From Woeseia sp. (GTDB lineage: Bacteria; Pseudomonadota; Gammaproteobacteria; Steroidobacterales; Woeseiaceae): 64,000 bases of DNA. The number at the start of each line of letters is the position of its first letter. Positions within the stretch are counted from its first letter, which is position 1. Under the pieces are notes generated by a model. It worked only from the letters and a program-made list of their open reading frames with translations, was not told the DNA's origin and did no database searches. Below are positions 1 to 64,000 of the stretch, one piece after another. The stretch covers positions 620,001-684,000 of the forward strand of contig JAJFKW010000001.1 in the NCBI GenBank assembly GCA_021773015.1, read 5' to 3'. Both the position numbers and the translations under genes were made by a program.

Positions 1-1
1 T

Positions 2-730
2 TCGTCGGCAGTATTGGCAAGCACGATCGCCTTTGTGTGCGGGATTGCAGGCGTTTGTTGGCATAGCTATATTCTCGCTGGCCTAATATTGACGCCAACC
101 GGTTTGCATCTTTCTATGTCAAATGCCGCGTCTCTAATCGGCGTACAGCTCGCCATTATCGCATTGCTAGGCGGACTACAAATGGCTCTGCGAGGCTTAT
201 CCGGCGGTTTGTTGCTGATAGCCGCCGTCGCCGCGGCACTGACGGTATCGGCGCAAGGTGCAGCAGTTTCGGGTGTCCAGACCTGGCAGCTGCAAAGTCA
301 CATATTGGTTTCAATGATTGCCTACGGACTACTTTGCGTTGGCGCAATCGTCGCAATTTATGCACTCGCTCAAGACTCGCGTTTGCGCGCTGGCAAGCTG
401 TCGTCGGTTAACCGACTGTTTGCGCCGCTGGAGACGACTGAGGCGCTGCTGTACGGCATCGCCATGGCAGGATTTATCTCGCTATTGCTCGGCGTGCTAT
501 TGGGATTGACGTTTGTAGAGGACATATTCGCGCAACATCTCGTGCACAAGTCGGCGTTATCGATATTGGCACTAATATTGTTCGGAGTATTGCTATTGGG
601 CCGTCATTTCGCTGGCTGGCGTGGGCGCCGTGCAGTGTATCTTTATTTGATCGGTTTCATTATTTTGGGACTCGCCTACTTTGGCAGTCGTTACATTCTC
701 GAGTACATTCTTAGTCGCTCATGGGGATAG
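2..730 (+). CDS. ypjD: Cytochrome c assembly protein, CcsA/YpjD family (5' partial)
   Basis: The frame is open from base 2, so the gene probably begins before the window; the TTG at 14 is only the first internal start-like codon. About seven hydrophobic segments are visible. A conserved His pair lies in the motifs QSHILVS and QHLVHKS, as expected for the haem-handling CcsA/CcmC-like fold. The family member YpjD has about 260 residues, so only a short N-terminal piece is missing. The next gene is a CorB-type transporter, as in E. coli (ffh-ypjD-yfjD), so ffh is expected just upstream. Its exact role in Gammaproteobacteria is poorly defined. Family assignment is by motif and context. Confidence 0.85.
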   Translation, partial: SSAVLASTIAFVCGIAGVCWHSYILAGLILTPTGLHLSMSNAASLIGVQLAIIALLGGLQMALRGLSGGLLLIAAVAAALTVSAQGAAVSGVQTWQLQSHILVSMIAYGLLCVGAIVAIYALAQDSRLRAGKLSSVNRLFAPLETTEALLYGIAMAGFISLLLGVLLGLTFVEDIFAQHLVHKSALSILALILFGVLLLGRHFAGWRGRRAVYLYLIGFIILGLAYFGSRYILEYILSRSWG

Positions 731-733
731 TGC

Positions 734-793
734 AGCAACCGCGAATTCGATTATGGGTAGACAAGCAACCGCATATTCGATTATGGGCAGACA
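734..793 (+). repeat. Two-copy 30-bp tandem repeat
   Basis: Positions 734-763 and 764-793 are adjacent copies of a 30-bp unit that differ at only a few bases; both contain ATTCGATTATGGG. It lies between ypjD and the CorB-like gene. No convincing gene covers it, and a 70-codon frame through it lacks coding character. Confidence 0.8.
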
Positions 794-922
794 GCATCGG
801 TATGGCCGATCACGGGCTGACATGGCCGCCGCCTTGGCGCAATTTGCCCAGCATTTCCTTGACAGGCGTCGCGGCGCTTGATGAACTGATCGACGTATTG
901 GCATACAGGAGGTGCTCATTCG

Positions 923-2224
923 TTGGGCGATGACGTTCCCCTAGGGGCCTTAGTGGGTCTCATTCTTGTTCTACTTACCCTCTCCGCGTTCTTTTCGGGC
1001 TCAGAGACAGCCTTGATGAGCCTCAACCGTTACAAGCTTCGACACAAAGCTCGCAGCGGTCACCGAGGTGCAAAACTCGCAGAATCTCTGTTGGCCAAAC
1101 CAGACCGCCTAATCGGCTTGATACTGCTAGGTAATAATGCCGTTAATTTCGCGGCCGCATCACTGGTCGGCGTTATTTCTAGGGACTTGGGCGGACAACT
1201 CGGATTAGCGATTGGCACGGCCACGCTCACTCTGATTGTGTTGATATTTGCGGAGACCGCACCGAAAACAATGGCCGCACTCCATCCCGAGCGGGTCGCG
1301 TTCCCGGCCGCTTTCATTTACTACCCGCTGTTAAAAATTCTCTACCCGCTCGTATGGCTAACCAATTTGATGGCAAACGGCGTACTGTTTTTGCTTGGCC
1401 TACGAAAGTCGGACACCGAAGGGGACGCTTTAAGTCGTGAGGAATTGCGCACGATCGTTCACGAAGCGGGGACACGAATCTCTACCCGTTATCGACAAAT
1501 GTTGGTCAGTATTCTTGACCTGGAGCAAGTTACGGTTGACGACGTGATGGTTCCTCACAACGAAATCGTCGGTATTGATCTTGACGCAGATATTGATGAC
1601 ATCAAAAAGTTGATTGGCAATAGCAGCCACACACGGTTACCGGTGTTTCGTGACAACATCGATGCTGTCGTCGGCCTTTTGCACCTACGTAAACTCGCAA
1701 ACGTCGGCGGCAAATCTGAGTTTTCCAAGGCCGATATCGAAGCGCTCGTCATCGACCCGTATTTTGTACCCGAAGGTACACCCCTAAGCATTCAATTGGT
1801 GCAATTTCAAAAAAGCCAGCAAAGAATGGCGCTGATCGTTGATGAGTATGGCGATATTCAAGGTCTAGTAACGTTGGAAGATATTCTGGAAGAAATCGTC
1901 GGTGAATTTACCAGCGATTCGGGAAATGTTGATGAGGAAATAGTCCGCGAAAGCGACGGCTGTTACCTGGTATCCGGCGCAGCAAATATTCGTGAGATCA
2001 ATCGCGTTATGCAGTGGGCCCTACCGACCGATGGCCCCAAAACACTCAATGGATTGGTACTCGAGTATCTCGAAGACATTCCGGAAGCTGGAACCAAACT
2101 GAATATTGACGAATATCCGATCGAGATTGTCCTCACCAAAAACAACCGTGTCAGGTCAGCGCGAATATTCTCGTCCAAAGGTGAGATGTCGGTTGCACAC
2201 GGCAGCTTAGATCACTCGGCGTAA
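923..2224 (+). CDS. corB: HlyC/CorC-family (CorB/YfjD) membrane transporter, CNNM type
   Basis: 433-residue protein with the CNNM/CorB layout. A DUF21 membrane domain fills about residues 1-190, with the helix motif FSGSETALMSLNR. A CBS-domain pair follows at about 200-330, and a CorC_HlyC domain at about 345-425. The family is linked to Mg2+/Co2+ efflux or resistance. The TTG start is chosen because a strong Shine-Dalgarno (AGGAGG, 907-912) sits 10 bases upstream and the DUF21 domain starts at once. It is probably co-transcribed with ypjD, 192 bp away. The substrate is inferred from the family only. Confidence 0.9.
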   Translation: MGDDVPLGALVGLILVLLTLSAFFSGSETALMSLNRYKLRHKARSGHRGAKLAESLLAKPDRLIGLILLGNNAVNFAAASLVGVISRDLGGQLGLAIGTATLTLIVLIFAETAPKTMAALHPERVAFPAAFIYYPLLKILYPLVWLTNLMANGVLFLLGLRKSDTEGDALSREELRTIVHEAGTRISTRYRQMLVSILDLEQVTVDDVMVPHNEIVGIDLDADIDDIKKLIGNSSHTRLPVFRDNIDAVVGLLHLRKLANVGGKSEFSKADIEALVIDPYFVPEGTPLSIQLVQFQKSQQRMALIVDEYGDIQGLVTLEDILEEIVGEFTSDSGNVDEEIVRESDGCYLVSGAANIREINRVMQWALPTDGPKTLNGLVLEYLEDIPEAGTKLNIDEYPIEIVLTKNNRVRSARIFSSKGEMSVAHGSLDHSA

Positions 2225-2248
2225 CGCGCAACGAATTGCTAACCGAGG

Positions 2249-2265
2249 ACAATGTCATTCATTGT
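2249..2265. terminator. Weak hairpin between convergent genes
   Basis: ACAATG and CATTGT form a 6-bp stem with a 5-base loop between the convergent corB and radA genes. There is no real T-run, so termination activity is doubtful. Confidence 0.25.
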
Positions 2266-2330
2266 GCGTGTTTGTAACAACTTCGACGTCACGTAATTAG
2301 GTTGAATTTCATTTCCACCGTCGTCGCCAT

Positions 2331-3677
2331 CTACGCGAATCCAGCGTCCAGCGCTTCGTCCAAATTCGCCACTCCGATCACTTGTATTCCGGCAGGATGT
2401 TTCTTGGGAATATTGCCCTTCGGCACGATCGCTAGATCAAATCCCTGTTTCGACGCTGCGGCGATGCGTTCGCCACCGAACCTAACTGGCCGCACTTCGC
2501 CGGACAAGCCCACTTCACCGAAGCTAACGGCTCGCGGACGGACGGCTCGATCGCGCAAACTCGAAACAATGGACAACAGTACCGGTAGATCCGATGAGGT
2601 TTCGACGATTTTCAAGCCGCCTACCACGTTGATAAAGACATCATCGCCAACCAGTGAAATACCGCCGTGACGTTGTAGGATTGCCACCAACATTGCCAGT
2701 CGATTCTGCTCCACTCCCTGTGCTAGACGCTTCGCGTGATTACCGGCACAGTCAGCGACCAAAGCTTGAATTTCCACTAGCAAGGGCCGACTACCCTCCC
2801 AAGCCACTGAAACGACGCTCCCCGCATTGCTCTGTTCGCTTCCGCTAAGAAATATGGCGGAAGGATTTCGCACCTCCAAAAAACCGCCCTCCGTCATGGC
2901 GAATACGCCCATTTCATTGCTCGCACCAAATCGGTTCTTTACAGCTCGAACTATCGTGTAACGGCTGGCGCTGTCGCTTTCAAAATAAAGCACTGTGTCG
3001 ACCATATGTTCGACCACGCGCGGGCCAGCAATTGCGCCCTCTTTCGTAACGTGACCGACGAGGAATACGGCGATATCACGCTGCTTTGCAAATTGCACAA
3101 TGCGACCCACGCATTCGCGAAGCTGCACAACCGAACCTGGAGCCGATGGGAGATTGGAAGACACCATGGTTTGGATTGAATCGATGATCAATGCACCGGC
3201 CTGCATATCAGCAACCTGCTGAAGAATATTCTCCAATGAGGTATCCGCGAGAAGCCGGAGCGACGGGTTTTTTAATTGCAAGCGCTTGGCCCGATCGGCA
3301 ATCTGCCGCAATGACTCCTCCCCGGAGGCGTAACAAGTCTGGAGTGACTCGGGCAAATTCGACGCCACTTGCTGAAGTAGCGTCGATTTACCGACACCTG
3401 GGTCGCCGCCCAGCAAAATCACCGCGCCCGGTACCAAACCGCCACCCAATACCCGATCAAACTCCGCAAATCCCGTGGCGAATCGAACCTCCTGGTCAGC
3501 AGCGAGCGATTCCATCAACGTTGCCGTCTTGGATTTGCTTATCTTGACGGTCGACGCGGGTGACAGTGTCATTTGTGCAAGAGTATTCCAGGCATCGCAA
3601 TCCGGACACTGACCCTGCCATTTCACGCTATGGGCACCACAGTCCGCGCAGACATAGGCAGTTTTAGTTCGAGCCAT
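2331..3677 (-). CDS. radA: DNA repair protein RadA
   Basis: 448 residues when begun at the ATG at 3677; the frame continues 29 codons upstream, but the family starts at MARTKTAYVC. A four-Cys zinc finger is at C10-C13 and C24-C27. The RecA-like ATPase has Walker A GDPGVGKST (K97) and the RadA signature KNRFG (247-251). The C-terminus is Lon-protease-like, with GEVGLSGEVRPV. RadA (Sms) is a helicase-like ATPase that drives branch migration of recombination intermediates. It is transcribed divergently from the CHASE2 kinase. Length and motifs are complete. Confidence 0.97.
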   Translation of the reverse strand: MARTKTAYVCADCGAHSVKWQGQCPDCDAWNTLAQMTLSPASTVKISKSKTATLMESLAADQEVRFATGFAEFDRVLGGGLVPGAVILLGGDPGVGKSTLLQQVASNLPESLQTCYASGEESLRQIADRAKRLQLKNPSLRLLADTSLENILQQVADMQAGALIIDSIQTMVSSNLPSAPGSVVQLRECVGRIVQFAKQRDIAVFLVGHVTKEGAIAGPRVVEHMVDTVLYFESDSASRYTIVRAVKNRFGASNEMGVFAMTEGGFLEVRNPSAIFLSGSEQSNAGSVVSVAWEGSRPLLVEIQALVADCAGNHAKRLAQGVEQNRLAMLVAILQRHGGISLVGDDVFINVVGGLKIVETSSDLPVLLSIVSSLRDRAVRPRAVSFGEVGLSGEVRPVRFGGERIAAASKQGFDLAIVPKGNIPKKHPAGIQVIGVANLDEALDAGFA

Positions 3678-3896
3678 AAATTCGGCCTTTTCGCTCTCTA
3701 CATTGGTAATTCGACCGGCTAGAACGTGATTCCACAGGAATGTCCAAGCAATAGCGCGTATCAATTGATTTTAATTGTCCGACCGGAAAATAAACAGCTT
3801 TTGCGGTTCGAGAAGACCAATGATAGCACCGCTTTCAGCCGCTTCACTCGACATAAAAATGCCAACCCTATCTCATTAATAAACCTTGCGATTTCC

Positions 3897-3902
3897 TATA
3901 AT
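3897..3902 (+). promoter_or_regulatory. Perfect -10 hexamer before the CHASE2 kinase
   Basis: TATAAT at 3897-3902 is preceded by only a poor -35 match about 17 bases upstream. Transcription from here would begin near 3909, which argues for the kinase start at 3928 rather than the TTG at 3886. Confidence 0.45.
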
Positions 3903-3927
3903 TTCGACGTTATGTAGAGAAGCCCTA

Positions 3928-6030
3928 TTGGAAAAATACCGGAAGGAACAACGCGACCGTCTGGTCGCTCTGGCATTCGTCAGCATTTTGCTGATGCTGA
4001 TCTATGGGCCGCTCGCTAGTTGGTTTGTCGCTGCGGACCGTTTTGTATTTGACCGCTTCGCCGGACTCATAAAATCGGCTCCACCCGCTAATGCGCTCAT
4101 CGTCAGCATTGATCCCAAACGACGTTCGGAAAGCGACGTCCTACGGCAATATGGCGCACTGATTCAAGCAGCGAAACAAGCGCGCGCGCGTCGCATAATT
4201 CTCGCATCGCCTCCGCAAATATCCACAGAGCAGGACTTACCGGCTTGGGCAGCGACACTGTCCACAGGTACACCGGTGTATGTGCCATCGGACAATCGGC
4301 TCGCCGATGTCGCTAGCAAATCAGGCACCCTACGGCTGCAACCAGATAGCGACGGCGTATTGCGTCGGCTGGTATTGTGGAACCTCGACGGCGGCGTGAT
4401 GACGCCGTCATTGCCACTGTCAATTGCGTTTGATAATCCCGAATTCGCGAATGACCCCCGGATGTCCGCAATTGACGATTCAATTTATCTGGCCGCCTAT
4501 GCGCCGGTGGAGCGGCTAAATCCAGAGCAGATCCTCGCTAGCGATTTCGATCGTCGATCGCTAGCTGGTAAAACAATTTTGATCGACGCCGACATGCCGC
4601 TCGCCGGCTCGGTTGCCGTCCTGCCCAGTGGGCAATTTGTCACACGGTCTGAGGCGTCGGCCGCGTTGTTAGGGGACATCGAAAATCACAAAGCCATTAT
4701 CGCACCGCCGTGGATTCGCGCACTCGAGTGGTTGACCCCAGCATTATTGGCCATTGTCGCTGTTTTGTTTTTGCCAGATCGCAAACGACAGGATATTTTG
4801 ATGATCGCGGTCATCACCGTCATCGCAATGTTATTAATCGAGGCCTTGCTGCTGTTTGTAGGCAGGGTGCGCCTCGATCTGGGTCGTCCTATCCTCATCT
4901 ACGTTGGTACTTCGCTGCTGGCCTGGTGGCTTGCCGGCGGCGTCCGAAAAGCAGCGATAAACGCTTACAAAAAAGGCTCAGATTTTCTTTCGGCGGGAAG
5001 ACTGGAGCCTGCGTTCGCCGAATTCCGACGCTGTGACGCCACTGAAACAGTTGCGGCAGCTATGTACAAGCTTTCTCTTGCCTTTGAAGATCAAGCCAAA
5101 CCGGAACGGGCCGAGGCCGTCCTTAACTGGATGAAAAAAACACAGGGTTCACAGCGTGCCGCCGGAAACAAGCTGACGATGAGCGGTAACAGCGGCACGC
5201 CGCAGCGGCTTGGCCGCTATGTCATCGAAAGGAAGCTCGGTCGCGGTGCAATGGGCGCGGTCTATCTTGCGCGCGATCCGCGAATCAATCGTGCCGTCGC
5301 ATTGAAAGTCATTCCGATCGAGAAAGAATTTGAGGACGAAGAGCTGGAAGAGGCGCGATTACGCTTTTTCAGGGAAGCAGAATCGGCCGGCCGATTGACA
5401 CATCCCAATATCATCACCGTATTCGATTGCGGGGAGGACAAGCATTTAGCCTACATTGCGATGGAATTCCTGCCGGGAATACCGCTGACTCAATATACAG
5501 ACCCGAAAAAGCTGCTTGCGCCAAGCAGAGCGTTGGAAATCTGCGCAAGGACAGCGGAAGCCTTAGACTATGCGCACAATCAAGGCGTGATTCACCGCGA
5601 TATTAAGCCCGCAAATCTACTCTACAATCCACGTGAAGATATGCTCAAAATCAGCGATTTTGGGGTTGCGAGACTTACCGATAACAATCGCACGAAAACC
5701 GGCATTGTGCTTGGTACGCCAATGTACATGTCGCCTGAGCAACTCAACGCAGAAAATCTGACCGGGCACTCGGACCTATTCTCACTTGGTGTTACCCTGT
5801 ACGAACTTCTAACGGGAGAAGTGCCTTTTCGTGCCAACAATATTGCAGTACTAATGACTAAAATCACCACGGAAGATCCGAGTCCCGTTTCCAATCGACG
5901 CGCTGGCATACCACCTAGCGTCGACGCAGTTCTTTTCAAAGCGCTGGCGAAACGACCTGAAAACCGCTTCGCGAGCGGCGCCGAAATGGCGATTGCCTTG
6001 CGAAATTGTGCTAAATACGCCTCAACCTAA
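3928..6030 (+). CDS. CHASE2-domain serine/threonine protein kinase
   Basis: About 700 residues from TTG 3928. The frame is open from TTG 3886, but a consensus -10 box lies between the two. After an N-terminal membrane helix (about 10-35) comes an extracytoplasmic CHASE2 sensor (about 40-260), then hydrophobic helices (about 275-345). A cytoplasmic Hanks-type kinase fills about 428-695. It has the glycine loop GRGAMGAVY, the ATP lysine in VALKVI, the catalytic HRDIKPAN (D558), DFG (D577) and the activation segment GTPMYMSPEQL. All catalytic residues are present, so it should be an active receptor kinase. A PP2C phosphatase follows 18 bp downstream and an FHA protein after that, giving a writer-eraser-reader module. 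The signal sensed is unknown. Confidence 0.92.
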   Translation: MEKYRKEQRDRLVALAFVSILLMLIYGPLASWFVAADRFVFDRFAGLIKSAPPANALIVSIDPKRRSESDVLRQYGALIQAAKQARARRIILASPPQISTEQDLPAWAATLSTGTPVYVPSDNRLADVASKSGTLRLQPDSDGVLRRLVLWNLDGGVMTPSLPLSIAFDNPEFANDPRMSAIDDSIYLAAYAPVERLNPEQILASDFDRRSLAGKTILIDADMPLAGSVAVLPSGQFVTRSEASAALLGDIENHKAIIAPPWIRALEWLTPALLAIVAVLFLPDRKRQDILMIAVITVIAMLLIEALLLFVGRVRLDLGRPILIYVGTSLLAWWLAGGVRKAAINAYKKGSDFLSAGRLEPAFAEFRRCDATETVAAAMYKLSLAFEDQAKPERAEAVLNWMKKTQGSQRAAGNKLTMSGNSGTPQRLGRYVIERKLGRGAMGAVYLARDPRINRAVALKVIPIEKEFEDEELEEARLRFFREAESAGRLTHPNIITVFDCGEDKHLAYIAMEFLPGIPLTQYTDPKKLLAPSRALEICARTAEALDYAHNQGVIHRDIKPANLLYNPREDMLKISDFGVARLTDNNRTKTGIVLGTPMYMSPEQLNAENLTGHSDLFSLGVTLYELLTGEVPFRANNIAVLMTKITTEDPSPVSNRRAGIPPSVDAVLFKALAKRPENRFASGAEMAIALRNCAKYAST

Positions 6031-6048
6031 AGAACTGATTAGATATAA

Positions 6049-6876
6049 ATGAGCTTACGCGGAAAAATCAAGTTTGCGGAAATTACCGATACCGGCAAAG
6101 TACGCGATCACAACGAGGACGCCATCGGTTCCGATAACGAAACTGGGCTTATGGTTCTTGCCGATGGTATGGGCGGTTACAACGCCGGTGAAGTCGCGAG
6201 CGGTATCGCGGTCCAAACTATCGCCGAGTTAGCTATTGAGGGCGCGCATCGCGAGGAACGAAACGACGTTGACCCAACGTCTGGGTTGATGCGGCAGACG
6301 ATCGTACTCAGAGACGCCGTAGCACGCGCCAATAAAATCATCTTTCAGACGGCACAAAGTCAGACGAATTGTGAAGGTATGGGTACCACCCTGGTAGCTG
6401 GGATATTCTACGACGACAAGATATCTGTCGCGCATGTGGGTGATTCTCGAGCCTACCGCCTGCGTGACAACAAATTTGAGCAGTTAACCTTGGATCACTC
6501 GCTTTTACAGGAATTGGTGGATCGTGGCTTCTATTCCGAGGAGGAGGCACAGCGCTCCACGAATCGGAACTACGTGACGAGGGCGCTGGGCGTCGAGCCT
6601 ACTGTAGAGGTTGAGGTGAACGAATTTGAGGTACAGCCGGGAGACATCTATCTGCTGTGTTCGGACGGACTCCCCGACATGGTTGAAGATGAGGATATTC
6701 ACTTAACTATCAGCACGTTTAATGCTAGCCTTGATGTGGTTGGTCAACAGCTGGTTGATCTGGCCAACGATCACGGCGGGCGTGATAACGTATCCGTGAT
6801 GCTTGCGCAAGTAATTGACGCGTTTCCAGCGAAACGCGGCATTCTGCAAAAGCTCGCGGGGATGTTTCGGTCCTAG
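6049..6876 (+). CDS. PP2C-family serine/threonine phosphatase
   Basis: 275-residue soluble protein. The PP2C metal-binding motifs appear in order: DTGKVRDHNED near the N-terminus, LADGMGGYNAGEVAS, GTTLV, VAHVGDSRAYRLR, LLCSDGLPDMV and GGRDNVSVML. The core aspartates are all present, which indicates an active Mn/Mg-dependent phosphatase of the PrpC/Stp type. It starts 18 bp after the CHASE2 kinase and very likely reverses that kinase's phosphorylations (inference from operon structure). A short hydrophobic/basic tail ends the protein, without a clear membrane helix. Confidence 0.94.
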   Translation: MSLRGKIKFAEITDTGKVRDHNEDAIGSDNETGLMVLADGMGGYNAGEVASGIAVQTIAELAIEGAHREERNDVDPTSGLMRQTIVLRDAVARANKIIFQTAQSQTNCEGMGTTLVAGIFYDDKISVAHVGDSRAYRLRDNKFEQLTLDHSLLQELVDRGFYSEEEAQRSTNRNYVTRALGVEPTVEVEVNEFEVQPGDIYLLCSDGLPDMVEDEDIHLTISTFNASLDVVGQQLVDLANDHGGRDNVSVMLAQVIDAFPAKRGILQKLAGMFRS

Positions 6877-6964
6877 GGTGGCACGGAGTCAGCGGATGTG
6901 GCGAATTAAGCCGCTTCGCACAAGCCTGTTTGCAGAGTTTTGAATTGAGAGCGGCAATAACAAT

Positions 6965-7819
6965 ATGGCACGTTTAATCCTGAGTCTGGACAGCCAAGTC
7001 CTTGCTGAATACAACATGTCCAAAGAGCGTTATACGATTGGGCGTTTGCCGGACAACGATGTTCGCATTGACAACCCTGCAGTGAGTGGCCACCACTCGT
7101 TGATTATCAACATTCTCAACGATTCGTTTTTGGAAGATCTCAATAGCACCAACGGCACTTACGTAAATGGCAAGCTCATCAAGAAGCATGCTTTACAGCA
7201 CGGCGACGTCATCACAATTGGCCACCACCAATTGCGATTTGCCGATCAGCAAACCAACGAAACCGAGCAAGACGAATTCGAAAAAACGATGGTTATACCG
7301 GCCGGTCAGCAAAATCCAGCGCAACTCGCAAAAGCCGAAGAAGCAGCCGAGGCAGCAGCCTCAGCGGAATCGGACGCTGCAGTTGATGACGATCGAGTCG
7401 ACGTTAAGGTCGAAATGCCTGATACAGGAACAGATTCGCAAGCAGAGCGGGTAGCTGCATCGGAACCGGTGCGCGAACCGGTTCGTGAACCGGCTTCGCA
7501 TACCGCGACTTCAGCTGGAATAGACCCAAGCTCCGCACCAAACGCTTTGCCACTCGCTAAATTGCAGGTATTGAGTGGCGCGTTTGCCGGACGCGAGTTG
7601 GAGCTCACAAAGGCGCTGACGACGTTGGGCAGACCGGGTGTGCAGGTCGCCGCCATTACACGGCGTGCCGAGGGCTATTACGTGGTTCACGTCGAAAGTG
7701 GCGAGGAAGGCGATTATCCATTGGTGAATGGCCAACCTATTGGCGCTCAGGCCCGTAAACTTGCTGACAACGACGTGTTGCAGTTGGCCGGCGTCAAAAT
7801 GGGCTTTTTCGCAAGCTAG
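6965..7819 (+). CDS. FHA-domain protein with two FHA-like modules
   Basis: 284 residues. The N-terminal FHA domain (about 1-90) has the classic phosphothreonine-binding signature: GRLPDNDVRID, SGHHS and NSTNGTYVNG. The linker (about 100-190) is rich in Ala, Glu and Asp and contains a three-fold REPV-type repeat near residue 165. The C-terminal segment (about 195-284) resembles a second, degenerate FHA fold, with TLGRPGVQVAAITRR and PLVNGQPIG. It follows the kinase and phosphatase and is the likely phosphopeptide reader of the module. It ends 14 bp before the convergent alr gene. Confidence 0.88.
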   Translation: MARLILSLDSQVLAEYNMSKERYTIGRLPDNDVRIDNPAVSGHHSLIINILNDSFLEDLNSTNGTYVNGKLIKKHALQHGDVITIGHHQLRFADQQTNETEQDEFEKTMVIPAGQQNPAQLAKAEEAAEAAASAESDAAVDDDRVDVKVEMPDTGTDSQAERVAASEPVREPVREPASHTATSAGIDPSSAPNALPLAKLQVLSGAFAGRELELTKALTTLGRPGVQVAAITRRAEGYYVVHVESGEEGDYPLVNGQPIGAQARKLADNDVLQLAGVKMGFFAS

Positions 7820-7833
7820 TCCTGCTGCCGGCG

Positions 7834-8931
7834 CTAATTCGGCACTACGGTGCTCGATTCGCGATTCATGACGCCGCAAACAAGCTGATAAGGAATCGTG
7901 GCGGCTTGTCGAGCGACTTCCTCGACAGGTAATGCGTCCCCCCAAAGGATCACAGAATCTCCGACGTTGTCCCGACTATCGGAACCAAGATCGACTGCCG
8001 TCATATCCATCGAGACGTTGCCGATCGTCGGCACGAGCCGCTCATTCAGCAATACATTGGTGCCCGAAGGAATATATCGACTGTATCCGTCCCCGTACCC
8101 CGCCGATACGATTCCGAGCGTTGTTTGGCGGTCACTCTGCCATGTGCCACCGTAGCCAACATGCTCGCCCTCCGCCAGCGGTTTAACGGCCAGTAGTCGA
8201 GATTCGAATTGCATCACGGGTTTGAGGCCGAGGTCGGCGCCATTCGAGACAGGGAATGGCGAAATCCCGTATATCGCAACGCCTGGTCGGACCCATGTTC
8301 TGGCATTAGCGAATGATGGTCTAACGGCTTGCTCCCAGCCGAACAGGCCGGCTGAATTGGCAATACTAATATCGCCTTCAAAGGCGCCGGCAAATTTGGC
8401 GAATACCGCCAATTGGTCGACAGTTTTGTTATCTGCGGGATCGTCCGCATTCGCCAGATGCGTCATCAAGCGCAGCTCGCGCACCGCCTTGCAGTTGCGA
8501 AGTCTCGCCAAGGCAGCTACCGCGGCATCGACACCGAATCCCAGCCGATTCAAACCGGTATCGACTTTTAACCATGCGACTGCACTCAGATGCGGATTTT
8601 GTTCTAAGAGAATAATTTGTTGTTCGTTATGCACGACCAACTCGCACATCGCTTCGCCTGCCTGCCGCAACTCATCGTCATCAACAACACCCGACAACAG
8701 TACGATGGGTTGTTTGATCCCAGCATCGCGTAGCTTGTGGGCTTCAACAATCCTGGCAACCGCCAGACTGTCAGCCTGCGCAAGTTCATTGGCGACAACA
8801 GTGAGCCCATGTCCATACGCGTTAGCCTTCACGACGGCCATGACAGGCGCGCCCGCTGCTTTTTCTTTTATAGCATTGAGGTTGTGATGTAGCGCGGCAA
8901 GTCTAATCAGTGCTCTTGCGCCAAAGCTCAT
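7834..8931 (-). CDS. alr: Alanine racemase
   Basis: PLP-dependent interconversion of L- and D-alanine for peptidoglycan. The PLP lysine is K35 in AVVKANAYGHG, the second catalytic base is Y260 in GYGGTW, and the motifs GYGDGYSR and GNVSMDM are present. The ATG at 8931 is preferred; a TTG six codons upstream (8949) is possible, but neither has a strong ribosome-binding site. About 365 residues, a normal length. It lies 204 bp downstream of dnaB on the same strand, the common dnaB-alr order. Confidence 0.96.
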   Translation of the reverse strand: MSFGARALIRLAALHHNLNAIKEKAAGAPVMAVVKANAYGHGLTVVANELAQADSLAVARIVEAHKLRDAGIKQPIVLLSGVVDDDELRQAGEAMCELVVHNEQQIILLEQNPHLSAVAWLKVDTGLNRLGFGVDAAVAALARLRNCKAVRELRLMTHLANADDPADNKTVDQLAVFAKFAGAFEGDISIANSAGLFGWEQAVRPSFANARTWVRPGVAIYGISPFPVSNGADLGLKPVMQFESRLLAVKPLAEGEHVGYGGTWQSDRQTTLGIVSAGYGDGYSRYIPSGTNVLLNERLVPTIGNVSMDMTAVDLGSDSRDNVGDSVILWGDALPVEEVARQAATIPYQLVCGVMNRESSTVVPN

Positions 8932-9135
8932 GCGTAGTCTTTGACGCAAGGTCTAGCAATCGCGACGATCCAGTTGATTTCAGCCATCTGATGATTCACT
9001 GCTACGAGAATGCTTTAAAGGCCAATTTTGCTTACTCACGGATAGTCGCCGACTATCAACTACCCGGATAGCCAGGGCGGCTTAAAAAACGGTATCCACC
9101 ACCGCTGTATGATTGTGCTAGCCATTGCCGTTTGC

Positions 9136-10533
9136 TCACGAGTAATCGCCACCGATATAAGATTCTGGTACCCAGTTTTCGAACTTAGTGAATCGACCGA
9201 CGAAAGTCAGTGGAAAGTCACCTATCGGACCATTTCTCTGTTTAGCGATCGCGATATCGGCAATGCCTTTGCGCGGCGTATCAGCGTTGTAAACCTCTTC
9301 ACGATAAATAAATAGTATGAGGTCTGCATCTTGTTCAATAGCACCTGACTCTCGCAAATCTGACATTACCGGACGTTTATCTGTCCGCTGTTCCACACTT
9401 CTATTAAGCTGCGACAGCGCAATCACCGGCAGCTCCAATTCTTTCGCTAGCGCCTTTAGCGATCGTGAAATTTCTGAAATTTCCGTTGCCCTGTTTTCGT
9501 TGTTGCCAGGAATTTGCATGAGCTGTAAATAATCCAGGACTATTAGTCCCAATCCATGTTCACGTTTCAATCGGCGCGCACGCGCCCGTATGTCAGTGGG
9601 CGATAAGCCCGGTGAGTCATCGATATGAATCGGCGCGTCAGACATTAACTGAACTGCCGTATTTATGCGCGACCAATCTTCCTCGGGAAATTTGCCGGTT
9701 CGGAGATGTGTTTGATCTACCCGTCCTAGCGAGGAAATCATTCTGAATGCTAATTGCTGTGCGGGCATTTCCATCGAAAATATTGCGGTCGGAACTTTAC
9801 TACCGATTGCGACATTTTCGGCAATATTTACGGCTAACGTGGTTTTACCCATCGAGGGTCGACCTGCAATGATAATGAGGTCACCTGGCTGTAAGCCTGC
9901 GGTCAGCTTGTCGAATTCTGTGTAGCCGGTCGATAAGCCCGAAATATCGCCGCCCGCCTGATGCAATAAGTCGATCCGGTCAACAGCGTCCGGCAAAATT
10001 TTCTTCAGGTGCTTGAAGCCCGAACGCCCGCGTGAGCCTTTTTCTGCAATTTCGAATACGCGCCGCTCGGCCTCGTCAACAAGATCAGCGGCGGATCTTC
10101 CGTCACTGGCAAACGCGCTACCACTGATTTCATTTCCAGCCGAAATCAAAGACCTGAGCGTCGAACGTTCACGCAGTATCCGTGCGTATGCCCGAGCATT
10201 TGCGGCACCTGGCGTTTCGTTCGCCAACGTCGCCAAATATTCGAGTCCGCCCGCTGCAACTAACTCGCCGCGATTGTCGAGATGCTCCGAAACAGTCACC
10301 AGATCGCAGGGTTGGCCGTCTTCAACTAACGCCTCAACTGCGGCGAAAATAAGTCGATGATCTTTGCGATAAAAGTCGCTAGCAAGAACAAGGTCGGCGA
10401 CCTTGTCCCAGGATTCGTTATCCAGCATAAGACCGCCGAGCAACGACTGCTCCGCTTCAATAGAGTTCGGTGGTACCTTCAGCCGCCTTTCTGCTGAATC
10501 GATTGCTGACCCCTCTTCCAGCGCTCGAACCAT
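9136..10533 (-). CDS. dnaB: Replicative DNA helicase DnaB
   Basis: 465 residues. The N-terminal primase-interaction domain (about 20-120) begins with NSIEAEQSLLGGLM. The C-terminal RecA-like hexameric helicase has Walker A GRPSMGKTT (K230), Walker B LIVLDYLQLM and the motif SQLNRSVEQR. It unwinds DNA at the replication fork. It belongs to the rpsF-rpsR-rplI-dnaB-alr neighbourhood. No intein or truncation is visible. Confidence 0.98.
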   Translation of the reverse strand: MVRALEEGSAIDSAERRLKVPPNSIEAEQSLLGGLMLDNESWDKVADLVLASDFYRKDHRLIFAAVEALVEDGQPCDLVTVSEHLDNRGELVAAGGLEYLATLANETPGAANARAYARILRERSTLRSLISAGNEISGSAFASDGRSAADLVDEAERRVFEIAEKGSRGRSGFKHLKKILPDAVDRIDLLHQAGGDISGLSTGYTEFDKLTAGLQPGDLIIIAGRPSMGKTTLAVNIAENVAIGSKVPTAIFSMEMPAQQLAFRMISSLGRVDQTHLRTGKFPEEDWSRINTAVQLMSDAPIHIDDSPGLSPTDIRARARRLKREHGLGLIVLDYLQLMQIPGNNENRATEISEISRSLKALAKELELPVIALSQLNRSVEQRTDKRPVMSDLRESGAIEQDADLILFIYREEVYNADTPRKGIADIAIAKQRNGPIGDFPLTFVGRFTKFENWVPESYIGGDYS

Positions 10534-10639
10534 TGAATATCCTCTGCAGAATTGGCGATAAGTTCCCGGCCGACCTTATTTTGATCGTTACACCGGTTAG
10601 CAAGCTAAAGTATCACATCGTCCTAAGACGATCAGAAGA

Positions 10640-11089
10640 TTATTCTTCCGCAACCACCTTCACGGTAATGTCGACATTGACCTCTGAATGTAGATGCAGA
10701 CCTACGGTAAAATCGCCCACTTCGTGAATTGGCCCGTCCGGCATGCGTACTTCCGCACGCGCAATTTCGACGCCAACTTTTGCACAAGCTTCGGCGATAT
10801 CGAGCGGTCCGACAGATCCAAACAGCCTGCCTTCGGAACCGACGTTCGCGGGAATAACGAGGTCCATGCCTTTGACCAAGTCCGCACGTGCATTTGCCGC
10901 GGTCAGATCTTTGGCAGCTGCTTTTTCTAGGTCGGCGCGGCGTGCTTCAAATTCTGCAACGTTTTGATGCGTCGCTAACGCAGCTTTGCCGGATGGCAGT
11001 AAATAGTTACGACCATAGCCTGGTTTTACCGTAACCATATCGCCGATGGCGCCGAGGTTTTCAACATTATCTAGTAAAATTACGTTCAT
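10640..11089 (-). CDS. rplI: 50S ribosomal protein L9
   Basis: 149 residues, the standard length. The N-terminal signature is MNVILLDNVENLG followed by GYGRNYLLPSGKA; the C-terminal domain follows a long connecting helix. It sits between DUF2232 and dnaB on the same strand. Confidence 0.98.
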   Translation of the reverse strand: MNVILLDNVENLGAIGDMVTVKPGYGRNYLLPSGKAALATHQNVAEFEARRADLEKAAAKDLTAANARADLVKGMDLVIPANVGSEGRLFGSVGPLDIAEACAKVGVEIARAEVRMPDGPIHEVGDFTVGLHLHSEVNVDITVKVVAEE

Positions 11090-11134
11090 TTTTTTCGTGC
11101 CTTGTCGTAAAAATCGTTCTTGGCCAATGTCGGC

Positions 11135-12034
11135 CTAATTAGCATCCTTAACACTGATTCGTCGTCGATACTTGAACCAGACATCAAAATATCCCACTAC
11201 TGCCAAACCGGCAATTAACACCAAGTTCAGCAATGGCAGGAGCACATACACACCAATCACTACTGCTATTGGAAATCGGCCTGACGCATGCAACCAATGT
11301 ACGATTGCCAGACCTTGCAAACAAAATGCGCCACCAAGGTACAACGCAGTGTCATGCAACCATGGCGAATCCAATAGCAACGATGCCGCCACCACCAATG
11401 CCGATGCAAGCGCCAGAATCTGACCGAAACTCAGATCGCAAAAACGACCTAACGTAGCGTCGCGATCTGGCAATGCCCGAAACAGTGCATAGCCGAGAAT
11501 CAGCGCCAATACACTGACGAGCCAGCTTACAAAGACGAATGCAAAAGTAAGATGCACCGCAACATTGTTATTCTTCAACTGACGTATCGAATCTGCTAAG
11601 CCAGTTAGCTCTGCATTCGTGTATATCGCTATAAATAGATCCAGCGTGTTATTCCAATAAACCGTCGGATCGCCCAACACAACATAAATCGCTGCAATCA
11701 CCAACACTGCAAAAATTGCCGAAAGCTGCAGTGTCAGCGTGATCGACCGGCAGCGCCGCATCAACAGTGCAAGTGCGACAGCCGGTAACCACGTTACTAC
11801 TGCGCTGCCAATGACGTTTGGTATTCCTTCTCCTACCACCAACATGAAGACCATCAGCAGTCCGATCGCAATCGCTGCGTGGAAAGCCGTTCGCAATGCC
11901 CCCTGGTAGAGGATCAACATTGCAATTGTCGCACCACTGACAATCGGCGCCACTAACGGCATTAACAGAGTCGCTGCAAGGCCCAGAACTGCATTCTGTG
12001 GCCTGGCGACCAGCCAGCTGGCTGCGCGCTGCAT
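11135..12034 (-). CDS. DUF2232 multi-pass membrane protein
   Basis: About 299 residues from ATG 12034; the frame extends 19 codons further, but that would overlap rpsR. About eight hydrophobic helices are visible, with a short basic C-terminus (KYRRRISV). The location between rpsR and rplI is the usual place for the DUF2232 family in pseudomonads and relatives. Function is unknown; assignment rests on topology and context. Confidence 0.75.
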   Translation of the reverse strand: MQRAASWLVARPQNAVLGLAATLLMPLVAPIVSGATIAMLILYQGALRTAFHAAIAIGLLMVFMLVVGEGIPNVIGSAVVTWLPAVALALLMRRCRSITLTLQLSAIFAVLVIAAIYVVLGDPTVYWNNTLDLFIAIYTNAELTGLADSIRQLKNNNVAVHLTFAFVFVSWLVSVLALILGYALFRALPDRDATLGRFCDLSFGQILALASALVVAASLLLDSPWLHDTALYLGGAFCLQGLAIVHWLHASGRFPIAVVIGVYVLLPLLNLVLIAGLAVVGYFDVWFKYRRRISVKDAN

Positions 12035-12047
12035 GAATACTTTTTGC

Positions 12048-12272
12048 TTAATGGCGATCCGTATACGGTAACAGTGCGAGATAGCGCGCACGCTTTACCG
12101 CAGTCGATAGTTGCCGTTGATAATGTGCTTTGGTTCCCGTAATCCTGCTCGGCACAATTTTGCCGGTCTCCGTTACGTAAGCCCTCAGCAAATTGAGGTC
12201 CTTGTAATCTATCTCTTCAATGCCCTCGGCAGTGAAGCGACAATATTTACGTCTTCGAGAATATCTACTCAT
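12048..12272 (-). CDS. rpsR: 30S ribosomal protein S18
   Basis: 74 residues with the S18 signature [10 protein letters not shown] and the conserved core [18 protein letters not shown]. It partners S6 in the 30S platform and lies 14 bp after rpsF. Confidence 0.98.
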
Positions 12273-12286
12273 CTTAAATCGCTCCC

Positions 12287-12937
12287 TTAAGCCGTTTTGA
12301 CTTCGTCTGCGGCAGCATCAGCTGCCGGAGCATTGTCTTCAGTGGTTTCAGCTGGGTCTGCGCTTGCCTCAGCAATTGTCGGCACCTCGTCAGTCGCATC
12401 CGCATCAACTTCTTCGGCTACTTCAGTAACTTCTGCTACTTCGGCAACTTCTGCTACCGCGGCTTCCACCGGATCGTCGCTATCCGCGGCGCTACCCTCT
12501 TCTGAGTCCGCATCGTTGGCCGCCGCGGCGGCGGCAGATTCGGCTGCCATTGCAGCTTCTGCAGCGGCTTTCGCATCGCGTCGCCGCTGTGACTCGCGTT
12601 CCTTCGCTTTTTCCTCTTCGACAGCGACTGCCATTGGCGACGCCTCGGTGATTGCCACCTTACGGCCAATGACCATATTGCGTAGCACCGCGTCATTGAA
12701 GCGGAAGGCGCTGGTGATCTCGTCGACCACCTCGTTGCCGCATTCGACATTCAACAGCACGTAATGTGCTTTGTGCACTTTATTGATTGGATGTGCGAGT
12801 TGCCGCCGGCCCCAGTCTTCGAAGCGATGTACATGACCGCCTGAGTTGGCGACCATGCCCTGGTAGCGTTCTACCATGGCAGGAACTTGTTCGCTCTGGT
12901 CCGGATGAACCAGAAACACGATTTCGTAGTGTCTCAT
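12287..12937 (-). CDS. rpsF: 30S ribosomal protein S6 with a long acidic Ala-rich tail
   Basis: 216 residues, against about 95-135 in typical S6. Residues 1-105 are a normal S6 fold, starting [15 protein letters not shown] and including [20 protein letters not shown]. From about 106 a short charged helix ([17 protein letters not shown]) leads into about 95 residues made almost entirely of Ala, Glu, Asp, Val and Thr. That stretch includes an imperfect VAEVAEV repeat. E. coli S6 has a short C-terminal tail extended with glutamates by RimK; this genome-encoded tail is much longer. First gene of the S6-S18-DUF2232-L9 operon. Confidence 0.96.
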
Positions 12938-12980
12938 TGTATCCCCTTACGGATAACAGCCTCCCGGACAATCCGGTGAA
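12938..12980 (-). promoter_or_regulatory. rpsF leader with two hairpins, one covering the ribosome-binding site
   Basis: On the minus strand, UAUCC and GGAUA (12940-12955) pair and place the AAGGGGA ribosome-binding sequence inside a stem-loop just before the ATG. Upstream, CCGGA and UCCGG (12964-12976) form a second hairpin. rpsF leaders are known targets of S6:S18 autoregulation in many bacteria. I cannot confirm the consensus motif, so this is a candidate. Confidence 0.35.
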
Positions 12981-13102
12981 GCAAGAGGTGCCTCGCGACA
13001 GTGCCAGACCGAAGCCAGCGCCCAATTTGCGAGGGATGCGCATCCTAACCAAGCGGCGCAGTTTGTTCAACCACTATCGTTCGATAATTAGGCTAGAACC
13101 CG

Positions 13103-13876
13103 CTATTTTGCGCCAGATTCGAGGCCACGCTGACGCATCGCCTCATACAGGCATACGCCTGTCGCGACCGATACGTTCAGGCTTGAAACCACGCCAGACA
13201 TTGGCAGATTGGCCACGATGTCACAGCGATCAAGCATGCCTTTCCGAAGACCCGCCTCCTCGTGCCCCATGACAAGCGCCAGCGGTGACCGTAAGTCACA
13301 TTCAAACAGCGAACGTTCGCCACCATCGCTGGTACCGATGACAATCACGCCGTATTCTCGTAGCCAGCCTAAAACGCGGCCACAATTTGCAACAGCAGCA
13401 AATTTTAGCGATTCGGCAGCTCCAGATGCGACCTTGCTGACAGTCGGTCCCAATCCAGCCGCTCCATGCCTCGGTATGACCACGGCGTCGACACCAGCCG
13501 CATCGGCCGTTCGCAAACACGCGCCCAAATTATGCGGATCTTGAATGCCATCAAGAATCAGCAACAGCAGCGGCGCAGAATCTGCCTCTGTCAGCCTGCT
13601 CTCGACCATCGACCGCAATTCCGCTTCGTCCATAACCGCACTACGAGATATTTCGGCAACGACCCCTTGATGCCTTGTTTCGCCGCTGATCTGTTGAAGT
13701 CGCGCACGATTCGCAGACTGCACGTCGATACCGCGACTGTTGGCTTGCGCGATAACCGCGGCCACCCGCGGGTTTGCCGCTTGGTATTCTGCAAATACCT
13801 TACGAACCTCCACGTTTCGCTGCGACAGCAACTGCTCCACTGCGCGCAACCCTGTTACGTATTTCGCCTTGCTCAT
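13103..13876 (-). CDS. rlmB: 23S rRNA (guanosine-2'-O-)-methyltransferase RlmB
   Basis: 257-residue SpoU/TrmH-family protein. An N-terminal L30e-like substrate-binding domain (about 1-75) is followed by the SPOUT domain with motif 1 LDGIQDPHNLGACLRTADAAG, motif 2 LVMGHEEAGL and motif 3 LPMSGVVSSLNVSVA. It methylates the 2'-O of a guanosine in 23S rRNA (G2251 in E. coli). Its ATG overlaps the rnr stop by one base (TAATG), which indicates translational coupling; rnr-rlmB is a conserved pair. Confidence 0.95.
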   Translation of the reverse strand: MSKAKYVTGLRAVEQLLSQRNVEVRKVFAEYQAANPRVAAVIAQANSRGIDVQSANRARLQQISGETRHQGVVAEISRSAVMDEAELRSMVESRLTEADSAPLLLLILDGIQDPHNLGACLRTADAAGVDAVVIPRHGAAGLGPTVSKVASGAAESLKFAAVANCGRVLGWLREYGVIVIGTSDGGERSLFECDLRSPLALVMGHEEAGLRKGMLDRCDIVANLPMSGVVSSLNVSVATGVCLYEAMRQRGLESGAK

Positions 13877-16119
13877 TATCTACCTCGCGACTTATCTCGC
13901 GGCTTACCTCGCGACTTACCTCGCGCGCCATTCCGATCGCCTTTTTTTTGCGTCTCGGTAGGATGCTTGTCCACTAGTTGAAAATCGATTTTACGCGAAT
14001 CGAGATCGACGCTTGATACGACGACATCCAGACGATCACCGAGACGGTAGCGGGTATTGGAACGCTCACCAACCAACGACTGAGTGGGCGCGTCGAATTG
14101 ATAGTAATCACTACGTAAGCTGGAAACATGTACCAAACCGTCCACTTGTAGATCGTCGAGCATCACGAATAATCCGAAATTTGTCACACCTGTGACGACA
14201 CCTTGAAATTGTTCACCCAACTTTTCGTTCATGAATTGACATTTTAGTGCAGCCTCGACTTCTCGTGTCGCAACCTCGGCACGCTTTTCTCGCTCCGAGC
14301 AAATTACGCCTAGTCGCTCCATGCTTTTGGGATCGTAGTAATATCCGCCGGCCTTGCCTGCGCGAATGATATGACGAATCGCCCGGTGCACCAGTAGGTC
14401 CGGGTAACGACGTATCGGTGAAGTGAAATGGGCATAGGCATCGAGTGCAAGACCAAAGTGACCAATATTTTTTGGCGAATACTCCGCATGCATCAGTGAG
14501 CGCAGCATCGCCATGGAAATTGCCTGCGAATCAGGGCGATCACTGACTTGCGTCATCAATTGATTGAATTGATGCGGTTCGACATGATCAGAGTGCGGCA
14601 CTTTTAGGCCCAGCGATAGCAGGTACAAGCGAAGTTCGTCGAATCTATCTGGATCAGGCTTGGCGTGATCCCGATACAAAGCTGAAATTTTGTGCCTGCG
14701 CAAAAACTTCGCAGCCTGCACGTTCGCAGCAATCATGCATTCTTCGATCAAACGGTGTGCGTCGTTTCTAGCAACAGACACAATTTTTTCGACAATGCCG
14801 TCCTTGTTTAGCTGGATGCGTGTCTGCGGGATATCAAGTTCAATCGCGCCCCGCCGCTGCCGAGCTTTTGCGAATAATGTGTACAACTTGTGTAGATTGT
14901 CTATCGCCGCCAACACTGGTGCTACAAGCTTCTTCGAAGCCCCACCAAGCAAAACTTCGTTGACTTCACTGTAAGTTAATCGTGCATGCGATCGCATCAC
15001 CGCTTCGTAAAATTTACTTTTCGTTACTTTACCGTCTTTGCCGATGCGCATGTCGCAGACCATGCATAAGCGGTCAACTTTAGGATTCAGCGAGCAAAGA
15101 CCGTTCGATAGAACCTCTGGCAGCATGGGAACGACGCGATCCGGAAAATAAACTGAAGTTGCTCGATTCAGCGCTTCACGATCCAATTCCGAATCTTTCT
15201 CGACATAGTGGCCGACATCTGCAATTGCGACCAGCAATCTCCAACCATTACCGGCAGGCTCGCAATAGACGGCATCATCGAAGTCACGTGCGTCGGCCCC
15301 GTCAATGGTGATTAACGGTGTATCGCGAAGATCTGTTCGACCGCTCTTCGCACTACTGGGTACGTTTTTCCCGAAAGACTTTGTTGTTTCCTGGACAGCG
15401 CGTGGCCAGCTATTCGGTATGCCATGCGAGTGAATCGCGATATCCGTCGCAATGCCCTTCTGTTCTGGGCTGCCAATTATTTGAACGATCTGCCCAGTCA
15501 TTTGCGCACTGCCGCTTGGGTAGTCCAGAATTTCTGCAACCACCATTTCACCAGGCTTGGCTTTGCTCGCTGCACCTTTTGCAATAAGCATGCGATGAGA
15601 AATCTTTGGGTTGTCCGGTATTACCAGACCAATACCACGTTCGCGAATAAATTGACCGGCTACTTCGCGAATGCCGCGCTGCAACACCTCGACAACGCGA
15701 CCCTCCTTTCTACCTCGCCTATCGGTGCCAACAATACGAAACGCAATACGGTCGCCATCGATGACCTCTTGCATCTGGCGCGCAGACAAATAGACATCGT
15801 CTTGTTCGTCGTCGCGCGCGATGAATCCGAAACCATCGCGATGGCCGAGTACCTTGCCGGTAAGCAGTTTGATTTTCTCAGTAAGGCAATATTCAGACTT
15901 ACGATTCTTAATAATCTGACCTGCTTGCACCATTTTCCCAAGTTGATCAGCCAGCGCAGATGCGCTCTTCTGGCCTTTCAAGCTAAACCCCTGCGAAATC
16001 GTTTTCGAGGTAACCGGCTTGCCGCAGTCTTTGAGAAATTTCATTAATTCGTTGCGCGACGGTACCGGGTGTCTATAGGTACGCTTCGAATCCGACGCAG
16101 ATTTTTTGTTTTTTGCCAA
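13876..16119 (-). CDS. rnr: Ribonuclease R
   Basis: 747-residue 3'-5' exoribonuclease. Order: N-terminal winged-helix region, cold-shock domains (about 90-230), the RNB catalytic domain containing IDGADARDFDDAVY (catalytic Asp residues), S1 domain (about 640-725) with GVVTGVTNFGLFVML, and a basic tail. The tail is built from short near-repeats of K/R-S/P-R-G/D, encoded by 12-bp near-repeats at 13881-13925. The TTG start has GGAG nine bases upstream. It is the first gene before rlmB. Confidence 0.96.
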   Translation of the reverse strand: MAKNKKSASDSKRTYRHPVPSRNELMKFLKDCGKPVTSKTISQGFSLKGQKSASALADQLGKMVQAGQIIKNRKSEYCLTEKIKLLTGKVLGHRDGFGFIARDDEQDDVYLSARQMQEVIDGDRIAFRIVGTDRRGRKEGRVVEVLQRGIREVAGQFIRERGIGLVIPDNPKISHRMLIAKGAASKAKPGEMVVAEILDYPSGSAQMTGQIVQIIGSPEQKGIATDIAIHSHGIPNSWPRAVQETTKSFGKNVPSSAKSGRTDLRDTPLITIDGADARDFDDAVYCEPAGNGWRLLVAIADVGHYVEKDSELDREALNRATSVYFPDRVVPMLPEVLSNGLCSLNPKVDRLCMVCDMRIGKDGKVTKSKFYEAVMRSHARLTYSEVNEVLLGGASKKLVAPVLAAIDNLHKLYTLFAKARQRRGAIELDIPQTRIQLNKDGIVEKIVSVARNDAHRLIEECMIAANVQAAKFLRRHKISALYRDHAKPDPDRFDELRLYLLSLGLKVPHSDHVEPHQFNQLMTQVSDRPDSQAISMAMLRSLMHAEYSPKNIGHFGLALDAYAHFTSPIRRYPDLLVHRAIRHIIRAGKAGGYYYDPKSMERLGVICSEREKRAEVATREVEAALKCQFMNEKLGEQFQGVVTGVTNFGLFVMLDDLQVDGLVHVSSLRSDYYQFDAPTQSLVGERSNTRYRLGDRLDVVVSSVDLDSRKIDFQLVDKHPTETQKKGDRNGARGKSRGKPRDKSRGR

Positions 16120-16219
16120 GCGATGTAACTCCGTTGCATTAGCCGCGAATTGACAGGCGCCCAGACCATTGAGTACAGTGCGCCACCCGCGAGAATCGCA
16201 CTATACGCGGTTCCAGCCT

Positions 16220-16306
16220 GCCCAGGTGGCGGAATTGGTAGACGCGCCAGCTTCAGGTGCTGGTCTACGTAAGTAGGTGGAGGTTCAAGTCCTCTTCTGG
16301 GCACCA
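16220..16306 (+). tRNA. tRNA-Leu (anticodon CAG)
   Basis: 87 nt with encoded CCA. The acceptor stem pairs GCCCAGG with TCTGGGC. The anticodon stem CCAGC/GCTGG encloses loop TTCAGGT, with anticodon CAG at 16254-16256. A long variable arm (type II tRNA) and a T-loop GGTTCAAGTCC follow. The 3' end is duplicated at 16488-16515, the hallmark of a tRNA used as an integration site. Confidence 0.96.
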
Positions 16307-16309
16307 AAT
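16282..16309 (+). other. Candidate attachment site, tRNA-Leu 3' end
   Basis: The last 25 bases of the tRNA plus AAT are identical to 16488-16515 (28 bp). Tyrosine recombinases commonly use tRNA 3' ends as att sites, and such events leave exactly this kind of direct repeat. Confidence 0.65.
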
Positions 16310-16313
16310 GATC

Positions 16314-16338
16314 AACGGCCCCTTTTAGGGGCCGTTTT
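16314..16338 (+). terminator. Rho-independent terminator of tRNA-Leu
   Basis: The stem CGGCCCC/GGGGCCG (16316-16322 with 16328-16334) has loop TTTTA, is extended by AA/TT pairs and is followed by TTTT. It lies 8 bp after the tRNA CCA. Confidence 0.88.
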
Positions 16339-16452
16339 CATTTGTGCGAACTGAGAGGACTATTCTCCAGGGCGTTGCTTAATAGATTTCCTGATCCCCG
16401 TATCGCCGCAAGTACACAGCGAGTGTGGCTTCATCAATAAAGCACAAGCAAC
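16335..16452 (+). repeat. Island-edge repeat, copy A
   Basis: About 118 bp, roughly 87% identical by eye to copy B at 16617-16735; the shared core includes GACTATTCTCCAG and TTAATAGATTTCCTGATCCC. A diverged relative lies at 26014-26066. On the minus strand copy A reads as a short coding-like tail ending LRRYGDQEIY and a stop, while copy B does not keep that frame. Confidence 0.85.
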
Positions 16453-16487
16453 TAGGCAAGTTAGCTGCAATTTGGTTCTCCAGTCTC

Positions 16488-16515
16488 GGTTCAAGTCCTC
16501 TTCTGGGCACCAAAT
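16488..16515 (+). repeat. 28-bp duplicate of the tRNA-Leu 3' end (att-like)
   Basis: Perfect copy of 16282-16309, beginning GGTTCAAGTCCTC and ending CACCAAAT, without the rest of the tRNA. It is immediately followed by a two-part stem-loop (16513-16557). No integrase lies between the two copies. Confidence 0.9.
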
Positions 16516-16557
16516 CCGCCTACTGACTTAATAGTGCGGAATAGTCAGGTGCGGATT
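16513..16557. repeat. Two-part stem-loop next to the att-like repeat
   Basis: AATCCGC (16513-16519) pairs with GCGGATT (16551-16557). Inside it CTGACT (16523-16528) pairs with AGTCAG (16543-16548). The two stems with asymmetric spacers resemble a folded recombination site, but no core-site consensus is evident. Confidence 0.5.
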
Positions 16558-16616
16558 GATCTTTAGTGCGCCGCCGCGTCAGCCGCATTGACTAGCCCCA
16601 ATAACTGAGCAATCGT

Positions 16617-16735
16617 TTTTATTTGTGCATCCGGAGAGGACTATTCTCCAGAGCGATGCTTAATAGATTTCCTGATCCCCGTAACACCGCGAGTACAACA
16701 GCGAGTGTGACTTCGTCGCTAAAGCACAAGCGACT
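16617..16735 (+). repeat. Island-edge repeat, copy B
   Basis: Second copy of the unit at 16335-16452, 282 bp downstream in the same orientation. It is separated from copy A by the 28-bp tRNA-end duplicate and the stem-loop. Together with 16736-16863 this makes a 550-bp stretch after the tRNA with no credible gene; 16826-16850 holds a short CCGCT/AGCGG hairpin. Confidence 0.85.
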
Positions 16736-16863
16736 CTACAACAACTTAGACACGTCTGTTCACGACGGGCAGGAATCTCTCACATGAAGAGCGGACGTTT
16801 AAAATTTCTGAGGAATTTCGAAGTCCACTTCCGCTAACGACCAGAAGCGGTCCTTCTGCCACA

Positions 16864-17319
16864 CTAACAATCTCGTTCCTCCCTAAGCTTACTCATTACG
16901 ATAGTTGTGTATTCAAATCCATATTCTATCGCCGCATCCGACAAGTCTTCATCCAAGCGACACGCCGCGGCATCGCCCAATTTCCAAATCGTATCAAACG
17001 GTGGCAGTTCACCAATGCAATCTAGTACGCGTTCCTCATACCGTTTTCTAAAAATAGCAGCCGAATCACGGACCAATACCATCCGGAAATGCCCGGATTC
17101 AGTATCTGAATAGGCGTCAGCATGAGCATCGCCAATTCTTCGGTAAGTAACTCATTTAGGAAAATCACAATCTGCAACCGTGCTTAAGAAGGCTTCACTA
17201 ACAGGAAATGTCACAAGAATCTCATTTCTGCGGTCGGTCGCCAGATCTGATTCAGGACGTGGCTCGTTGGTACAGTTCAAAAGCAACGTAGCCGAAATAA
17301 GAACGTAGATTCTTCGCAT
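16864..17319 (-). pseudogene. Lipoprotein gene interrupted by one in-frame TGA
   Basis: From ATG 17319 the frame encodes a signal peptide with a lipobox (MRRIYVLISATLLLNC) and about 55 residues, then TGA at 17152-17154. The same frame continues without further stops for 95 codons to 16864. That continuation has coding-like composition (for example LVRDSAAIFRKRYEERVLDCIGE, written here in two parts: LVRDSAAIF, RKRYEERVLDCIGE) but no start codon right after the stop. The simplest reading is one lipoprotein of about 151 residues disrupted by a CGA-to-TGA change. The family is not recognised. Stop-codon readthrough cannot be excluded. Confidence 0.65.
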
Positions 17320-17395
17320 TGAAATCCCGAACAGATTAGAAAAATAGCGCAAATTGTGCCGCTTAGTCGGAGGTATTGTTTCTTCGCGCTAAAGT

Positions 17396-17580
17396 CTGCT
17401 TTGGGTCAGAAGCAGTCTATTGACACCTTACCACCCGAATGCCCGCCATTGGGTGACAAGCGGCCATTCAAGAGGCTACTGACCTACAACGGAAGGTGTT
17501 CTCGAAAGCGGACGTTCAAATGCCCGAAATTATGCAGTAGCGAAGGGCCACTTTCGGCCACAAGTGGACGATGCAGCGTT
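17396..17580. repeat. Hairpin-rich intergenic repeat (family R)
   Basis: CTGCTT/AAGCAG form a hairpin around the loop TGGGTCAG (17396-17415). Further on, CCACTT/AAGTGG enclose TCGGCCAC near 17550. The same GGGTCA-loop and GGCCAC-loop pieces recur between other island genes. There is no gene in 17353-17589. Confidence 0.6.
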
Positions 17581-17589
17581 TATTAAGCA

Positions 17590-18012
17590 TCACTGCAATT
17601 TGCACCAAATCTGATCATAAAAATGGACCGGATGATAAAACGAAAAGCACACGTCCTCGATGAGTTTGACTGGAAAAGACGTTTCAGTACCATCTTCGTT
17701 TGTTTCTGATATTAGTATTTGGGATGCACCAATTTCCTTCCAAGTATAAGGGCTCTCAGAGCTAAACTGGAAAATCTGCGAGTCGTCTGACCTTGTCCTC
17801 AATATGGACATCGCGCAAGTGAATTGCCATTGCACAGAAGTCATCGCACCAATATCTGCTTCCTCCTCATCGTCTATACGGTGTTTGCTGTCAAGGTAAT
17901 TTGCTGCCGAACGAACGTGATCTACCTCCCACACGCCCTCAAGGGGACACGCGCCGGCAATCGATGAAAAGGCAAGAAGACTGATTACGGCAATCTCGGT
18001 CATGTGTCGCAT
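17590..18012 (-). CDS. Exported hypothetical protein
   Basis: About 140 residues from ATG 18012 (ATG 18003 is also possible). A clear signal peptide (TEIAVISLLAFSSIAGA) is followed by CPLEGVWEVDHVRS, reminiscent of small lipocalin-like or lysozyme-inhibitor-type secreted proteins that begin with a GxW motif. Three later cysteines could form disulfides. The family is not recognised. It is a single gene flanked by intergenic repeats on both sides. Confidence 0.6.
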   Translation of the reverse strand: MRHMTEIAVISLLAFSSIAGACPLEGVWEVDHVRSAANYLDSKHRIDDEEEADIGAMTSVQWQFTCAMSILRTRSDDSQIFQFSSESPYTWKEIGASQILISETNEDGTETSFPVKLIEDVCFSFYHPVHFYDQIWCKLQ

Positions 18013-18042
18013 AACGTACCTATGTCTGGCTAACTTCGAACG

Positions 18043-18115
18043 TCCGCTTTGGGTCAAAAGCAGCCTCTTAGCATTCTAACAGTCGAGCGGCTGGTTTCGG
18101 CCACGACTTGCCGTT
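18043..18115. repeat. Intergenic repeat (family R)
   Basis: Contains CCGCTTTGGGTCAAAAGCAG and then GAGCGGCTGGTTTCGGCCAC, the two pieces shared with the repeats at 17396, 23215, 23591, 24309 and 24938. It lies between two oppositely oriented single genes. Confidence 0.6.
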
Positions 18116-18214
18116 GTCGAGTGGCTGGCGTACCTCCGAAATCAGACGTTCAGATGGTATGCTTTCAGCTGCTGTTTCTGAGGCAAAACGGACATCCCGA
18201 GCTCCTCCCTACAG

Positions 18215-18667
18215 ATGAAAGTTGAATTGCTTGACGATCATTCCGAGTCAATTCCGATGCTCGCGGATTGGTATGTTTCGGAGTGGGCGCCTTACTACGG
18301 CATTGACGGCCCCGGCGACGCAAGAACCGATTTGGTATCGCGCACTAATCGTGATGAGATTCCAATTGGTTTCGTGGCGATTGAAGGTGACGAGATTATC
18401 GGGGCAGCTGCTCTCGATTTCGACGTAGCGACGGAGCGAACCCCGTCTGTAGTTGGGCTGCTGGTAGAACCGTCGCGACGTGGGCGAGGCGTAGCGACAG
18501 CATTGCTCAAATCAGCTGAACTTCACGCGAAACGACTCGGCTGCAGTCGCTTGTATGTCAGCACGACTGTTCTGGATCGCCTACTTGTACGGATGGGTTG
18601 GTATCCACTCGAAGAGATAGAGTTCTTGGATAGTGAGAAGGGATTGATCTACGCACGTGACCTTTGA
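18215..18667 (+). CDS. GNAT-family N-acetyltransferase
   Basis: 150 residues with a single Gcn5-related acetyltransferase fold. Motif A is VVGLLVEPSRRGRGVATALL, with the acetyl-CoA pyrophosphate-binding RRGRGVA loop. The preceding strand IIGAAALDFD and the C-terminal LYVSTTVLDRLLVRMGW fit the fold. The substrate cannot be predicted. The ATG at 18215 begins the first strand directly. Isolated gene in the island. Confidence 0.88.
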   Translation: MKVELLDDHSESIPMLADWYVSEWAPYYGIDGPGDARTDLVSRTNRDEIPIGFVAIEGDEIIGAAALDFDVATERTPSVVGLLVEPSRRGRGVATALLKSAELHAKRLGCSRLYVSTTVLDRLLVRMGWYPLEEIEFLDSEKGLIYARDL

Positions 18668-18846
18668 ATAGTCAGTTGTGATATCCGTTAATTATGAACG
18701 AGCGCTACACTGGTTACGTTGCCGACAGGTACATTCCAACTTCACACTGACGGTGACTCGAAGCAGCCAGAACTGGCTGGCCGCGTAGAAAGATTCTCGA
18801 CCTGATAGACTAAGTTGTCTAGCGATTTCAATCTCAAGGATGCCTA

Positions 18847-19143
18847 ATGCCTGAGCCTATGGTGTATTTTCTCACGTTGGCCCCGTCGTTGGCTTTGTTT
18901 ATTGGGTACCTCTATGCGGCAGACGCCCTTGATAGGGTTGTCCGCTCTTGATACCCCGATGTCTGGACTAGAATTGCTGGGCATTGGGATGCCCATTCAA
19001 GCTCAAATACATTTCTTCTTTATCGAGAGAGTGACCTGCTCAAATCTCTAGACGACGCTGAAATTGCCAAGCTTTTGAAAGTTATTCGATACCTATTTTT
19101 GGCATTTGCGGTGTCGCTCATTGGCGTATTTCTCTTCGCGTAA
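18847..19143 (+). pseudogene. Small two-helix membrane protein gene with one in-frame TGA
   Basis: From ATG 18847 the frame gives 34 residues with a hydrophobic N-terminal helix (MVYFLTLAPSLALFIGYLYA) and then TGA at 18949-18951. The same frame runs on for 63 codons (YPDVWTRIAGHW ... SLDDAEIAKLLKVIR) and ends with a second helix (YLFLAFAVSLIGVFLFA) and TAA at 19141. The whole would be a 98-residue protein with helices at both ends. As in the lipoprotein gene at 16864, TGA could derive from CGA. No start codon re-opens the frame after the stop. Family not recognised. Confidence 0.62.
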
Positions 19144-19287
19144 CCAGTCTGCACGCGAATGGCAACTTCGGGTCATTGCCTGGACTCTGTCAGAGCGAAG
19201 TTGAAGTGAAGGGAAAACATCAATTCTTTGGCTCTGGCGAAAAATGAGGATAAGATCCTGAATTCGTTTGAACGCAGGTGCCCCTGA

Positions 19288-20340
19288 ATGAGAAATGTCT
19301 TAATTGCCATCTCCGTCCTCATAGCTTTTCCTGCCGACGCAACCTGGGGCCCTGATTCGCCTGCTTATCGGCACGAGGCGCCGATCATTGGCACGTGGAA
19401 AGGCGAGTTTCAGGGAAAGATATTCGAAATAGCGATTTGGCCAGACTCAACGTCGCACAAGCTCACTGGAGCTATGGTTTGGGGCGAGTGTAGAGCTGTG
19501 TTGGGCCTTTCCGGGATAGATCTGCATGGCGCAATCGCTGGAGCCACGAAAGAAAAATTTGATGCGACCCCGAACTTAGACAGGTACCTTTTCGGGATGG
19601 CCAGTTACCCCAACCAGGTCAACATGCCGGGGAATCGCTGCCCCGGAGAGGGCAGGCCGGGCTACGGTGGATTCCACCTGAATACAGATGAATCGTTTAG
19701 CCTGCTCACGATGTACAGCTACGCGACCTACCCCGCTCTCAAGAAACACCCGGGTACCCTGCAACGCAGTGTTCCTTCGCGAAAACTGGCTGAAGTTGTC
19801 AGGTGGCTCGACACCAAAACAAGTGTCACTCTGACCACCATGGCCGAGAATGTGGTGTTCGACCCGACGCTGAACTACTTCCAGTTGTCCGAAAAGCAGT
19901 TTGCAACCCGACTTGACGATATCGACGGGCTTTCCTTCGTCTCAGATTTTGGTTTCGTTTACCGAATAGACCGTACGCAGTCCAAACACCCCGATCGGCA
20001 GTATTTCAAGCTGGTTGTCGTGGATGACGAACTTTCTACTTTCAGCGTCGGGGACATCGGCGGTGAGGGATATTTTGCACCGACGTCCCAGGAAATGTTG
20101 ATCACTCTGTATGGGAACGCACCCCCTTGCGGAGTTACCCATTACCCCTACACGATCTTCGACGTGTCCCAACAGCGCGACGCGACGCCTACGGCGGAGA
20201 GCGCGGAGGGCCAGTCGTGGGTGCTCAACTCCCCGAAGGGGTCGTGCAAAGCGGTTTCGTTGAATAGCTACTGCAGAAACGTGACTTGTACCGATTGGTT
20301 GGATACGCAGGATAAACCGGTCGTTTCCAGCAGCCGCTAA
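19288..20340 (+). CDS. Secreted hypothetical protein
   Basis: 350 residues with a signal peptide (MRNVLIAISVLIAFPADA). The first half contains IIGTWKGEFQGKIFEIAIW, a beta-rich opening typical of small periplasmic or surface proteins. Several cysteines are spread over the chain (including GNRCPGEGRPG and SYCRNVTCTDW), which suggests disulfides. The C-terminal end is hydrophilic, with no anchor. I do not recognise the family. It is preceded by a short GCAACTTCGGGTC-type intergenic segment and converges with the Sel1 gene. Confidence 0.65.
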   Translation: MRNVLIAISVLIAFPADATWGPDSPAYRHEAPIIGTWKGEFQGKIFEIAIWPDSTSHKLTGAMVWGECRAVLGLSGIDLHGAIAGATKEKFDATPNLDRYLFGMASYPNQVNMPGNRCPGEGRPGYGGFHLNTDESFSLLTMYSYATYPALKKHPGTLQRSVPSRKLAEVVRWLDTKTSVTLTTMAENVVFDPTLNYFQLSEKQFATRLDDIDGLSFVSDFGFVYRIDRTQSKHPDRQYFKLVVVDDELSTFSVGDIGGEGYFAPTSQEMLITLYGNAPPCGVTHYPYTIFDVSQQRDATPTAESAEGQSWVLNSPKGSCKAVSLNSYCRNVTCTDWLDTQDKPVVSSSR

Positions 20341-20366
20341 GATGCACTTATTTCTAGATCTGTCTC

Positions 20367-21455
20367 CTAACTACACTCTCCTGGGTATTTATCACAATAT
20401 TCAGCAAGAAATTCTCGAGTTTCCTGGATAGCTTGAATCTCGACGGAATTGATCCCCGCATCAGCGTTTTCATATCCCAATTCTTTGGACTTTTGAAACC
20501 ACCCTAGAGCTTCGCTAAATTCCTCGTCGGCTGCTGCTATGACACCCAGGTTATTGGCAGCCATCCCGGACCCTTCTTCTACCGCTTTCTTATAGTAATG
20601 GATCGCCTTTTCCCTATCCCTTTCAACACCCAAACCTTCGGAATATGAGTACCCCAAGACGGTTGATGCTTGCACATAGTTCTGGTCGCTCGATTTTTCG
20701 AACCAGAGTATCGCCTCTTCGTACCTTTCGCTTTTCATACGCATAACCCCGGCGTTAAATTGCGATTCTCTGTCCCCCGTGTTGTTTGCTGACCACCAAA
20801 AATACTTGAACGCCGTATCCCAGTCATTGATGCGGTCATACTCCAGACCCACCGAGGAAAATGATTCGGTAGTCAAGGTCCGAAAATACTCTTTCCCAAA
20901 AACTCCTCTAACGTAATCATCAGGTGCAAACTCATAAATCGATGCCGTCATGGGTTTTTGGTTTAGATAGATAAAGGTAACCAAAGCGCTTCCGCCAACG
21001 GTCGCCTCGAAGTTCGTGTTTGTGTAGGCCAGTTCCCTTTCAAACAGCTGGTGCAATCCTAACCTTTCATCATCCAAATCCAGTTCAGATATGAATTGAA
21101 CCATTTTGGTATCTGTCTGTTTCGACAATGACAAACCAATTGTTGTGATGTGAGTCTCAACTTCTTTGAGAATGTCATCGGGGATGTCATCCTTTGTGAC
21201 AACATAGGAAGATAGGACCAGATGCTCTTTATTCGAAAAATAGACTGTAAAAGGGACCTCACCATATTCTTTGCGACTTTGAAACTTGGTAGCGTCTTCG
21301 TCATTTAAGACTTTGTACTTGAATAGATCGTCACTTGTACTGGACTCCCCTTCAGTGGCGAGAACTGAACCACACAACAAATATGATAAGAATAGGACTA
21401 AAGAGTTTTTGCGACAATCTCTATGTCTGATCCCATTCCGGTCGTTTTTCGTCAT
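20367..21455 (-). CDS. Exported Sel1/TPR-repeat protein
   Basis: 362 residues. A signal peptide (SLVLFLSYLLCGSVLA, about 18-33) precedes an N-terminal domain of about 170 residues that I do not recognise. Sel1-like repeats follow from about 200 to 345, including AGVMRMKSERYEEAILWFEK, LGYSYSEGLGVERDREKAIH and NLGVIAAADEEFSEALGWF. Sel1 repeats mediate protein-protein contacts, usually in the periplasm or outside the cell. Single gene in the island; lower GC than the housekeeping genes by eye. Confidence 0.8.
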   Translation of the reverse strand: MTKNDRNGIRHRDCRKNSLVLFLSYLLCGSVLATEGESSTSDDLFKYKVLNDEDATKFQSRKEYGEVPFTVYFSNKEHLVLSSYVVTKDDIPDDILKEVETHITTIGLSLSKQTDTKMVQFISELDLDDERLGLHQLFERELAYTNTNFEATVGGSALVTFIYLNQKPMTASIYEFAPDDYVRGVFGKEYFRTLTTESFSSVGLEYDRINDWDTAFKYFWWSANNTGDRESQFNAGVMRMKSERYEEAILWFEKSSDQNYVQASTVLGYSYSEGLGVERDREKAIHYYKKAVEEGSGMAANNLGVIAAADEEFSEALGWFQKSKELGYENADAGINSVEIQAIQETREFLAEYCDKYPGECS

Positions 21456-21539
21456 AACTACTCTCCTCCCACTTGTTTTTCTGCTTGCTCGCGACGGACC
21501 GATCGGATAGCGGTGGAGCCGTCCATGCGGGGCATAGCG

Positions 21540-21992
21540 TCAGGCGTTTTTCATTGCTTCTATTGCATCCAGATATTGCTGTCTATCAAAAACAAAACCT
21601 TCAAAATTGGAATAGTCCCATTCTTCGTCTCTATGAGGTTGCTCAAAATCGGTCCAGGTTACCGTGTTACCAAGCACTCTGATCTTGCAAAGCAACGACC
21701 AACACCCCTCGATCCCGCAAATACAGACGAGTAACGCGGTTTTGTTCTGATCAAGTCCCCGGTCAGCATTATCTTTTCCAAGGTAATATTGTCCGAGCGA
21801 AGAAGATGCTGTCGTTATTGCATAGTACGCTCCCGCAAGCCCCGGATGCCCCTCCTTCGTTGCCATAGGTAGCTCATAGGCTTGCATAACATCTGCTAAC
21901 GGTTTGCCGTCAACATGAATGTTTACTGTTGAGTCTGCATGACCTGATGGGAATTTCCGTGTTTCTAGAACTTCGAATACGATTTTGTTCAT
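21540..21992 (-). CDS. Conserved hypothetical protein with CGIEGCW motif
   Basis: 150 residues, soluble, no signal peptide. The central CICGIEGCWSLLCKI and the following WTDFEQPHRDEEWDY and FVFDRQQY resemble a widespread uncharacterised bacterial family that keeps a CG-x2-GCW-x-L core and a WxDFEQPHR segment. I recognise the pattern but know no function. It often occurs as an isolated accessory gene, as here. Confidence 0.7.
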   Translation of the reverse strand: MNKIVFEVLETRKFPSGHADSTVNIHVDGKPLADVMQAYELPMATKEGHPGLAGAYYAITTASSSLGQYYLGKDNADRGLDQNKTALLVCICGIEGCWSLLCKIRVLGNTVTWTDFEQPHRDEEWDYSNFEGFVFDRQQYLDAIEAMKNA

Positions 21993-22102
21993 TCGATTAC
22001 CTGATAACTATCGATCAGTGGCGGTGGTCGCTTCCATCTACCCATCACTCACCGAGCGTCTTTCGGGAAATTCATTGAATTGTTGTGCGACAGAATCGAA
22101 CT

Positions 22103-23068
22103 TTACCTTTTCTTTTGTTCCAGTCGCTTTCCGGCATGTGCGAACGCCAAATACTCAATGTAGCTACTAATCATTTCATAGGAATCCCCCCCCCGAAACG
22201 TCCTCCCATTTAGCGTAAATACGGGCGCTCCGACTTTCCTCCCGAACTTGAAATCATAGCTATTGGTTAGTTCCACTTGTCGAGCCAGCCAGTCGTTCGG
22301 ATCCTCGCAATCACCTTCGACCAATCCATTCAGCTTCATCAAAAATGATGAAACTTCAGCTACCGACTTAATCTCGCTATCTTTGCGAAAATTTCCTGCC
22401 TCAGCGAACAAAAAGTATCGATTTGAGAGTTCCTTTGATGAACCAGGGTATTTGATACGGTTATCAATGTCCCTATTGATCATATTTATTAGTTCATCAA
22501 ACGTTTGCATAAAAGCGGCTTCTCCCCTTTCGGCGAAAACGCAATTCAAGGTTGATTCGATGTCGACACCTGCTTTGTATGCGGTCAGCGCTCTGTCACC
22601 GTGGTCCAACAGAGCCGTAGCCCTTGGCATACTCAGCAAGGCCAGGTTTAGGTGCCCTTCAGACACCGCCTTTCGAATGATGGCAAAATTGTTCGACAGA
22701 AATTCTATACAATGCGGACAACCGACGCCGTACTGCATAATAAGTGTTGGAGCATCCACTGAGCTTTCGATTTTTAGATGTATTGTGTCCTCTTCGAAAA
22801 AACTGGCGTACGAAACAACCGGTCCCAATATATATTCAGTCATACGATGGAAATCTGAACTAGCTCGCCGATGACCTTGTATAGCCAATGGCTGCAACAT
22901 TTCTATTGCATCAGAGATCTCACCCTTTTCTTCGAGGGCACGAGCCGCGGCAATAATATCTCGGGCTTGAATGTCAGCATGTCCGGATGTTGCATCCTGG
23001 CCCAATGCTGCCGTACTCGCCAGAATAAAAAATAGAACCAGCATCGCAGTCAGAAGTTCAAATCGCAT
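22103..23068 (-). CDS. Periplasmic DsbA-like thiol-disulfide protein with N-terminal repeat domain
   Basis: About 321 residues from ATG 23068 (a GTG lies one codon upstream). A signal peptide ends near ALGQ. Residues about 35-75 look like a degenerate TPR/Sel1 segment (AARALEEKGEISDAIEMLQP). A DsbA-like thioredoxin fold follows, with the redox motif C117-P-H-C120 and the cis-Pro loop GAPVF near residue 285. It resembles the DsbA/DsbG-type oxidoreductases that use CPHC. A run of nine G (coding strand, 22186-22194) lies in the C-terminal codons and could slip. Single gene in the island. Confidence 0.82.
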   Translation of the reverse strand: MRFELLTAMLVLFFILASTAALGQDATSGHADIQARDIIAAARALEEKGEISDAIEMLQPLAIQGHRRASSDFHRMTEYILGPVVSYASFFEEDTIHLKIESSVDAPTLIMQYGVGCPHCIEFLSNNFAIIRKAVSEGHLNLALLSMPRATALLDHGDRALTAYKAGVDIESTLNCVFAERGEAAFMQTFDELINMINRDIDNRIKYPGSSKELSNRYFLFAEAGNFRKDSEIKSVAEVSSFLMKLNGLVEGDCEDPNDWLARQVELTNSYDFKFGRKVGAPVFTLNGRTFRGGDSYEMISSYIEYLAFAHAGKRLEQKKR

Positions 23069-23214
23069 CACCTACACTCCAATTCTTGGTCGGCCAGGGT
23101 TCGAGCATAGCTGCGGTGACAGCCACCACAAGAGTAACAGAGGCGATGATGCAACGTGTTCTGATAGTGAGCATCATCAACTACTCGCCAAGCCTGATCG
23201 AAATACTCTTAGTG

Positions 23215-23280
23215 CCCGCCTCGGGTCAGCAGCGGTCGCTCACGACTCTAGCAACTGGGCGGCTGATTAAGGTGGCCGGC
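23215..23280. repeat. Intergenic repeat (family R)
   Basis: CCGCCTCGGGTCAGCAGCGG followed by GGGCGGCTGATTAAGGTGGCC, a diverged match to the repeats at 18043 and 24309. Confidence 0.5.
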
Positions 23281-23590
23281 CCGCCGACGGCCCAGCCGTC
23301 TTGAATCGTCGAGCCCTCGGGCGATCTCGTCGCGACCTCTTTCGATCGGCTGCCAGTTGGGGCCACGCGCCTCTACGAATGCGTAGTTCAGACTTGGCCA
23401 CTTGCAGTTAACGAGACCGAGGTGGTTGGCTTCGACGCCACAGAAGTGGATGAGTAGGCGGAGGTGGACACGCAGTAATCGTCATCTACCACTATTTCGC
23501 AATACGACCTTCACGGCAATCACCTCTTATCATTGGTTGGGATAGGCTCGAAACGGGTTTCGCGAAAATTAGCCGTTCATCGTGAGTGGC

Positions 23591-23663
23591 AAGAACGGGT
23601 CAATACCAGCCTCTGAGTATAACTCCAGGCGAGCGGCTGGATACGGCCACAAGCAGCCGCTCG
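23591..23663. repeat. Intergenic repeat (family R) with 10-bp perfect inverted repeat
   Basis: CGAGCGGCTG (23630-23639) and CAGCCGCTCG (23654-23663) pair perfectly around a 14-base loop that contains CGGCCAC. The segment GCGAGCGGCTGGATACGGCC is shared with the copy at 18043. Confidence 0.65.
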
Positions 23664-23705
23664 GGGTCAATCAAAACTCCTAGAGTCTAAGCATCTTGTT
23701 GCAGT

Positions 23706-24218
23706 TCACAGGACAACATTCATTTCCTTCAACATCTTCTGGCACGCACCATCCAAGAGTCCGTCCAAATCAGCGGCATCGAATACTGGCCTTAGTCTCG
23801 ACAGGGCTCTCCAAGTGAACAATCGTGGAATAAACTCTCGCCAATTCATTTTTTCTATCGTCGAAAATTCAACCTTCGTCTCACCGGTAACAGGTGAGAA
23901 AAGCCTCGATCTAATTTGAACCTTCGGTCTCCAAAAAATCGGAAAGCCTACATCTCCAAGCTCAAAGCCCCAATAGTCGCCAGACTGGTATTTTGGGATG
24001 ATGACATCAAGAACTAGATCATCTTGTTTCGGCTCGACTAATGTCGATACTGAAGGGAGTGGTATTAGAGCAATCAATCTTTGCTTCAATGAGATACTCA
24101 GGCCCTCGCATTCAACTACTCCCCATTCGTCGATTGTTTTTGGACCAGTTCGTTTAGCGACACTGAGTTCACCAAGGAAAATCCTAGGTTTCGATTTCGC
24201 AATAAAATGTCGAAGCAA
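23706..24218 (-). CDS. Conserved hypothetical protein
   Basis: 170 residues from TTG 24218; the frame is closed by TGA-TAA ten codons further upstream and has no ATG there. No signal peptide or clear membrane helix. Features: YQSGDYWGFELG, FPIFWRPK and a conserved-looking C-terminus (FIPRLFTWRALSRLRPVFDAAD). I have the impression of a family of uncharacterised gammaproteobacterial proteins with a QSGDYW and FWRP core, but cannot name it. Isolated in the island. Confidence 0.6.
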   Translation of the reverse strand: MLRHFIAKSKPRIFLGELSVAKRTGPKTIDEWGVVECEGLSISLKQRLIALIPLPSVSTLVEPKQDDLVLDVIIPKYQSGDYWGFELGDVGFPIFWRPKVQIRSRLFSPVTGETKVEFSTIEKMNWREFIPRLFTWRALSRLRPVFDAADLDGLLDGACQKMLKEMNVVL

Positions 24219-24308
24219 TCGCTTTCTCGTGTGGTCAGTATCAGGTTATCAAAAGGCAAACATGTCGCCATACACGTCCATTCTTCCGACGAATACGAGT
24301 GGCTGCTT

Positions 24309-24505
24309 TGGGTCAGTAGCGGACCGTCAACATCATAGCAGACGAACGGCTGGTATCAGGTGCGAAGCATCCACTGCCTAGCGCAGACTGAAGCCGATTG
24401 TCGTTGACCTGACATGTGCAGTCGACCGCTTTCATCGTAAGCGGTCATTCGGGTCAACGAAATTTCAGGTATTCGAAGGGCGGCTAGCGGCCAAAAAGCG
24501 GCCAC
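24309..24505. repeat. Long intergenic repeat (family R), copy e
   Basis: About 195 bp that match 24938-25163 over nearly the full length. Shared landmarks are GGGTCAGTAGCG, TCAACATCATAGCAG, GCGCAGACTGAAGCCGATTG and GTAAGCGGTCATTC. It lies downstream of the cupin gene. Confidence 0.8.
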
Positions 24506-24515
24506 CCAGGTACCG

Positions 24516-24866
24516 CTATATTTTCAATTTCTTTGCCGCAGTCGCCTCGTCACCAGTGTTCGGTGTTCCGCGAGGCTCTATGAGTAGTAGTTCGGCTTCA
24601 TCTTCTGCTACCGGACAGTGTTCCACTCCTTTCGGCACCACAAACATCTCGCCCTTTTGCAGGTGAATGTCTCGATCCCGAAGCTTGATTGTGACTCGTC
24701 CCTTGAGAACCAAGAAGAAATCGTCAGTGTCGGGGTGTGAGTGCCAGTTGAATTCACCCTTTACTTTCACAACCATTACGTCATGCCCATTGAAATCCGA
24801 CACGATCTTTGGCGACCAGTGTTCAGAAAATGTGGCTAATTTGTCTTTGAGATTTATAGCAGTCAT
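24516..24866 (-). CDS. Cupin-domain protein
   Basis: 116 residues from ATG 24866. The open frame reaches 25022, but the extra 52 codons lie in the repeat. Single cupin barrel: motif 1 FNWHSHPDTDDFFLVLKG carries the His/His/Glu-or-Asp metal ligand pattern, and motif 2 is GEMFVVPKGVEHCPVA. Small stand-alone cupins act as metal-dependent enzymes or sugar/ligand binders; this one cannot be assigned a reaction. It is framed on both sides by copies of the same long repeat, like a cassette. Confidence 0.85.
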   Translation of the reverse strand: MTAINLKDKLATFSEHWSPKIVSDFNGHDVMVVKVKGEFNWHSHPDTDDFFLVLKGRVTIKLRDRDIHLQKGEMFVVPKGVEHCPVAEDEAELLLIEPRGTPNTGDEATAAKKLKI

Positions 24867-24937
24867 GCCAAATTCTGTATTATTCTTTTTTGAATTACGG
24901 ATTACCGGTCGACGCAATACACTCGCCGATTGGCTAC

Positions 24938-25163
24938 AGCGGGTCAGTAGCGACACTTCAACATCATAGCAGGCGAACGGCTGATTTCGGGTGCGAAGCA
25001 GCCACTGACTTGCATTGGTCACATTCTGACATTGTTGACACTACCGAGCGCAGACTGAAGCCGATTGTCGTTGACCTGACATGGTCAGTCGACTGCTTTC
25101 ACCGTAAGCGGTCATTCAGATCACCGAATCTTCAGGAATTCGAAGGGCAGTTGACGTCCAAAA
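24938..25163. repeat. Long intergenic repeat (family R), copy f
   Basis: Relative of 24309-24505 with about 40 extra bases in the middle (containing TGGTCACATTCTGACATTG). That middle block is shared with the third copy at 25902-25970, so the three copies are mosaics. It fills most of the 361-bp gap 24867-25227. Confidence 0.8.
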
Positions 25164-25183
25164 GGGGTCCTTGTGCCAAGCAT

Positions 25184-25207
25184 AAAAAAACCCCGCGTAA
25201 CGCGGGG
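25184..25207 (-). terminator. Rho-independent terminator of the PEP-CTERM gene
   Basis: The GC-rich stem CCCCGCG/CGCGGGG with loop TAA (25191-25207) is followed on the minus strand by seven T. It lies 20 bp after the stop of the PEP-CTERM gene. Confidence 0.92.
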
Positions 25208-25227
25208 CTTCTTGGGTCTTGTTAAGG

Positions 25228-25749
25228 TCAGACTTTCTTGCGTCTAGCTAGTCCGATTCCAAAAAGACCGATGCCTAACAGAGCAAGAGTGCCGGGTTCG
25301 GGGACGGACACGGAGCGCTGCGTTACTGACAGTGCACCGTCAAAAAATTCAATTTGGGTATCCGTCCTTATCGCGTAAATAAACCCCTCTGCTTCCGTAA
25401 ACTGAAAAAACAGCTCAATCGATAGGATCCCTGCCGGAAAAGATGGGAATGATGGGCCGCCTGTCAATGTGACAATGCCAGACATGCAAAACCCGATACA
25501 TCCAGTCAATACATCAAACGACTGACTCTCGACGTTCCCTAGGACCCCGATAAGGTCACCGGAATCAAAGCTCAGATCCAAACTAAACCCGCTTATCAAC
25601 TCGGCATCGGTATCCCACATGAACGAGCCGACACCACCTGACACATTGCCCGAGGCTCCAAACACCATGTCATAAGTAATTACGTCGGCTTGAGCAGATA
25701 GAGGCCCAAGAACAAAAATCGCTGTAATCATTAGTCTTAGTTGTCGCAC
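25228..25749 (-). CDS. PEP-CTERM sorting-domain protein
   Basis: 173 residues. A signal peptide (LMITAIFVLGPLSAQA) leads into a Gly/Ser-rich extracellular part of about 125 residues. It ends in a canonical PEP-CTERM tail: VPEPGTLALLGIGLFGIG followed by LARRKKV. Such proteins are processed by an exosortase (EpsH/XrtA type) and are usually linked to exopolysaccharide. Neither exosortase nor polysaccharide genes are in the window, so the sorting machinery must be elsewhere in the genome. It has its own strong terminator and is flanked by family R repeats. Confidence 0.93.
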   Translation of the reverse strand: MRQLRLMITAIFVLGPLSAQADVITYDMVFGASGNVSGGVGSFMWDTDAELISGFSLDLSFDSGDLIGVLGNVESQSFDVLTGCIGFCMSGIVTLTGGPSFPSFPAGILSIELFFQFTEAEGFIYAIRTDTQIEFFDGALSVTQRSVSVPEPGTLALLGIGLFGIGLARRKKV

Positions 25750-25901
25750 AATCGTGTTCCCCCTGATTTACACTTTAAATCAAGCAATTTTCATGCCGGT
25801 ATTACAATTGATTAAGTATCAACTCGTTATGGCTGTACCGTTTTAGTGCGGGCGCTGTTCTGTAAAGGAAGTCGACGTAATTGGCTACTAAATGACTGTT
25901 G

Positions 25902-25970
25902 TCGGGTGCGAAGCCGCCACTGACTTACGGTGGTCACAATCTGACATGGTTGACACTGACTAGCGCAGAC
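25902..25970. repeat. Intergenic repeat (family R), copy g
   Basis: TCGGGTGCGAAGC, CCACTGACTT, TGGTCACA and TAGCGCAGAC match copy f in the same order. It lies upstream of the PEP-CTERM gene in the 349-bp gap 25750-26098. Confidence 0.75.
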
Positions 25971-26013
25971 AGCCCTCGTCGTGTCGCCTGATTCGACGCT
26001 CAAGACGGGATGT

Positions 26014-26066
26014 AGAGCCCTATTATCCAGAGCGGCGCTAAACGCACTTCCTAAGCCACTCCGGTA
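26014..26066 (+). repeat. Island-edge repeat, diverged third copy
   Basis: About 70% match by eye to the core of copies A and B (CTATT-TCCAGAGCG and TTCCT-CC-GTA in the same order and orientation). It lies about 30 bp before the 3' end of the TPR regulator gene and marks the far edge of the island. Confidence 0.5.
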
Positions 26067-26098
26067 TTCCTCTGTTTATGTCGACTTGATAATCACGC

Positions 26099-28294
26099 TT
26101 ACGGATCGGAGCGGTGGTCTTCAATCAGTGCGACAAACGCTGAATCGTTCCACAGTTTCTTGAACGCCGGCGACCGCGCAATAACGTTCGGCGTCGCATA
26201 CCAATTCGAAGGTTTCGATAAAAGGTCATCCAGTTTTTGCAGAACTAATTTGCTTTCGCCGACGAGCGCGTATGTTCTGGCAAAGTTCAATACATACAAT
26301 GGACCATCGACAGCATCTTTGGACACTGGATACAATGCAGTTGCGCGGGCCGCAAATTCAATCGCGTTTTCTTTATCCTTCAATCCAGCATGTGCAAGCC
26401 CAAGGGCACTGATAACTCGCGGGTCATCCGGGACTTCCAGAACCTTCGATTGCAAAATCATCCTGGCCGATTCGAAATAGCCTACAGACTTCGCTGGGTC
26501 ACCTATATACGATTCCGTTAGGCCGCGCATCAAATCCAATGGGTAGTAAGCGTACTGTTTGACGACGATATCGGTCCGATGGCTATCAATAATGCTCATT
26601 GCAAGATCATAGTCTCCGAGAATCAATGCCATTTCCCAGCGATAGGCAATCTCCACCGCACTCGATCCGTCAGAGAACGCCGGGTCTTGTGTCAATTCGA
26701 ACATTGCCGGTGAATTCACATCCTGACTTAACAGTGCATAGGCACGGAGGATTTTCAGGCCAAAATTCGCAGGCGCAAGCTCTAACGCTCTGTCATAGTG
26801 AGGAAGAGATTGCGCATATTGATCAAGAATTACGTAGGTATTCGCCAACACATAATGTGGCGAAAAATTATCTGGATCTAACTCTATCGCACGACTTAGA
26901 TCCGGTATTGCCTTCGCCAAGTTACCGCGCCGACGAAGGACGAATGCGCGTATTGCGTACGCTTCCGAATTGCCAGGTGCCAAGGGTATCGCGAAATCCA
27001 ATTGTTGTAGGGCACGACTGTAATCTAGAAAGCCTTTGTAGTAGAAGTCCGCGAGCGCTATGCGCGACTCCGGCATTCCAGGACTTGAATCAAATGCTTT
27101 GTCGATTGCAACGCGTGCCAAGTCACGATGTTTGGTGTCTCTCTCGCTCGTAAAATATCGGTCAAGATAGGCACGAGCAAGTGCTAACTGCGCCAGGGCA
27201 AAGTCCGGGTCTAGCGAAACGGCTTTTTCAAGAAGCTGTGCTACTTCATTGCGAGTACCCAAACCAAGCGTACGCCTAAGTTGCTGCGCTCGCTGGTATA
27301 GATCGTATGCGTCCAAATTCGTAGTTGGAACATTGCCAATCGCTACGCGCTCTAAAGGTGAAATCTTCATGCGCATTGCATCTGCGATGGCAGCCGCGAT
27401 CTCGCTTTGAATCGAAAAGATATTTGACGGTGTCAACTCCCGATCATAAGTCTCCGACCAAATGTGCTTATCCTGTACAGCGTCAATGAGCTGCATATTA
27501 ATTCGGACTCTTTCACCAGAACGCTGCACACTCCCTTCCAAAATAATTTTAACGCCAAGCTCTGCGCTAATCTCTGACATAGGTTTTGCGGTATCGCGAT
27601 ACTGCTCCATAGAGGTCCGAGAAATCACTTTTTCTAAGAATGACAACTTGCTAAGCTGCGTCAAAATATCGTCGTGCATGCCGTCAGCAAAATAAACATC
27701 CGAGCTATCTGCACTGCGACTTTGAAACGGCAATACAGCGATTGACCGCTCATGAATCAAAGACGGTGATTCCAGTCGCCCCTCAGTGAGGTCGACGTTA
27801 TCTAGCTCCGAGAGAGGCGATAGAGTTCGTCCAACAATGAAATAGCCAATAGCAGCAATTATCACTCCAAAAATGACAGGAACGCTCTTGCGGTTGAGAA
27901 ATCGAATTCTCGTTACGCCGCCCCGATTATTGTATTGGGATTGTATTGGCGAGAAAAATGGTTTGTAACGTCCCTTCGGAATTTCGATTTTTACCGTATC
28001 ACTCGGTGTTGACTCGCCATAATACTCACGAAGTTTGCTGCGCAAGCGGCTTGCCTCAACTCGGACAATTGAATCAATCGCCGGATCGAATGATTCATCC
28101 CTTTGAAAGACATCGATCCCTACGGAATATTCGCCAAGTTTGTTCTCCCGTCCCTCCAAAGCTGCATCGACAACATAGCTAAGAAAATCGCACAGACGTT
28201 TGGATCGGGAGAATTGCGGGCTCGCTAGAATACGATCGCATTGGGCGCGAATCTCATCACGTGTCAATTCAGGATTTTTTAGATCTGCTGGCAT
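26099..28294 (-). CDS. Winged-helix / TolB-like / TPR membrane regulator
   Basis: About 731 residues from ATG 28294. The N-terminal segment (about 10-115) matches the DNA-binding-like domain of adenylate-cyclase-associated TPR proteins (LCDFLSYVVDAALEG, IVRVEASRLRSKLREYY, IPKGRYKPFF). One membrane helix follows at about 135-155. A TolB/FlgO-like domain fills about 185-315 (SIAVLPFQSRS, YFADGMHDDILTQLSKL, VRINMQLIDA). TPR repeats follow to the end. The layout suggests a CadC-like membrane-bound regulator or scaffold; targets are unknown. It directly borders the island. Confidence 0.82.
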   Translation of the reverse strand: MPADLKNPELTRDEIRAQCDRILASPQFSRSKRLCDFLSYVVDAALEGRENKLGEYSVGIDVFQRDESFDPAIDSIVRVEASRLRSKLREYYGESTPSDTVKIEIPKGRYKPFFSPIQSQYNNRGGVTRIRFLNRKSVPVIFGVIIAAIGYFIVGRTLSPLSELDNVDLTEGRLESPSLIHERSIAVLPFQSRSADSSDVYFADGMHDDILTQLSKLSFLEKVISRTSMEQYRDTAKPMSEISAELGVKIILEGSVQRSGERVRINMQLIDAVQDKHIWSETYDRELTPSNIFSIQSEIAAAIADAMRMKISPLERVAIGNVPTTNLDAYDLYQRAQQLRRTLGLGTRNEVAQLLEKAVSLDPDFALAQLALARAYLDRYFTSERDTKHRDLARVAIDKAFDSSPGMPESRIALADFYYKGFLDYSRALQQLDFAIPLAPGNSEAYAIRAFVLRRRGNLAKAIPDLSRAIELDPDNFSPHYVLANTYVILDQYAQSLPHYDRALELAPANFGLKILRAYALLSQDVNSPAMFELTQDPAFSDGSSAVEIAYRWEMALILGDYDLAMSIIDSHRTDIVVKQYAYYPLDLMRGLTESYIGDPAKSVGYFESARMILQSKVLEVPDDPRVISALGLAHAGLKDKENAIEFAARATALYPVSKDAVDGPLYVLNFARTYALVGESKLVLQKLDDLLSKPSNWYATPNVIARSPAFKKLWNDSAFVALIEDHRSDP

Positions 28295-28469
28295 TAGCAA
28301 TAGGTGTTTGATCTGCTTGCAGAAATTCAGTATATCACGCTAGTTTCTGTGGCTAAAAGTCTCACACCAGATGATCAACTGATGTGTAGGCAAACGGCCG
28401 AGTCAAGATCGTCGAGAATGGCGCTCGGCTTACCTCTACGATAGGCAGTCTGCTGTTTGGTCGCTAGAA

Positions 28470-30854
28470 TTAAGCCTGTAATTCACCTGCAACTTGACTT
28501 GCGATTGGCATAATTTCTTGTGGCCTACCCAGGGCAAACCCCTGACCAAAATCGGCGCCCATTGTGGTGAGTTCTTCAATCAACTCATCATCCTCAACGA
28601 ATTCCGCAACCGTGACCACGTCCATTGCGTGAGCGATGTCGATAATCGATTTTACGAACATCCGATCAACCTTGCTTTCCAATATTTTTCGAACGATTAG
28701 CCCATCAATCTTCAAGCAATCAATCGGCAAAGACTGCAAGTAATTGAAAGATGAAAACCCGGTGCCAAAATCATCTAGCGCGAACTGACATCCCAGATCT
28801 TTTAGTCGTTGCATAAAGGTTGAAACCTCAGCGACATTTTGGATAGCAAATGATTCCGTAATCTCGAAATTCAGGCGGCCCGGCTGCAACTTGCTATCTT
28901 TGATCGTGGCCTCCAAGAATGACGTAAAACGCTCGTCGGATAGACTTGCCCCGGACAAATTTATCCAATACATACGATCGTCGCCGAATACGTCTTCGTA
29001 GATATTGGTATACCTAACCATTTGCGTGACTACCCACTGGTCAATCTTCGCACTTAACTTATACCGCTCCGCGGATGGAATAAATGCACCAGGCGGTAGT
29101 AATTTCTTGGTTGCATAGTTGCGCAATCGCACTAACACTTCTAAACGATCCGCTTCGTTTTTTCTACTCGCCTGCAACGGTACTATTGCCTGCGTGAACA
29201 AAATGAATTGATCCAGATCGATCGCAGTTGTGAGTCGCTGTACCCAATGTAGTTCTCTGCGCTTCGCATCGACCGCTGGTTCGCTGTCTGCTACAAGGTA
29301 AACTTGATTTCTACCGCTCTCCTTTGCTGTAAAACAAGCTGCGTCTGCGCGCTGGAGAATTTCTGAGACGTTGCGTTCGGAATCGGATACTGATAGTACA
29401 CCGATACTGACCCCTATCCGATGGTGAATGTCCGCCCAGCAGAACGACAGTGCTTCTAGTTTTTCCCTAATTCGCTCGCAAATCCGAAACGCCACGTTCC
29501 CTTCGCAATCGTACAACACTAATGCGAATTCATCGCCACCCAGTCTTACGACCGTATCGGTTGTATAAACGGATTCAGTTAGCAGCGTTGCTACTTGGAC
29601 AAGCAAAGCGTCGCCCGCCGCATGTCCGCTTGTGTCATTGACAATCTTAAAGCGATCAAGATCTAATATGCAAACGCAGTACTTAATGTCGTCCGCACCG
29701 ACACTCTCGTTCAAGCGATCCAACTGGTTATTTAACGTTCTGCGATTTGCGAGACCCGTAAGTGCGTCATGCGTCGCCTGATATTCTAGTTTTAACACCG
29801 ACTCGTTGACTTTGACTTCACGCTCCAATAGCGTGTTTTGCATATCTGAGAACGCAACCGCCAACTCGCCAATTTCATCCTGCCCTACGAAATCTAGGCG
29901 CTTGGTCATATCACCGGTCTTTTTCAATTCTGTAACGTGTCCCGTGAGCGCTGTGAGCGGATGTACGACAATTCGTCGCAGCAGCAACCAAATGACAATG
30001 GCAACAAAGCAAATTAGGACAGCGAGTGACAAGAGCGATCCATACAACGTCTTACCGCCTAGTGCCGTAATGTCTCTCGGCGTTCGTACCCGCAATATGT
30101 GTAGCGGATTATCAGCAAGATCGTACATTTCAAGATAGTCAATACGACTATCTTCGGTCGCGACCTGCCAGTGCGCGGATGATAACAGTGTGTTCGCTTC
30201 GTCTTGGACTCCTCGTACCTCTGGATCGCGCCTTGCGAGAAACGCCAGATCTACTTCCGTCCTATCTTGCAAAATCGCGAGGCGTTCGACGTCCAAAAAC
30301 TGACCAAATATGAGAGTCCCCGCGATCGGCCCGACGTACTTGTTCCTGACGATGGGCCGCGAGGACAAGATCAGCGGACCAAATCGAGTTGAAATCATGC
30401 CGTGCACCACCGAGTCTGTAGATTCGTGCGTTAGCAGCACTTGCCTAACCGATTCGCTAACTTGCAGTTCATCGAGCAACTTCCGGTCGTCCGTTTCGTC
30501 CTCAAACAGCAGCCCCCAGTGCAGGCGACTATCAATATCGAGAAACAGTACGACGTCGATATCGATTTGCTCAAAGGTGCTTGCACCAAGATTGTCTTCG
30601 ACGTAATTCTCATCGTGACCAAGGATGAACCTATGTGAATTGTCCCAGGTGGCCCAATCACCGCTTTTCAAAGTGAGTTGGCTAACGTCGTTGGCAAGCG
30701 CCCCTTTCACTCGGGCAAGATTGGTTGATGCTGCCTCCATTTCCAGCGACAAAAATGCCGGCGTCATCTGAGTGGCCAATAGTGAATAGCTCAGACCGCC
30801 AAACGTAACAATGACAAGAAGAAGTACGACTGATACTCGTCGTTGAATGGACAT
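28470..30854 (-). CDS. CHASE4-HAMP-GGDEF-EAL cyclic-di-GMP protein
   Basis: 794 residues. Two membrane helices (about 8-28 and 263-285) flank a periplasmic CHASE4-like sensor (KSGDWATWDNSHRF). A HAMP linker follows (about 285-340). The GGDEF domain has an intact RLGGDEF (439-443) but no RxxD inhibitory site (YTTD instead). The EAL domain begins with LEVLVRL (E572) and keeps WINLSG, ITES, DDFGTGFSSFNYL, LKIDG and FGQGFALGRP. Both catalytic centres look intact, so it could make and degrade c-di-GMP, or use GGDEF as a GTP sensor. The balance cannot be predicted. Confidence 0.93.
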   Translation of the reverse strand: MSIQRRVSVVLLLVIVTFGGLSYSLLATQMTPAFLSLEMEAASTNLARVKGALANDVSQLTLKSGDWATWDNSHRFILGHDENYVEDNLGASTFEQIDIDVVLFLDIDSRLHWGLLFEDETDDRKLLDELQVSESVRQVLLTHESTDSVVHGMISTRFGPLILSSRPIVRNKYVGPIAGTLIFGQFLDVERLAILQDRTEVDLAFLARRDPEVRGVQDEANTLLSSAHWQVATEDSRIDYLEMYDLADNPLHILRVRTPRDITALGGKTLYGSLLSLAVLICFVAIVIWLLLRRIVVHPLTALTGHVTELKKTGDMTKRLDFVGQDEIGELAVAFSDMQNTLLEREVKVNESVLKLEYQATHDALTGLANRRTLNNQLDRLNESVGADDIKYCVCILDLDRFKIVNDTSGHAAGDALLVQVATLLTESVYTTDTVVRLGGDEFALVLYDCEGNVAFRICERIREKLEALSFCWADIHHRIGVSIGVLSVSDSERNVSEILQRADAACFTAKESGRNQVYLVADSEPAVDAKRRELHWVQRLTTAIDLDQFILFTQAIVPLQASRKNEADRLEVLVRLRNYATKKLLPPGAFIPSAERYKLSAKIDQWVVTQMVRYTNIYEDVFGDDRMYWINLSGASLSDERFTSFLEATIKDSKLQPGRLNFEITESFAIQNVAEVSTFMQRLKDLGCQFALDDFGTGFSSFNYLQSLPIDCLKIDGLIVRKILESKVDRMFVKSIIDIAHAMDVVTVAEFVEDDELIEELTTMGADFGQGFALGRPQEIMPIASQVAGELQA

Positions 30855-30971
30855 CAGTGACCCGTGCCGCTTGCAGCTTACCTTATTGATATATCGGTCA
30901 ATCGGCCATGGACTTGAGCGCGGAATCGTCCTCGCGCTCGGCTTGCGCTGAAGGCCAGTTAGTGGCGCGGG

Positions 30972-31487
30972 CTACTCACGCGGCGGATTGTAGGCAAATT
31001 CAAGCCGATTTCCACTGGGTTCGCGGATCATCATATGCACGGTTGGACCTCCACCGTTTAATTCCGGCGCAAACTCGATTACAACACCTTCAGTTTTCAA
31101 GAACCGCTCATGCAAGACATCCAACGCCTCGCGAGTGCTGACAGTAAGCGCCAAGTGGTGCAGTCCAACATTGGTTTTGCGGTTAAATTCTATCGCGCTA
31201 GAAGGGTCACTCACCTGCCATAGCGTAAGGAATATTTCGCCGTCGGTGACAAATTTCGACGGGTACTCGGGATAGCCGCCAACCATCTGCCAACCAAGCG
31301 TTTTGGTGAAGAATGCGGTAGATTTTTGAAGATCGTTAACCGTCAAGCCCAAGTGATTGAGGCCACGTGTCAGCACTTCAACTGATGTCCCCTCCTGGCT
31401 ATGCCCATCGGCCGCGTAGGTTGTTGCAGGAAATGCGACTAGTATTGCCACCGGCAGCACCAGGAAAATTCGAAAATACTCGTTCAT
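30972..31487 (-). CDS. Exported glyoxalase/VOC-fold protein
   Basis: 171 residues. A signal peptide (FLVLPVAILVAFPATTYA) precedes a single VOC-superfamily domain with likely metal ligands in NHLGLTV, GLHHLALTV and NRLEFAY. Most glyoxalase I-like enzymes are cytoplasmic, so export is unusual. Substrate unknown. It lies 117 bp from the GGDEF-EAL gene on the same strand and 113 bp after def. Confidence 0.85.
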   Translation of the reverse strand: MNEYFRIFLVLPVAILVAFPATTYAADGHSQEGTSVEVLTRGLNHLGLTVNDLQKSTAFFTKTLGWQMVGGYPEYPSKFVTDGEIFLTLWQVSDPSSAIEFNRKTNVGLHHLALTVSTREALDVLHERFLKTEGVVIEFAPELNGGGPTVHMMIREPSGNRLEFAYNPPRE

Positions 31488-31600
31488 CCTAAGATCCTCG
31501 ATCAGAAAGTGTTGCGAATTTGAAAACCGCTCGCGCTATATGCAACGTGCCTCGTTTCGACCATTTTTCTTGACTGGCGTTCGATTGATTGGCGGTTGTT

Positions 31601-32143
31601 CTAGACGTCTTGGACCAGCGGTATTTCACCCGAAGCCGCCAATTCCTCGATGAATCCGAATTTGGATGCATCGACGATGCGATCTGGATAGAGAATGCCA
31701 TCTAGGTGATCAAATTCATGTTGAAATACGGTCGCGTGAAAACCTGCGGCATCGCGCACAATCGACGCACCGAATTGATCGTATCCACGATACTGAATCT
31801 GCGAATGCCGTTGCACGTAGCCGCGCATTCCGGGAACACTTAGACAGCCCTCCCAACCACCTTCGGATTCATCACCAACAATAGTAAATTCTGGGTTAAT
31901 GAGCACCGTCATTGGTACAGACTCGGCGTCCGGGTAGCGAGGATTCACATCTACGCCGAATACCATTACCCGCTGCAATACACCCATTTGTGGCGCTGCC
32001 AGACCTGCCCCATCCGCAGCTTCCATCGTGTCAAACATATCTCCAATAAGACAATGCAGCTCGGGCGTGTCGAATTTCCTCACTTCCTGCGAAACCTCGC
32101 GAAGCCTTGGGTCTCCTATCCTCAATATTTCTCGTACTGGCAT
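31601..32143 (-). CDS. def: Peptide deformylase
   Basis: 180 residues with all three deformylase motifs: GAGLAAPQMG, EGCLSVPG (metal Cys) and QHEFDHLDG (two metal His and the catalytic Glu). It removes the formyl group from nascent N-terminal Met. It is not next to fmt, so a second copy in the usual fmt operon is possible. Divergent from psuK. Confidence 0.95.
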   Translation of the reverse strand: MPVREILRIGDPRLREVSQEVRKFDTPELHCLIGDMFDTMEAADGAGLAAPQMGVLQRVMVFGVDVNPRYPDAESVPMTVLINPEFTIVGDESEGGWEGCLSVPGMRGYVQRHSQIQYRGYDQFGASIVRDAAGFHATVFQHEFDHLDGILYPDRIVDASKFGFIEELAASGEIPLVQDV

Positions 32144-32301
32144 TCGCTGCCTTCCTCCTAGACGTATCAGGTAGCATTAAGGTGAGGAACAACAATCATC
32201 AAGAACAAGATCAAAATAGATATCGTCATTCGCGCCGCAACCAGTATCATACGCTGCATTGACTCTGTTCAGTCGCCCATTTTGATATTGCAAAATTTTC
32301 G

Positions 32302-33234
32302 ATGACCGACACTACACTAAGCGTCTGTTGCATAGGTGCCGCCAGCTACGATCGTTCACTACGATTGTCGGAACCGGCCGTTGTAGGCACATCAAACCCA
32401 GCCAAATCTGAATTTTTCTGCGGCGGCGTAGCCCGAAACATTGCTGAGAACCTATCTCGTCTCTCAGTCAGCTGCCAATTACACTCAGTAGTAGGGGACG
32501 ATGCGGCCGGAAAACAACTGATTGATGAAACACGCGCTGTCGGCGTCAATATTGACGGACTCGCCCAACTTCCTGGCGAGAATACCGCCAGTTACCTGGC
32601 CGCCATTCAGCCAAACGGTGAATTATTTCTCGGACTTGCGGACATGGCTATTTTCGAGTCATTGGATGTTCGCTGGTTGCAGAGTATTTGGACAGGCATT
32701 TCACCGAATGCGGCCATTTTTGCCGATACCAACCTGCCGGCCGACACATTCCGCACGATTGTTGCCCACGCCGCGGCGGAGCATCGCCGGCTCTTCGTCG
32801 ATGCCGTCTCGGTCTCGAAGGCTCGACGGTTCCCGAACAATCTGAATGGCATCGAAACGGTTATCTGCAATCGCGATGAAGCAAAAGTGATTTGCGAATC
32901 CGACAACGATGACGTAGCTGTACTGGCAGGAATTCTATGCACGCGCGGCGCGCATACTGCAGTCGTTACTTCCGGTGCAGGAGATATCGGCATAGCAAAT
33001 GCCACAAATTCGTGGACACAAGATTTCGAGCCTATAGATACGGTGGATGTTACAGGCGCCGGAGATGCACTTATCGCCGGATTAATTTTCGGGCGCATGC
33101 ACGAACTCGAGACTCACGAAAGTGTTCGGCTCGGCGTGAAAGCGGCCGCGCTAACCGTCACTAGCAAAAGCCGTTGCTCGCCGGCACTTTCCAAGGAAAA
33201 ATTGTTAGCAGAAATCTCAACAATACCAACCTGA
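32302..33234 (+). CDS. psuK: PfkB-family kinase, probable pseudouridine kinase
   Basis: 310 residues with the ribokinase/PfkB fold. FFCGGVARNIAENLSRL is at the N-terminus, and the PfkB anion-hole signature VDVTGAGDALIAG carries the catalytic Asp. On sequence alone the sugar is open, but psuG starts 17 bp downstream, so phosphorylation of pseudouridine is the best prediction. Length is normal. No strong ribosome-binding site before ATG 32302. Confidence 0.87.
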   Translation: MTDTTLSVCCIGAASYDRSLRLSEPAVVGTSNPAKSEFFCGGVARNIAENLSRLSVSCQLHSVVGDDAAGKQLIDETRAVGVNIDGLAQLPGENTASYLAAIQPNGELFLGLADMAIFESLDVRWLQSIWTGISPNAAIFADTNLPADTFRTIVAHAAAEHRRLFVDAVSVSKARRFPNNLNGIETVICNRDEAKVICESDNDDVAVLAGILCTRGAHTAVVTSGAGDIGIANATNSWTQDFEPIDTVDVTGAGDALIAGLIFGRMHELETHESVRLGVKAAALTVTSKSRCSPALSKEKLLAEISTIPT

Positions 33235-33251
33235 GAAAACAACGACGCTTT

Positions 33252-34148
33252 ATGAAACTACAGATAAACCCAAAAGTTCGCGACGCGATGGCGTCTTCAA
33301 TTCCAGTCATAGCGCTGGAAACGACTGTTATCACGCACGGTATGGAGTTCCCAGACAATATTGAAACGGCGATCGCGATGGAAGCGGCAATATCCAACGC
33401 CGGCGCCTGTCCGGCGACACTCGGCGTTGTTGACGGAGCAATCACTGTCGGGCTAAGCGAATCGCAAATAGAAGCGTTCGCTAAGTCGCCAAGAAGCAGT
33501 ATTGCGAAATGCAGCCGGCGGGATCTGCCTACAATTGTCGGTGCAAGAAAGTCGGGTTCACTAACTGTTGCTGGGACACTCATGGTGGCTAACGCCGCCA
33601 ATATCGACATCGTCGCAACGGGCGGCATCGGTGGAGTCCATCGGGGACGACCCTTTGACGTGTCCGCGGATCTTTTTGAGCTCGGCAATACGCCGGTTAC
33701 GGTCGTTTGTGCCGGCGCCAAATCCATATTGGATCTAGAACTTACATTGGAGTCGTTGGAAACCTTCGGCGTACCGGTCGTCGGTGTTGGCTGCGAAAAT
33801 CTGCCGGCTTTTTACGCACGCGACAGCGGCCTTGCGCTGCCCGCCAGTACCGCAAACTCTGCAGAAGCCGCGGATGTTTACCGAGCATGGAGAAAAATGA
33901 GCCTTCGAAATGGGATGGTATTCGCTGTGCCCGTACCCGCCGAGCATGCCGTAGCGGCTGACGAAATCGAAGCTATCATCAAGCAAGCTGTCGCAGAAGC
34001 TGAGCGACAGAACATATCGGGCAACCGCATTACGCCATATTTGCTGCAGAGAATCGTCCAGCTAACCGACGGCAAGTCACTGCAAGCGAACAAGGCCCTT
34101 TTGGTGAATAACGCGCTGACTGCTGCTGAAATCGTTATGGCCTCCTAG
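33252..34148 (+). CDS. psuG: Pseudouridine-5'-phosphate glycosidase
   Basis: 298 residues from ATG 33252. Upstream in-frame codons overlap psuK and are not conserved-looking. Family motifs: ALETTVITHGMEFPDN, KSGSLTVAGTLMVANAA, VATGGIGGVHRG, SILDLELTLESLE and NRITPYLLQRI. It cleaves pseudouridine 5'-phosphate to uracil and ribose 5-phosphate. With psuK it forms a two-gene pathway for pseudouridine from RNA turnover. Confidence 0.96.
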   Translation: MKLQINPKVRDAMASSIPVIALETTVITHGMEFPDNIETAIAMEAAISNAGACPATLGVVDGAITVGLSESQIEAFAKSPRSSIAKCSRRDLPTIVGARKSGSLTVAGTLMVANAANIDIVATGGIGGVHRGRPFDVSADLFELGNTPVTVVCAGAKSILDLELTLESLETFGVPVVGVGCENLPAFYARDSGLALPASTANSAEAADVYRAWRKMSLRNGMVFAVPVPAEHAVAADEIEAIIKQAVAEAERQNISGNRITPYLLQRIVQLTDGKSLQANKALLVNNALTAAEIVMAS

Positions 34149-34262
34149 GCTATTGTCCAGCGGTGCAGCGAATCAATGTTGCAGTGCATTAGTAATCCGT
34201 CCGCCAATCGCCGTCAATTCAGGTAATATTCGTCGCCTGCAATCCGCCGAAAGGGCCTACAC

Positions 34263-35744
34263 ATGCAAGATATTGTAAATACAGTCAGTGGCTTAATTTG
34301 GAGTAACGCACTGATCGGACTTTGCCTGGGTGCTGGGTTGTTTTTCTCCGTGCTAACACGCTTCGTACAGGTTCGGATGTTTGGCGAAATGTGGCGTTTA
34401 CTGCTGTCAGGCAAGAGTTCGGAGCGAGGCATATCGACTTTTCAGGCGTTGTCCGTGTCGTTATCCGGGCGCGTAGGCACTGGCAATATTGCGGGCGTTG
34501 CGGCAGCCATCGGCTTTGGCGGTCCAGGCGCCGTATTCTGGATGTGGGTTGTCGCTTTTCTTGGCGCGTCTACCGCGTACGTCGAATCAGCACTTGGTCA
34601 AATCTATAAAGAAGTCGACGGTGATCAATATCGTGGCGGACCGGCGTATTACATTGAAAAAGCCATGGGGCAAAAGTGGTATGCCTGGATATTCGCTATT
34701 GCCACAATTATTGCAACCGGCTTGCTGTTACCGGGTGTGCAATCAAATAGCATTGGCAATGCAGCGGAAGTTGCGTTTGGCGCCGAACATATGGTGGACA
34801 CCGCGCTCGGTACCCTTAGCGTGACAAAAATAGTAACTGCTATTGGCGTAGTGACGGCTCTCGGATTCATTATATTCGGTGGCGTAAAACGCATCGCACA
34901 TTTCACACAAATCGTAGTTCCATTTATGGCGCTCGCCTACGTGATCATGGCTGTTGCGATTGTCGCGCTAAATATCAGCGCACTCCCCGATGTTATCGCA
35001 CTAATAATGAAAGACGCGTTCACGCCAATGGCGGGGCTCGGTGCGGCAATCGGCTGGGGTGTAAAGCGAGGAGTCTATTCGAATGAAGCTGGACAAGGCA
35101 CGGGTCCGCACGCAGCTGCTGCCGCAGAAGTGCAACACCCCGCCCAACAGGGTCTTGTCCAAGCCTTTTCGGTTTATATCGACACATTATTTGTTTGTTC
35201 AGCAACTGCTTTCATGATTTTGATCACGGGCGCGTACAACGTACATGACGGAAGTGCAGGCTTTCTTATCCAGAATCTGCCAGCGGATATTCAAGCCAAC
35301 AGCCCAGCATTCACACAATTTGCGCTTGAGAGAGTCATCCCCGGAGTGGGCAAGCCGTTCGTTGCCATTGCGTTGTTCTTTTTTGCGTTTACGACATTGC
35401 TTGCGTACTACTACATTGCAGAGACAAACGTCGCGTACATTCGACGCAGCATCAAAGTGCCAGGTGCAATGACGATTCTCAAAATTGCGCTAATGACGTC
35501 AGTATTTTACGGTGCGGTCAAAACAGCGAATTTGGCTTGGGGGCTGGGTGACATCGGCGTCGGGCTTATGGCTTGGCTGAATATCATCGGTATTATTATC
35601 ATATTCTTCATGGCCAAGCCGGCGCTCAAGGCGCTGCGCGACTACGAGGCACAACGTAAGGCGGGCGTTACAGACTATTCGTTCGACCCTGCAGCACTTG
35701 GCATAAAGAACGCTGATTTTTGGCAGAACAGAAACGGCAAATAA
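34263..35744 (+). CDS. Alanine/glycine:cation symporter (AGCS family)
   Basis: 493 residues, about eleven membrane helices. AGCS signatures: SLSGRVGTGNIAGVAAAIGFGGPGA (read as two parts, SLSGRVGTGNIAG and VAAAIGFGGPGA), WMWVVAFLGASTAYVES and the central SNEAGQGTGPHA. It imports alanine or glycine with Na+ or H+. AAAGGG lies eight bases before the ATG. It follows psuG by 114 bp on the same strand; a shared transcript is possible but functionally unlinked. Confidence 0.94.
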   Translation: MQDIVNTVSGLIWSNALIGLCLGAGLFFSVLTRFVQVRMFGEMWRLLLSGKSSERGISTFQALSVSLSGRVGTGNIAGVAAAIGFGGPGAVFWMWVVAFLGASTAYVESALGQIYKEVDGDQYRGGPAYYIEKAMGQKWYAWIFAIATIIATGLLLPGVQSNSIGNAAEVAFGAEHMVDTALGTLSVTKIVTAIGVVTALGFIIFGGVKRIAHFTQIVVPFMALAYVIMAVAIVALNISALPDVIALIMKDAFTPMAGLGAAIGWGVKRGVYSNEAGQGTGPHAAAAAEVQHPAQQGLVQAFSVYIDTLFVCSATAFMILITGAYNVHDGSAGFLIQNLPADIQANSPAFTQFALERVIPGVGKPFVAIALFFFAFTTLLAYYYIAETNVAYIRRSIKVPGAMTILKIALMTSVFYGAVKTANLAWGLGDIGVGLMAWLNIIGIIIIFFMAKPALKALRDYEAQRKAGVTDYSFDPAALGIKNADFWQNRNGK

Positions 35745-35831
35745 CGACCAATCCGCTAAGGTCGTAGATAAAAAATTGTTGTAATTTTATTGAGCCGCAA
35801 CACGGCGGTAGGTACTGCGAGGCAATTTCCG

Positions 35832-36242
35832 ATGAAGACAATTATATTTGCTTTATTGTTAGTCATTGGCACCGTTGCGTTCTATGTCTTAAAAAATCGC
35901 ACCGCTAATAATCAAAAAGCGCATACCACAAAGCGGCCATTGCCGGATCCGTCTGCGGCATCGCGATTTCATGCTGTATCGATTCGATTTGGCAGCAAGG
36001 CGTGTCAGGCGGCGAGCGAACTCCAGGGTAAAAGATTTCTATCCAATGCGGCCCCGCGGCTGCCGCTGCCTGAATGCAATGTCCACGAGTGTGAATGCCG
36101 CTTTGCGCATCACAAAGACCGGCGAGAAGAGGAAGACAGGCGAAGTCCGATTAAATCAACAATTGGCGTTTTTGAGGAGCCCCGCGAACAGCAGGCGCGT
36201 AACGCAAAGGATCGGCGTGACTCGCCGCCTGACGAATTCTAG
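35832..36242 (+). CDS. Small membrane-anchored protein with Cys/His and DRR motifs
   Basis: About 136 residues from ATG 35832; a possible upstream start at 35790 would hide the N-terminal helix. One helix (TIIFALLLVIGTVAFYVL) anchors the protein. The soluble part has a conserved-looking block: FHAVSIRFGSKACQAA, LPLPECNVHECECRFAHH and DRREEEDRR. I recall a gammaproteobacterial family of unknown function with a C-x4-C-x-C-x3-H and twin DRR pattern, but cannot name it. The cysteines and His could bind a metal. Confidence 0.68.
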   Translation: MKTIIFALLLVIGTVAFYVLKNRTANNQKAHTTKRPLPDPSAASRFHAVSIRFGSKACQAASELQGKRFLSNAAPRLPLPECNVHECECRFAHHKDRREEEDRRSPIKSTIGVFEEPREQQARNAKDRRDSPPDEF

Positions 36243-36253
36243 GTCTCGGACTT

Positions 36254-36274
36254 AACCGCGCGCGATTCGCGGTT
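36254..36274. terminator. Hairpin between convergent genes
   Basis: AACCGCG/CGCGGTT form a 7-bp stem with a 7-base loop, centred between the convergent genes ending at 36242 and 36302. No long T-run on either side. Confidence 0.4.
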
Positions 36275-36301
36275 GTTGCGTTGGCGGCCTAACTAACGGT
36301 C

Positions 36302-36934
36302 TTAGTAATCTGCGCTTGCCAGCATCGCTTCATATGATGCGACTTCCTGCTCGTGCACGGCGCGATCTTCGATGAGTCCGATAATTTCTGCTTCGAGATG
36401 ACCGTTCGATTCTGCTAATTCCTTCAGATCCGCCAATATCAGTATTCGATCTTGCACAGTTGTTTCGTTTGCAATTAGGTCGGCCTCTTTGGTTCTCATG
36501 AGGTCCTTATTACGATCTAATTCTTGTTCTTTATAGTGTATTTGATTGCTCGCAGAAATTACTTGAGAACGCAAATTGTGTAAGTGGTAGCCAGAGTTAT
36601 ACGCATCTACGAAGTCTACTTCGCCGTGCGCCGAACACACACCATTGTACGATCCCCCATTGACACCCAAATTGAATGCGCGTGATGGTTGGCAAAACTG
36701 ATCTAGCCCCTGGTCCCGTCCAGTCTGATACGCCTGGAAATCCGGAGTCACCCCGTGTTTCGCGCAAGCCTTGCGATGATTTCGCAATCGATCGGAATTG
36801 TAGCCACGACTGCCATCCTCGAAGCCAATCGCGTGCCAGTCACTGGTCATGCATTCGTCGCCGCTCATGGTGGCACAACCACCGAGCCCAATGCTTGCCA
36901 ACAACGCTATTGTAGTCAATTGCCGAATATTCAT
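36302..36934 (-). CDS. DUF2799-type lipoprotein
   Basis: About 210 residues from ATG 36934. Lipoprotein signal peptide with lipobox LGGC near residue 20. The DUF2799-like body contains DWHAIGFEDGSRGY, YQTGRDQGLDQFC and NSGYHLHNLRSQV. The last 80 residues are a predicted coiled coil (YKEQELDRNKDLMRTKEADL). Probably attached to the outer or inner membrane, facing the periplasm. Function unknown. Confidence 0.8.
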   Translation of the reverse strand: MNIRQLTTIALLASIGLGGCATMSGDECMTSDWHAIGFEDGSRGYNSDRLRNHRKACAKHGVTPDFQAYQTGRDQGLDQFCQPSRAFNLGVNGGSYNGVCSAHGEVDFVDAYNSGYHLHNLRSQVISASNQIHYKEQELDRNKDLMRTKEADLIANETTVQDRILILADLKELAESNGHLEAEIIGLIEDRAVHEQEVASYEAMLASADY

Positions 36935-37166
36935 AATCACCTGCCACCAGACCGTATAACTGTCATGAAGAACCGATTAGCAAATCCTACGCAGTGAGCC
37001 GCCACCGCGCCGTGATAGTAATCACACATCTGAAGACGATTCAAGGCGGGTATCTGCAAACGATTGAAATACCTTGATAAGTTTTCAATGTGAACTGCGT
37101 CACGGTGCAGTAGCCGGTACTACCGTTAATCTGTCGAGTTCTACCCCCCAGATAATCGCCTACGTT

Positions 37167-38045
37167 GTGACTCTAGAAACCATCAGCAGCGCCGCCACAA
37201 TTGCTCTTGCGAGTGCTACAGTTTTCTTACTTATCGTAAAGTCATGGCGCTTGATTGCCCAGCCATTCGCTAACAAACGGAACTTCGGCGAATTCATCAT
37301 GGTGGAATCCGCACAACGATTCCGCGATCGGCTCCGCGACCTGAATAATCAGCAAACGCTCGCCTTGGCGCTCACGCTAATGTTCGTCCTAACGTTCGGC
37401 ATTGCCGTACTTCTCAGTGCGCAAAATTTTCTTGGCAAACTTCCATTCTGGCAAAACGTCGTTGTTCTTATCGCGGTTTCATTTGTCGCAGGCTACGGCT
37501 TGTACAAGCTGGTCGTCATCATCATGGAGCGGCGTAACGTCGCATTTGTGCGTGATGCAAATGTCGCTGTAGGGCATGGGCTGCAGCGGCTCACCGCGTC
37601 CCAGAATAGAATTTTTCACGAAGTACGCTGCGCCTCTGGAATTATTGACAATGTTGTCGTCGGCCTACAAGGTATATATATCGTCAACGTCATTGCGCAA
37701 CGGCCATTCAAGGACAATCGAGTACGCTTAACCGGCGACGAACTTTCGTTTGCGCCAGGAAAAATCAATATTTCGCTAGCGGAGAACGGCGTTAAAGCAC
37801 GTCAACTTGCTAAACAGCTGAAGCTGGAGCTCGGTCATGATGTTCGTGTGCGCCCCGTCGTTGCCGTTCCCGGCTGGGAAATCGACGCTCAAGCGAGTGA
37901 AAACTATTTAGTCGTCAACGAACGGACTATCGCAATGTTACGCGGCTGGCGTGACGAAAACGATTATCTGATGACGGAAGACGTAGAAGCCATTAATCAG
38001 CTCTTAACGAGCGGCGGCACGCAGACATCTAGATCGCAAAGCTAA
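37167..38045 (+). CDS. Membrane protein with NERD-like nuclease-related domain
   Basis: About 292 residues from GTG 37167; the frame is open from TTG 37074 and neither start has a clear ribosome-binding site. Three hydrophobic helices precede the soluble domain (one at about 8-25, two at about 65-125). The C-terminal part resembles NERD: RIFHEVRCASGIIDNVVVGLQGIYIVNVIA (in two parts, RIFHEVRCASGIIDNVV and GLQGIYIVNVIA) and VRPVVAVPGWEI. NERD is predicted to be a DNA-handling, restriction-like fold, but the activity is unproven. Converges with WS/DGAT, sharing 4 bp at the stops. Confidence 0.7.
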   Translation: MTLETISSAATIALASATVFLLIVKSWRLIAQPFANKRNFGEFIMVESAQRFRDRLRDLNNQQTLALALTLMFVLTFGIAVLLSAQNFLGKLPFWQNVVVLIAVSFVAGYGLYKLVVIIMERRNVAFVRDANVAVGHGLQRLTASQNRIFHEVRCASGIIDNVVVGLQGIYIVNVIAQRPFKDNRVRLTGDELSFAPGKINISLAENGVKARQLAKQLKLELGHDVRVRPVVAVPGWEIDAQASENYLVVNERTIAMLRGWRDENDYLMTEDVEAINQLLTSGGTQTSRSQS

Positions 38046-39565
38046 TTTGCCGGCGTTTCGGCGGAGCCGTTAGCGTTGCCGATACCTTTCGCAGCCCGTC
38101 CAGGTTTAGCCGACTTCTTTTTCGCTTTCCTACTGACCTTCTTTTTCGGTGCCGGCGTAATTGTCGCGGTTTTCAGCTCATCGAATGATTTTTGCAGGCA
38201 CTCGACATAGAAGGCCGGATCGGGCATCGCCTCACGATCAGCAACTGCACTGATCGTGATTTTGTTGTTGTAGCTCATCACCGGTTGAAACAATCCGACT
38301 CCATGAACGACGGGACCGAGCCCGTAAATACCAACCATCTTAGACCCCATGGAATACAGTGGCACGTTGACGCCAGGCACATTCGTGATCACGGTATTAA
38401 ATATCGGTGGCGCTTTGTCGGCTAGCCCTGAACTTCCGTACGTCCGCGCCAGAAGTCCCGATATTGTTGACGGAAGAAACTCGGCAGCATCAGCGGCAAG
38501 ATCCGGACCCATCGTGTAGGTTAGTTTCTTCGCCTGAATGCTTTCGCCATTAACGGCAAGAAGACGCTCCAGCGGATCATCAATATCACTTCGGATCGGC
38601 AGACTCATTGCCGTTACAAGATTGCCGGCGGACGCACGTTGCTCGGCGGACCGCGCGGACATTGGCACCATCGCAACTAAAGACTCGTTAGGTAGCTCGT
38701 CCTTGGACAGTAGATACTTGCGCAATGCCCCGCCGCAAATACTCACGATGACATCGTTCACGGTTGTTCCGGGCTGTGAATTTTTGATCGCCTTAATGTC
38801 GTCCAAATCGAACTGACAGCCGTCAAAAACTCGATGGGAACTTACGGTCGCATTGAAACGAGTTTTTGGTGCACGCAGTTTCAACTTTAACTGTCGCGTA
38901 GACAGACCCGCGACCACTTTTCCAAGCGACGGCGCCGATCGGTACAGCAGCTTACCGAACTTCAATGGCGTTCGAATGCTGCGCGCCATACTGCGCGTCA
39001 ACAATTCGACTCCGGTTGGCAGCCTTTCCGGCTGCCACTGCTCAATCGGCTCGTCCACATCCGCATCTGGACTCAAATCATGAATTGCAGCGGCCATTTC
39101 GGCCCCGGACACGCCATCAATGGCAGCGTGATGAATTTTCATCACCAGCGCAAAACTTCCCTTTGGAATACCCGCGACATTGTCCAAGCCCTCAATAACA
39201 TAAGCTTCCCAAAGCGGCCTGGACAAATCCAACGGTCGCGCGTGCAGACGCGCCGCCTGAATACAGAGTTGCCGCCAGTCACCAGGACGTGGCAGCGCAA
39301 TATGTCGCACATGAAATTCGAGATCGAAATCGGGATCTTCTATCCAATAAGGATAGTCGAGACTGAGCGGCACCCGCGCCAGACGCTGACGAAAAGACCG
39401 GGCCTTGTGCAGGCGTTTTTCAAAGAATTCCAGAATTTCCTTGAATGTGACATGACCACCGGGCGCAGTACTTTGATCGTATATCGCCATGCTGCCAATG
39501 TGCATCGGCGTTGTACCCGTTTCAAGGTAAAGGAATGAGGAATCTAGACCTGATAGCTGTTGCAT
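38042..39565 (-). CDS. Wax ester synthase/diacylglycerol acyltransferase (WS/DGAT)
   Basis: 507 residues from ATG 39565, which begins the family's MQQLSGLDSSFLYLET. The acyltransferase active site HHAAIDG is at H145-G150. The C-terminal domain includes VITNVPGVNVPLY. A very basic tail (KKKVSRKAKKKSAKPGRAAKG) ends the protein. It makes neutral storage lipids from acyl-CoA. It is downstream of an alpha/beta hydrolase and near a patatin, which together suggest synthesis and mobilisation of lipid stores. Confidence 0.94.
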   Translation of the reverse strand: MQQLSGLDSSFLYLETGTTPMHIGSMAIYDQSTAPGGHVTFKEILEFFEKRLHKARSFRQRLARVPLSLDYPYWIEDPDFDLEFHVRHIALPRPGDWRQLCIQAARLHARPLDLSRPLWEAYVIEGLDNVAGIPKGSFALVMKIHHAAIDGVSGAEMAAAIHDLSPDADVDEPIEQWQPERLPTGVELLTRSMARSIRTPLKFGKLLYRSAPSLGKVVAGLSTRQLKLKLRAPKTRFNATVSSHRVFDGCQFDLDDIKAIKNSQPGTTVNDVIVSICGGALRKYLLSKDELPNESLVAMVPMSARSAEQRASAGNLVTAMSLPIRSDIDDPLERLLAVNGESIQAKKLTYTMGPDLAADAAEFLPSTISGLLARTYGSSGLADKAPPIFNTVITNVPGVNVPLYSMGSKMVGIYGLGPVVHGVGLFQPVMSYNNKITISAVADREAMPDPAFYVECLQKSFDELKTATITPAPKKKVSRKAKKKSAKPGRAAKGIGNANGSAETPAN

Positions 39566-39586
39566 TGAATAAGTTCTCCAGCGCAA

Positions 39587-40351
39587 TTACTGGTGATAAA
39601 AGAAATTTCGCACGCCACTAAATTCGAATGGTGACCAGACACCCTCTGGTTGACGAAGGCGATCAGCAATCAAATACAAGACAATCGGGTTGAAACCCAT
39701 GCCGAAATGACTGGTATTGATCCCAATGTTCTCTACCTCCGGCCCTTCCGGTAATCGCGCGATATCCGCCGATACGATGGCATCGCTCTTGCTAAAAATT
39801 GCGGTAATTGGCACATCGGGTATTGGCGCGCGCAGCTTCTCGACTCGCTCACGAATTGTTTGTTCGTCGACGCTAATGCCGGAAAGCATTTCGTAAAGCC
39901 GCCATGCGTTAGTCGCTTTCGGGTCGCCGTGTGGGCTGCCCAAGGTAATCACAGAGCGCACAACCTGTGGATTTCGGCGCGCCATTTCCCGCGCGTACAA
40001 ACCGCCAAGACTCCAACCGACCAAACTGACCTTACGACCCGTTTGTATGAAGATTTTCTGTAGCCGTGCGTCCAATTGCTGCTCAAGGTCGCCCTGCCGC
40101 GAGGGTCCGAGGTTTCGGCCCATCCGCCAGCGGAACGAATCGTAACCCCATTCATAAATGTATTTTCTGAGCACCCTGGTGGAACGGTCAGACGCAAGAT
40201 AACCGGGCAGCGAGATGACTGGGTGACCGTCGCCGGGCGGTAAATCCCGCAACAGCTTGCGCGCTGGGATCAGGGTGCTTGCTTCGGTCAGCGCCCGCGG
40301 CGCCTCAAGCAAGGTCCAAAGTAAAGAAGGTGCGTCTACTCGTGTGGTCAA
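39587..40351 (-). CDS. Alpha/beta hydrolase, lipase-like
   Basis: 254 residues from TTG 40351. Nucleophile elbow GWSLGG, acid in FSKSDAIV, and catalytic His in SHFGMGF complete a Ser-Asp-His triad. PVISLPGYLASD forms the oxyanion strand, and TLGSPHGDP resembles bacterial triacylglycerol lipases. No signal peptide, so cytoplasmic. It ends 21 bp before the WS/DGAT start, so the two are an operon. Confidence 0.85.
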   Translation of the reverse strand: MTTRVDAPSLLWTLLEAPRALTEASTLIPARKLLRDLPPGDGHPVISLPGYLASDRSTRVLRKYIYEWGYDSFRWRMGRNLGPSRQGDLEQQLDARLQKIFIQTGRKVSLVGWSLGGLYAREMARRNPQVVRSVITLGSPHGDPKATNAWRLYEMLSGISVDEQTIRERVEKLRAPIPDVPITAIFSKSDAIVSADIARLPEGPEVENIGINTSHFGMGFNPIVLYLIADRLRQPEGVWSPFEFSGVRNFFYHQ

Positions 40352-40501
40352 AGTACGTCCTCAAACTTTATGTTGCAGTGCAATACTATACACGAATGCG
40401 AGAGAAATGCGGAAATTTCACAAAATCAATTAATCTTTTTAAAACAACATATTAAGGAACTTTTCTAGAATACCGATCACCATGTGTTGACGTCTAATAA
40501 T

Positions 40502-41566
40502 CTATAGTCGTTGAAGCCGCGATGCCATCCGACCGGTTTCCAGAACCTCGTGAAATTCGTCCGCTAATTGCCTGCATCGGTGTATCACGTCACGCCAAAT
40601 GGATATCCGCTCGTTGGTCTCAAACTTCACGAAGTCCGTGCGATCCGGAACCTTTTGGTTAGGCAGGTTTTCTATAAAACTTCGACTTGGGCAGATGAGC
40701 ACTGTGCGCGACAAGTTCGCTGGTGTCATTTTTCTCCACGCGAGTTGGCGGTCAAACCAGCCAGGCTTAAGCCAATCGAAAAAGTGTGGGTACAGCGTAA
40801 TTTTATCCGCACTGCTTGTCGGTAAATCCAAGTGATAGTCAATAATTCCGCCATCACGACAAATGCCCGGTGGCGCGCCAGCAATTTCCCTGACGCCGTC
40901 TAACACCATCGGAATTGCGCCCGATGCTGTCACCGCATCGACGAGATTGGCTTCGGATAACGGAACCTTGTGGATGGGAAATCCGCTTGCGTCAAAGAAT
41001 GGCGGCGAATCGCGGGTATCAAAAAACAGGGCACGTGAAAAAAACAGACCTAGTGCTCGCCGGTTCAGAAAATTCGCCGCAACCGCAAGCGTTAAACCCA
41101 TCCCCAGCAGAGGACGAACGTCAGACGCCGTCAAATTTCGACTTAAGACCGTCATGATATGCAGGCGCAGTATTGGATGCGCCAGCGCTTCCCGGGCGCC
41201 TTCTTGGCCAAAAATTTGCTGCAGTATCGATTTGCCAACACGCGTTATTTCGTTGGAGTCCGGCTTGCTGCTATAACGCTGCTCGACGTACGAGGTTTCG
41301 AACCGCTCGATGGCTGCAATTGGATCGGATTGCGCGTAACAAGCAAAGCGCCAGGCGCCAACAGATGAGCCGAGCAGGTGAACTGGGCCCTCTAGCCGAG
41401 GTAACACTGTATTCAGAATCACCCGGTCCAATTGACTTAAGACCAGCCATTTCGCACCACCGGACGCGCCGGCAATGGTACCGATTCGCTCCATCGAAAA
41501 ACCATTGCGCCGAATATCTTCGTAGATTTCCGGTCCCGCTTTTATTGTCAAAGCATTTTCTGTCAA
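40502..41566 (-). CDS. Patatin-like phospholipase family protein
   Basis: 354 residues from TTG 41566. Patatin motifs: the oxyanion loop GASGGAKW, the nucleophile elbow LLGSSVGAWRF (GxSxG) and the catalytic dyad Asp in CRDGGIIDYH. No signal peptide. It lies 150 bp upstream of the hydrolase-WS/DGAT pair on the same strand and probably belongs to the same lipid-turnover function. Confidence 0.86.
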   Translation of the reverse strand: MTENALTIKAGPEIYEDIRRNGFSMERIGTIAGASGGAKWLVLSQLDRVILNTVLPRLEGPVHLLGSSVGAWRFACYAQSDPIAAIERFETSYVEQRYSSKPDSNEITRVGKSILQQIFGQEGAREALAHPILRLHIMTVLSRNLTASDVRPLLGMGLTLAVAANFLNRRALGLFFSRALFFDTRDSPPFFDASGFPIHKVPLSEANLVDAVTASGAIPMVLDGVREIAGAPPGICRDGGIIDYHLDLPTSSADKITLYPHFFDWLKPGWFDRQLAWRKMTPANLSRTVLICPSRSFIENLPNQKVPDRTDFVKFETNERISIWRDVIHRCRQLADEFHEVLETGRMASRLQRL

Positions 41567-41780
41567 CTATTTGGCCCCAGTATTTCTAAGCAATTGATTC
41601 AAAACAGTTGTTGGGAAGTTTACCGACCCGCCGAATATCCAATATTCGGAACCTCTGCACGGTTTGCCGTTCCTACACTCAGTGTACAATCTATCGACCT
41701 ACAGCCTTTGTGAATGTTAGCGCAACAAGCTTCGGCCAGCAGTAGCTTGTATTGAGCGCCACGCCAATAAGGACGGCCGC

Positions 41781-45819
<4,039 letters not shown>

Positions 45820-45850
45820 TCAATTTTCCGCATTGAGACAAATCTATCGT

Positions 45851-46036
45851 TCAGCGAACGACAAACAACAACACGAGACCGCATATCATTATGACGAATC
45901 CGCTCATTCGTAATTGATTGTCATCCATTTCCATCATACGCGCCACCGTCCGCCTAAAAAAACCCGGACCGACGAATGGGATCATGCCGTCGATAATGAG
46001 GTACAACGCAATAGCCGTTGCAATATCTACCCACAT
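45851..46036 (-). CDS. DUF2065 (YjeT-like) small membrane protein
   Basis: 61 residues with two hydrophobic helices separated by a conserved FVGPGFFRRTVARM linker. Its place between hflC and purA is the conserved position of E. coli yjeT. Function unknown. Confidence 0.92.
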   Translation of the reverse strand: MWVDIATAIALYLIIDGMIPFVGPGFFRRTVARMMEMDDNQLRMSGFVIMICGLVLLFVVR

Positions 46037-46110
46037 TCAAAGGCGCTCCCACGACCAACCGCACAGAACAATCTGTCATGTTCTGCGTGCTGGAACGCGT
46101 GTTGTTTTAT

Positions 46111-46983
46111 CTATTGACCGCCATCGGATCGATTCAAATATCGGAAAAATTCATTGTCGGGATTTAGTACTAAGATGTCGCCATCTTTGCCAACAGATTT
46201 TCGATACGCATCAATACTGCGGTAAAACGCGTAGAATTCCGGGTCTCGGGTATACGCATTTGCATAAATTTCTGCCGCGCGTGCATCTCCCTCACCGCGA
46301 ATCTTCTGACCATCTCGATACGCGTCGGCAAGTAAGACCGTCCTATCCTTGTCGGCAGTAGAGCGTATGAGCTCTGCAGCCTCGCTACCCTCAGCACGAA
46401 TCTCTGCCGCGACACGCGCACGTTCTTCGCGCATTTGCTCATAAACGGAGTTTCGAACTTCTTGAACAAACTCAACTTGTTTCACGCGAAAGTCGACCAG
46501 TTCAATGCCGAGCCCCTGCGCAGTAGCCGTGGCCGTTGCGAGCATGTCACGCATCAATTCCAAACGCTCTACAGATATTGCTTCCTGCACTGAGCGCTTA
46601 CCAAATTCAGTAACAATTGAGTTCTTGACGATTTCGCGTAAACGATCTTCCGCACGAGTAATGTTGCCGCCGGTCGAGGTATAGAACGGCACCTCATCAA
46701 CAATTCGCCATTTCACGAAATAGTCGACCTGCATCGCGGTTCGTTCCAGCGTAAACACACGCTGAGGGTCATCGTCGATCTTGAGAATCCGGCTAGGAAA
46801 TTTGCGGACTGTTTGCACAATCGGAATCTTGAAGTGCAAACCCGGCTCATAATCTGCAGTGACTACCTGACCAACTTGTAGTTTTATCGCCAGCTCACGC
46901 TCGTTAACCGTGAAAGCAGAGAGCCCAAGCGCAATTAGGCCAAGACCCAGGAAAACGACCAAACCAAATTTACCGTTATTCAT
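46111..46983 (-). CDS. hflC: HflC, regulator of FtsH protease
   Basis: 290 residues. One N-terminal helix (FGLVVFLGLGLIALGLSAF), then an SPFH/band-7 domain and a long coiled region (EERARVAAEIRAEGSEAAEL). It forms the HflKC cage around FtsH in the inner membrane. ATGA overlap with hflK shows translational coupling. Confidence 0.97.
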   Translation of the reverse strand: MNNGKFGLVVFLGLGLIALGLSAFTVNERELAIKLQVGQVVTADYEPGLHFKIPIVQTVRKFPSRILKIDDDPQRVFTLERTAMQVDYFVKWRIVDEVPFYTSTGGNITRAEDRLREIVKNSIVTEFGKRSVQEAISVERLELMRDMLATATATAQGLGIELVDFRVKQVEFVQEVRNSVYEQMREERARVAAEIRAEGSEAAELIRSTADKDRTVLLADAYRDGQKIRGEGDARAAEIYANAYTRDPEFYAFYRSIDAYRKSVGKDGDILVLNPDNEFFRYLNRSDGGQ

Positions 46984-48098
46984 TGGCGCGTCCTCCGTTC
47001 GCGGCTAATATCGCGATTGACTGCGTCACTGCTAGCTTGTGGCACTTGCGAGTCCGATGCCCGGCCATCGGGGCTGCCGGAATTTCCGGGCTGGCGTCGC
47101 TCCATGAGCTTGTCGATAGGCAGGTAAATCATATTGCCACTGCCCTCTGAATCCAGAATGACTTTAGTCGACCTACCGTAAACTTCCTCGATTGCCTCGA
47201 TGTAAAGTCGATCACGCGTTACTCGCGGCGCTTTCTGATATTCGACCAACAGCGCCTCAAAGCGAGCCGCTTCACCGTCGGCATCGGCGATTGCGCGATC
47301 CCGATAGGCTTCAGCATCCTGCAATACGCGCTGCGCCGCACCGCGTGCTCGTGGGATGATGCCGTTGGCGTAGGTTGTAGCTTCGAGTTTCGTCTTGTCC
47401 CTATCGTTTCGCGCTTTTTGCGTATCGTCGACCGCTTCCTTAACCGAATCGGGGTAATCAACCACACTTAAGTTTATTGAGGTCACCGTAATGCCCGCGC
47501 CGTAATCACTGAGTGTGTTTTGCAGTTCTTCCTGCGTTCGCAGCGGTATCTGTGCACGCCGCTCGCCAATCAGCAGTTCCAACGAGCTTGTACCTACCAC
47601 GCCACGCAGCGCACTCTCTGTAACATCCTGCAACGTAATTTCCGGATCTTCGACAAGAAAACTGAATTTGAACGGATCAGTCCGTCGGTATTGCACCACC
47701 ATATCGATCAACACGTATTGCTCATCTGCTGTAAGCATTTCGTTGCGAAATTGATACTCGTTAACAGCCTCGACGTTGACAATGTCGACTGTCTCGATCG
47801 GGAATGGCATATGCCAGCGCAATCCCGGCATTTTGGTAACGGTATACGCGCCAAATCGCTGCTCTACGCCGAGTTCCGCTTGATCGATCTTGTACCAGCC
47901 CGTTGCGATCCATACGATCAGCAAAACAATGACCAGCACGTAGCCGCCGCTAGACGAAGCACCGCCGCCGCCGCTACCGCCGCCTACAATGCCGCGAAAT
48001 CGCCGTCGCCAATTGTTGAAGATCTTATCCAAATCGGTCGGCCCTTGATCCTCGTTCTTCCAAGGGTCTTTGCCATTTCCAGAGTCATTCCATGCCAT
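46980..48098 (-). CDS. hflK: HflK, regulator of FtsH protease
   Basis: 372 residues. N-terminal MAWNDSGNGKDPW signature, a Gly-rich segment, one membrane helix (YVLVIVLLIVWIATGWY) and an SPFH domain. The C-terminal 40 residues are polar and disordered. Begins 7 bp after hflX. Confidence 0.97.
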   Translation of the reverse strand: MAWNDSGNGKDPWKNEDQGPTDLDKIFNNWRRRFRGIVGGGSGGGGASSSGGYVLVIVLLIVWIATGWYKIDQAELGVEQRFGAYTVTKMPGLRWHMPFPIETVDIVNVEAVNEYQFRNEMLTADEQYVLIDMVVQYRRTDPFKFSFLVEDPEITLQDVTESALRGVVGTSSLELLIGERRAQIPLRTQEELQNTLSDYGAGITVTSINLSVVDYPDSVKEAVDDTQKARNDRDKTKLEATTYANGIIPRARGAAQRVLQDAEAYRDRAIADADGEAARFEALLVEYQKAPRVTRDRLYIEAIEEVYGRSTKVILDSEGSGNMIYLPIDKLMERRQPGNSGSPDGRASDSQVPQASSDAVNRDISRERRTRQ

Positions 48099-48105
48099 AC
48101 GATAA

Positions 48106-49425
48106 CTATCTCTGTGTCATTGCAGTCAACGGCTCATTTGTCCGCGACTGCTGAAAAATACCGGCCGGGAGATCGGCGCGTTTCAAAAAACGCCGAAAAT
48201 CCCGCTCACCGATGTCCAATGCGAGCAACCAACCACCATCCTCGGCGATCTGTTCCTCAATTACTGCGCCCATTTCAAACAGCATTGCCCGTTGCCGCCC
48301 TTGATCGGGCTGCAACCTCATTGTTCCAGATACCTTTTTTGGCGCCAAACGATCGCCGATGGTACTCAATAATAGCGCGATTCCTTCACCTGAGGTCGCG
48401 GACAACCAGACTGCGCGACCCTGTCCCACACTATTGTTGCTTCTCTTTGCTGCCCGTCCAAGCTTATCGATTTTATTGTACACCCTTATTTGCGGGACGC
48501 GCTCAGCATCCAGGTCCTTCAACACCGAATTTACCTGCCGAATTCGCTGCCACCGATTGCCATCGCTGGCGTCAATGAGATGTAGCATCAAATCCGCCTC
48601 GCGCGCCTCTTGTAAGGTCGAGCGAAATGCCGCTACCAACTCATGCGGCAAATCTCTCACGAAGCCCACCGTATCCACGATGACAACTTGGACTCCATTG
48701 TCTAGTTCGAGCTTGCGCATCGTCGGGTCCAGCGTCGCAAACAACTGATCTTCCACGTAAACGTCCGCGTTCGTCAGCGCATTAAATAGCGTTGACTTGC
48801 CGGCATTGGTGTAGCCCACCAGTGCCACGGTCGGAATTTCCGCCCGCACGCGATTTTGCCGATTCAGCGTCCTGCGCTTGTCAACCTGCTGCAAACGCGA
48901 ATTTAGCTGGCGAATTCGGTTGCCGATCAACCGGCGATCCGTCTCAAGCTGCGTTTCGCCTGGCCCGCGCAGACCGATACCCCCTTTTTGACGTTCAAGG
49001 TGAGTCCAACCGCGAACGAGTCGCGTTGAAAGATGGCGCAGCTGCGCAAGCTCAACTTGCAGCTTGCCCTCGAAACTTCTGGCGCGCTGCGCGAATATAT
49101 CCAGAATCAATCCGCTGCGATCGAGAACCCGACATTTAAGTTGCCGCTCCAGATTGCGCTCCTGGCTCGGGCTCAGCGTCGCGCTCGAAATCACCAAATC
49201 CGCACAGAGCTCAACTACGTTTTGATGTAATTCTTCAAGCTTGCCCTTGCCGATAAAATACCGGGAATTGGGCCTTAGACGTGAACTGCTTATTTCGCCG
49301 ACGATTTCTGCGCCGGCGGAGGTTGCGAGTTCTGCAAATTCCTCGCGCTCCCCGGAATCTTCAGCACGCCCTGAAATTGCATGAACCAATATGACCCGCT
49401 CGCCGCTCTGCGGTCTCTCAAACAA
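48106..49425 (-). CDS. hflX: GTPase HflX
   Basis: 439 residues. N-terminal HflX domain, then the signature GPGETQLETDRRLIGNRI, and the G domain with G1 GYTNAGKSTLFN, G3 DTVGFVRDLP and NKID. It rescues stalled or heat-damaged ribosomes. The TTG start has GGAG seven bases upstream. 56 bp after hfq. Confidence 0.96.
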   Translation of the reverse strand: MFERPQSGERVILVHAISGRAEDSGEREEFAELATSAGAEIVGEISSSRLRPNSRYFIGKGKLEELHQNVVELCADLVISSATLSPSQERNLERQLKCRVLDRSGLILDIFAQRARSFEGKLQVELAQLRHLSTRLVRGWTHLERQKGGIGLRGPGETQLETDRRLIGNRIRQLNSRLQQVDKRRTLNRQNRVRAEIPTVALVGYTNAGKSTLFNALTNADVYVEDQLFATLDPTMRKLELDNGVQVVIVDTVGFVRDLPHELVAAFRSTLQEAREADLMLHLIDASDGNRWQRIRQVNSVLKDLDAERVPQIRVYNKIDKLGRAAKRSNNSVGQGRAVWLSATSGEGIALLLSTIGDRLAPKKVSGTMRLQPDQGRQRAMLFEMGAVIEEQIAEDGGWLLALDIGERDFRRFLKRADLPAGIFQQSRTNEPLTAMTQR

Positions 49426-49481
49426 TCGTTGGCTCCAAGGTCTTAGATAGCGTGCCTACCCAAGGCGACGGCAAAAGCGGT

Positions 49482-49730
49482 TTATTCGTCTTCGTCACCC
49501 GGCTCATCGTCCGGCATCGGTAAACGAACATTTCGCGCTGGCACGATGGTGGAAATCGCATGCTTGTAAACCATTTGATTGACGCTGTTCTTCAGCAGAA
49601 CGACGAATTGATCAAATGAATCGACCTGCCCCTGCAACTTGATCCCGTTAACTAAATAAATTGATACGGGTACTTTTTCTTTCCGAAGAATGTTGAGGAA
49701 CGGATCTTGTAATGACTGCCCTTTAGCCAT
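49482..49730 (-). CDS. hfq: RNA chaperone Hfq
   Basis: 82 residues. The Sm1 motif ([24 protein letters not shown], in parts [10 protein letters not shown] and [13 protein letters not shown]), the Sm2 motif [10 protein letters not shown], and a short acidic tail (DDEPGDEDE). Hexameric partner of small RNAs. Confidence 0.98.
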
Positions 49731-49900
49731 CTCGGGTCTCCTTATTCTTATTGTTGCCTGCCCAGCAAGCAGTTTTTTGGCCTAACACCCGGTGGCACCG
49801 GTTGCCTACATGTCAGAGCCAGCCCAAAAGCGATAAAAAATGTTAACACATGCCAGTTGGCCGCATGCGCAGCCTTTATTCGATTTTCACTAATTAATCG

Positions 49901-50830
49901 TCATTCGTCCATCTGTTTCGCGATAGCGGCGGACATGGCGGCTATTGCCGGCTTTTCAAGAGGATCAAAGGTCAAGAGATCCCGCTCTGAACGCAACCAG
50001 GTTAATTGGCGCTTTGCGAGCTGTCGGGTCGCGGCCAGGACCGCCTGCCGGGTCCGTTCCATGTCACGCTCGCCTTGCAAGTGAGCCCACATTTGCCGAT
50101 AGCCAACGGCGCGCATCGCGGCACTATCGGCGTTCAGTTGCGGCCGCTGCATCAGAGTTGCAACCTCTCGTTCAAAACCCTGATCCAGCATTAGGTCAAA
50201 CCGCTGGCGTATTCTTTCGTGCAGGACGGCCCGATCATCAGGTACCAACGCGAGTTTAATAAATTGATAGTCCTGGTTGTTGACTGCTGCATCACGGTGT
50301 AAATCGGTTAAAGCACTGCCGCTGATCTCGTGTACTTCTAGCGCCCGTTGAATCCGCTGACGGTCATTTTGGTTGATTCGCGCAGCCGCTACTGGGTCGA
50401 CTTCTGCAAGGCGGCGATGCATATGCGGCCAACCCTGAACTGCCGCCTCATCGTCAATTTTTTTCCGCAGCGCAATGTCAGCTTCGGGAAGATCCGCGAG
50501 GCCATGAATGAGCGCGCGAAAATACAACATCGTACCCCCGACCAACAACGGCACTTCGTTCGCCGCTATCGCACTCTCTATTTCGCTGCATGCATCCGCA
50601 ACGAAATTTCCAACAGAGTAGCCCTGCTCCGGCTCCCTAATGTCGACCAACGCGTGTGGCGCGATGGCGAGTGTCTCTGCATCCGGTTTTGCAGTGCCAA
50701 TATCCATGCCGCGATACACCATCGCGGAATCGACACTAATAATGCGCACCGGATAATTGTTTTGCAGCGCGATCGCGGCATCGGTTTTGCCACTTGCAGT
50801 CGGGCCCATTAGGCAGATGACGGGCAACAT
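49901..50830 (-). CDS. miaA: tRNA dimethylallyltransferase
   Basis: 309 residues. P-loop GPTASGKTDAAIAL, then DSAMVYRGMDIGTAKP, GGTMLYFRAL and QRIQRALEV. It adds the dimethylallyl group to A37 of tRNAs that read UNN codons. It starts 6 bp after mutL. The 170-bp gap to hfq probably holds an hfq promoter. Confidence 0.97.
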   Translation of the reverse strand: MLPVICLMGPTASGKTDAAIALQNNYPVRIISVDSAMVYRGMDIGTAKPDAETLAIAPHALVDIREPEQGYSVGNFVADACSEIESAIAANEVPLLVGGTMLYFRALIHGLADLPEADIALRKKIDDEAAVQGWPHMHRRLAEVDPVAAARINQNDRQRIQRALEVHEISGSALTDLHRDAAVNNQDYQFIKLALVPDDRAVLHERIRQRFDLMLDQGFEREVATLMQRPQLNADSAAMRAVGYRQMWAHLQGERDMERTRQAVLAATRQLAKRQLTWLRSERDLLTFDPLEKPAIAAMSAAIAKQMDE

Positions 50831-50836
50831 TGCCGG

Positions 50837-52594
50837 CTACTGACCTCTCAAGAACATCTTATCCAAATCGTCCAAACTAACGGCAGTCCAAGTTGGCCGC
50901 CCGTGATTACACTGATCGGCACGCTTGGTCACTTCCATTTCCCGCAACAGTGCGTTCATTTCCTGCAACGTTAATGCCCGATTCGCTCGCACCGAATTGT
51001 GGCAGGCCATCGTCGCTAACAAGTCGAGGTGTGCATCTTCAACACGACTACTTGTACCGGCTTGTTGCAAGTCAGATAAGACGTCGCGCAATAAGGACTC
51101 CACATCGCCGCTACTTAGCAGAGCGGGAATTTCACGAATAACCAGGCTCGTCGGCCCACTACGATCAACGACTAAGCCAATTCGCGCGAACAGTTCTGCA
51201 GACTGCTCAGCAATCTCCGCCTCCGATTCGGAAACCGAAAACGGGCTTGGCACCAACAATGGCTGACGAATCATCTCGTTATCGTCAAAGGCCACTTTTA
51301 GTTTTTCATAAACAATTCTTTCATGGGCCGCATGCATGTCGACAATGACCAGACCCTGCGCGTTTTCTGCTAGAACATAAATTCCGCCAAGTTGCGCGAT
51401 CGCGAAACCCATCGGTGGTATATCGTTAGCGTTATTTTCATGCGCCGTAGAAACCGGCTCGTCGGACATGGACCGGTACGCTGCAAGCGTTTCTCTAACG
51501 CCTGACGAAGACGAATGTGTGGGTCTGCCGAGCGACATCGCCGACTGGTGAAAAAAACTGCTAACCGGTGTATGCGGCACTGGCGCACTCTGTTGTTTCC
51601 CAGGTTGCGTTTCGCTCAACGCAGACTCGATGACTTGTGCCACTACGCCGTGAACCCGTCGACCATCGCGAAACCGCACCTCGTGCTTTGCCGGGTGTGC
51701 ATTTGCGTCCACAGTCGATGGATCGATACTGAGGTACAAAATGTAAGCCGGAAAGCGACCATGAAATAGCACATCACGATAAGCGTGCCTAACCGCATGT
51801 GACAGCGTCCTATCACCGATGCTGCGCCCGTTAACAAACCAGTATTGCATGTCCGCTTGACTGCGATTGTAAGTCGGTAGTCCCAACCATCCCGAAAGCG
51901 CAATGCCTTCGGTTTCACTGCTAATCCAAATAGCCTGTGACGCAAAACCGTCGCCACATATTTTTCTGATCCTGTCGAGCCGGGCGGCTTGATCGTTAGC
52001 TGCGGCCAAGTTCATTGTTGCTCGGCCGTTGTGGGTAACCGCAAAAGCAACGTCGGGCCGTGCGAGCGCTAGACGCTTTAACCATTTTTCGACGTGGCCG
52101 TATTCCGTGCGCTCCGTGCGCAGAAACTTTCTCCTAGCAGGCGTGTTGTAAAATAGGTCGTGAACCTCAACCGTAGTGCCCATCGGATGAGCGGCGGGCA
52201 CTGGGCCGCTCAACGTGCCGTTATCAGCTTCTATTTGCGAAGCACCGTCTGCCTGTCCAGACGTCAGTCTTAACCGCGCTACCGACGCAATACTCGGCAA
52301 CGCCTCACCGCGGAAGCCGAGCGACACCACAGACTCCAGATCTTCCAACGATGCGATCTTGCTCGTCGCATGGCGTGACAGCGCGAGGTTCAGTTGATCA
52401 CGTGGAATTCCCGAACCATTGTCGCGAATTCGAATGAGCTTCTGCCCGCCAGCCTGAATATCGAGTGCAATGTTGGTGGCCCCGGCATCGAGACTATTTT
52501 CAAGCAGCTCCTTGACGACAGATGCCGGGCGCTCGACAACCTCGCCGGCTGCGATTTGATTGATTAAGTGACCCGGAAGCTGGCAAATGGGCAT
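50837..52594 (-). CDS. mutL: DNA mismatch repair protein MutL
   Basis: 585 residues from ATG 52594 (MPICQLPGHLINQIAAGEVVERP, as in the family). GHKL ATPase motifs NSLDAGA, DNGSGIP and GFRGEAL; transducer domain; C-terminal dimerisation domain with ACHNSVRANRAL and CNHGRPT. The C-terminal endonuclease motif DQHAAHERI is DMHAAHERI here, without the DQHA(X)2E(X)4E pattern of nicking MutLs. This fits the E. coli-like, non-nicking type. Confidence 0.96.
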   Translation of the reverse strand: MPICQLPGHLINQIAAGEVVERPASVVKELLENSLDAGATNIALDIQAGGQKLIRIRDNGSGIPRDQLNLALSRHATSKIASLEDLESVVSLGFRGEALPSIASVARLRLTSGQADGASQIEADNGTLSGPVPAAHPMGTTVEVHDLFYNTPARRKFLRTERTEYGHVEKWLKRLALARPDVAFAVTHNGRATMNLAAANDQAARLDRIRKICGDGFASQAIWISSETEGIALSGWLGLPTYNRSQADMQYWFVNGRSIGDRTLSHAVRHAYRDVLFHGRFPAYILYLSIDPSTVDANAHPAKHEVRFRDGRRVHGVVAQVIESALSETQPGKQQSAPVPHTPVSSFFHQSAMSLGRPTHSSSSGVRETLAAYRSMSDEPVSTAHENNANDIPPMGFAIAQLGGIYVLAENAQGLVIVDMHAAHERIVYEKLKVAFDDNEMIRQPLLVPSPFSVSESEAEIAEQSAELFARIGLVVDRSGPTSLVIREIPALLSSGDVESLLRDVLSDLQQAGTSSRVEDAHLDLLATMACHNSVRANRALTLQEMNALLREMEVTKRADQCNHGRPTWTAVSLDDLDKMFLRGQ

Positions 52595-52659
52595 AGAAGC
52601 GCGCCGCAATAATAATTGGCGCCCATTCTTTCAGATCGGACTAAACTTTTGTAGCGAGA

Positions 52660-54006
52660 TTAAGACCCGGCCCGCGCCGGTATTCGCAACTTCTGGCCAA
52701 TACGCACATTGTCGGTAGCCAATTGATTGACTGAGCGGATGGCCGCCATGCTGACGTTGTAACGCTCAGCTATTTCACTCAGCGTATCGCCGCGCGAAAT
52801 AACATGATTGACCTGCCGACGCGGCGTGGCTTTCACATTCATTGCAATGCGCGTATCCGGCGGCGGATTTGCGTAAAAATAATTCTGCACGCCACGTAAA
52901 ATTGCATCGGCAAGCTTCGCTTGATGCGCAGAGCTGCGTAGCTTCTTTTCTTCACTTGGGTTCGATATGTAGGCGGTCTCTACCAAGATAGAGGGTACAT
53001 CCGGCGACTTCAGCACGAGAAATCCGGCTTGTTGAACAGTACGCCGATGCACTTTGCCGATGCGCGCCAATTGGCGAATGACCTGTGTACCAACATCAAG
53101 ACTCGCGCTCAACGCTGCGTTTTGCGACAAATCCAACAGCACTGAAGCCAGGACTTTATCCTTGCCAACAAGCGAAACATCGCCGACCTGACCGGAAGCG
53201 TTCTCGCGATTGGCAAGTCGCATCGCTGCTTCATCACTCGCCCCCTTTAATGACAGAACGTAAACCGACGCCCCTCGCGCTCTAGGATCGTCAACAGCAT
53301 CAGCGTGCACGGAAATAAACAGATCTGCTTTGTTGCGGCGGGCAACTTCCATGCGTGCGCGATGCTCGACGTACTTATCGCTGTTGCGCACCAATATTGC
53401 GCGCATACCTTCCTGGGCGTTGATCCGATTTGCCAGCAGCCGGCTGACGGCGAGCGCTACATCCTTTTCGCGCGTCTTGCCACGACCGACAGCGCCTGGA
53501 TCATGGCCGCCATGCCCGGCGTCCACCGCAACAATGACATCTCTGCCACGCTCAAATTTTTCGGAAGCACGTTTTACGGTTTTGAGATTGCCAACGCGCT
53601 GCAAGTCGATAACCAACCGATCGCCATAAGTTTCGTTCGGCCCTGCGGTAAATGACCTAGAGCGGACAACTTCTTTAAGATCCAAAACAACACGCAACTT
53701 TCCGTCGGCACGCACACCGGTACGAATTCCGCGAATCGCACCATTGTTTTTTGGTAGATTATTCAGCGATTTAGCGAGGCGGCTGTCATTCAAGTCAATC
53801 ACCAAGCGATCCGGACCGCGCATGGTGAAGATCTTGTGGCTCGCCGGCTTACTCATATCGAGGACTACCCGTGTGCGACCATCTTCTGCCCATACACGGA
53901 TATTTTGCACAGTGGTGCCCGCGGCGGCTTCCACCGTCGCGAGAAGTGTCATCATCGTGATTAAAATGCATGGCCCAAGCATTTTGTGACGATTCCCCGA
54001 TCGCAT
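52660..54006 (-). CDS. amiC: N-acetylmuramoyl-L-alanine amidase, AmiB/AmiC type with LysM
   Basis: 448 residues. Signal peptide, AMIN domain (about 30-130), and zinc amidase_3 domain (about 165-385) with VDAGHGGHDPGAVG, FISVHADA and ILVETAYISNP. One C-terminal LysM follows (about 400-445, SRGDTLSEIAERYNVS). It cleaves peptidoglycan cross-wall for daughter-cell separation. tsaE-amiC-mutL is the usual order. Confidence 0.95.
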   Translation of the reverse strand: MRSGNRHKMLGPCILITMMTLLATVEAAAGTTVQNIRVWAEDGRTRVVLDMSKPASHKIFTMRGPDRLVIDLNDSRLAKSLNNLPKNNGAIRGIRTGVRADGKLRVVLDLKEVVRSRSFTAGPNETYGDRLVIDLQRVGNLKTVKRASEKFERGRDVIVAVDAGHGGHDPGAVGRGKTREKDVALAVSRLLANRINAQEGMRAILVRNSDKYVEHRARMEVARRNKADLFISVHADAVDDPRARGASVYVLSLKGASDEAAMRLANRENASGQVGDVSLVGKDKVLASVLLDLSQNAALSASLDVGTQVIRQLARIGKVHRRTVQQAGFLVLKSPDVPSILVETAYISNPSEEKKLRSSAHQAKLADAILRGVQNYFYANPPPDTRIAMNVKATPRRQVNHVISRGDTLSEIAERYNVSMAAIRSVNQLATDNVRIGQKLRIPARAGS

Positions 54007-54094
54007 TCGTATTATGTCGGGTCAGTATACAAATCTAGCCGGAAAAACCAACTTTATTCTGCAAAATTATGCAGATAGCCACATTAACTCGAAA

Positions 54095-54568
54095 TTACCC
54101 TGAGTTTTGCTGTTTGCCCACTGATTCAACGAGGCCTTCGCCACGTACGGAACCCGCGCATAATTCGGCAACGCGCGATTCACCTTCGTATTCTAGGCGA
54201 ATCAGAATATCCGCTTGGTCGAAAAGCTCGCTGACACGCTCCGGCCATTCCAGCAATACGAGGCCGTCCCGGATGTCGTCCCAGCCGAGAAATTCAAGCT
54301 CATCCAGGCTGATGACTCTATATAAATCAATGTGATAGACACGCCCACAACGCAATTCGTAAGGTTCAACCAAGGTATACGTAGGGCTCGGAATGGGACC
54401 GTCCTGCCCCAACTCGCGCAGCACGGCGCGGGCAAAAGTGGATTTTCCCGCGCCTAATTCGCCTTGCAAAAGCAGCAACCACCCCTGCGGTGCTTCTGGC
54501 AATGCATTTGCCACGGACTTTGCGAGCACTACCGTTGAATCTTCGTTGGCGAGCTTGAACGTGCTCAT
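54095..54568 (-). CDS. tsaE: tRNA threonylcarbamoyladenosine biosynthesis protein TsaE
   Basis: 157 residues from ATG 54568, which overlaps the nnr stop as ATGA. P-loop GELGAGKSTFARAV, SPTYTLVEPYE and YHIDLYR are the family motifs. ATPase of the t6A37 complex with TsaB and TsaD. Confidence 0.95.
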   Translation of the reverse strand: MSTFKLANEDSTVVLAKSVANALPEAPQGWLLLLQGELGAGKSTFARAVLRELGQDGPIPSPTYTLVEPYELRCGRVYHIDLYRVISLDELEFLGWDDIRDGLVLLEWPERVSELFDQADILIRLEYEGESRVAELCAGSVRGEGLVESVGKQQNSG

Positions 54569-56043
54569 TCGGGATTCACCCGTTGACGCAAATACGGCAA
54601 AAGATCGGACGCACACATGCCTCGCTCTCCAGCGATTGCAGCGTCATCCCCAGCGCGCGCATGCAAATAGACCCCTACTGCAGCGGCAGTCTCGCCACTC
54701 AAGCCTTGCGCACACAGCGCCGCAATCACACCGGTCAACAGGTCACCCATGCCCGGCGCTGCCATACCTGGGTTTCCGGCCAAACAAATCTTTGGCACGC
54801 CGCGACCTGCATAAACCAAGCTGCCAGAACCCTTTAGGACGATCGAACCGCCAAACTTTTGCTGCAATTCGATAACGGCGCTGCGCCTGTCACGCTGGAT
54901 AGACGCACTATCTGTGTGTAGCAGACGTGCGGCTTCTCCAGGGTGTGGTGTCAGAATCCAATCGTCGCGTTTCACAGATACCTCGCATAGCAAGTTCAAT
55001 GCATCTGCATCCACGACTATCGGCACGTCTTTTTCGATGACCGCCGAAAGCAGTGTTTTGGCCCAGCTACCTGTACCGAGACCTGGGCCGAGCGCAACAA
55101 CCGTTGCGAGATCGATCATCTCTGCCAAGGCCGTCGCAGACTCAACGCCGCGACTCATCAACTCTGGTCTGGATGTTGTGACCGATATGGCATGCGCCGG
55201 ATGCGTCGCGATGCTGACACGACCTGCGCCGCAGCGCAGTGCCGCCTCGCCGCACAGTTGCACAGCACCCGGCATGCCTTCACCACCGCCGACAACCAGT
55301 AAGCGGCCAAAGTCGCCTTTATTCGCCGTACTGTTGCGCGCAGGTAACGACAATTTTACGAATGCTTGGTCGATTCTGTGTAGCTGGGGCGTTTCCGCCA
55401 GCCGACAGGTTGCCGGGATGCCCAGCCCGGCAAATTTCAAATCACCGACAAAGTCTGGCGCGTCAGCCAGCAGCAAGCCACTTTTGATACCGACGAAGGT
55501 CGTCGTCTGAGTCGCATCCACCGCAACGCCCTGGACCTTACCCGTATCGCCATCGATTCCAGAGGGAATATCCAACGCCACCACTGGCGCCGCATGCGCA
55601 TTCATCTTACGGACAATTTCAGCGTATGCGCCCTGCACATTCCTGCGCAAACCGATGCCAAGCAGCGCATCGATCAGCAAATCTGCGTTGCCATCCAGCT
55701 CGCCAGCCCAGCTCTCGCAGACACCGCCATCCGCTATATATTCGGCGTAGGCGGTCGCCGCGTCGCCGTGCAGGGAGTTTGGGTCCGTCGCCGCAATGAC
55801 ATCGGCGTCCAGACCATTGGCTCGTGCCAGTCGCGCCATCACATAGCCGTCCCCGCCGTTGTTGCCGGCCCCGCAAACCACCTGCCAACGTCGCGTATCA
55901 GGGAATGCTTCGATCGCATTCGCCAACGCCGCCTCCGCGGCGCGCGTCATTAGCGTAAAACCACTAATACCGGCATCATCAATTGCCGCACGGTCAATAG
56001 CGGTGGCAGAAGCAACGGAATAAATTTCGAGTGGAAGCGGCAA
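54565..56043 (-). CDS. nnr: Bifunctional NAD(P)H-hydrate epimerase/dehydratase
   Basis: 492 residues from TTG 56043 (GAGG six bases upstream). The N-terminal YjeF epimerase half (about 1-215) has GAGNNGGDGYVMAR and DIPSGIDGDTG. The C-terminal ADP-dependent dehydratase half (about 225-490) has GGEGMPGA, LTPHPGEAARL and GMGDLLTGV. It repairs hydrated NADH and NADPH. Divergent from queG and coupled to tsaE. Confidence 0.97.
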   Translation of the reverse strand: MPLPLEIYSVASATAIDRAAIDDAGISGFTLMTRAAEAALANAIEAFPDTRRWQVVCGAGNNGGDGYVMARLARANGLDADVIAATDPNSLHGDAATAYAEYIADGGVCESWAGELDGNADLLIDALLGIGLRRNVQGAYAEIVRKMNAHAAPVVALDIPSGIDGDTGKVQGVAVDATQTTTFVGIKSGLLLADAPDFVGDLKFAGLGIPATCRLAETPQLHRIDQAFVKLSLPARNSTANKGDFGRLLVVGGGEGMPGAVQLCGEAALRCGAGRVSIATHPAHAISVTTSRPELMSRGVESATALAEMIDLATVVALGPGLGTGSWAKTLLSAVIEKDVPIVVDADALNLLCEVSVKRDDWILTPHPGEAARLLHTDSASIQRDRRSAVIELQQKFGGSIVLKGSGSLVYAGRGVPKICLAGNPGMAAPGMGDLLTGVIAALCAQGLSGETAAAVGVYLHARAGDDAAIAGERGMCASDLLPYLRQRVNPE

Positions 56044-56122
56044 ACGTGAACCTCAACTGGGTTTGCAACGGCGCTCGTGCCGTTAAGAATAATTATACTG
56101 TGAAAATTCGGAGTCCGATTTC

Positions 56123-57190
56123 TTGTCCGACCTCAGTAAAGAAAACATAGCAGATCTAGCGCACGATATTCGGCGCTGGGGGAATGAACTCGGCTTCCAG
56201 CAGATCGGTTTCAGCGATATCGAATTGCAGCAAGCGGAGTCCCGACTCCAATCGTGGCTCAATAACTGTTTTCACGGTCGCATGCATTATATGGAGAAAC
56301 ATGGGACGAAACGCAGCCGTCCTGCAGAGCTCATTCCCGACACGCTGAGCGTGATTAGCGCGCGTATGGACTATTATCCGGAACCACTATGCAACGCGGC
56401 AAATCTTCTGGACCACAGCGAGAAAGGCTACGTTTCGCGTTATGCGCTGGGTCGTGACTACCACAAACTGATCCGCAAACGTCTCGCAAAATTAGCCGAG
56501 AAAATTCAGGAAGCCGCGGGAGAATTCGGCCATCGCGCTTTTGTCGACAGCGCACCGGTCATGGAAAAACCGCTTGCGGAAAAAGCCGGCCTCGGATGGA
56601 TCGGCAAACATACTAACTTGATCAACAGAGAACATGGTTCGTGGTTTTTTCTTGGCGAACTCTACACGGACCTGCCATTACCGCCCGATCAATCGGCGAT
56701 CGGCCATTGTGGTACCTGTAGCGCGTGTATCCAGGTTTGCCCCACTCAAGCGATTGTTGCGCCCTATCAGTTAGATGCCCGACGCTGTATCTCTTATTTA
56801 ACAATTGAGCTAAAGGACGCCATACCAATTGAATTTCGTAAAGCGATTGGCAACAGGGTCTACGGATGCGACGATTGCCAGCTGTTTTGCCCATGGAATA
56901 AATTTGCCAAACCTGCAGCGGAAGGAGATTTTGCACCACGACACGGATTAGCCGATGTGGATCTCGTCGATCTATTTCTATGGTCGGAAGCACAATGGTT
57001 GGAAAAAACGCGCGGTAGCGCCATTCGGCGAATAGGCTTTGAGCGTTGGTCGCGAAATATTGCGGTCGCGCTTGGCAATGCAAAATCGACGCCTGTGATT
57101 GTTAGTGCGCTGGAATCGAGAATGCCAGATGCATCCGACATGCTCAAAGAACATATTGCGTGGGCACTAAACGAACACCACACGCAATAA
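56123..57190 (+). CDS. queG: Epoxyqueuosine reductase
   Basis: 355 residues from TTG 56123 with GGAG nine bases upstream. Two 4Fe-4S clusters in CGTCSACIQVCP and CDDCQLFCPWNKF, plus the catalytic region with DSAPVMEKPLAEKAGLGWIGKH (in parts DSAPVMEKPLAEK and GLGWIGKH). It completes queuosine synthesis in tRNA with a cobalamin cofactor. Divergent from nnr, as in E. coli. Confidence 0.97.
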   Translation: MSDLSKENIADLAHDIRRWGNELGFQQIGFSDIELQQAESRLQSWLNNCFHGRMHYMEKHGTKRSRPAELIPDTLSVISARMDYYPEPLCNAANLLDHSEKGYVSRYALGRDYHKLIRKRLAKLAEKIQEAAGEFGHRAFVDSAPVMEKPLAEKAGLGWIGKHTNLINREHGSWFFLGELYTDLPLPPDQSAIGHCGTCSACIQVCPTQAIVAPYQLDARRCISYLTIELKDAIPIEFRKAIGNRVYGCDDCQLFCPWNKFAKPAAEGDFAPRHGLADVDLVDLFLWSEAQWLEKTRGSAIRRIGFERWSRNIAVALGNAKSTPVIVSALESRMPDASDMLKEHIAWALNEHHTQ

Positions 57191-57223
57191 TCGAAACAAG
57201 AAACGTAGCAATAGGAAACAATA

Positions 57224-58084
57224 ATGTTTGAAGCTCCTGATTCGGAATACCTGGTTCCCTACGACGGCAGTTTTTCTGTGGCGGCACACGAAACCACGGC
57301 TGGCGATACCAGTAGAAAGGCAAACAAAACGGCACTAAAAAGCTCCGTCAAACAACTCGACGATTTGCAGCAAAGACTTTTTGCGTCGGATCGACATTCG
57401 ATTTTGCTGGTTTTTCAGGCAATGGATGCGGCGGGCAAAGACAGTACCATTCGCGCCGTCATGCGCGGCATCAATCCCGCTGGTTGTCAGGTATTTAATT
57501 TCAAACGGCCATCGAAACTTGAAATCGACCATGACTTTCTCTGGCGAACCAGCAAGCGTCTGCCGGAGCGCGGCCGCATTGGCATCTTTAATCGAAGCCA
57601 ATATGAAGAAGTGCTGGTGGTCCGGGTTCATCCGTCAATACTCGAGCACCAGCGATTGCCTTACCCAATTGATCTCGATGCAGTGTGGAACGAACGCATC
57701 GAATCCATACGCGACCAAGAGCTTCATCTCGCGCGAAATGGCACCGTCATCCTGAAATTCTGGCTTAACGTGTCTAAAGATGAGCAGAGGCGTCGCTTCC
57801 TTGCACGGCTCGATCAGCCTGAGAAAAATTGGAAATTCGAGCAAGGCGATCTTGTGGAACGAGGCTTCTGGGACAATTACATGGACGCTTATCAAGAGGC
57901 GCTCAATGCCACATCAAAGCCCTGGGCGCCTTGGTATGCCATACCAGCAGACGATAAATCGTTCATGCGGGCATGCGTGGCCGACATTATCGCCGGTGCA
58001 TTGTCTTCCCTGGACCTCAAATACCCTGGCCCGCCAGCCGATTTGGTTGATCGAATTGACGAAATCAAACGTGAGCTTGGATAA
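57224..58084 (+). CDS. ppk2: Polyphosphate kinase 2 family protein
   Basis: 286 residues. Walker A DAAGKDSTIR, lid motif RIGIFNRSQYEEVLVVRVHP and the C-terminal SKDEQRRRFLARLDQPEKNWKF (in parts SKDEQRRRFLARL and PEKNWKF). It phosphorylates nucleotides with polyphosphate; whether AMP or ADP is the preferred acceptor cannot be told safely. It starts 33 bp after queG. Confidence 0.93.
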   Translation: MFEAPDSEYLVPYDGSFSVAAHETTAGDTSRKANKTALKSSVKQLDDLQQRLFASDRHSILLVFQAMDAAGKDSTIRAVMRGINPAGCQVFNFKRPSKLEIDHDFLWRTSKRLPERGRIGIFNRSQYEEVLVVRVHPSILEHQRLPYPIDLDAVWNERIESIRDQELHLARNGTVILKFWLNVSKDEQRRRFLARLDQPEKNWKFEQGDLVERGFWDNYMDAYQEALNATSKPWAPWYAIPADDKSFMRACVADIIAGALSSLDLKYPGPPADLVDRIDEIKRELG

Positions 58085-58258
58085 CCGGGAAAATTCAAGA
58101 AGTGCAAAGTATTCGTAGCGTTTTACGCAAATGCTTACCAGGTTGTTGTTATTAGCCGCACTTTGCAGTAAAAAATACGCGGTACATCAGTTCGTTAGGG
58201 CGTATTCCGCCTCTGCAACTGGCAGCAAAAATATTGCAAATATCGCTAGGAACGCATT

Positions 58259-59230
58259 TTGTCGACGCAGGCACTTACCATTAATTCGGATTACAAACGG
58301 TCGTTGCTGGCCGGCCTTGAATTGTTTCAAGGCGTCGCACCCGACGATGTCCAGGAATTACTGCAGCAGTGCGATCGCCGAGACGTTGAAACCGACGAAC
58401 TCATTCTCTCTCCCGGCATCAAGAATGAACATGTGTTCTTGGTACTCTCTGGTAGGTTACACGTGCGCGTCGGATCTGAGGACGCTCCGATAATTGCTGC
58501 AATGGATGTCGGCGCATGCGCTGGTGAAATGTCGATTATTGAAGACCGCGATCCGTCGGCTTACGTCTCTGCGGCAGAGCCTTCGCACTTGTTAGTTATT
58601 CATCAAACTGTTCTTTGGAAAATGGTTGATGCATCGCACGAATTTTCCAAAAACTTGTTGGTTGTTTTGTCAGAGCGCGTGCGCAGCCATAATCAGTTTA
58701 TTGCTGAAAGTATCGGCGACATGCGCAAATTCGAAATAAATGCGACGACCGATGCCTTGACAGGACTAGGCAATCGGCACGCAATGGAAAAGGCATTTCC
58801 AAGAGAAGTTCAGCGCTGTAAACAAGATGAGCTTCCTGTGTCGTTAATTATGATCGACGTTGATGGATTCAAATCATTCAACGACAAATTCGGTCACGTC
58901 GCTGGCGACCGCGTGCTGTCCGCCGTTGCTCATGTTTTGCAAAAACATTTCAGGCCGAGGGATTTGTTGGTACGTTACGGCGGTGACGAGTTTGCGATAC
59001 TGCTACCGGGCGTCAACGAAACGGAATGCCTGGCTATTGCTGATCGAGTGCGGATGGCGATTTCCGGATCAACGGAATCGAGCCAAGATTCGCTAATTCA
59101 AATACCCGTGCGTGTATCAATGGGCGTTGCACAATTGCGCGAACATAATGACTTCGAAGAATTGCTACGCGCGGCGGACGATGCGCTCTATCGTGCGAAG
59201 GATGCAGGTCGAAACACTGTTTCCAAATAA
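58259..59230 (+). CDS. Diguanylate cyclase with cyclic-nucleotide-binding domain
   Basis: 323 residues from TTG 58259 (AGGA ten bases upstream). An N-terminal cNMP-binding domain (about 15-125, with GACAGEMSIIEDRDPSA) joins a C-terminal GGDEF domain (about 155-320). The active site is RYGGDEF, and the inhibitory site RPRD lies five residues before GGDEF. The signature TDALTGLGNRHA is intact. No membrane helix. It should synthesise c-di-GMP under product inhibition and be controlled by a cyclic nucleotide or similar ligand. The 174-bp gap before it holds nothing recognisable. Confidence 0.94.
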   Translation: MSTQALTINSDYKRSLLAGLELFQGVAPDDVQELLQQCDRRDVETDELILSPGIKNEHVFLVLSGRLHVRVGSEDAPIIAAMDVGACAGEMSIIEDRDPSAYVSAAEPSHLLVIHQTVLWKMVDASHEFSKNLLVVLSERVRSHNQFIAESIGDMRKFEINATTDALTGLGNRHAMEKAFPREVQRCKQDELPVSLIMIDVDGFKSFNDKFGHVAGDRVLSAVAHVLQKHFRPRDLLVRYGGDEFAILLPGVNETECLAIADRVRMAISGSTESSQDSLIQIPVRVSMGVAQLREHNDFEELLRAADDALYRAKDAGRNTVSK

Positions 59231-59251
59231 TAATGGCTTGTTGATTGCCAG

Positions 59252-60100
59252 CTAAACGCTTACCACAATGTTGTCTATTAACCGCGCAACCCCAAGTTGC
59301 GCAGCAGCAAGCACCACTAATTCGTCGCAGTCGCGATTCGGCGGGTTGAGATTCTCGGCGCGGCGAATCTCAACGTAGTCGACCTCGAAGCCAGCGCCGT
59401 TCAATTCTTTGGTTGCCGCCGATTCCAGACCTTCATAATCTCTTTTACCCGCTTGTAGTTCGTTACCAATTACCTGTAATGCCGCATACAACTTTGGCGC
59501 GATTGTCCGCTCATCCTCAGTCAAATATTGATTGCGGGAACTCAACGCCAATCCGTCGTCATCACGAACCGTCTCGCCCGTTACGATTCGAATCGGTAAG
59601 CTCAAATCTTCGGTCATACGGCGAATAATGATTTGTTGCTGGTAGTCCTTCTGGCCAAATATGGCAACGTCGGGTTGCACCAAACTAAACAGTCGGTTGA
59701 CGACAGAGGTGACCCCGTTAAAGTGCCCGGGTCGCGACGACCCACAAAACTCTTCGCCCAGGATTGGGACGCTGACCGACGTTGCATTGTCGGTGCCGAA
59801 TGGATACATCGTGTCGACTTCCGGGATAAAAAGCATATCTACACCCGCTCGCTTCAATCGAGCTTTATCTCGATCAAGTGTTCGTGGATAGCGCTCGAAA
59901 TCGCTGTCGTCATCGAATTGCGTAGGATTGACGAATATAGAAACAATAATTCGCTCCGCGTGCTCTCGTGCAAGCTCGATCAGACCCATATGCCCCTGAT
60001 GCAAATTGCCCATGGTCGGCACAAGCGCAGTATGATCGCCGGACTGTCGCCAATCTTTTAGCTGCTGGCGCAATTCGTCAACGGTAGTAACAATATTCAA
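59252..60100 (-). CDS. panC: Pantoate-beta-alanine ligase (pantothenate synthetase)
   Basis: 282 residues from TTG 60100. PTMGNLHQGHMGLI (HxGH adenylation motif), FVNPTQFD and FGQKDYQQ are family hallmarks. Last step of pantothenate synthesis; 69 bp after panB. Confidence 0.97.
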   Translation of the reverse strand: MNIVTTVDELRQQLKDWRQSGDHTALVPTMGNLHQGHMGLIELAREHAERIIVSIFVNPTQFDDDSDFERYPRTLDRDKARLKRAGVDMLFIPEVDTMYPFGTDNATSVSVPILGEEFCGSSRPGHFNGVTSVVNRLFSLVQPDVAIFGQKDYQQQIIIRRMTEDLSLPIRIVTGETVRDDDGLALSSRNQYLTEDERTIAPKLYAALQVIGNELQAGKRDYEGLESAATKELNGAGFEVDYVEIRRAENLNPPNRDCDELVVLAAAQLGVARLIDNIVVSV

Positions 60101-60169
60101 TAGGGCATTCCGCTAGTTAGAGAAAATCGGTTCGAAAAAGCAATAGAGCAAGTGTAGGTGTGGGACAAA

Positions 60170-61000
60170 TTACGAAAAACAATGTTCCGGCGCAGGATAA
60201 GAACAGTCTTTTACGGCGGCGATGTACGATCGTACCGCATCGATGGGCGCATCGTGGCCCAGCATGAAGTTGCGGACAAACTTAGGCGTCTTGCCCTTTG
60301 TGATGTCCAACATATCGTATAGCACGAGAATCTGACCATCGACCGACGGGCCCGCACCAATACCAATCACGGGTACCTCCAAAGATTTTGTGACCGCGGC
60401 GCCTAACTCGTTCGGTATGCACTCCAGCAACAGTATATCCGCACCCGCATTCTGTAGCCGTTTTGAACTGTCGATCATTTGTTGCGCCAGTTTCGGGTCA
60501 CGCCCCTGTACCCGAAAACCACCAATTTTGTGTACTGATTGTGGTTTCAGACCCAGGTGCGCGCAAACAGGAATATCGTGGCGCGCAAGATGCTCGACGA
60601 TTTCCAATTGCCCGTCGCCGCCTTCGAGTTTGATCATCATCGCGCCACCTTCCTGCATCAGCATGACGGCGTTTTCAAGCGCCTGCTGCGGGTTGGTGTA
60701 ACTCATGAATGGCATGTCCGCCACGAGAAACGCCCGCCTCAACAAACGTTTAACACACTTGGTGTGATAGATGATGTCGCTAACAGTGACCGGTACCGTC
60801 GTGTCGTATCCCTGGATCACCATTCCCAGTGAATCTCCGACCAATACGAGATCCGCACCAGCCGCATCGACCAACAACGCGAAGCTCGCGTCGTACGCTG
60901 TGAGGCATGCAATTTTCTCGCCCTCCGCCTTCATTTTTCGAAGGGTCGCGACATTCACGGGCGGCTCCAACATGCCGCGTTGTTCTAGCTGGGTATACAT
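60170..61000 (-). CDS. panB: 3-methyl-2-oxobutanoate hydroxymethyltransferase
   Basis: 276 residues. LTAYDASFALLVDAAGAD, VGDSLGMVIQGYDTTVPV, and AHLGLKPQSVHKIGGF are characteristic. First committed step of pantothenate synthesis. It sits between a deoxynucleoside kinase gene and panC. Confidence 0.97.
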   Translation of the reverse strand: MYTQLEQRGMLEPPVNVATLRKMKAEGEKIACLTAYDASFALLVDAAGADLVLVGDSLGMVIQGYDTTVPVTVSDIIYHTKCVKRLLRRAFLVADMPFMSYTNPQQALENAVMLMQEGGAMMIKLEGGDGQLEIVEHLARHDIPVCAHLGLKPQSVHKIGGFRVQGRDPKLAQQMIDSSKRLQNAGADILLLECIPNELGAAVTKSLEVPVIGIGAGPSVDGQILVLYDMLDITKGKTPKFVRNFMLGHDAPIDAVRSYIAAVKDCSYPAPEHCFS

Positions 61001-61046
61001 TGCGATTTACCTATACAGATGTTCGGTAGTTGCGATTAACGATTGA

Positions 61047-61721
61047 CTACGCAAGCGCAACGGACGTTGGATTAAAGAAATGTCTGCCGCCAGTAGTTCC
61101 GCGTATTTGATCGAAAAGACGTTCGTAATCTGCTTCGTTGTTAATTGGATCGATGGACGACGCGTTTACGATGAGTAACGGCCCTTGGTCGTAGTCATGA
61201 AAATATCGCGCGTACGCCTCTGCAACGCGTTCCAAATATTGACGGTCGATATTGCGTTCGTACGGAATGCCACGTTTGGATATGCGTCGCATCAACGCGT
61301 CGACCGGCGCCTGCAAATAAATCACGAGGTCAGGCACTGGCGCCTCGACCTCCAGCTTGTCGTAAATCTGCTGGTACAGCATCAGCTCTTCCGCGTCGAG
61401 ATTAGCCTCCGCAAACAACCGATCTTTATCCAAATGAAAATCGGCGATGCGCACCGGCGAAAACATATCTGACTGCCGCAGCTCCTCGAGCTGCCTGGAG
61501 CGCTGAAACAGGAAAAATAATTGCGTGGGTAGTGCGGCCGACCGACCGGATCGATAAAACCTTTCCAGGAATGGATTTTCCTCGATATGTTCGAGGATTA
61601 GCTGTCCCCCAAAACTCTTGGCAAGACGCTCGGCGAGGCTTGTCTTGCCCACACCAATAGGCCCCTCAACGACAATGTATCGCGGCGACTGCTGCTTAAC
61701 GTTTAGCTCACTAACGCTCAA
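61047..61721 (-). CDS. Deoxynucleoside kinase
   Basis: 224 residues from TTG 61721, 5 bp after folK. P-loop EGPIGVGKTSLAERL, the FQRSRQLEEL helix, DFHLDKDRLFA and the LID-like RISKRGIPYERNID match the dCK/dGK family. It phosphorylates deoxynucleosides for salvage; base preference is unknown. Its place in the folK-panB interval is common in some gammaproteobacterial lineages. Confidence 0.93.
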   Translation of the reverse strand: MSVSELNVKQQSPRYIVVEGPIGVGKTSLAERLAKSFGGQLILEHIEENPFLERFYRSGRSAALPTQLFFLFQRSRQLEELRQSDMFSPVRIADFHLDKDRLFAEANLDAEELMLYQQIYDKLEVEAPVPDLVIYLQAPVDALMRRISKRGIPYERNIDRQYLERVAEAYARYFHDYDQGPLLIVNASSIDPINNEADYERLFDQIRGTTGGRHFFNPTSVALA

Positions 61722-61726
61722 TTAAA

Positions 61727-62236
61727 TTATTGCCCAAGTCGTTCGATTCGAATATCAGAGTCTGCAATGCCGCGCGCCAAATTCACGACTTTGCCTACGC
61801 CCGGTACGATGAGGTGCGGCGCCAGCTCGCACAGCGGTAACAATACAAAATTTCGCTCATGAATGCGCGGGTGCGGCACGGTCAATTTGGGCTCGTCAAT
61901 GACTGCACCGGAATAGAGCAGGAGGTCAAGGTCCAGGGTACGCGGGCCCCAGCGCTCGTCGCTCCGGGTTCTGCCATGATCGTTTTCAATCGATTGCAGC
62001 GAGGTGAGCAAGGATTGTGCGGTTTTTCGCGTTAAAAAGGCAGCCACGGCGTTTATAAAGTCGGGCTGGGCGGCAGGTCCGAGCGGTGCCGATCTATACA
62101 GACTCGATACTCGAAAACTTGAACAGTCGGCCAACTTTGAAAGCGTCGAGATCGCGCGGCGAACTTGCTTGACTGGATCGTCAAGATTGCTGCCGATGCC
62201 GACATACGCTGGATACCAGCGCGGCTGCGCAGACAC
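61727..62236 (-). CDS. folK: 2-amino-4-hydroxy-6-hydroxymethyldihydropteridine pyrophosphokinase
   Basis: 169 residues from GTG 62236, whose G is shared with the pcnB stop (TAGTG). AYVGIGSNLDDPVKQV and RWGPRTLDLDLLLY are the HPPK signatures. Folate pathway. Confidence 0.96.
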   Translation of the reverse strand: MSAQPRWYPAYVGIGSNLDDPVKQVRRAISTLSKLADCSSFRVSSLYRSAPLGPAAQPDFINAVAAFLTRKTAQSLLTSLQSIENDHGRTRSDERWGPRTLDLDLLLYSGAVIDEPKLTVPHPRIHERNFVLLPLCELAPHLIVPGVGKVVNLARGIADSDIRIERLGQ

Positions 62237-63537
62237 TAAGTCTCTCCCGCTCCGCTGGCCTTGCGGCGTCGCGGACGGCGCCTTCGATTGTTGGCGCCCG
62301 GCTTGCCGGAAACATTAAAACTCTTGCGCTGGCCGTCCGCGTCCTGCAATTGCACATCGGTCCAGAATTTCGCTATGTCCTGGTCGAAATCGCCCGCTTC
62401 GGCGCGCAGGATCATGAAGTCATAGGCGGCACGAAAACGCCGGTGTTCGACCAAGCGCATTGCGCGAACACCCTTGATATTTTCGAGGCGCGGTTGCAGC
62501 GCAAGCATTTCTCGCATGGGGCCGGTGAAGCGTCGCGGAATAGAAATTCGTGATTGTTGATTGGAACTGACTTCATAGGACGCCAGAGAAATCGCGTGCG
62601 ACTCGGACATCTGCTCCTTCTCCCTCATCTTTGCGGCGAGTTCACGAATTGGACCCCACAAAAATACACCAATTAAAAACATTGGCGTGACCGATTTTTC
62701 GGCGTTGACACGTTCATCAGTGCTAATTAGTGCGGCACGCACGAACTTTGCATACCGTTTGTCGGCGACCAGACAAGCATCGGTATCTGGAAATAGCTGA
62801 GCGAACAAATCGTAGCGCCACAAGTGCTCGAAGGTCTTTTCGGCAAAACCCGATTGAAACAATTTCAGGAACTCGTCGAATATACGCGCGGCAGGCACGT
62901 TGGATAATAAGTCGGTCAAGCCTGACATCGCGCTTTCAACGGATTTGTCAATTTTGAAGCCCAACTTTGCTGCAAAGCGAACGGCACGCAACATGCGTAC
63001 CGGATCTTCTCGCAAGCGCACCGCCGGCTCACCAATCAACCTGATGCGCCGACGATCAATGTCTTTCATACCGTCGGTGTAATCCCAGATGCTGAAATCG
63101 GCGATGTTGTAATAGAGTGCGTTGCAGGTGAAGTCGCGTCGCCACACATCTTCGTCAATAGTGCCGTAGACGTTGTCTCGCAAAATTCGGCCTTCTTGAT
63201 CGAGGGCCGAATCGTCATGATCGTGGTTAGCTGCTGCGCGAAAGGTGGCAACCTCGATGATCTCGCGACCGAAGCGCACGTGCGCGAGCCGAAACCGCCT
63301 GCCGATAAGGCGGCAGTTGCTGAATAGCTTATAGATCTCGTCCGGACTGGCATTGGTCGCGATATCGAAATCTTTGGGATGAAGCCCGAGTAACGCATCG
63401 CGCACGCCGCCACCGACCAGAAACGCCTGAAATCCCGACTTATGCAGTCGATAAAGAACTTTCAGGGCACTTTTGGAGATATCGTCCCGGGAAACCGTAT
63501 GCGCCGGCCGGGCAATTATTTTGGGTTGCTTGCTGAT
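62236..63537 (-). CDS. pcnB: Poly(A) polymerase I, likely non-canonical start codon
   Basis: The first ATG/GTG/TTG in frame is GTG 63405, but this would cut the nucleotidyltransferase motif LVGGGVRDALLG. The frame is open upstream to TAA at 63553-63555 and reads PKIIARPAHTVSRDDIS then KSALKVLYRLHKSGFQAF, clearly matching PcnB N-termini. Possible starts are ATC 63537 (AGGA five bases upstream, chosen here), ATA 63519, ATT 63516 or CTG 63465. E. coli pcnB is known to use AUU, which limits its expression. From ATC the protein has about 433 residues, a normal length. Downstream motifs RRDFTCNALYYN and RLREDPVRMLRAVRF are intact, and a basic tail (RRRRPRRRKASG) ends it. Confidence 0.88.
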   Translation of the reverse strand: MSKQPKIIARPAHTVSRDDISKSALKVLYRLHKSGFQAFLVGGGVRDALLGLHPKDFDIATNASPDEIYKLFSNCRLIGRRFRLAHVRFGREIIEVATFRAAANHDHDDSALDQEGRILRDNVYGTIDEDVWRRDFTCNALYYNIADFSIWDYTDGMKDIDRRRIRLIGEPAVRLREDPVRMLRAVRFAAKLGFKIDKSVESAMSGLTDLLSNVPAARIFDEFLKLFQSGFAEKTFEHLWRYDLFAQLFPDTDACLVADKRYAKFVRAALISTDERVNAEKSVTPMFLIGVFLWGPIRELAAKMREKEQMSESHAISLASYEVSSNQQSRISIPRRFTGPMREMLALQPRLENIKGVRAMRLVEHRRFRAAYDFMILRAEAGDFDQDIAKFWTDVQLQDADGQRKSFNVSGKPGANNRRRRPRRRKASGAGET

Positions 63538-63640
63538 CTGGATCCTGCTGTTTTATATGTTGTTTTTTGGCCTGCGAAGGCTGGACTGGCAATGATACCA
63601 GCCCAGCGATGGCGAGGGCATAGCAAAATGTTCTACGGGT

Positions 63641-64000
63641 CTAACTGGCGGTCCACCGGAGGAAACCAAGCACTGGCGCCGATGTTGCCGCGAACGTGCC
63701 GATTGCGTAGGCAAAAAGCATTGCCACGAAGGCGGCGGGATAAGGCCAATGAACTCTGCCGCTTCGATGATCGAAGAAAATCGCAGCAGCGATGATGAGC
63801 AGCATGATGATGGCCATTGGGTGCCACATCGCGTCAAAACCGTGACCCATCGGATACAGCGCATAAAAGAACACCGCGCGCCCCATTGCTGGCGGAAAGA
63901 GCGGTAGCAATGTGAGCGCCATGCATCGCTGGTGGACATGAACGTTACGCCGGTTAACCAACGCAAGAATGTACATCGCTGCGGCGAACGGCATAAGAAT
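63641..64000 (-). CDS. Membrane protein, 5' partial
   Basis: The frame is open to the window end, so the N-terminus is missing; ATG 63994 is the first start-like codon inside. About three hydrophobic helices (FFYALYPMG region, PMAIIMLLIIAAAIFF, and AAFVAMLFAYAIGTF). A segment RRNVHVHQRCMALTLLPLF has the spaced His/Arg look of heme- or quinone-type membrane families, but I do not recognise it. It lies upstream of pcnB on the same strand. Confidence 0.55.
   Translation of the reverse strand: MLMPFAAAMYILALVNRRNVHVHQRCMALTLLPLFPPAMGRAVFFYALYPMGHGFDAMWHPMAIIMLLIIAAAIFFDHRSGRVHWPYPAAFVAMLFAYAIGTFAATSAPVLGFLRWTAS

Follow-up and report, generated by a model that had tools for sequence, protein, structure and literature searches.

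Among arrays of single-gene cassettes, integrons are the best known. The sites of tyrosine recombinases consist of inverted arms around a short crossover, and FimB and FimE are about as short as the recombinase of ~210 aa discussed here. The repeats reported in this study share several characteristics with integrons, sedentary chromosomal integrons, and CALINs: the cassettes are mostly single-gene and run in one direction, each has a partly palindromic site, the sites are typical of the lineage, the genes are sporadic, and clusters without a recombinase are seen. They are unlike integrons in that the repeat unit is without attC boxes and has a fixed GGGTCA centre. With Xer/Cre-type simple tyrosine recombinases and FimB/FimE, the system shares the catalytic residues and the predicted catalytic fold, as well as short two-arm sites with a small centre. 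Unlike the one dif site or one invertible switch, the units number in the tens in a genome and lie between single genes. REP/BIME sequences with RAYT and MITEs are also short palindromic intergenic repeats in many copies; the units described here differ in their polarity, in the single gene per gap, and in being linked to a Phage_integrase-family tyrosine recombinase.

A search of open-access papers found no description of such a cassette system, and a search with the motif GCTTTGGGTC gave nothing relevant among the papers listed. A term search of the recombinase survey PMC8138268 yielded no match to a cassette recombinase with a catalytic domain only.

With a probability of roughly 0.7, the repeats are attachment-site-like units, and the cassette system to which they belong resembles integrons but uses a site and a recombinase of its own. 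We class it as a system that would work like an integron without belonging to the integron family. Its recombinase is most likely different from that of integrons and unusually small.

Repeat Units in the Window

The window, the whole 64-kb stretch analysed, corresponds to contig positions 620001–684000 of a 4.84-Mb genome in 6 contigs (G000). At its left edge the gene order is rpsF, rlmB, rnr, which, taken with the distribution of the recombinase described below, would point to a proteobacterium. The repeat cluster spans the interval between a tRNA-Leu (cag) gene at the cluster edge (16220–16306, + strand; ARAGORN and Rfam) and a gene for a TPR protein (26099–28300). The 3' end of tRNA-Leu is duplicated as a 28-bp copy at 16488–16515, seen in the repeat search.

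Units were scored with the covariance model R1, built from 23 copies in this genome. All units in the cluster are on the + strand. Unit A (17381–17474, 52 bits) contains two core sites, and core-like sequence continues beyond it to about 17580. Unit B is at 18029–18115 (76 bits), and the degenerate unit C at 23201–23294 (39 bits). Unit D (23575–23667, 61 bits) contains the perfect 10-bp inverted repeat at 23630–23663, which had already been pointed out in the first-pass annotation. After unit E (24288–24381, 76 bits), a second block, unit-like but diverged, continues to 24505 (repeat families D1 and D3). The repeat search found the same second block with unit F (24919–25012, 68 bits), giving a feature of 24919–25170. 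Partial unit G (25891–25970, repeat family D7) is composed of the right half and a block common with unit F, 84% identical.

Repeat search and self-BLAST agree with the initial observation that intergenic segments share GGGTCA pieces, located at 17403, 18051, 23223, 23597, 24310, and 24941. They also recovered the long common block at 24296–24496, 24927–25163, and 25896–25970. The strict core pattern has 4 matches in the whole window, all of them in the repeat cluster and on the + strand. The "mosaic hairpin" repeats of the initial description are real and far above chance, and each resolves into two tandem core sites.

Structure of the Unit

The exact pattern GGGTCRNNAGCRGNC, derived from the window repeats, was used to search the genome. 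It occurs 24 times, versus 5 for the reversed pattern. The surroundings of the matches give a consensus of ~90 bp, GAACGTCCGCTTTGGGTCAGTAGCAGCC-tip-GGCTGCTTTCGGCCAGAAGCGGACGTTC. Each unit consists of two palindromic core sites in tandem: GnCnGCTTt-GGGTCA-ntAGCnGnC and GnCnGCTTT-CGGCCA-naAGCnGnC.

In an alignment of 150 units, conservation is highest at every other base of the arms and at GGGTCA. GGGTCA is kept at 88–100% per position, and its C is invariant; this conservation comes partly from the selection of copies, as the covariance model was seeded with copies containing GGGTCA. It is still better kept than the second centre, CGGCCA (56–86%), on which copies were not selected. By analogy, the two-core unit has the shape expected for sites of tyrosine recombinases.

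The two halves of the unit are roughly inverted copies of each other, and therefore the whole unit could fold as one long hairpin. A folded hairpin form is possible. The first-pass annotation stated that several hairpins keep pairing while bases differ. This is weakly seen in the inner stem, with 848 compensatory pairs against 823 (z 3.6 on all copies and ~2 on non-redundant ones, with slid controls up to 2.2), but covariation tests found no compensatory excess in the outer stem or the local palindromes. Covariation as proof of the hairpin was examined with two alignments, shuffles, slid partners, and redundancy removal, and was rejected since the signal is too weak.

The units might act at the level of RNA or transcription, as terminators or 3'-end stabilisers which are shuffled with island genes by homologous recombination. 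The antiparallel arrangement described below puts units at the 3' ends of genes, and similar repeats can recombine by homology. However, the Rfam search found no family at the repeat positions, and single-strand folding of the window units is mostly no better than that of shuffles, the exception being one block. Inverted arms around a fixed 6-base centre resemble a protein site, and in distant bacteria these cores are also found beside a recombinase gene. RNA-level elements are a very unlikely explanation.

Genes between the Units

Four genes are tightly bracketed by units, and all are antiparallel to them, on the - strand. The gene between units A and B (17590–18012, start codon picked by eye) belongs to no known family, without a Pfam match to its ORF. 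The ORF between units D and E (23706–24218) is likewise of no known family. A cupin gene (24516–24866; Cupin_2, 6e-15) is located between units E and F, and a PEP-CTERM gene (25228–25749; PEP-CTERM, 5e-9) between unit F and partial unit G; that copies bracket these two genes had been noticed from the start. An automatic count scored the gap of the cupin gene as "same" through an overlapping spurious ORF, and the gaps in the window were therefore judged by hand.

Between units B and C, a 5-kb stretch without a recognised unit (18116–23200) contains five genes, which are distributed over both strands: GNAT, two unknown genes, TPR/Sel1, and thioredoxin-like. The + strand genes (GNAT and the gene at 19288) are confined to this stretch. 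The first-pass annotation described gene orientation as mixed and took this as an objection to a cassette design. Mixed orientation applies to the cluster as a whole; the objection fails for the genes bracketed by units, each of which is antiparallel to them.

The genes between the window units are sporadic, while the flanks are conserved. The genes at 17590, 19288, 22103, 23706, and 25228 have a match in 0 of 20 relatives. The gene at 21540 is found in one of the 20, the GNAT gene in two, and the cupin gene in six; the matches of the window TPR gene come through its repeats alone. In the same 20 relatives, the flanking control genes rpsF and rlmB are present in 18 and 19, respectively. Copies equally frequent between core genes would refute a cassette role. 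Here the units are clustered and not evenly dispersed, and the window genes are found in 0–6 of the 20 relatives, TPR-repeat matches aside; for this cluster the refutation therefore fails.

Arrays in This Genome and in Relatives

This genome contains 42 R1 units at E <= 1e-5. A neighbour within 3 kb is seen for 33 of them, versus 2.1 on average, and at most 10, in 2000 random trials. Neighbouring units are on the same strand in 21 of 22 pairs, and some copies are solitary.

The covariance model, applied to related genomes, placed the units in arrays. The relatives contain long arrays in one direction with mostly one gene per gap, or about one unit per gene over 11–25 kb. Contigs C5 and C55 of G017 have >12 units each on a single strand, and contig C14 of G140 has 19 units in 11 kb. 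In the first array set, the longest ORF between neighbouring units is antiparallel in 79 cases versus 9, and 65 of 90 gaps contain a single ORF of >=80 aa. The second array set, composed of genomes absent from the first, gives 76 versus 11 and a single ORF in 70 of 89 gaps, with neighbouring units on the same strand at 91:9. Cassettes mostly keep one orientation relative to the site (79:9 and 76:11), as integron cassettes do. Fifty cassette ORFs match 44 Pfam families, and among the 25 families listed, all but one have a single member. A Massilia locus (L108) was considered as a cultured cassette array and rejected; it has several units, but its ORF strands are ambiguous.

A Small Tyrosine Recombinase

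In G017, a protein of 208 aa with a Phage_integrase domain alone (3e-21) is encoded inside a unit array. Such catalytic-domain-only recombinases of ~210 aa are found inside arrays in several relatives. The residues R59, K87, R159, H182, and Y191 are invariant in 18 homologues, and H156 is nearly so. The predicted fold (pLDDT 76, moderate confidence) resembles that of the Xer and Cre catalytic domains. Unlike IntI, the recombinase has only the catalytic domain, its gene lies between two inverted sites, and the G017 protein reaches 27.5 bits against the model for integron integrases, the cut-off of which is 265.

Among 30 relatives searched, G017 and G026 encode the recombinase, and G010 and G009 have fragments of it, leaving out a distant 35% match in G028. 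All four are rich in units. Among 196 genomes of the order, it was found in 8 of 23 genomes with at least 9 units versus 3 of 173 with fewer, uncorrected for ancestry; the search scored the best candidates, and unit counts near 21 are to be read as "at least". At the threshold chosen, 15 of the 23 unit-rich genomes, including this genome, have no recombinase. Two genomes carry the recombinase without any R1 unit.

The recombinase gene is flanked by inverted copies of the unit in three genomes. The copies are near-identical in G017, where arrays are present on both sides of the gene; those of G094 and G073 are clearly related. The units flanking the gene in G026 point the same way.

Outside the order, >550 stretches encode a relative of the recombinase, some of them on plasmids. 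Among 79 loci from other Proteobacteria, 35 have a core in the 200 bp upstream of the gene, against a background of 8%, and 33 have one in the 140 bp downstream, against a background of 4%. A permissive core pattern with a 32% background was dropped, and the stricter one was chosen after the sequences were viewed, so that P values are somewhat optimistic. One of the 79 loci (L100) is the same contig as C1 of G094, and the two are one case. The same core sites flank recombinase homologues in Pseudomonas, Burkholderia, and others. The best evidence that the two belong together is that distant bacteria have the same core next to the recombinase gene.

Possible Traces of Mobility and a Proposed Mechanism

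One cassette gene is common to G073 and G178 with 90% identity over 1.1 kb, and the sequence left of its unit differs. The homologous stretch starts at the CGGCCA core and reaches as far as GGGTCA in the next unit. G017 contains a second cassette pair, which on one side has its break in this region too. These breaks would fit a crossover near GGGTCA, with the point blurred by sequence common to all units; because the units resemble each other, the breakpoint can be placed only approximately. In G017, near-identical units are attached to different genes, which indicates that a unit does not always move along with its gene.

The repeats might alternatively be dispersed REP- or MITE-like palindromes, perhaps non-autonomous derivatives of a recombinase unit with inverted ends. 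They would pile up in gene-poor islands, and the bracketing of genes would be incidental to their position in gaps. Palindromic units in many copies, some of them solitary, are in line with this, as are the inverted copies bounding the recombinase gene itself and the near-identical units adjoining different genes. It is an unlikely explanation, given the strict polarity of units against genes, the single strand of each array, and the ratio of about one unit per gene over 11–25 kb. Besides, the Y1_Tnp (RAYT) transposase is missing from G000, G140, and G026, all unit-rich.

If the repeats are attachment-site-like units, a cassette would be composed of one gene and one unit of ~90 bp. Cassettes would be stacked head to tail in one direction, with the gene reading against its unit. 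GGGTCA would be the crossover, and each cassette would begin at one GGGTCA, take in the second core and the gene, and end at the next GGGTCA. The enzyme that moves the cassettes could be the small tyrosine recombinase, based on the observed adjacency of its gene to two inverted units. It could act on double-stranded sites or, as with attC, on a folded strand. The window cluster is next to tRNA-Leu, this recombinase was not detected in its genome, and the cluster is probably either stranded or served in trans.

The first-pass annotation proposed an undescribed system for gathering single genes. Non-integron, cassette-like arrays on one strand, with one gene per gap and sporadic genes, are observed; the movement of these genes is what we infer. 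There may be an independent second gene-cassette system, in which a catalytic-domain-only tyrosine recombinase, bounded by two double-core sites in inverted orientation, would capture single genes and stack them, with relatives spread through Pseudomonadota, including on plasmids, and clusters without a recombinase as its residue; we put this broader proposal at even odds. If it is true, cassette collecting has evolved more than once or is far wider than integron searches reveal, and many unexplained single genes sit on a moving platform. The idea is open to testing, since cultured Pseudomonas, Paraburkholderia, and Massilia carry homologues of the recombinase, some of them on plasmids.

Comparison with Integrons

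The statement that there is no integron integrase was confirmed for this genome, where the best match is 83 bits against the cut-off of 265. Neither is an integron integrase above the cut-off found in the most array-rich relatives, G017, G009, G010, and G016. A simple box test, which is not a full attC model, found the attC boxes RYYYAAC and GTTRRRY at the ends of 0 of 150 units.

These results bear on the view that the arrays are ordinary integron cassettes with an unusual attC and a lost integrase (CALIN). The single-gene, one-direction architecture is the same, and an integron integrase above the cut-off is present in two of the group's genomes, G011 and G026. However, both of these loci are without R1 units, and the sites are linked to a different recombinase. 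Together with the missing boxes and the missing integrases, this leaves the CALIN explanation hardly probable. A Methylobacter locus with a homologue of the small recombinase has an attC-like sequence nearby, and the small-recombinase system and an integron may coexist there.

The cluster of units in the window is bordered by a tRNA-Leu (cag) gene (16220–16306, plus strand). The 3′ end of this gene (16282–16309) is repeated as an exact 28-bp copy at 16488–16515, 3′ of the tRNA gene. Past the gene there is also a direct repeat of 122 bp (16333–16453 and 16614–16735; 87% identity). Together, the copy and the direct repeat suggest that another element was once integrated at tRNA-Leu.

Two of the ~90-bp units, E and F, each carry an additional, diverged unit-like block (24382–24505 and 25039–25170, respectively), as if two units were fused without an intervening gene. 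Similar doubles are seen in three related genomes (G010, G017, and G026). In G017, the end of one locus (L032, contig C55) and the start of another (L030, contig C5) share an identical 141-bp terminal sequence. The arrays on these two contigs may therefore be one array of ~25 kb.

Among 50 cassette proteins encoded by array ORFs (alignment A6), three match DUF6090, and two have hits to models of anti-phage defence, one as a ThsC-like HIT protein and the other as PDC-S07.

The small recombinase, the proposed enzyme of the cassette system, has a homologue in Methylobacter tundripaludum SV96 (locus L102, 10001–10624), close to attC-like sequences with the ends TAACA...GTTAG (13475–15150). Large plasmids of Pseudomonas and Thauera (L163–L166) carry the small recombinase as a single gene, in one example adjoining a phosphite dehydrogenase operon.
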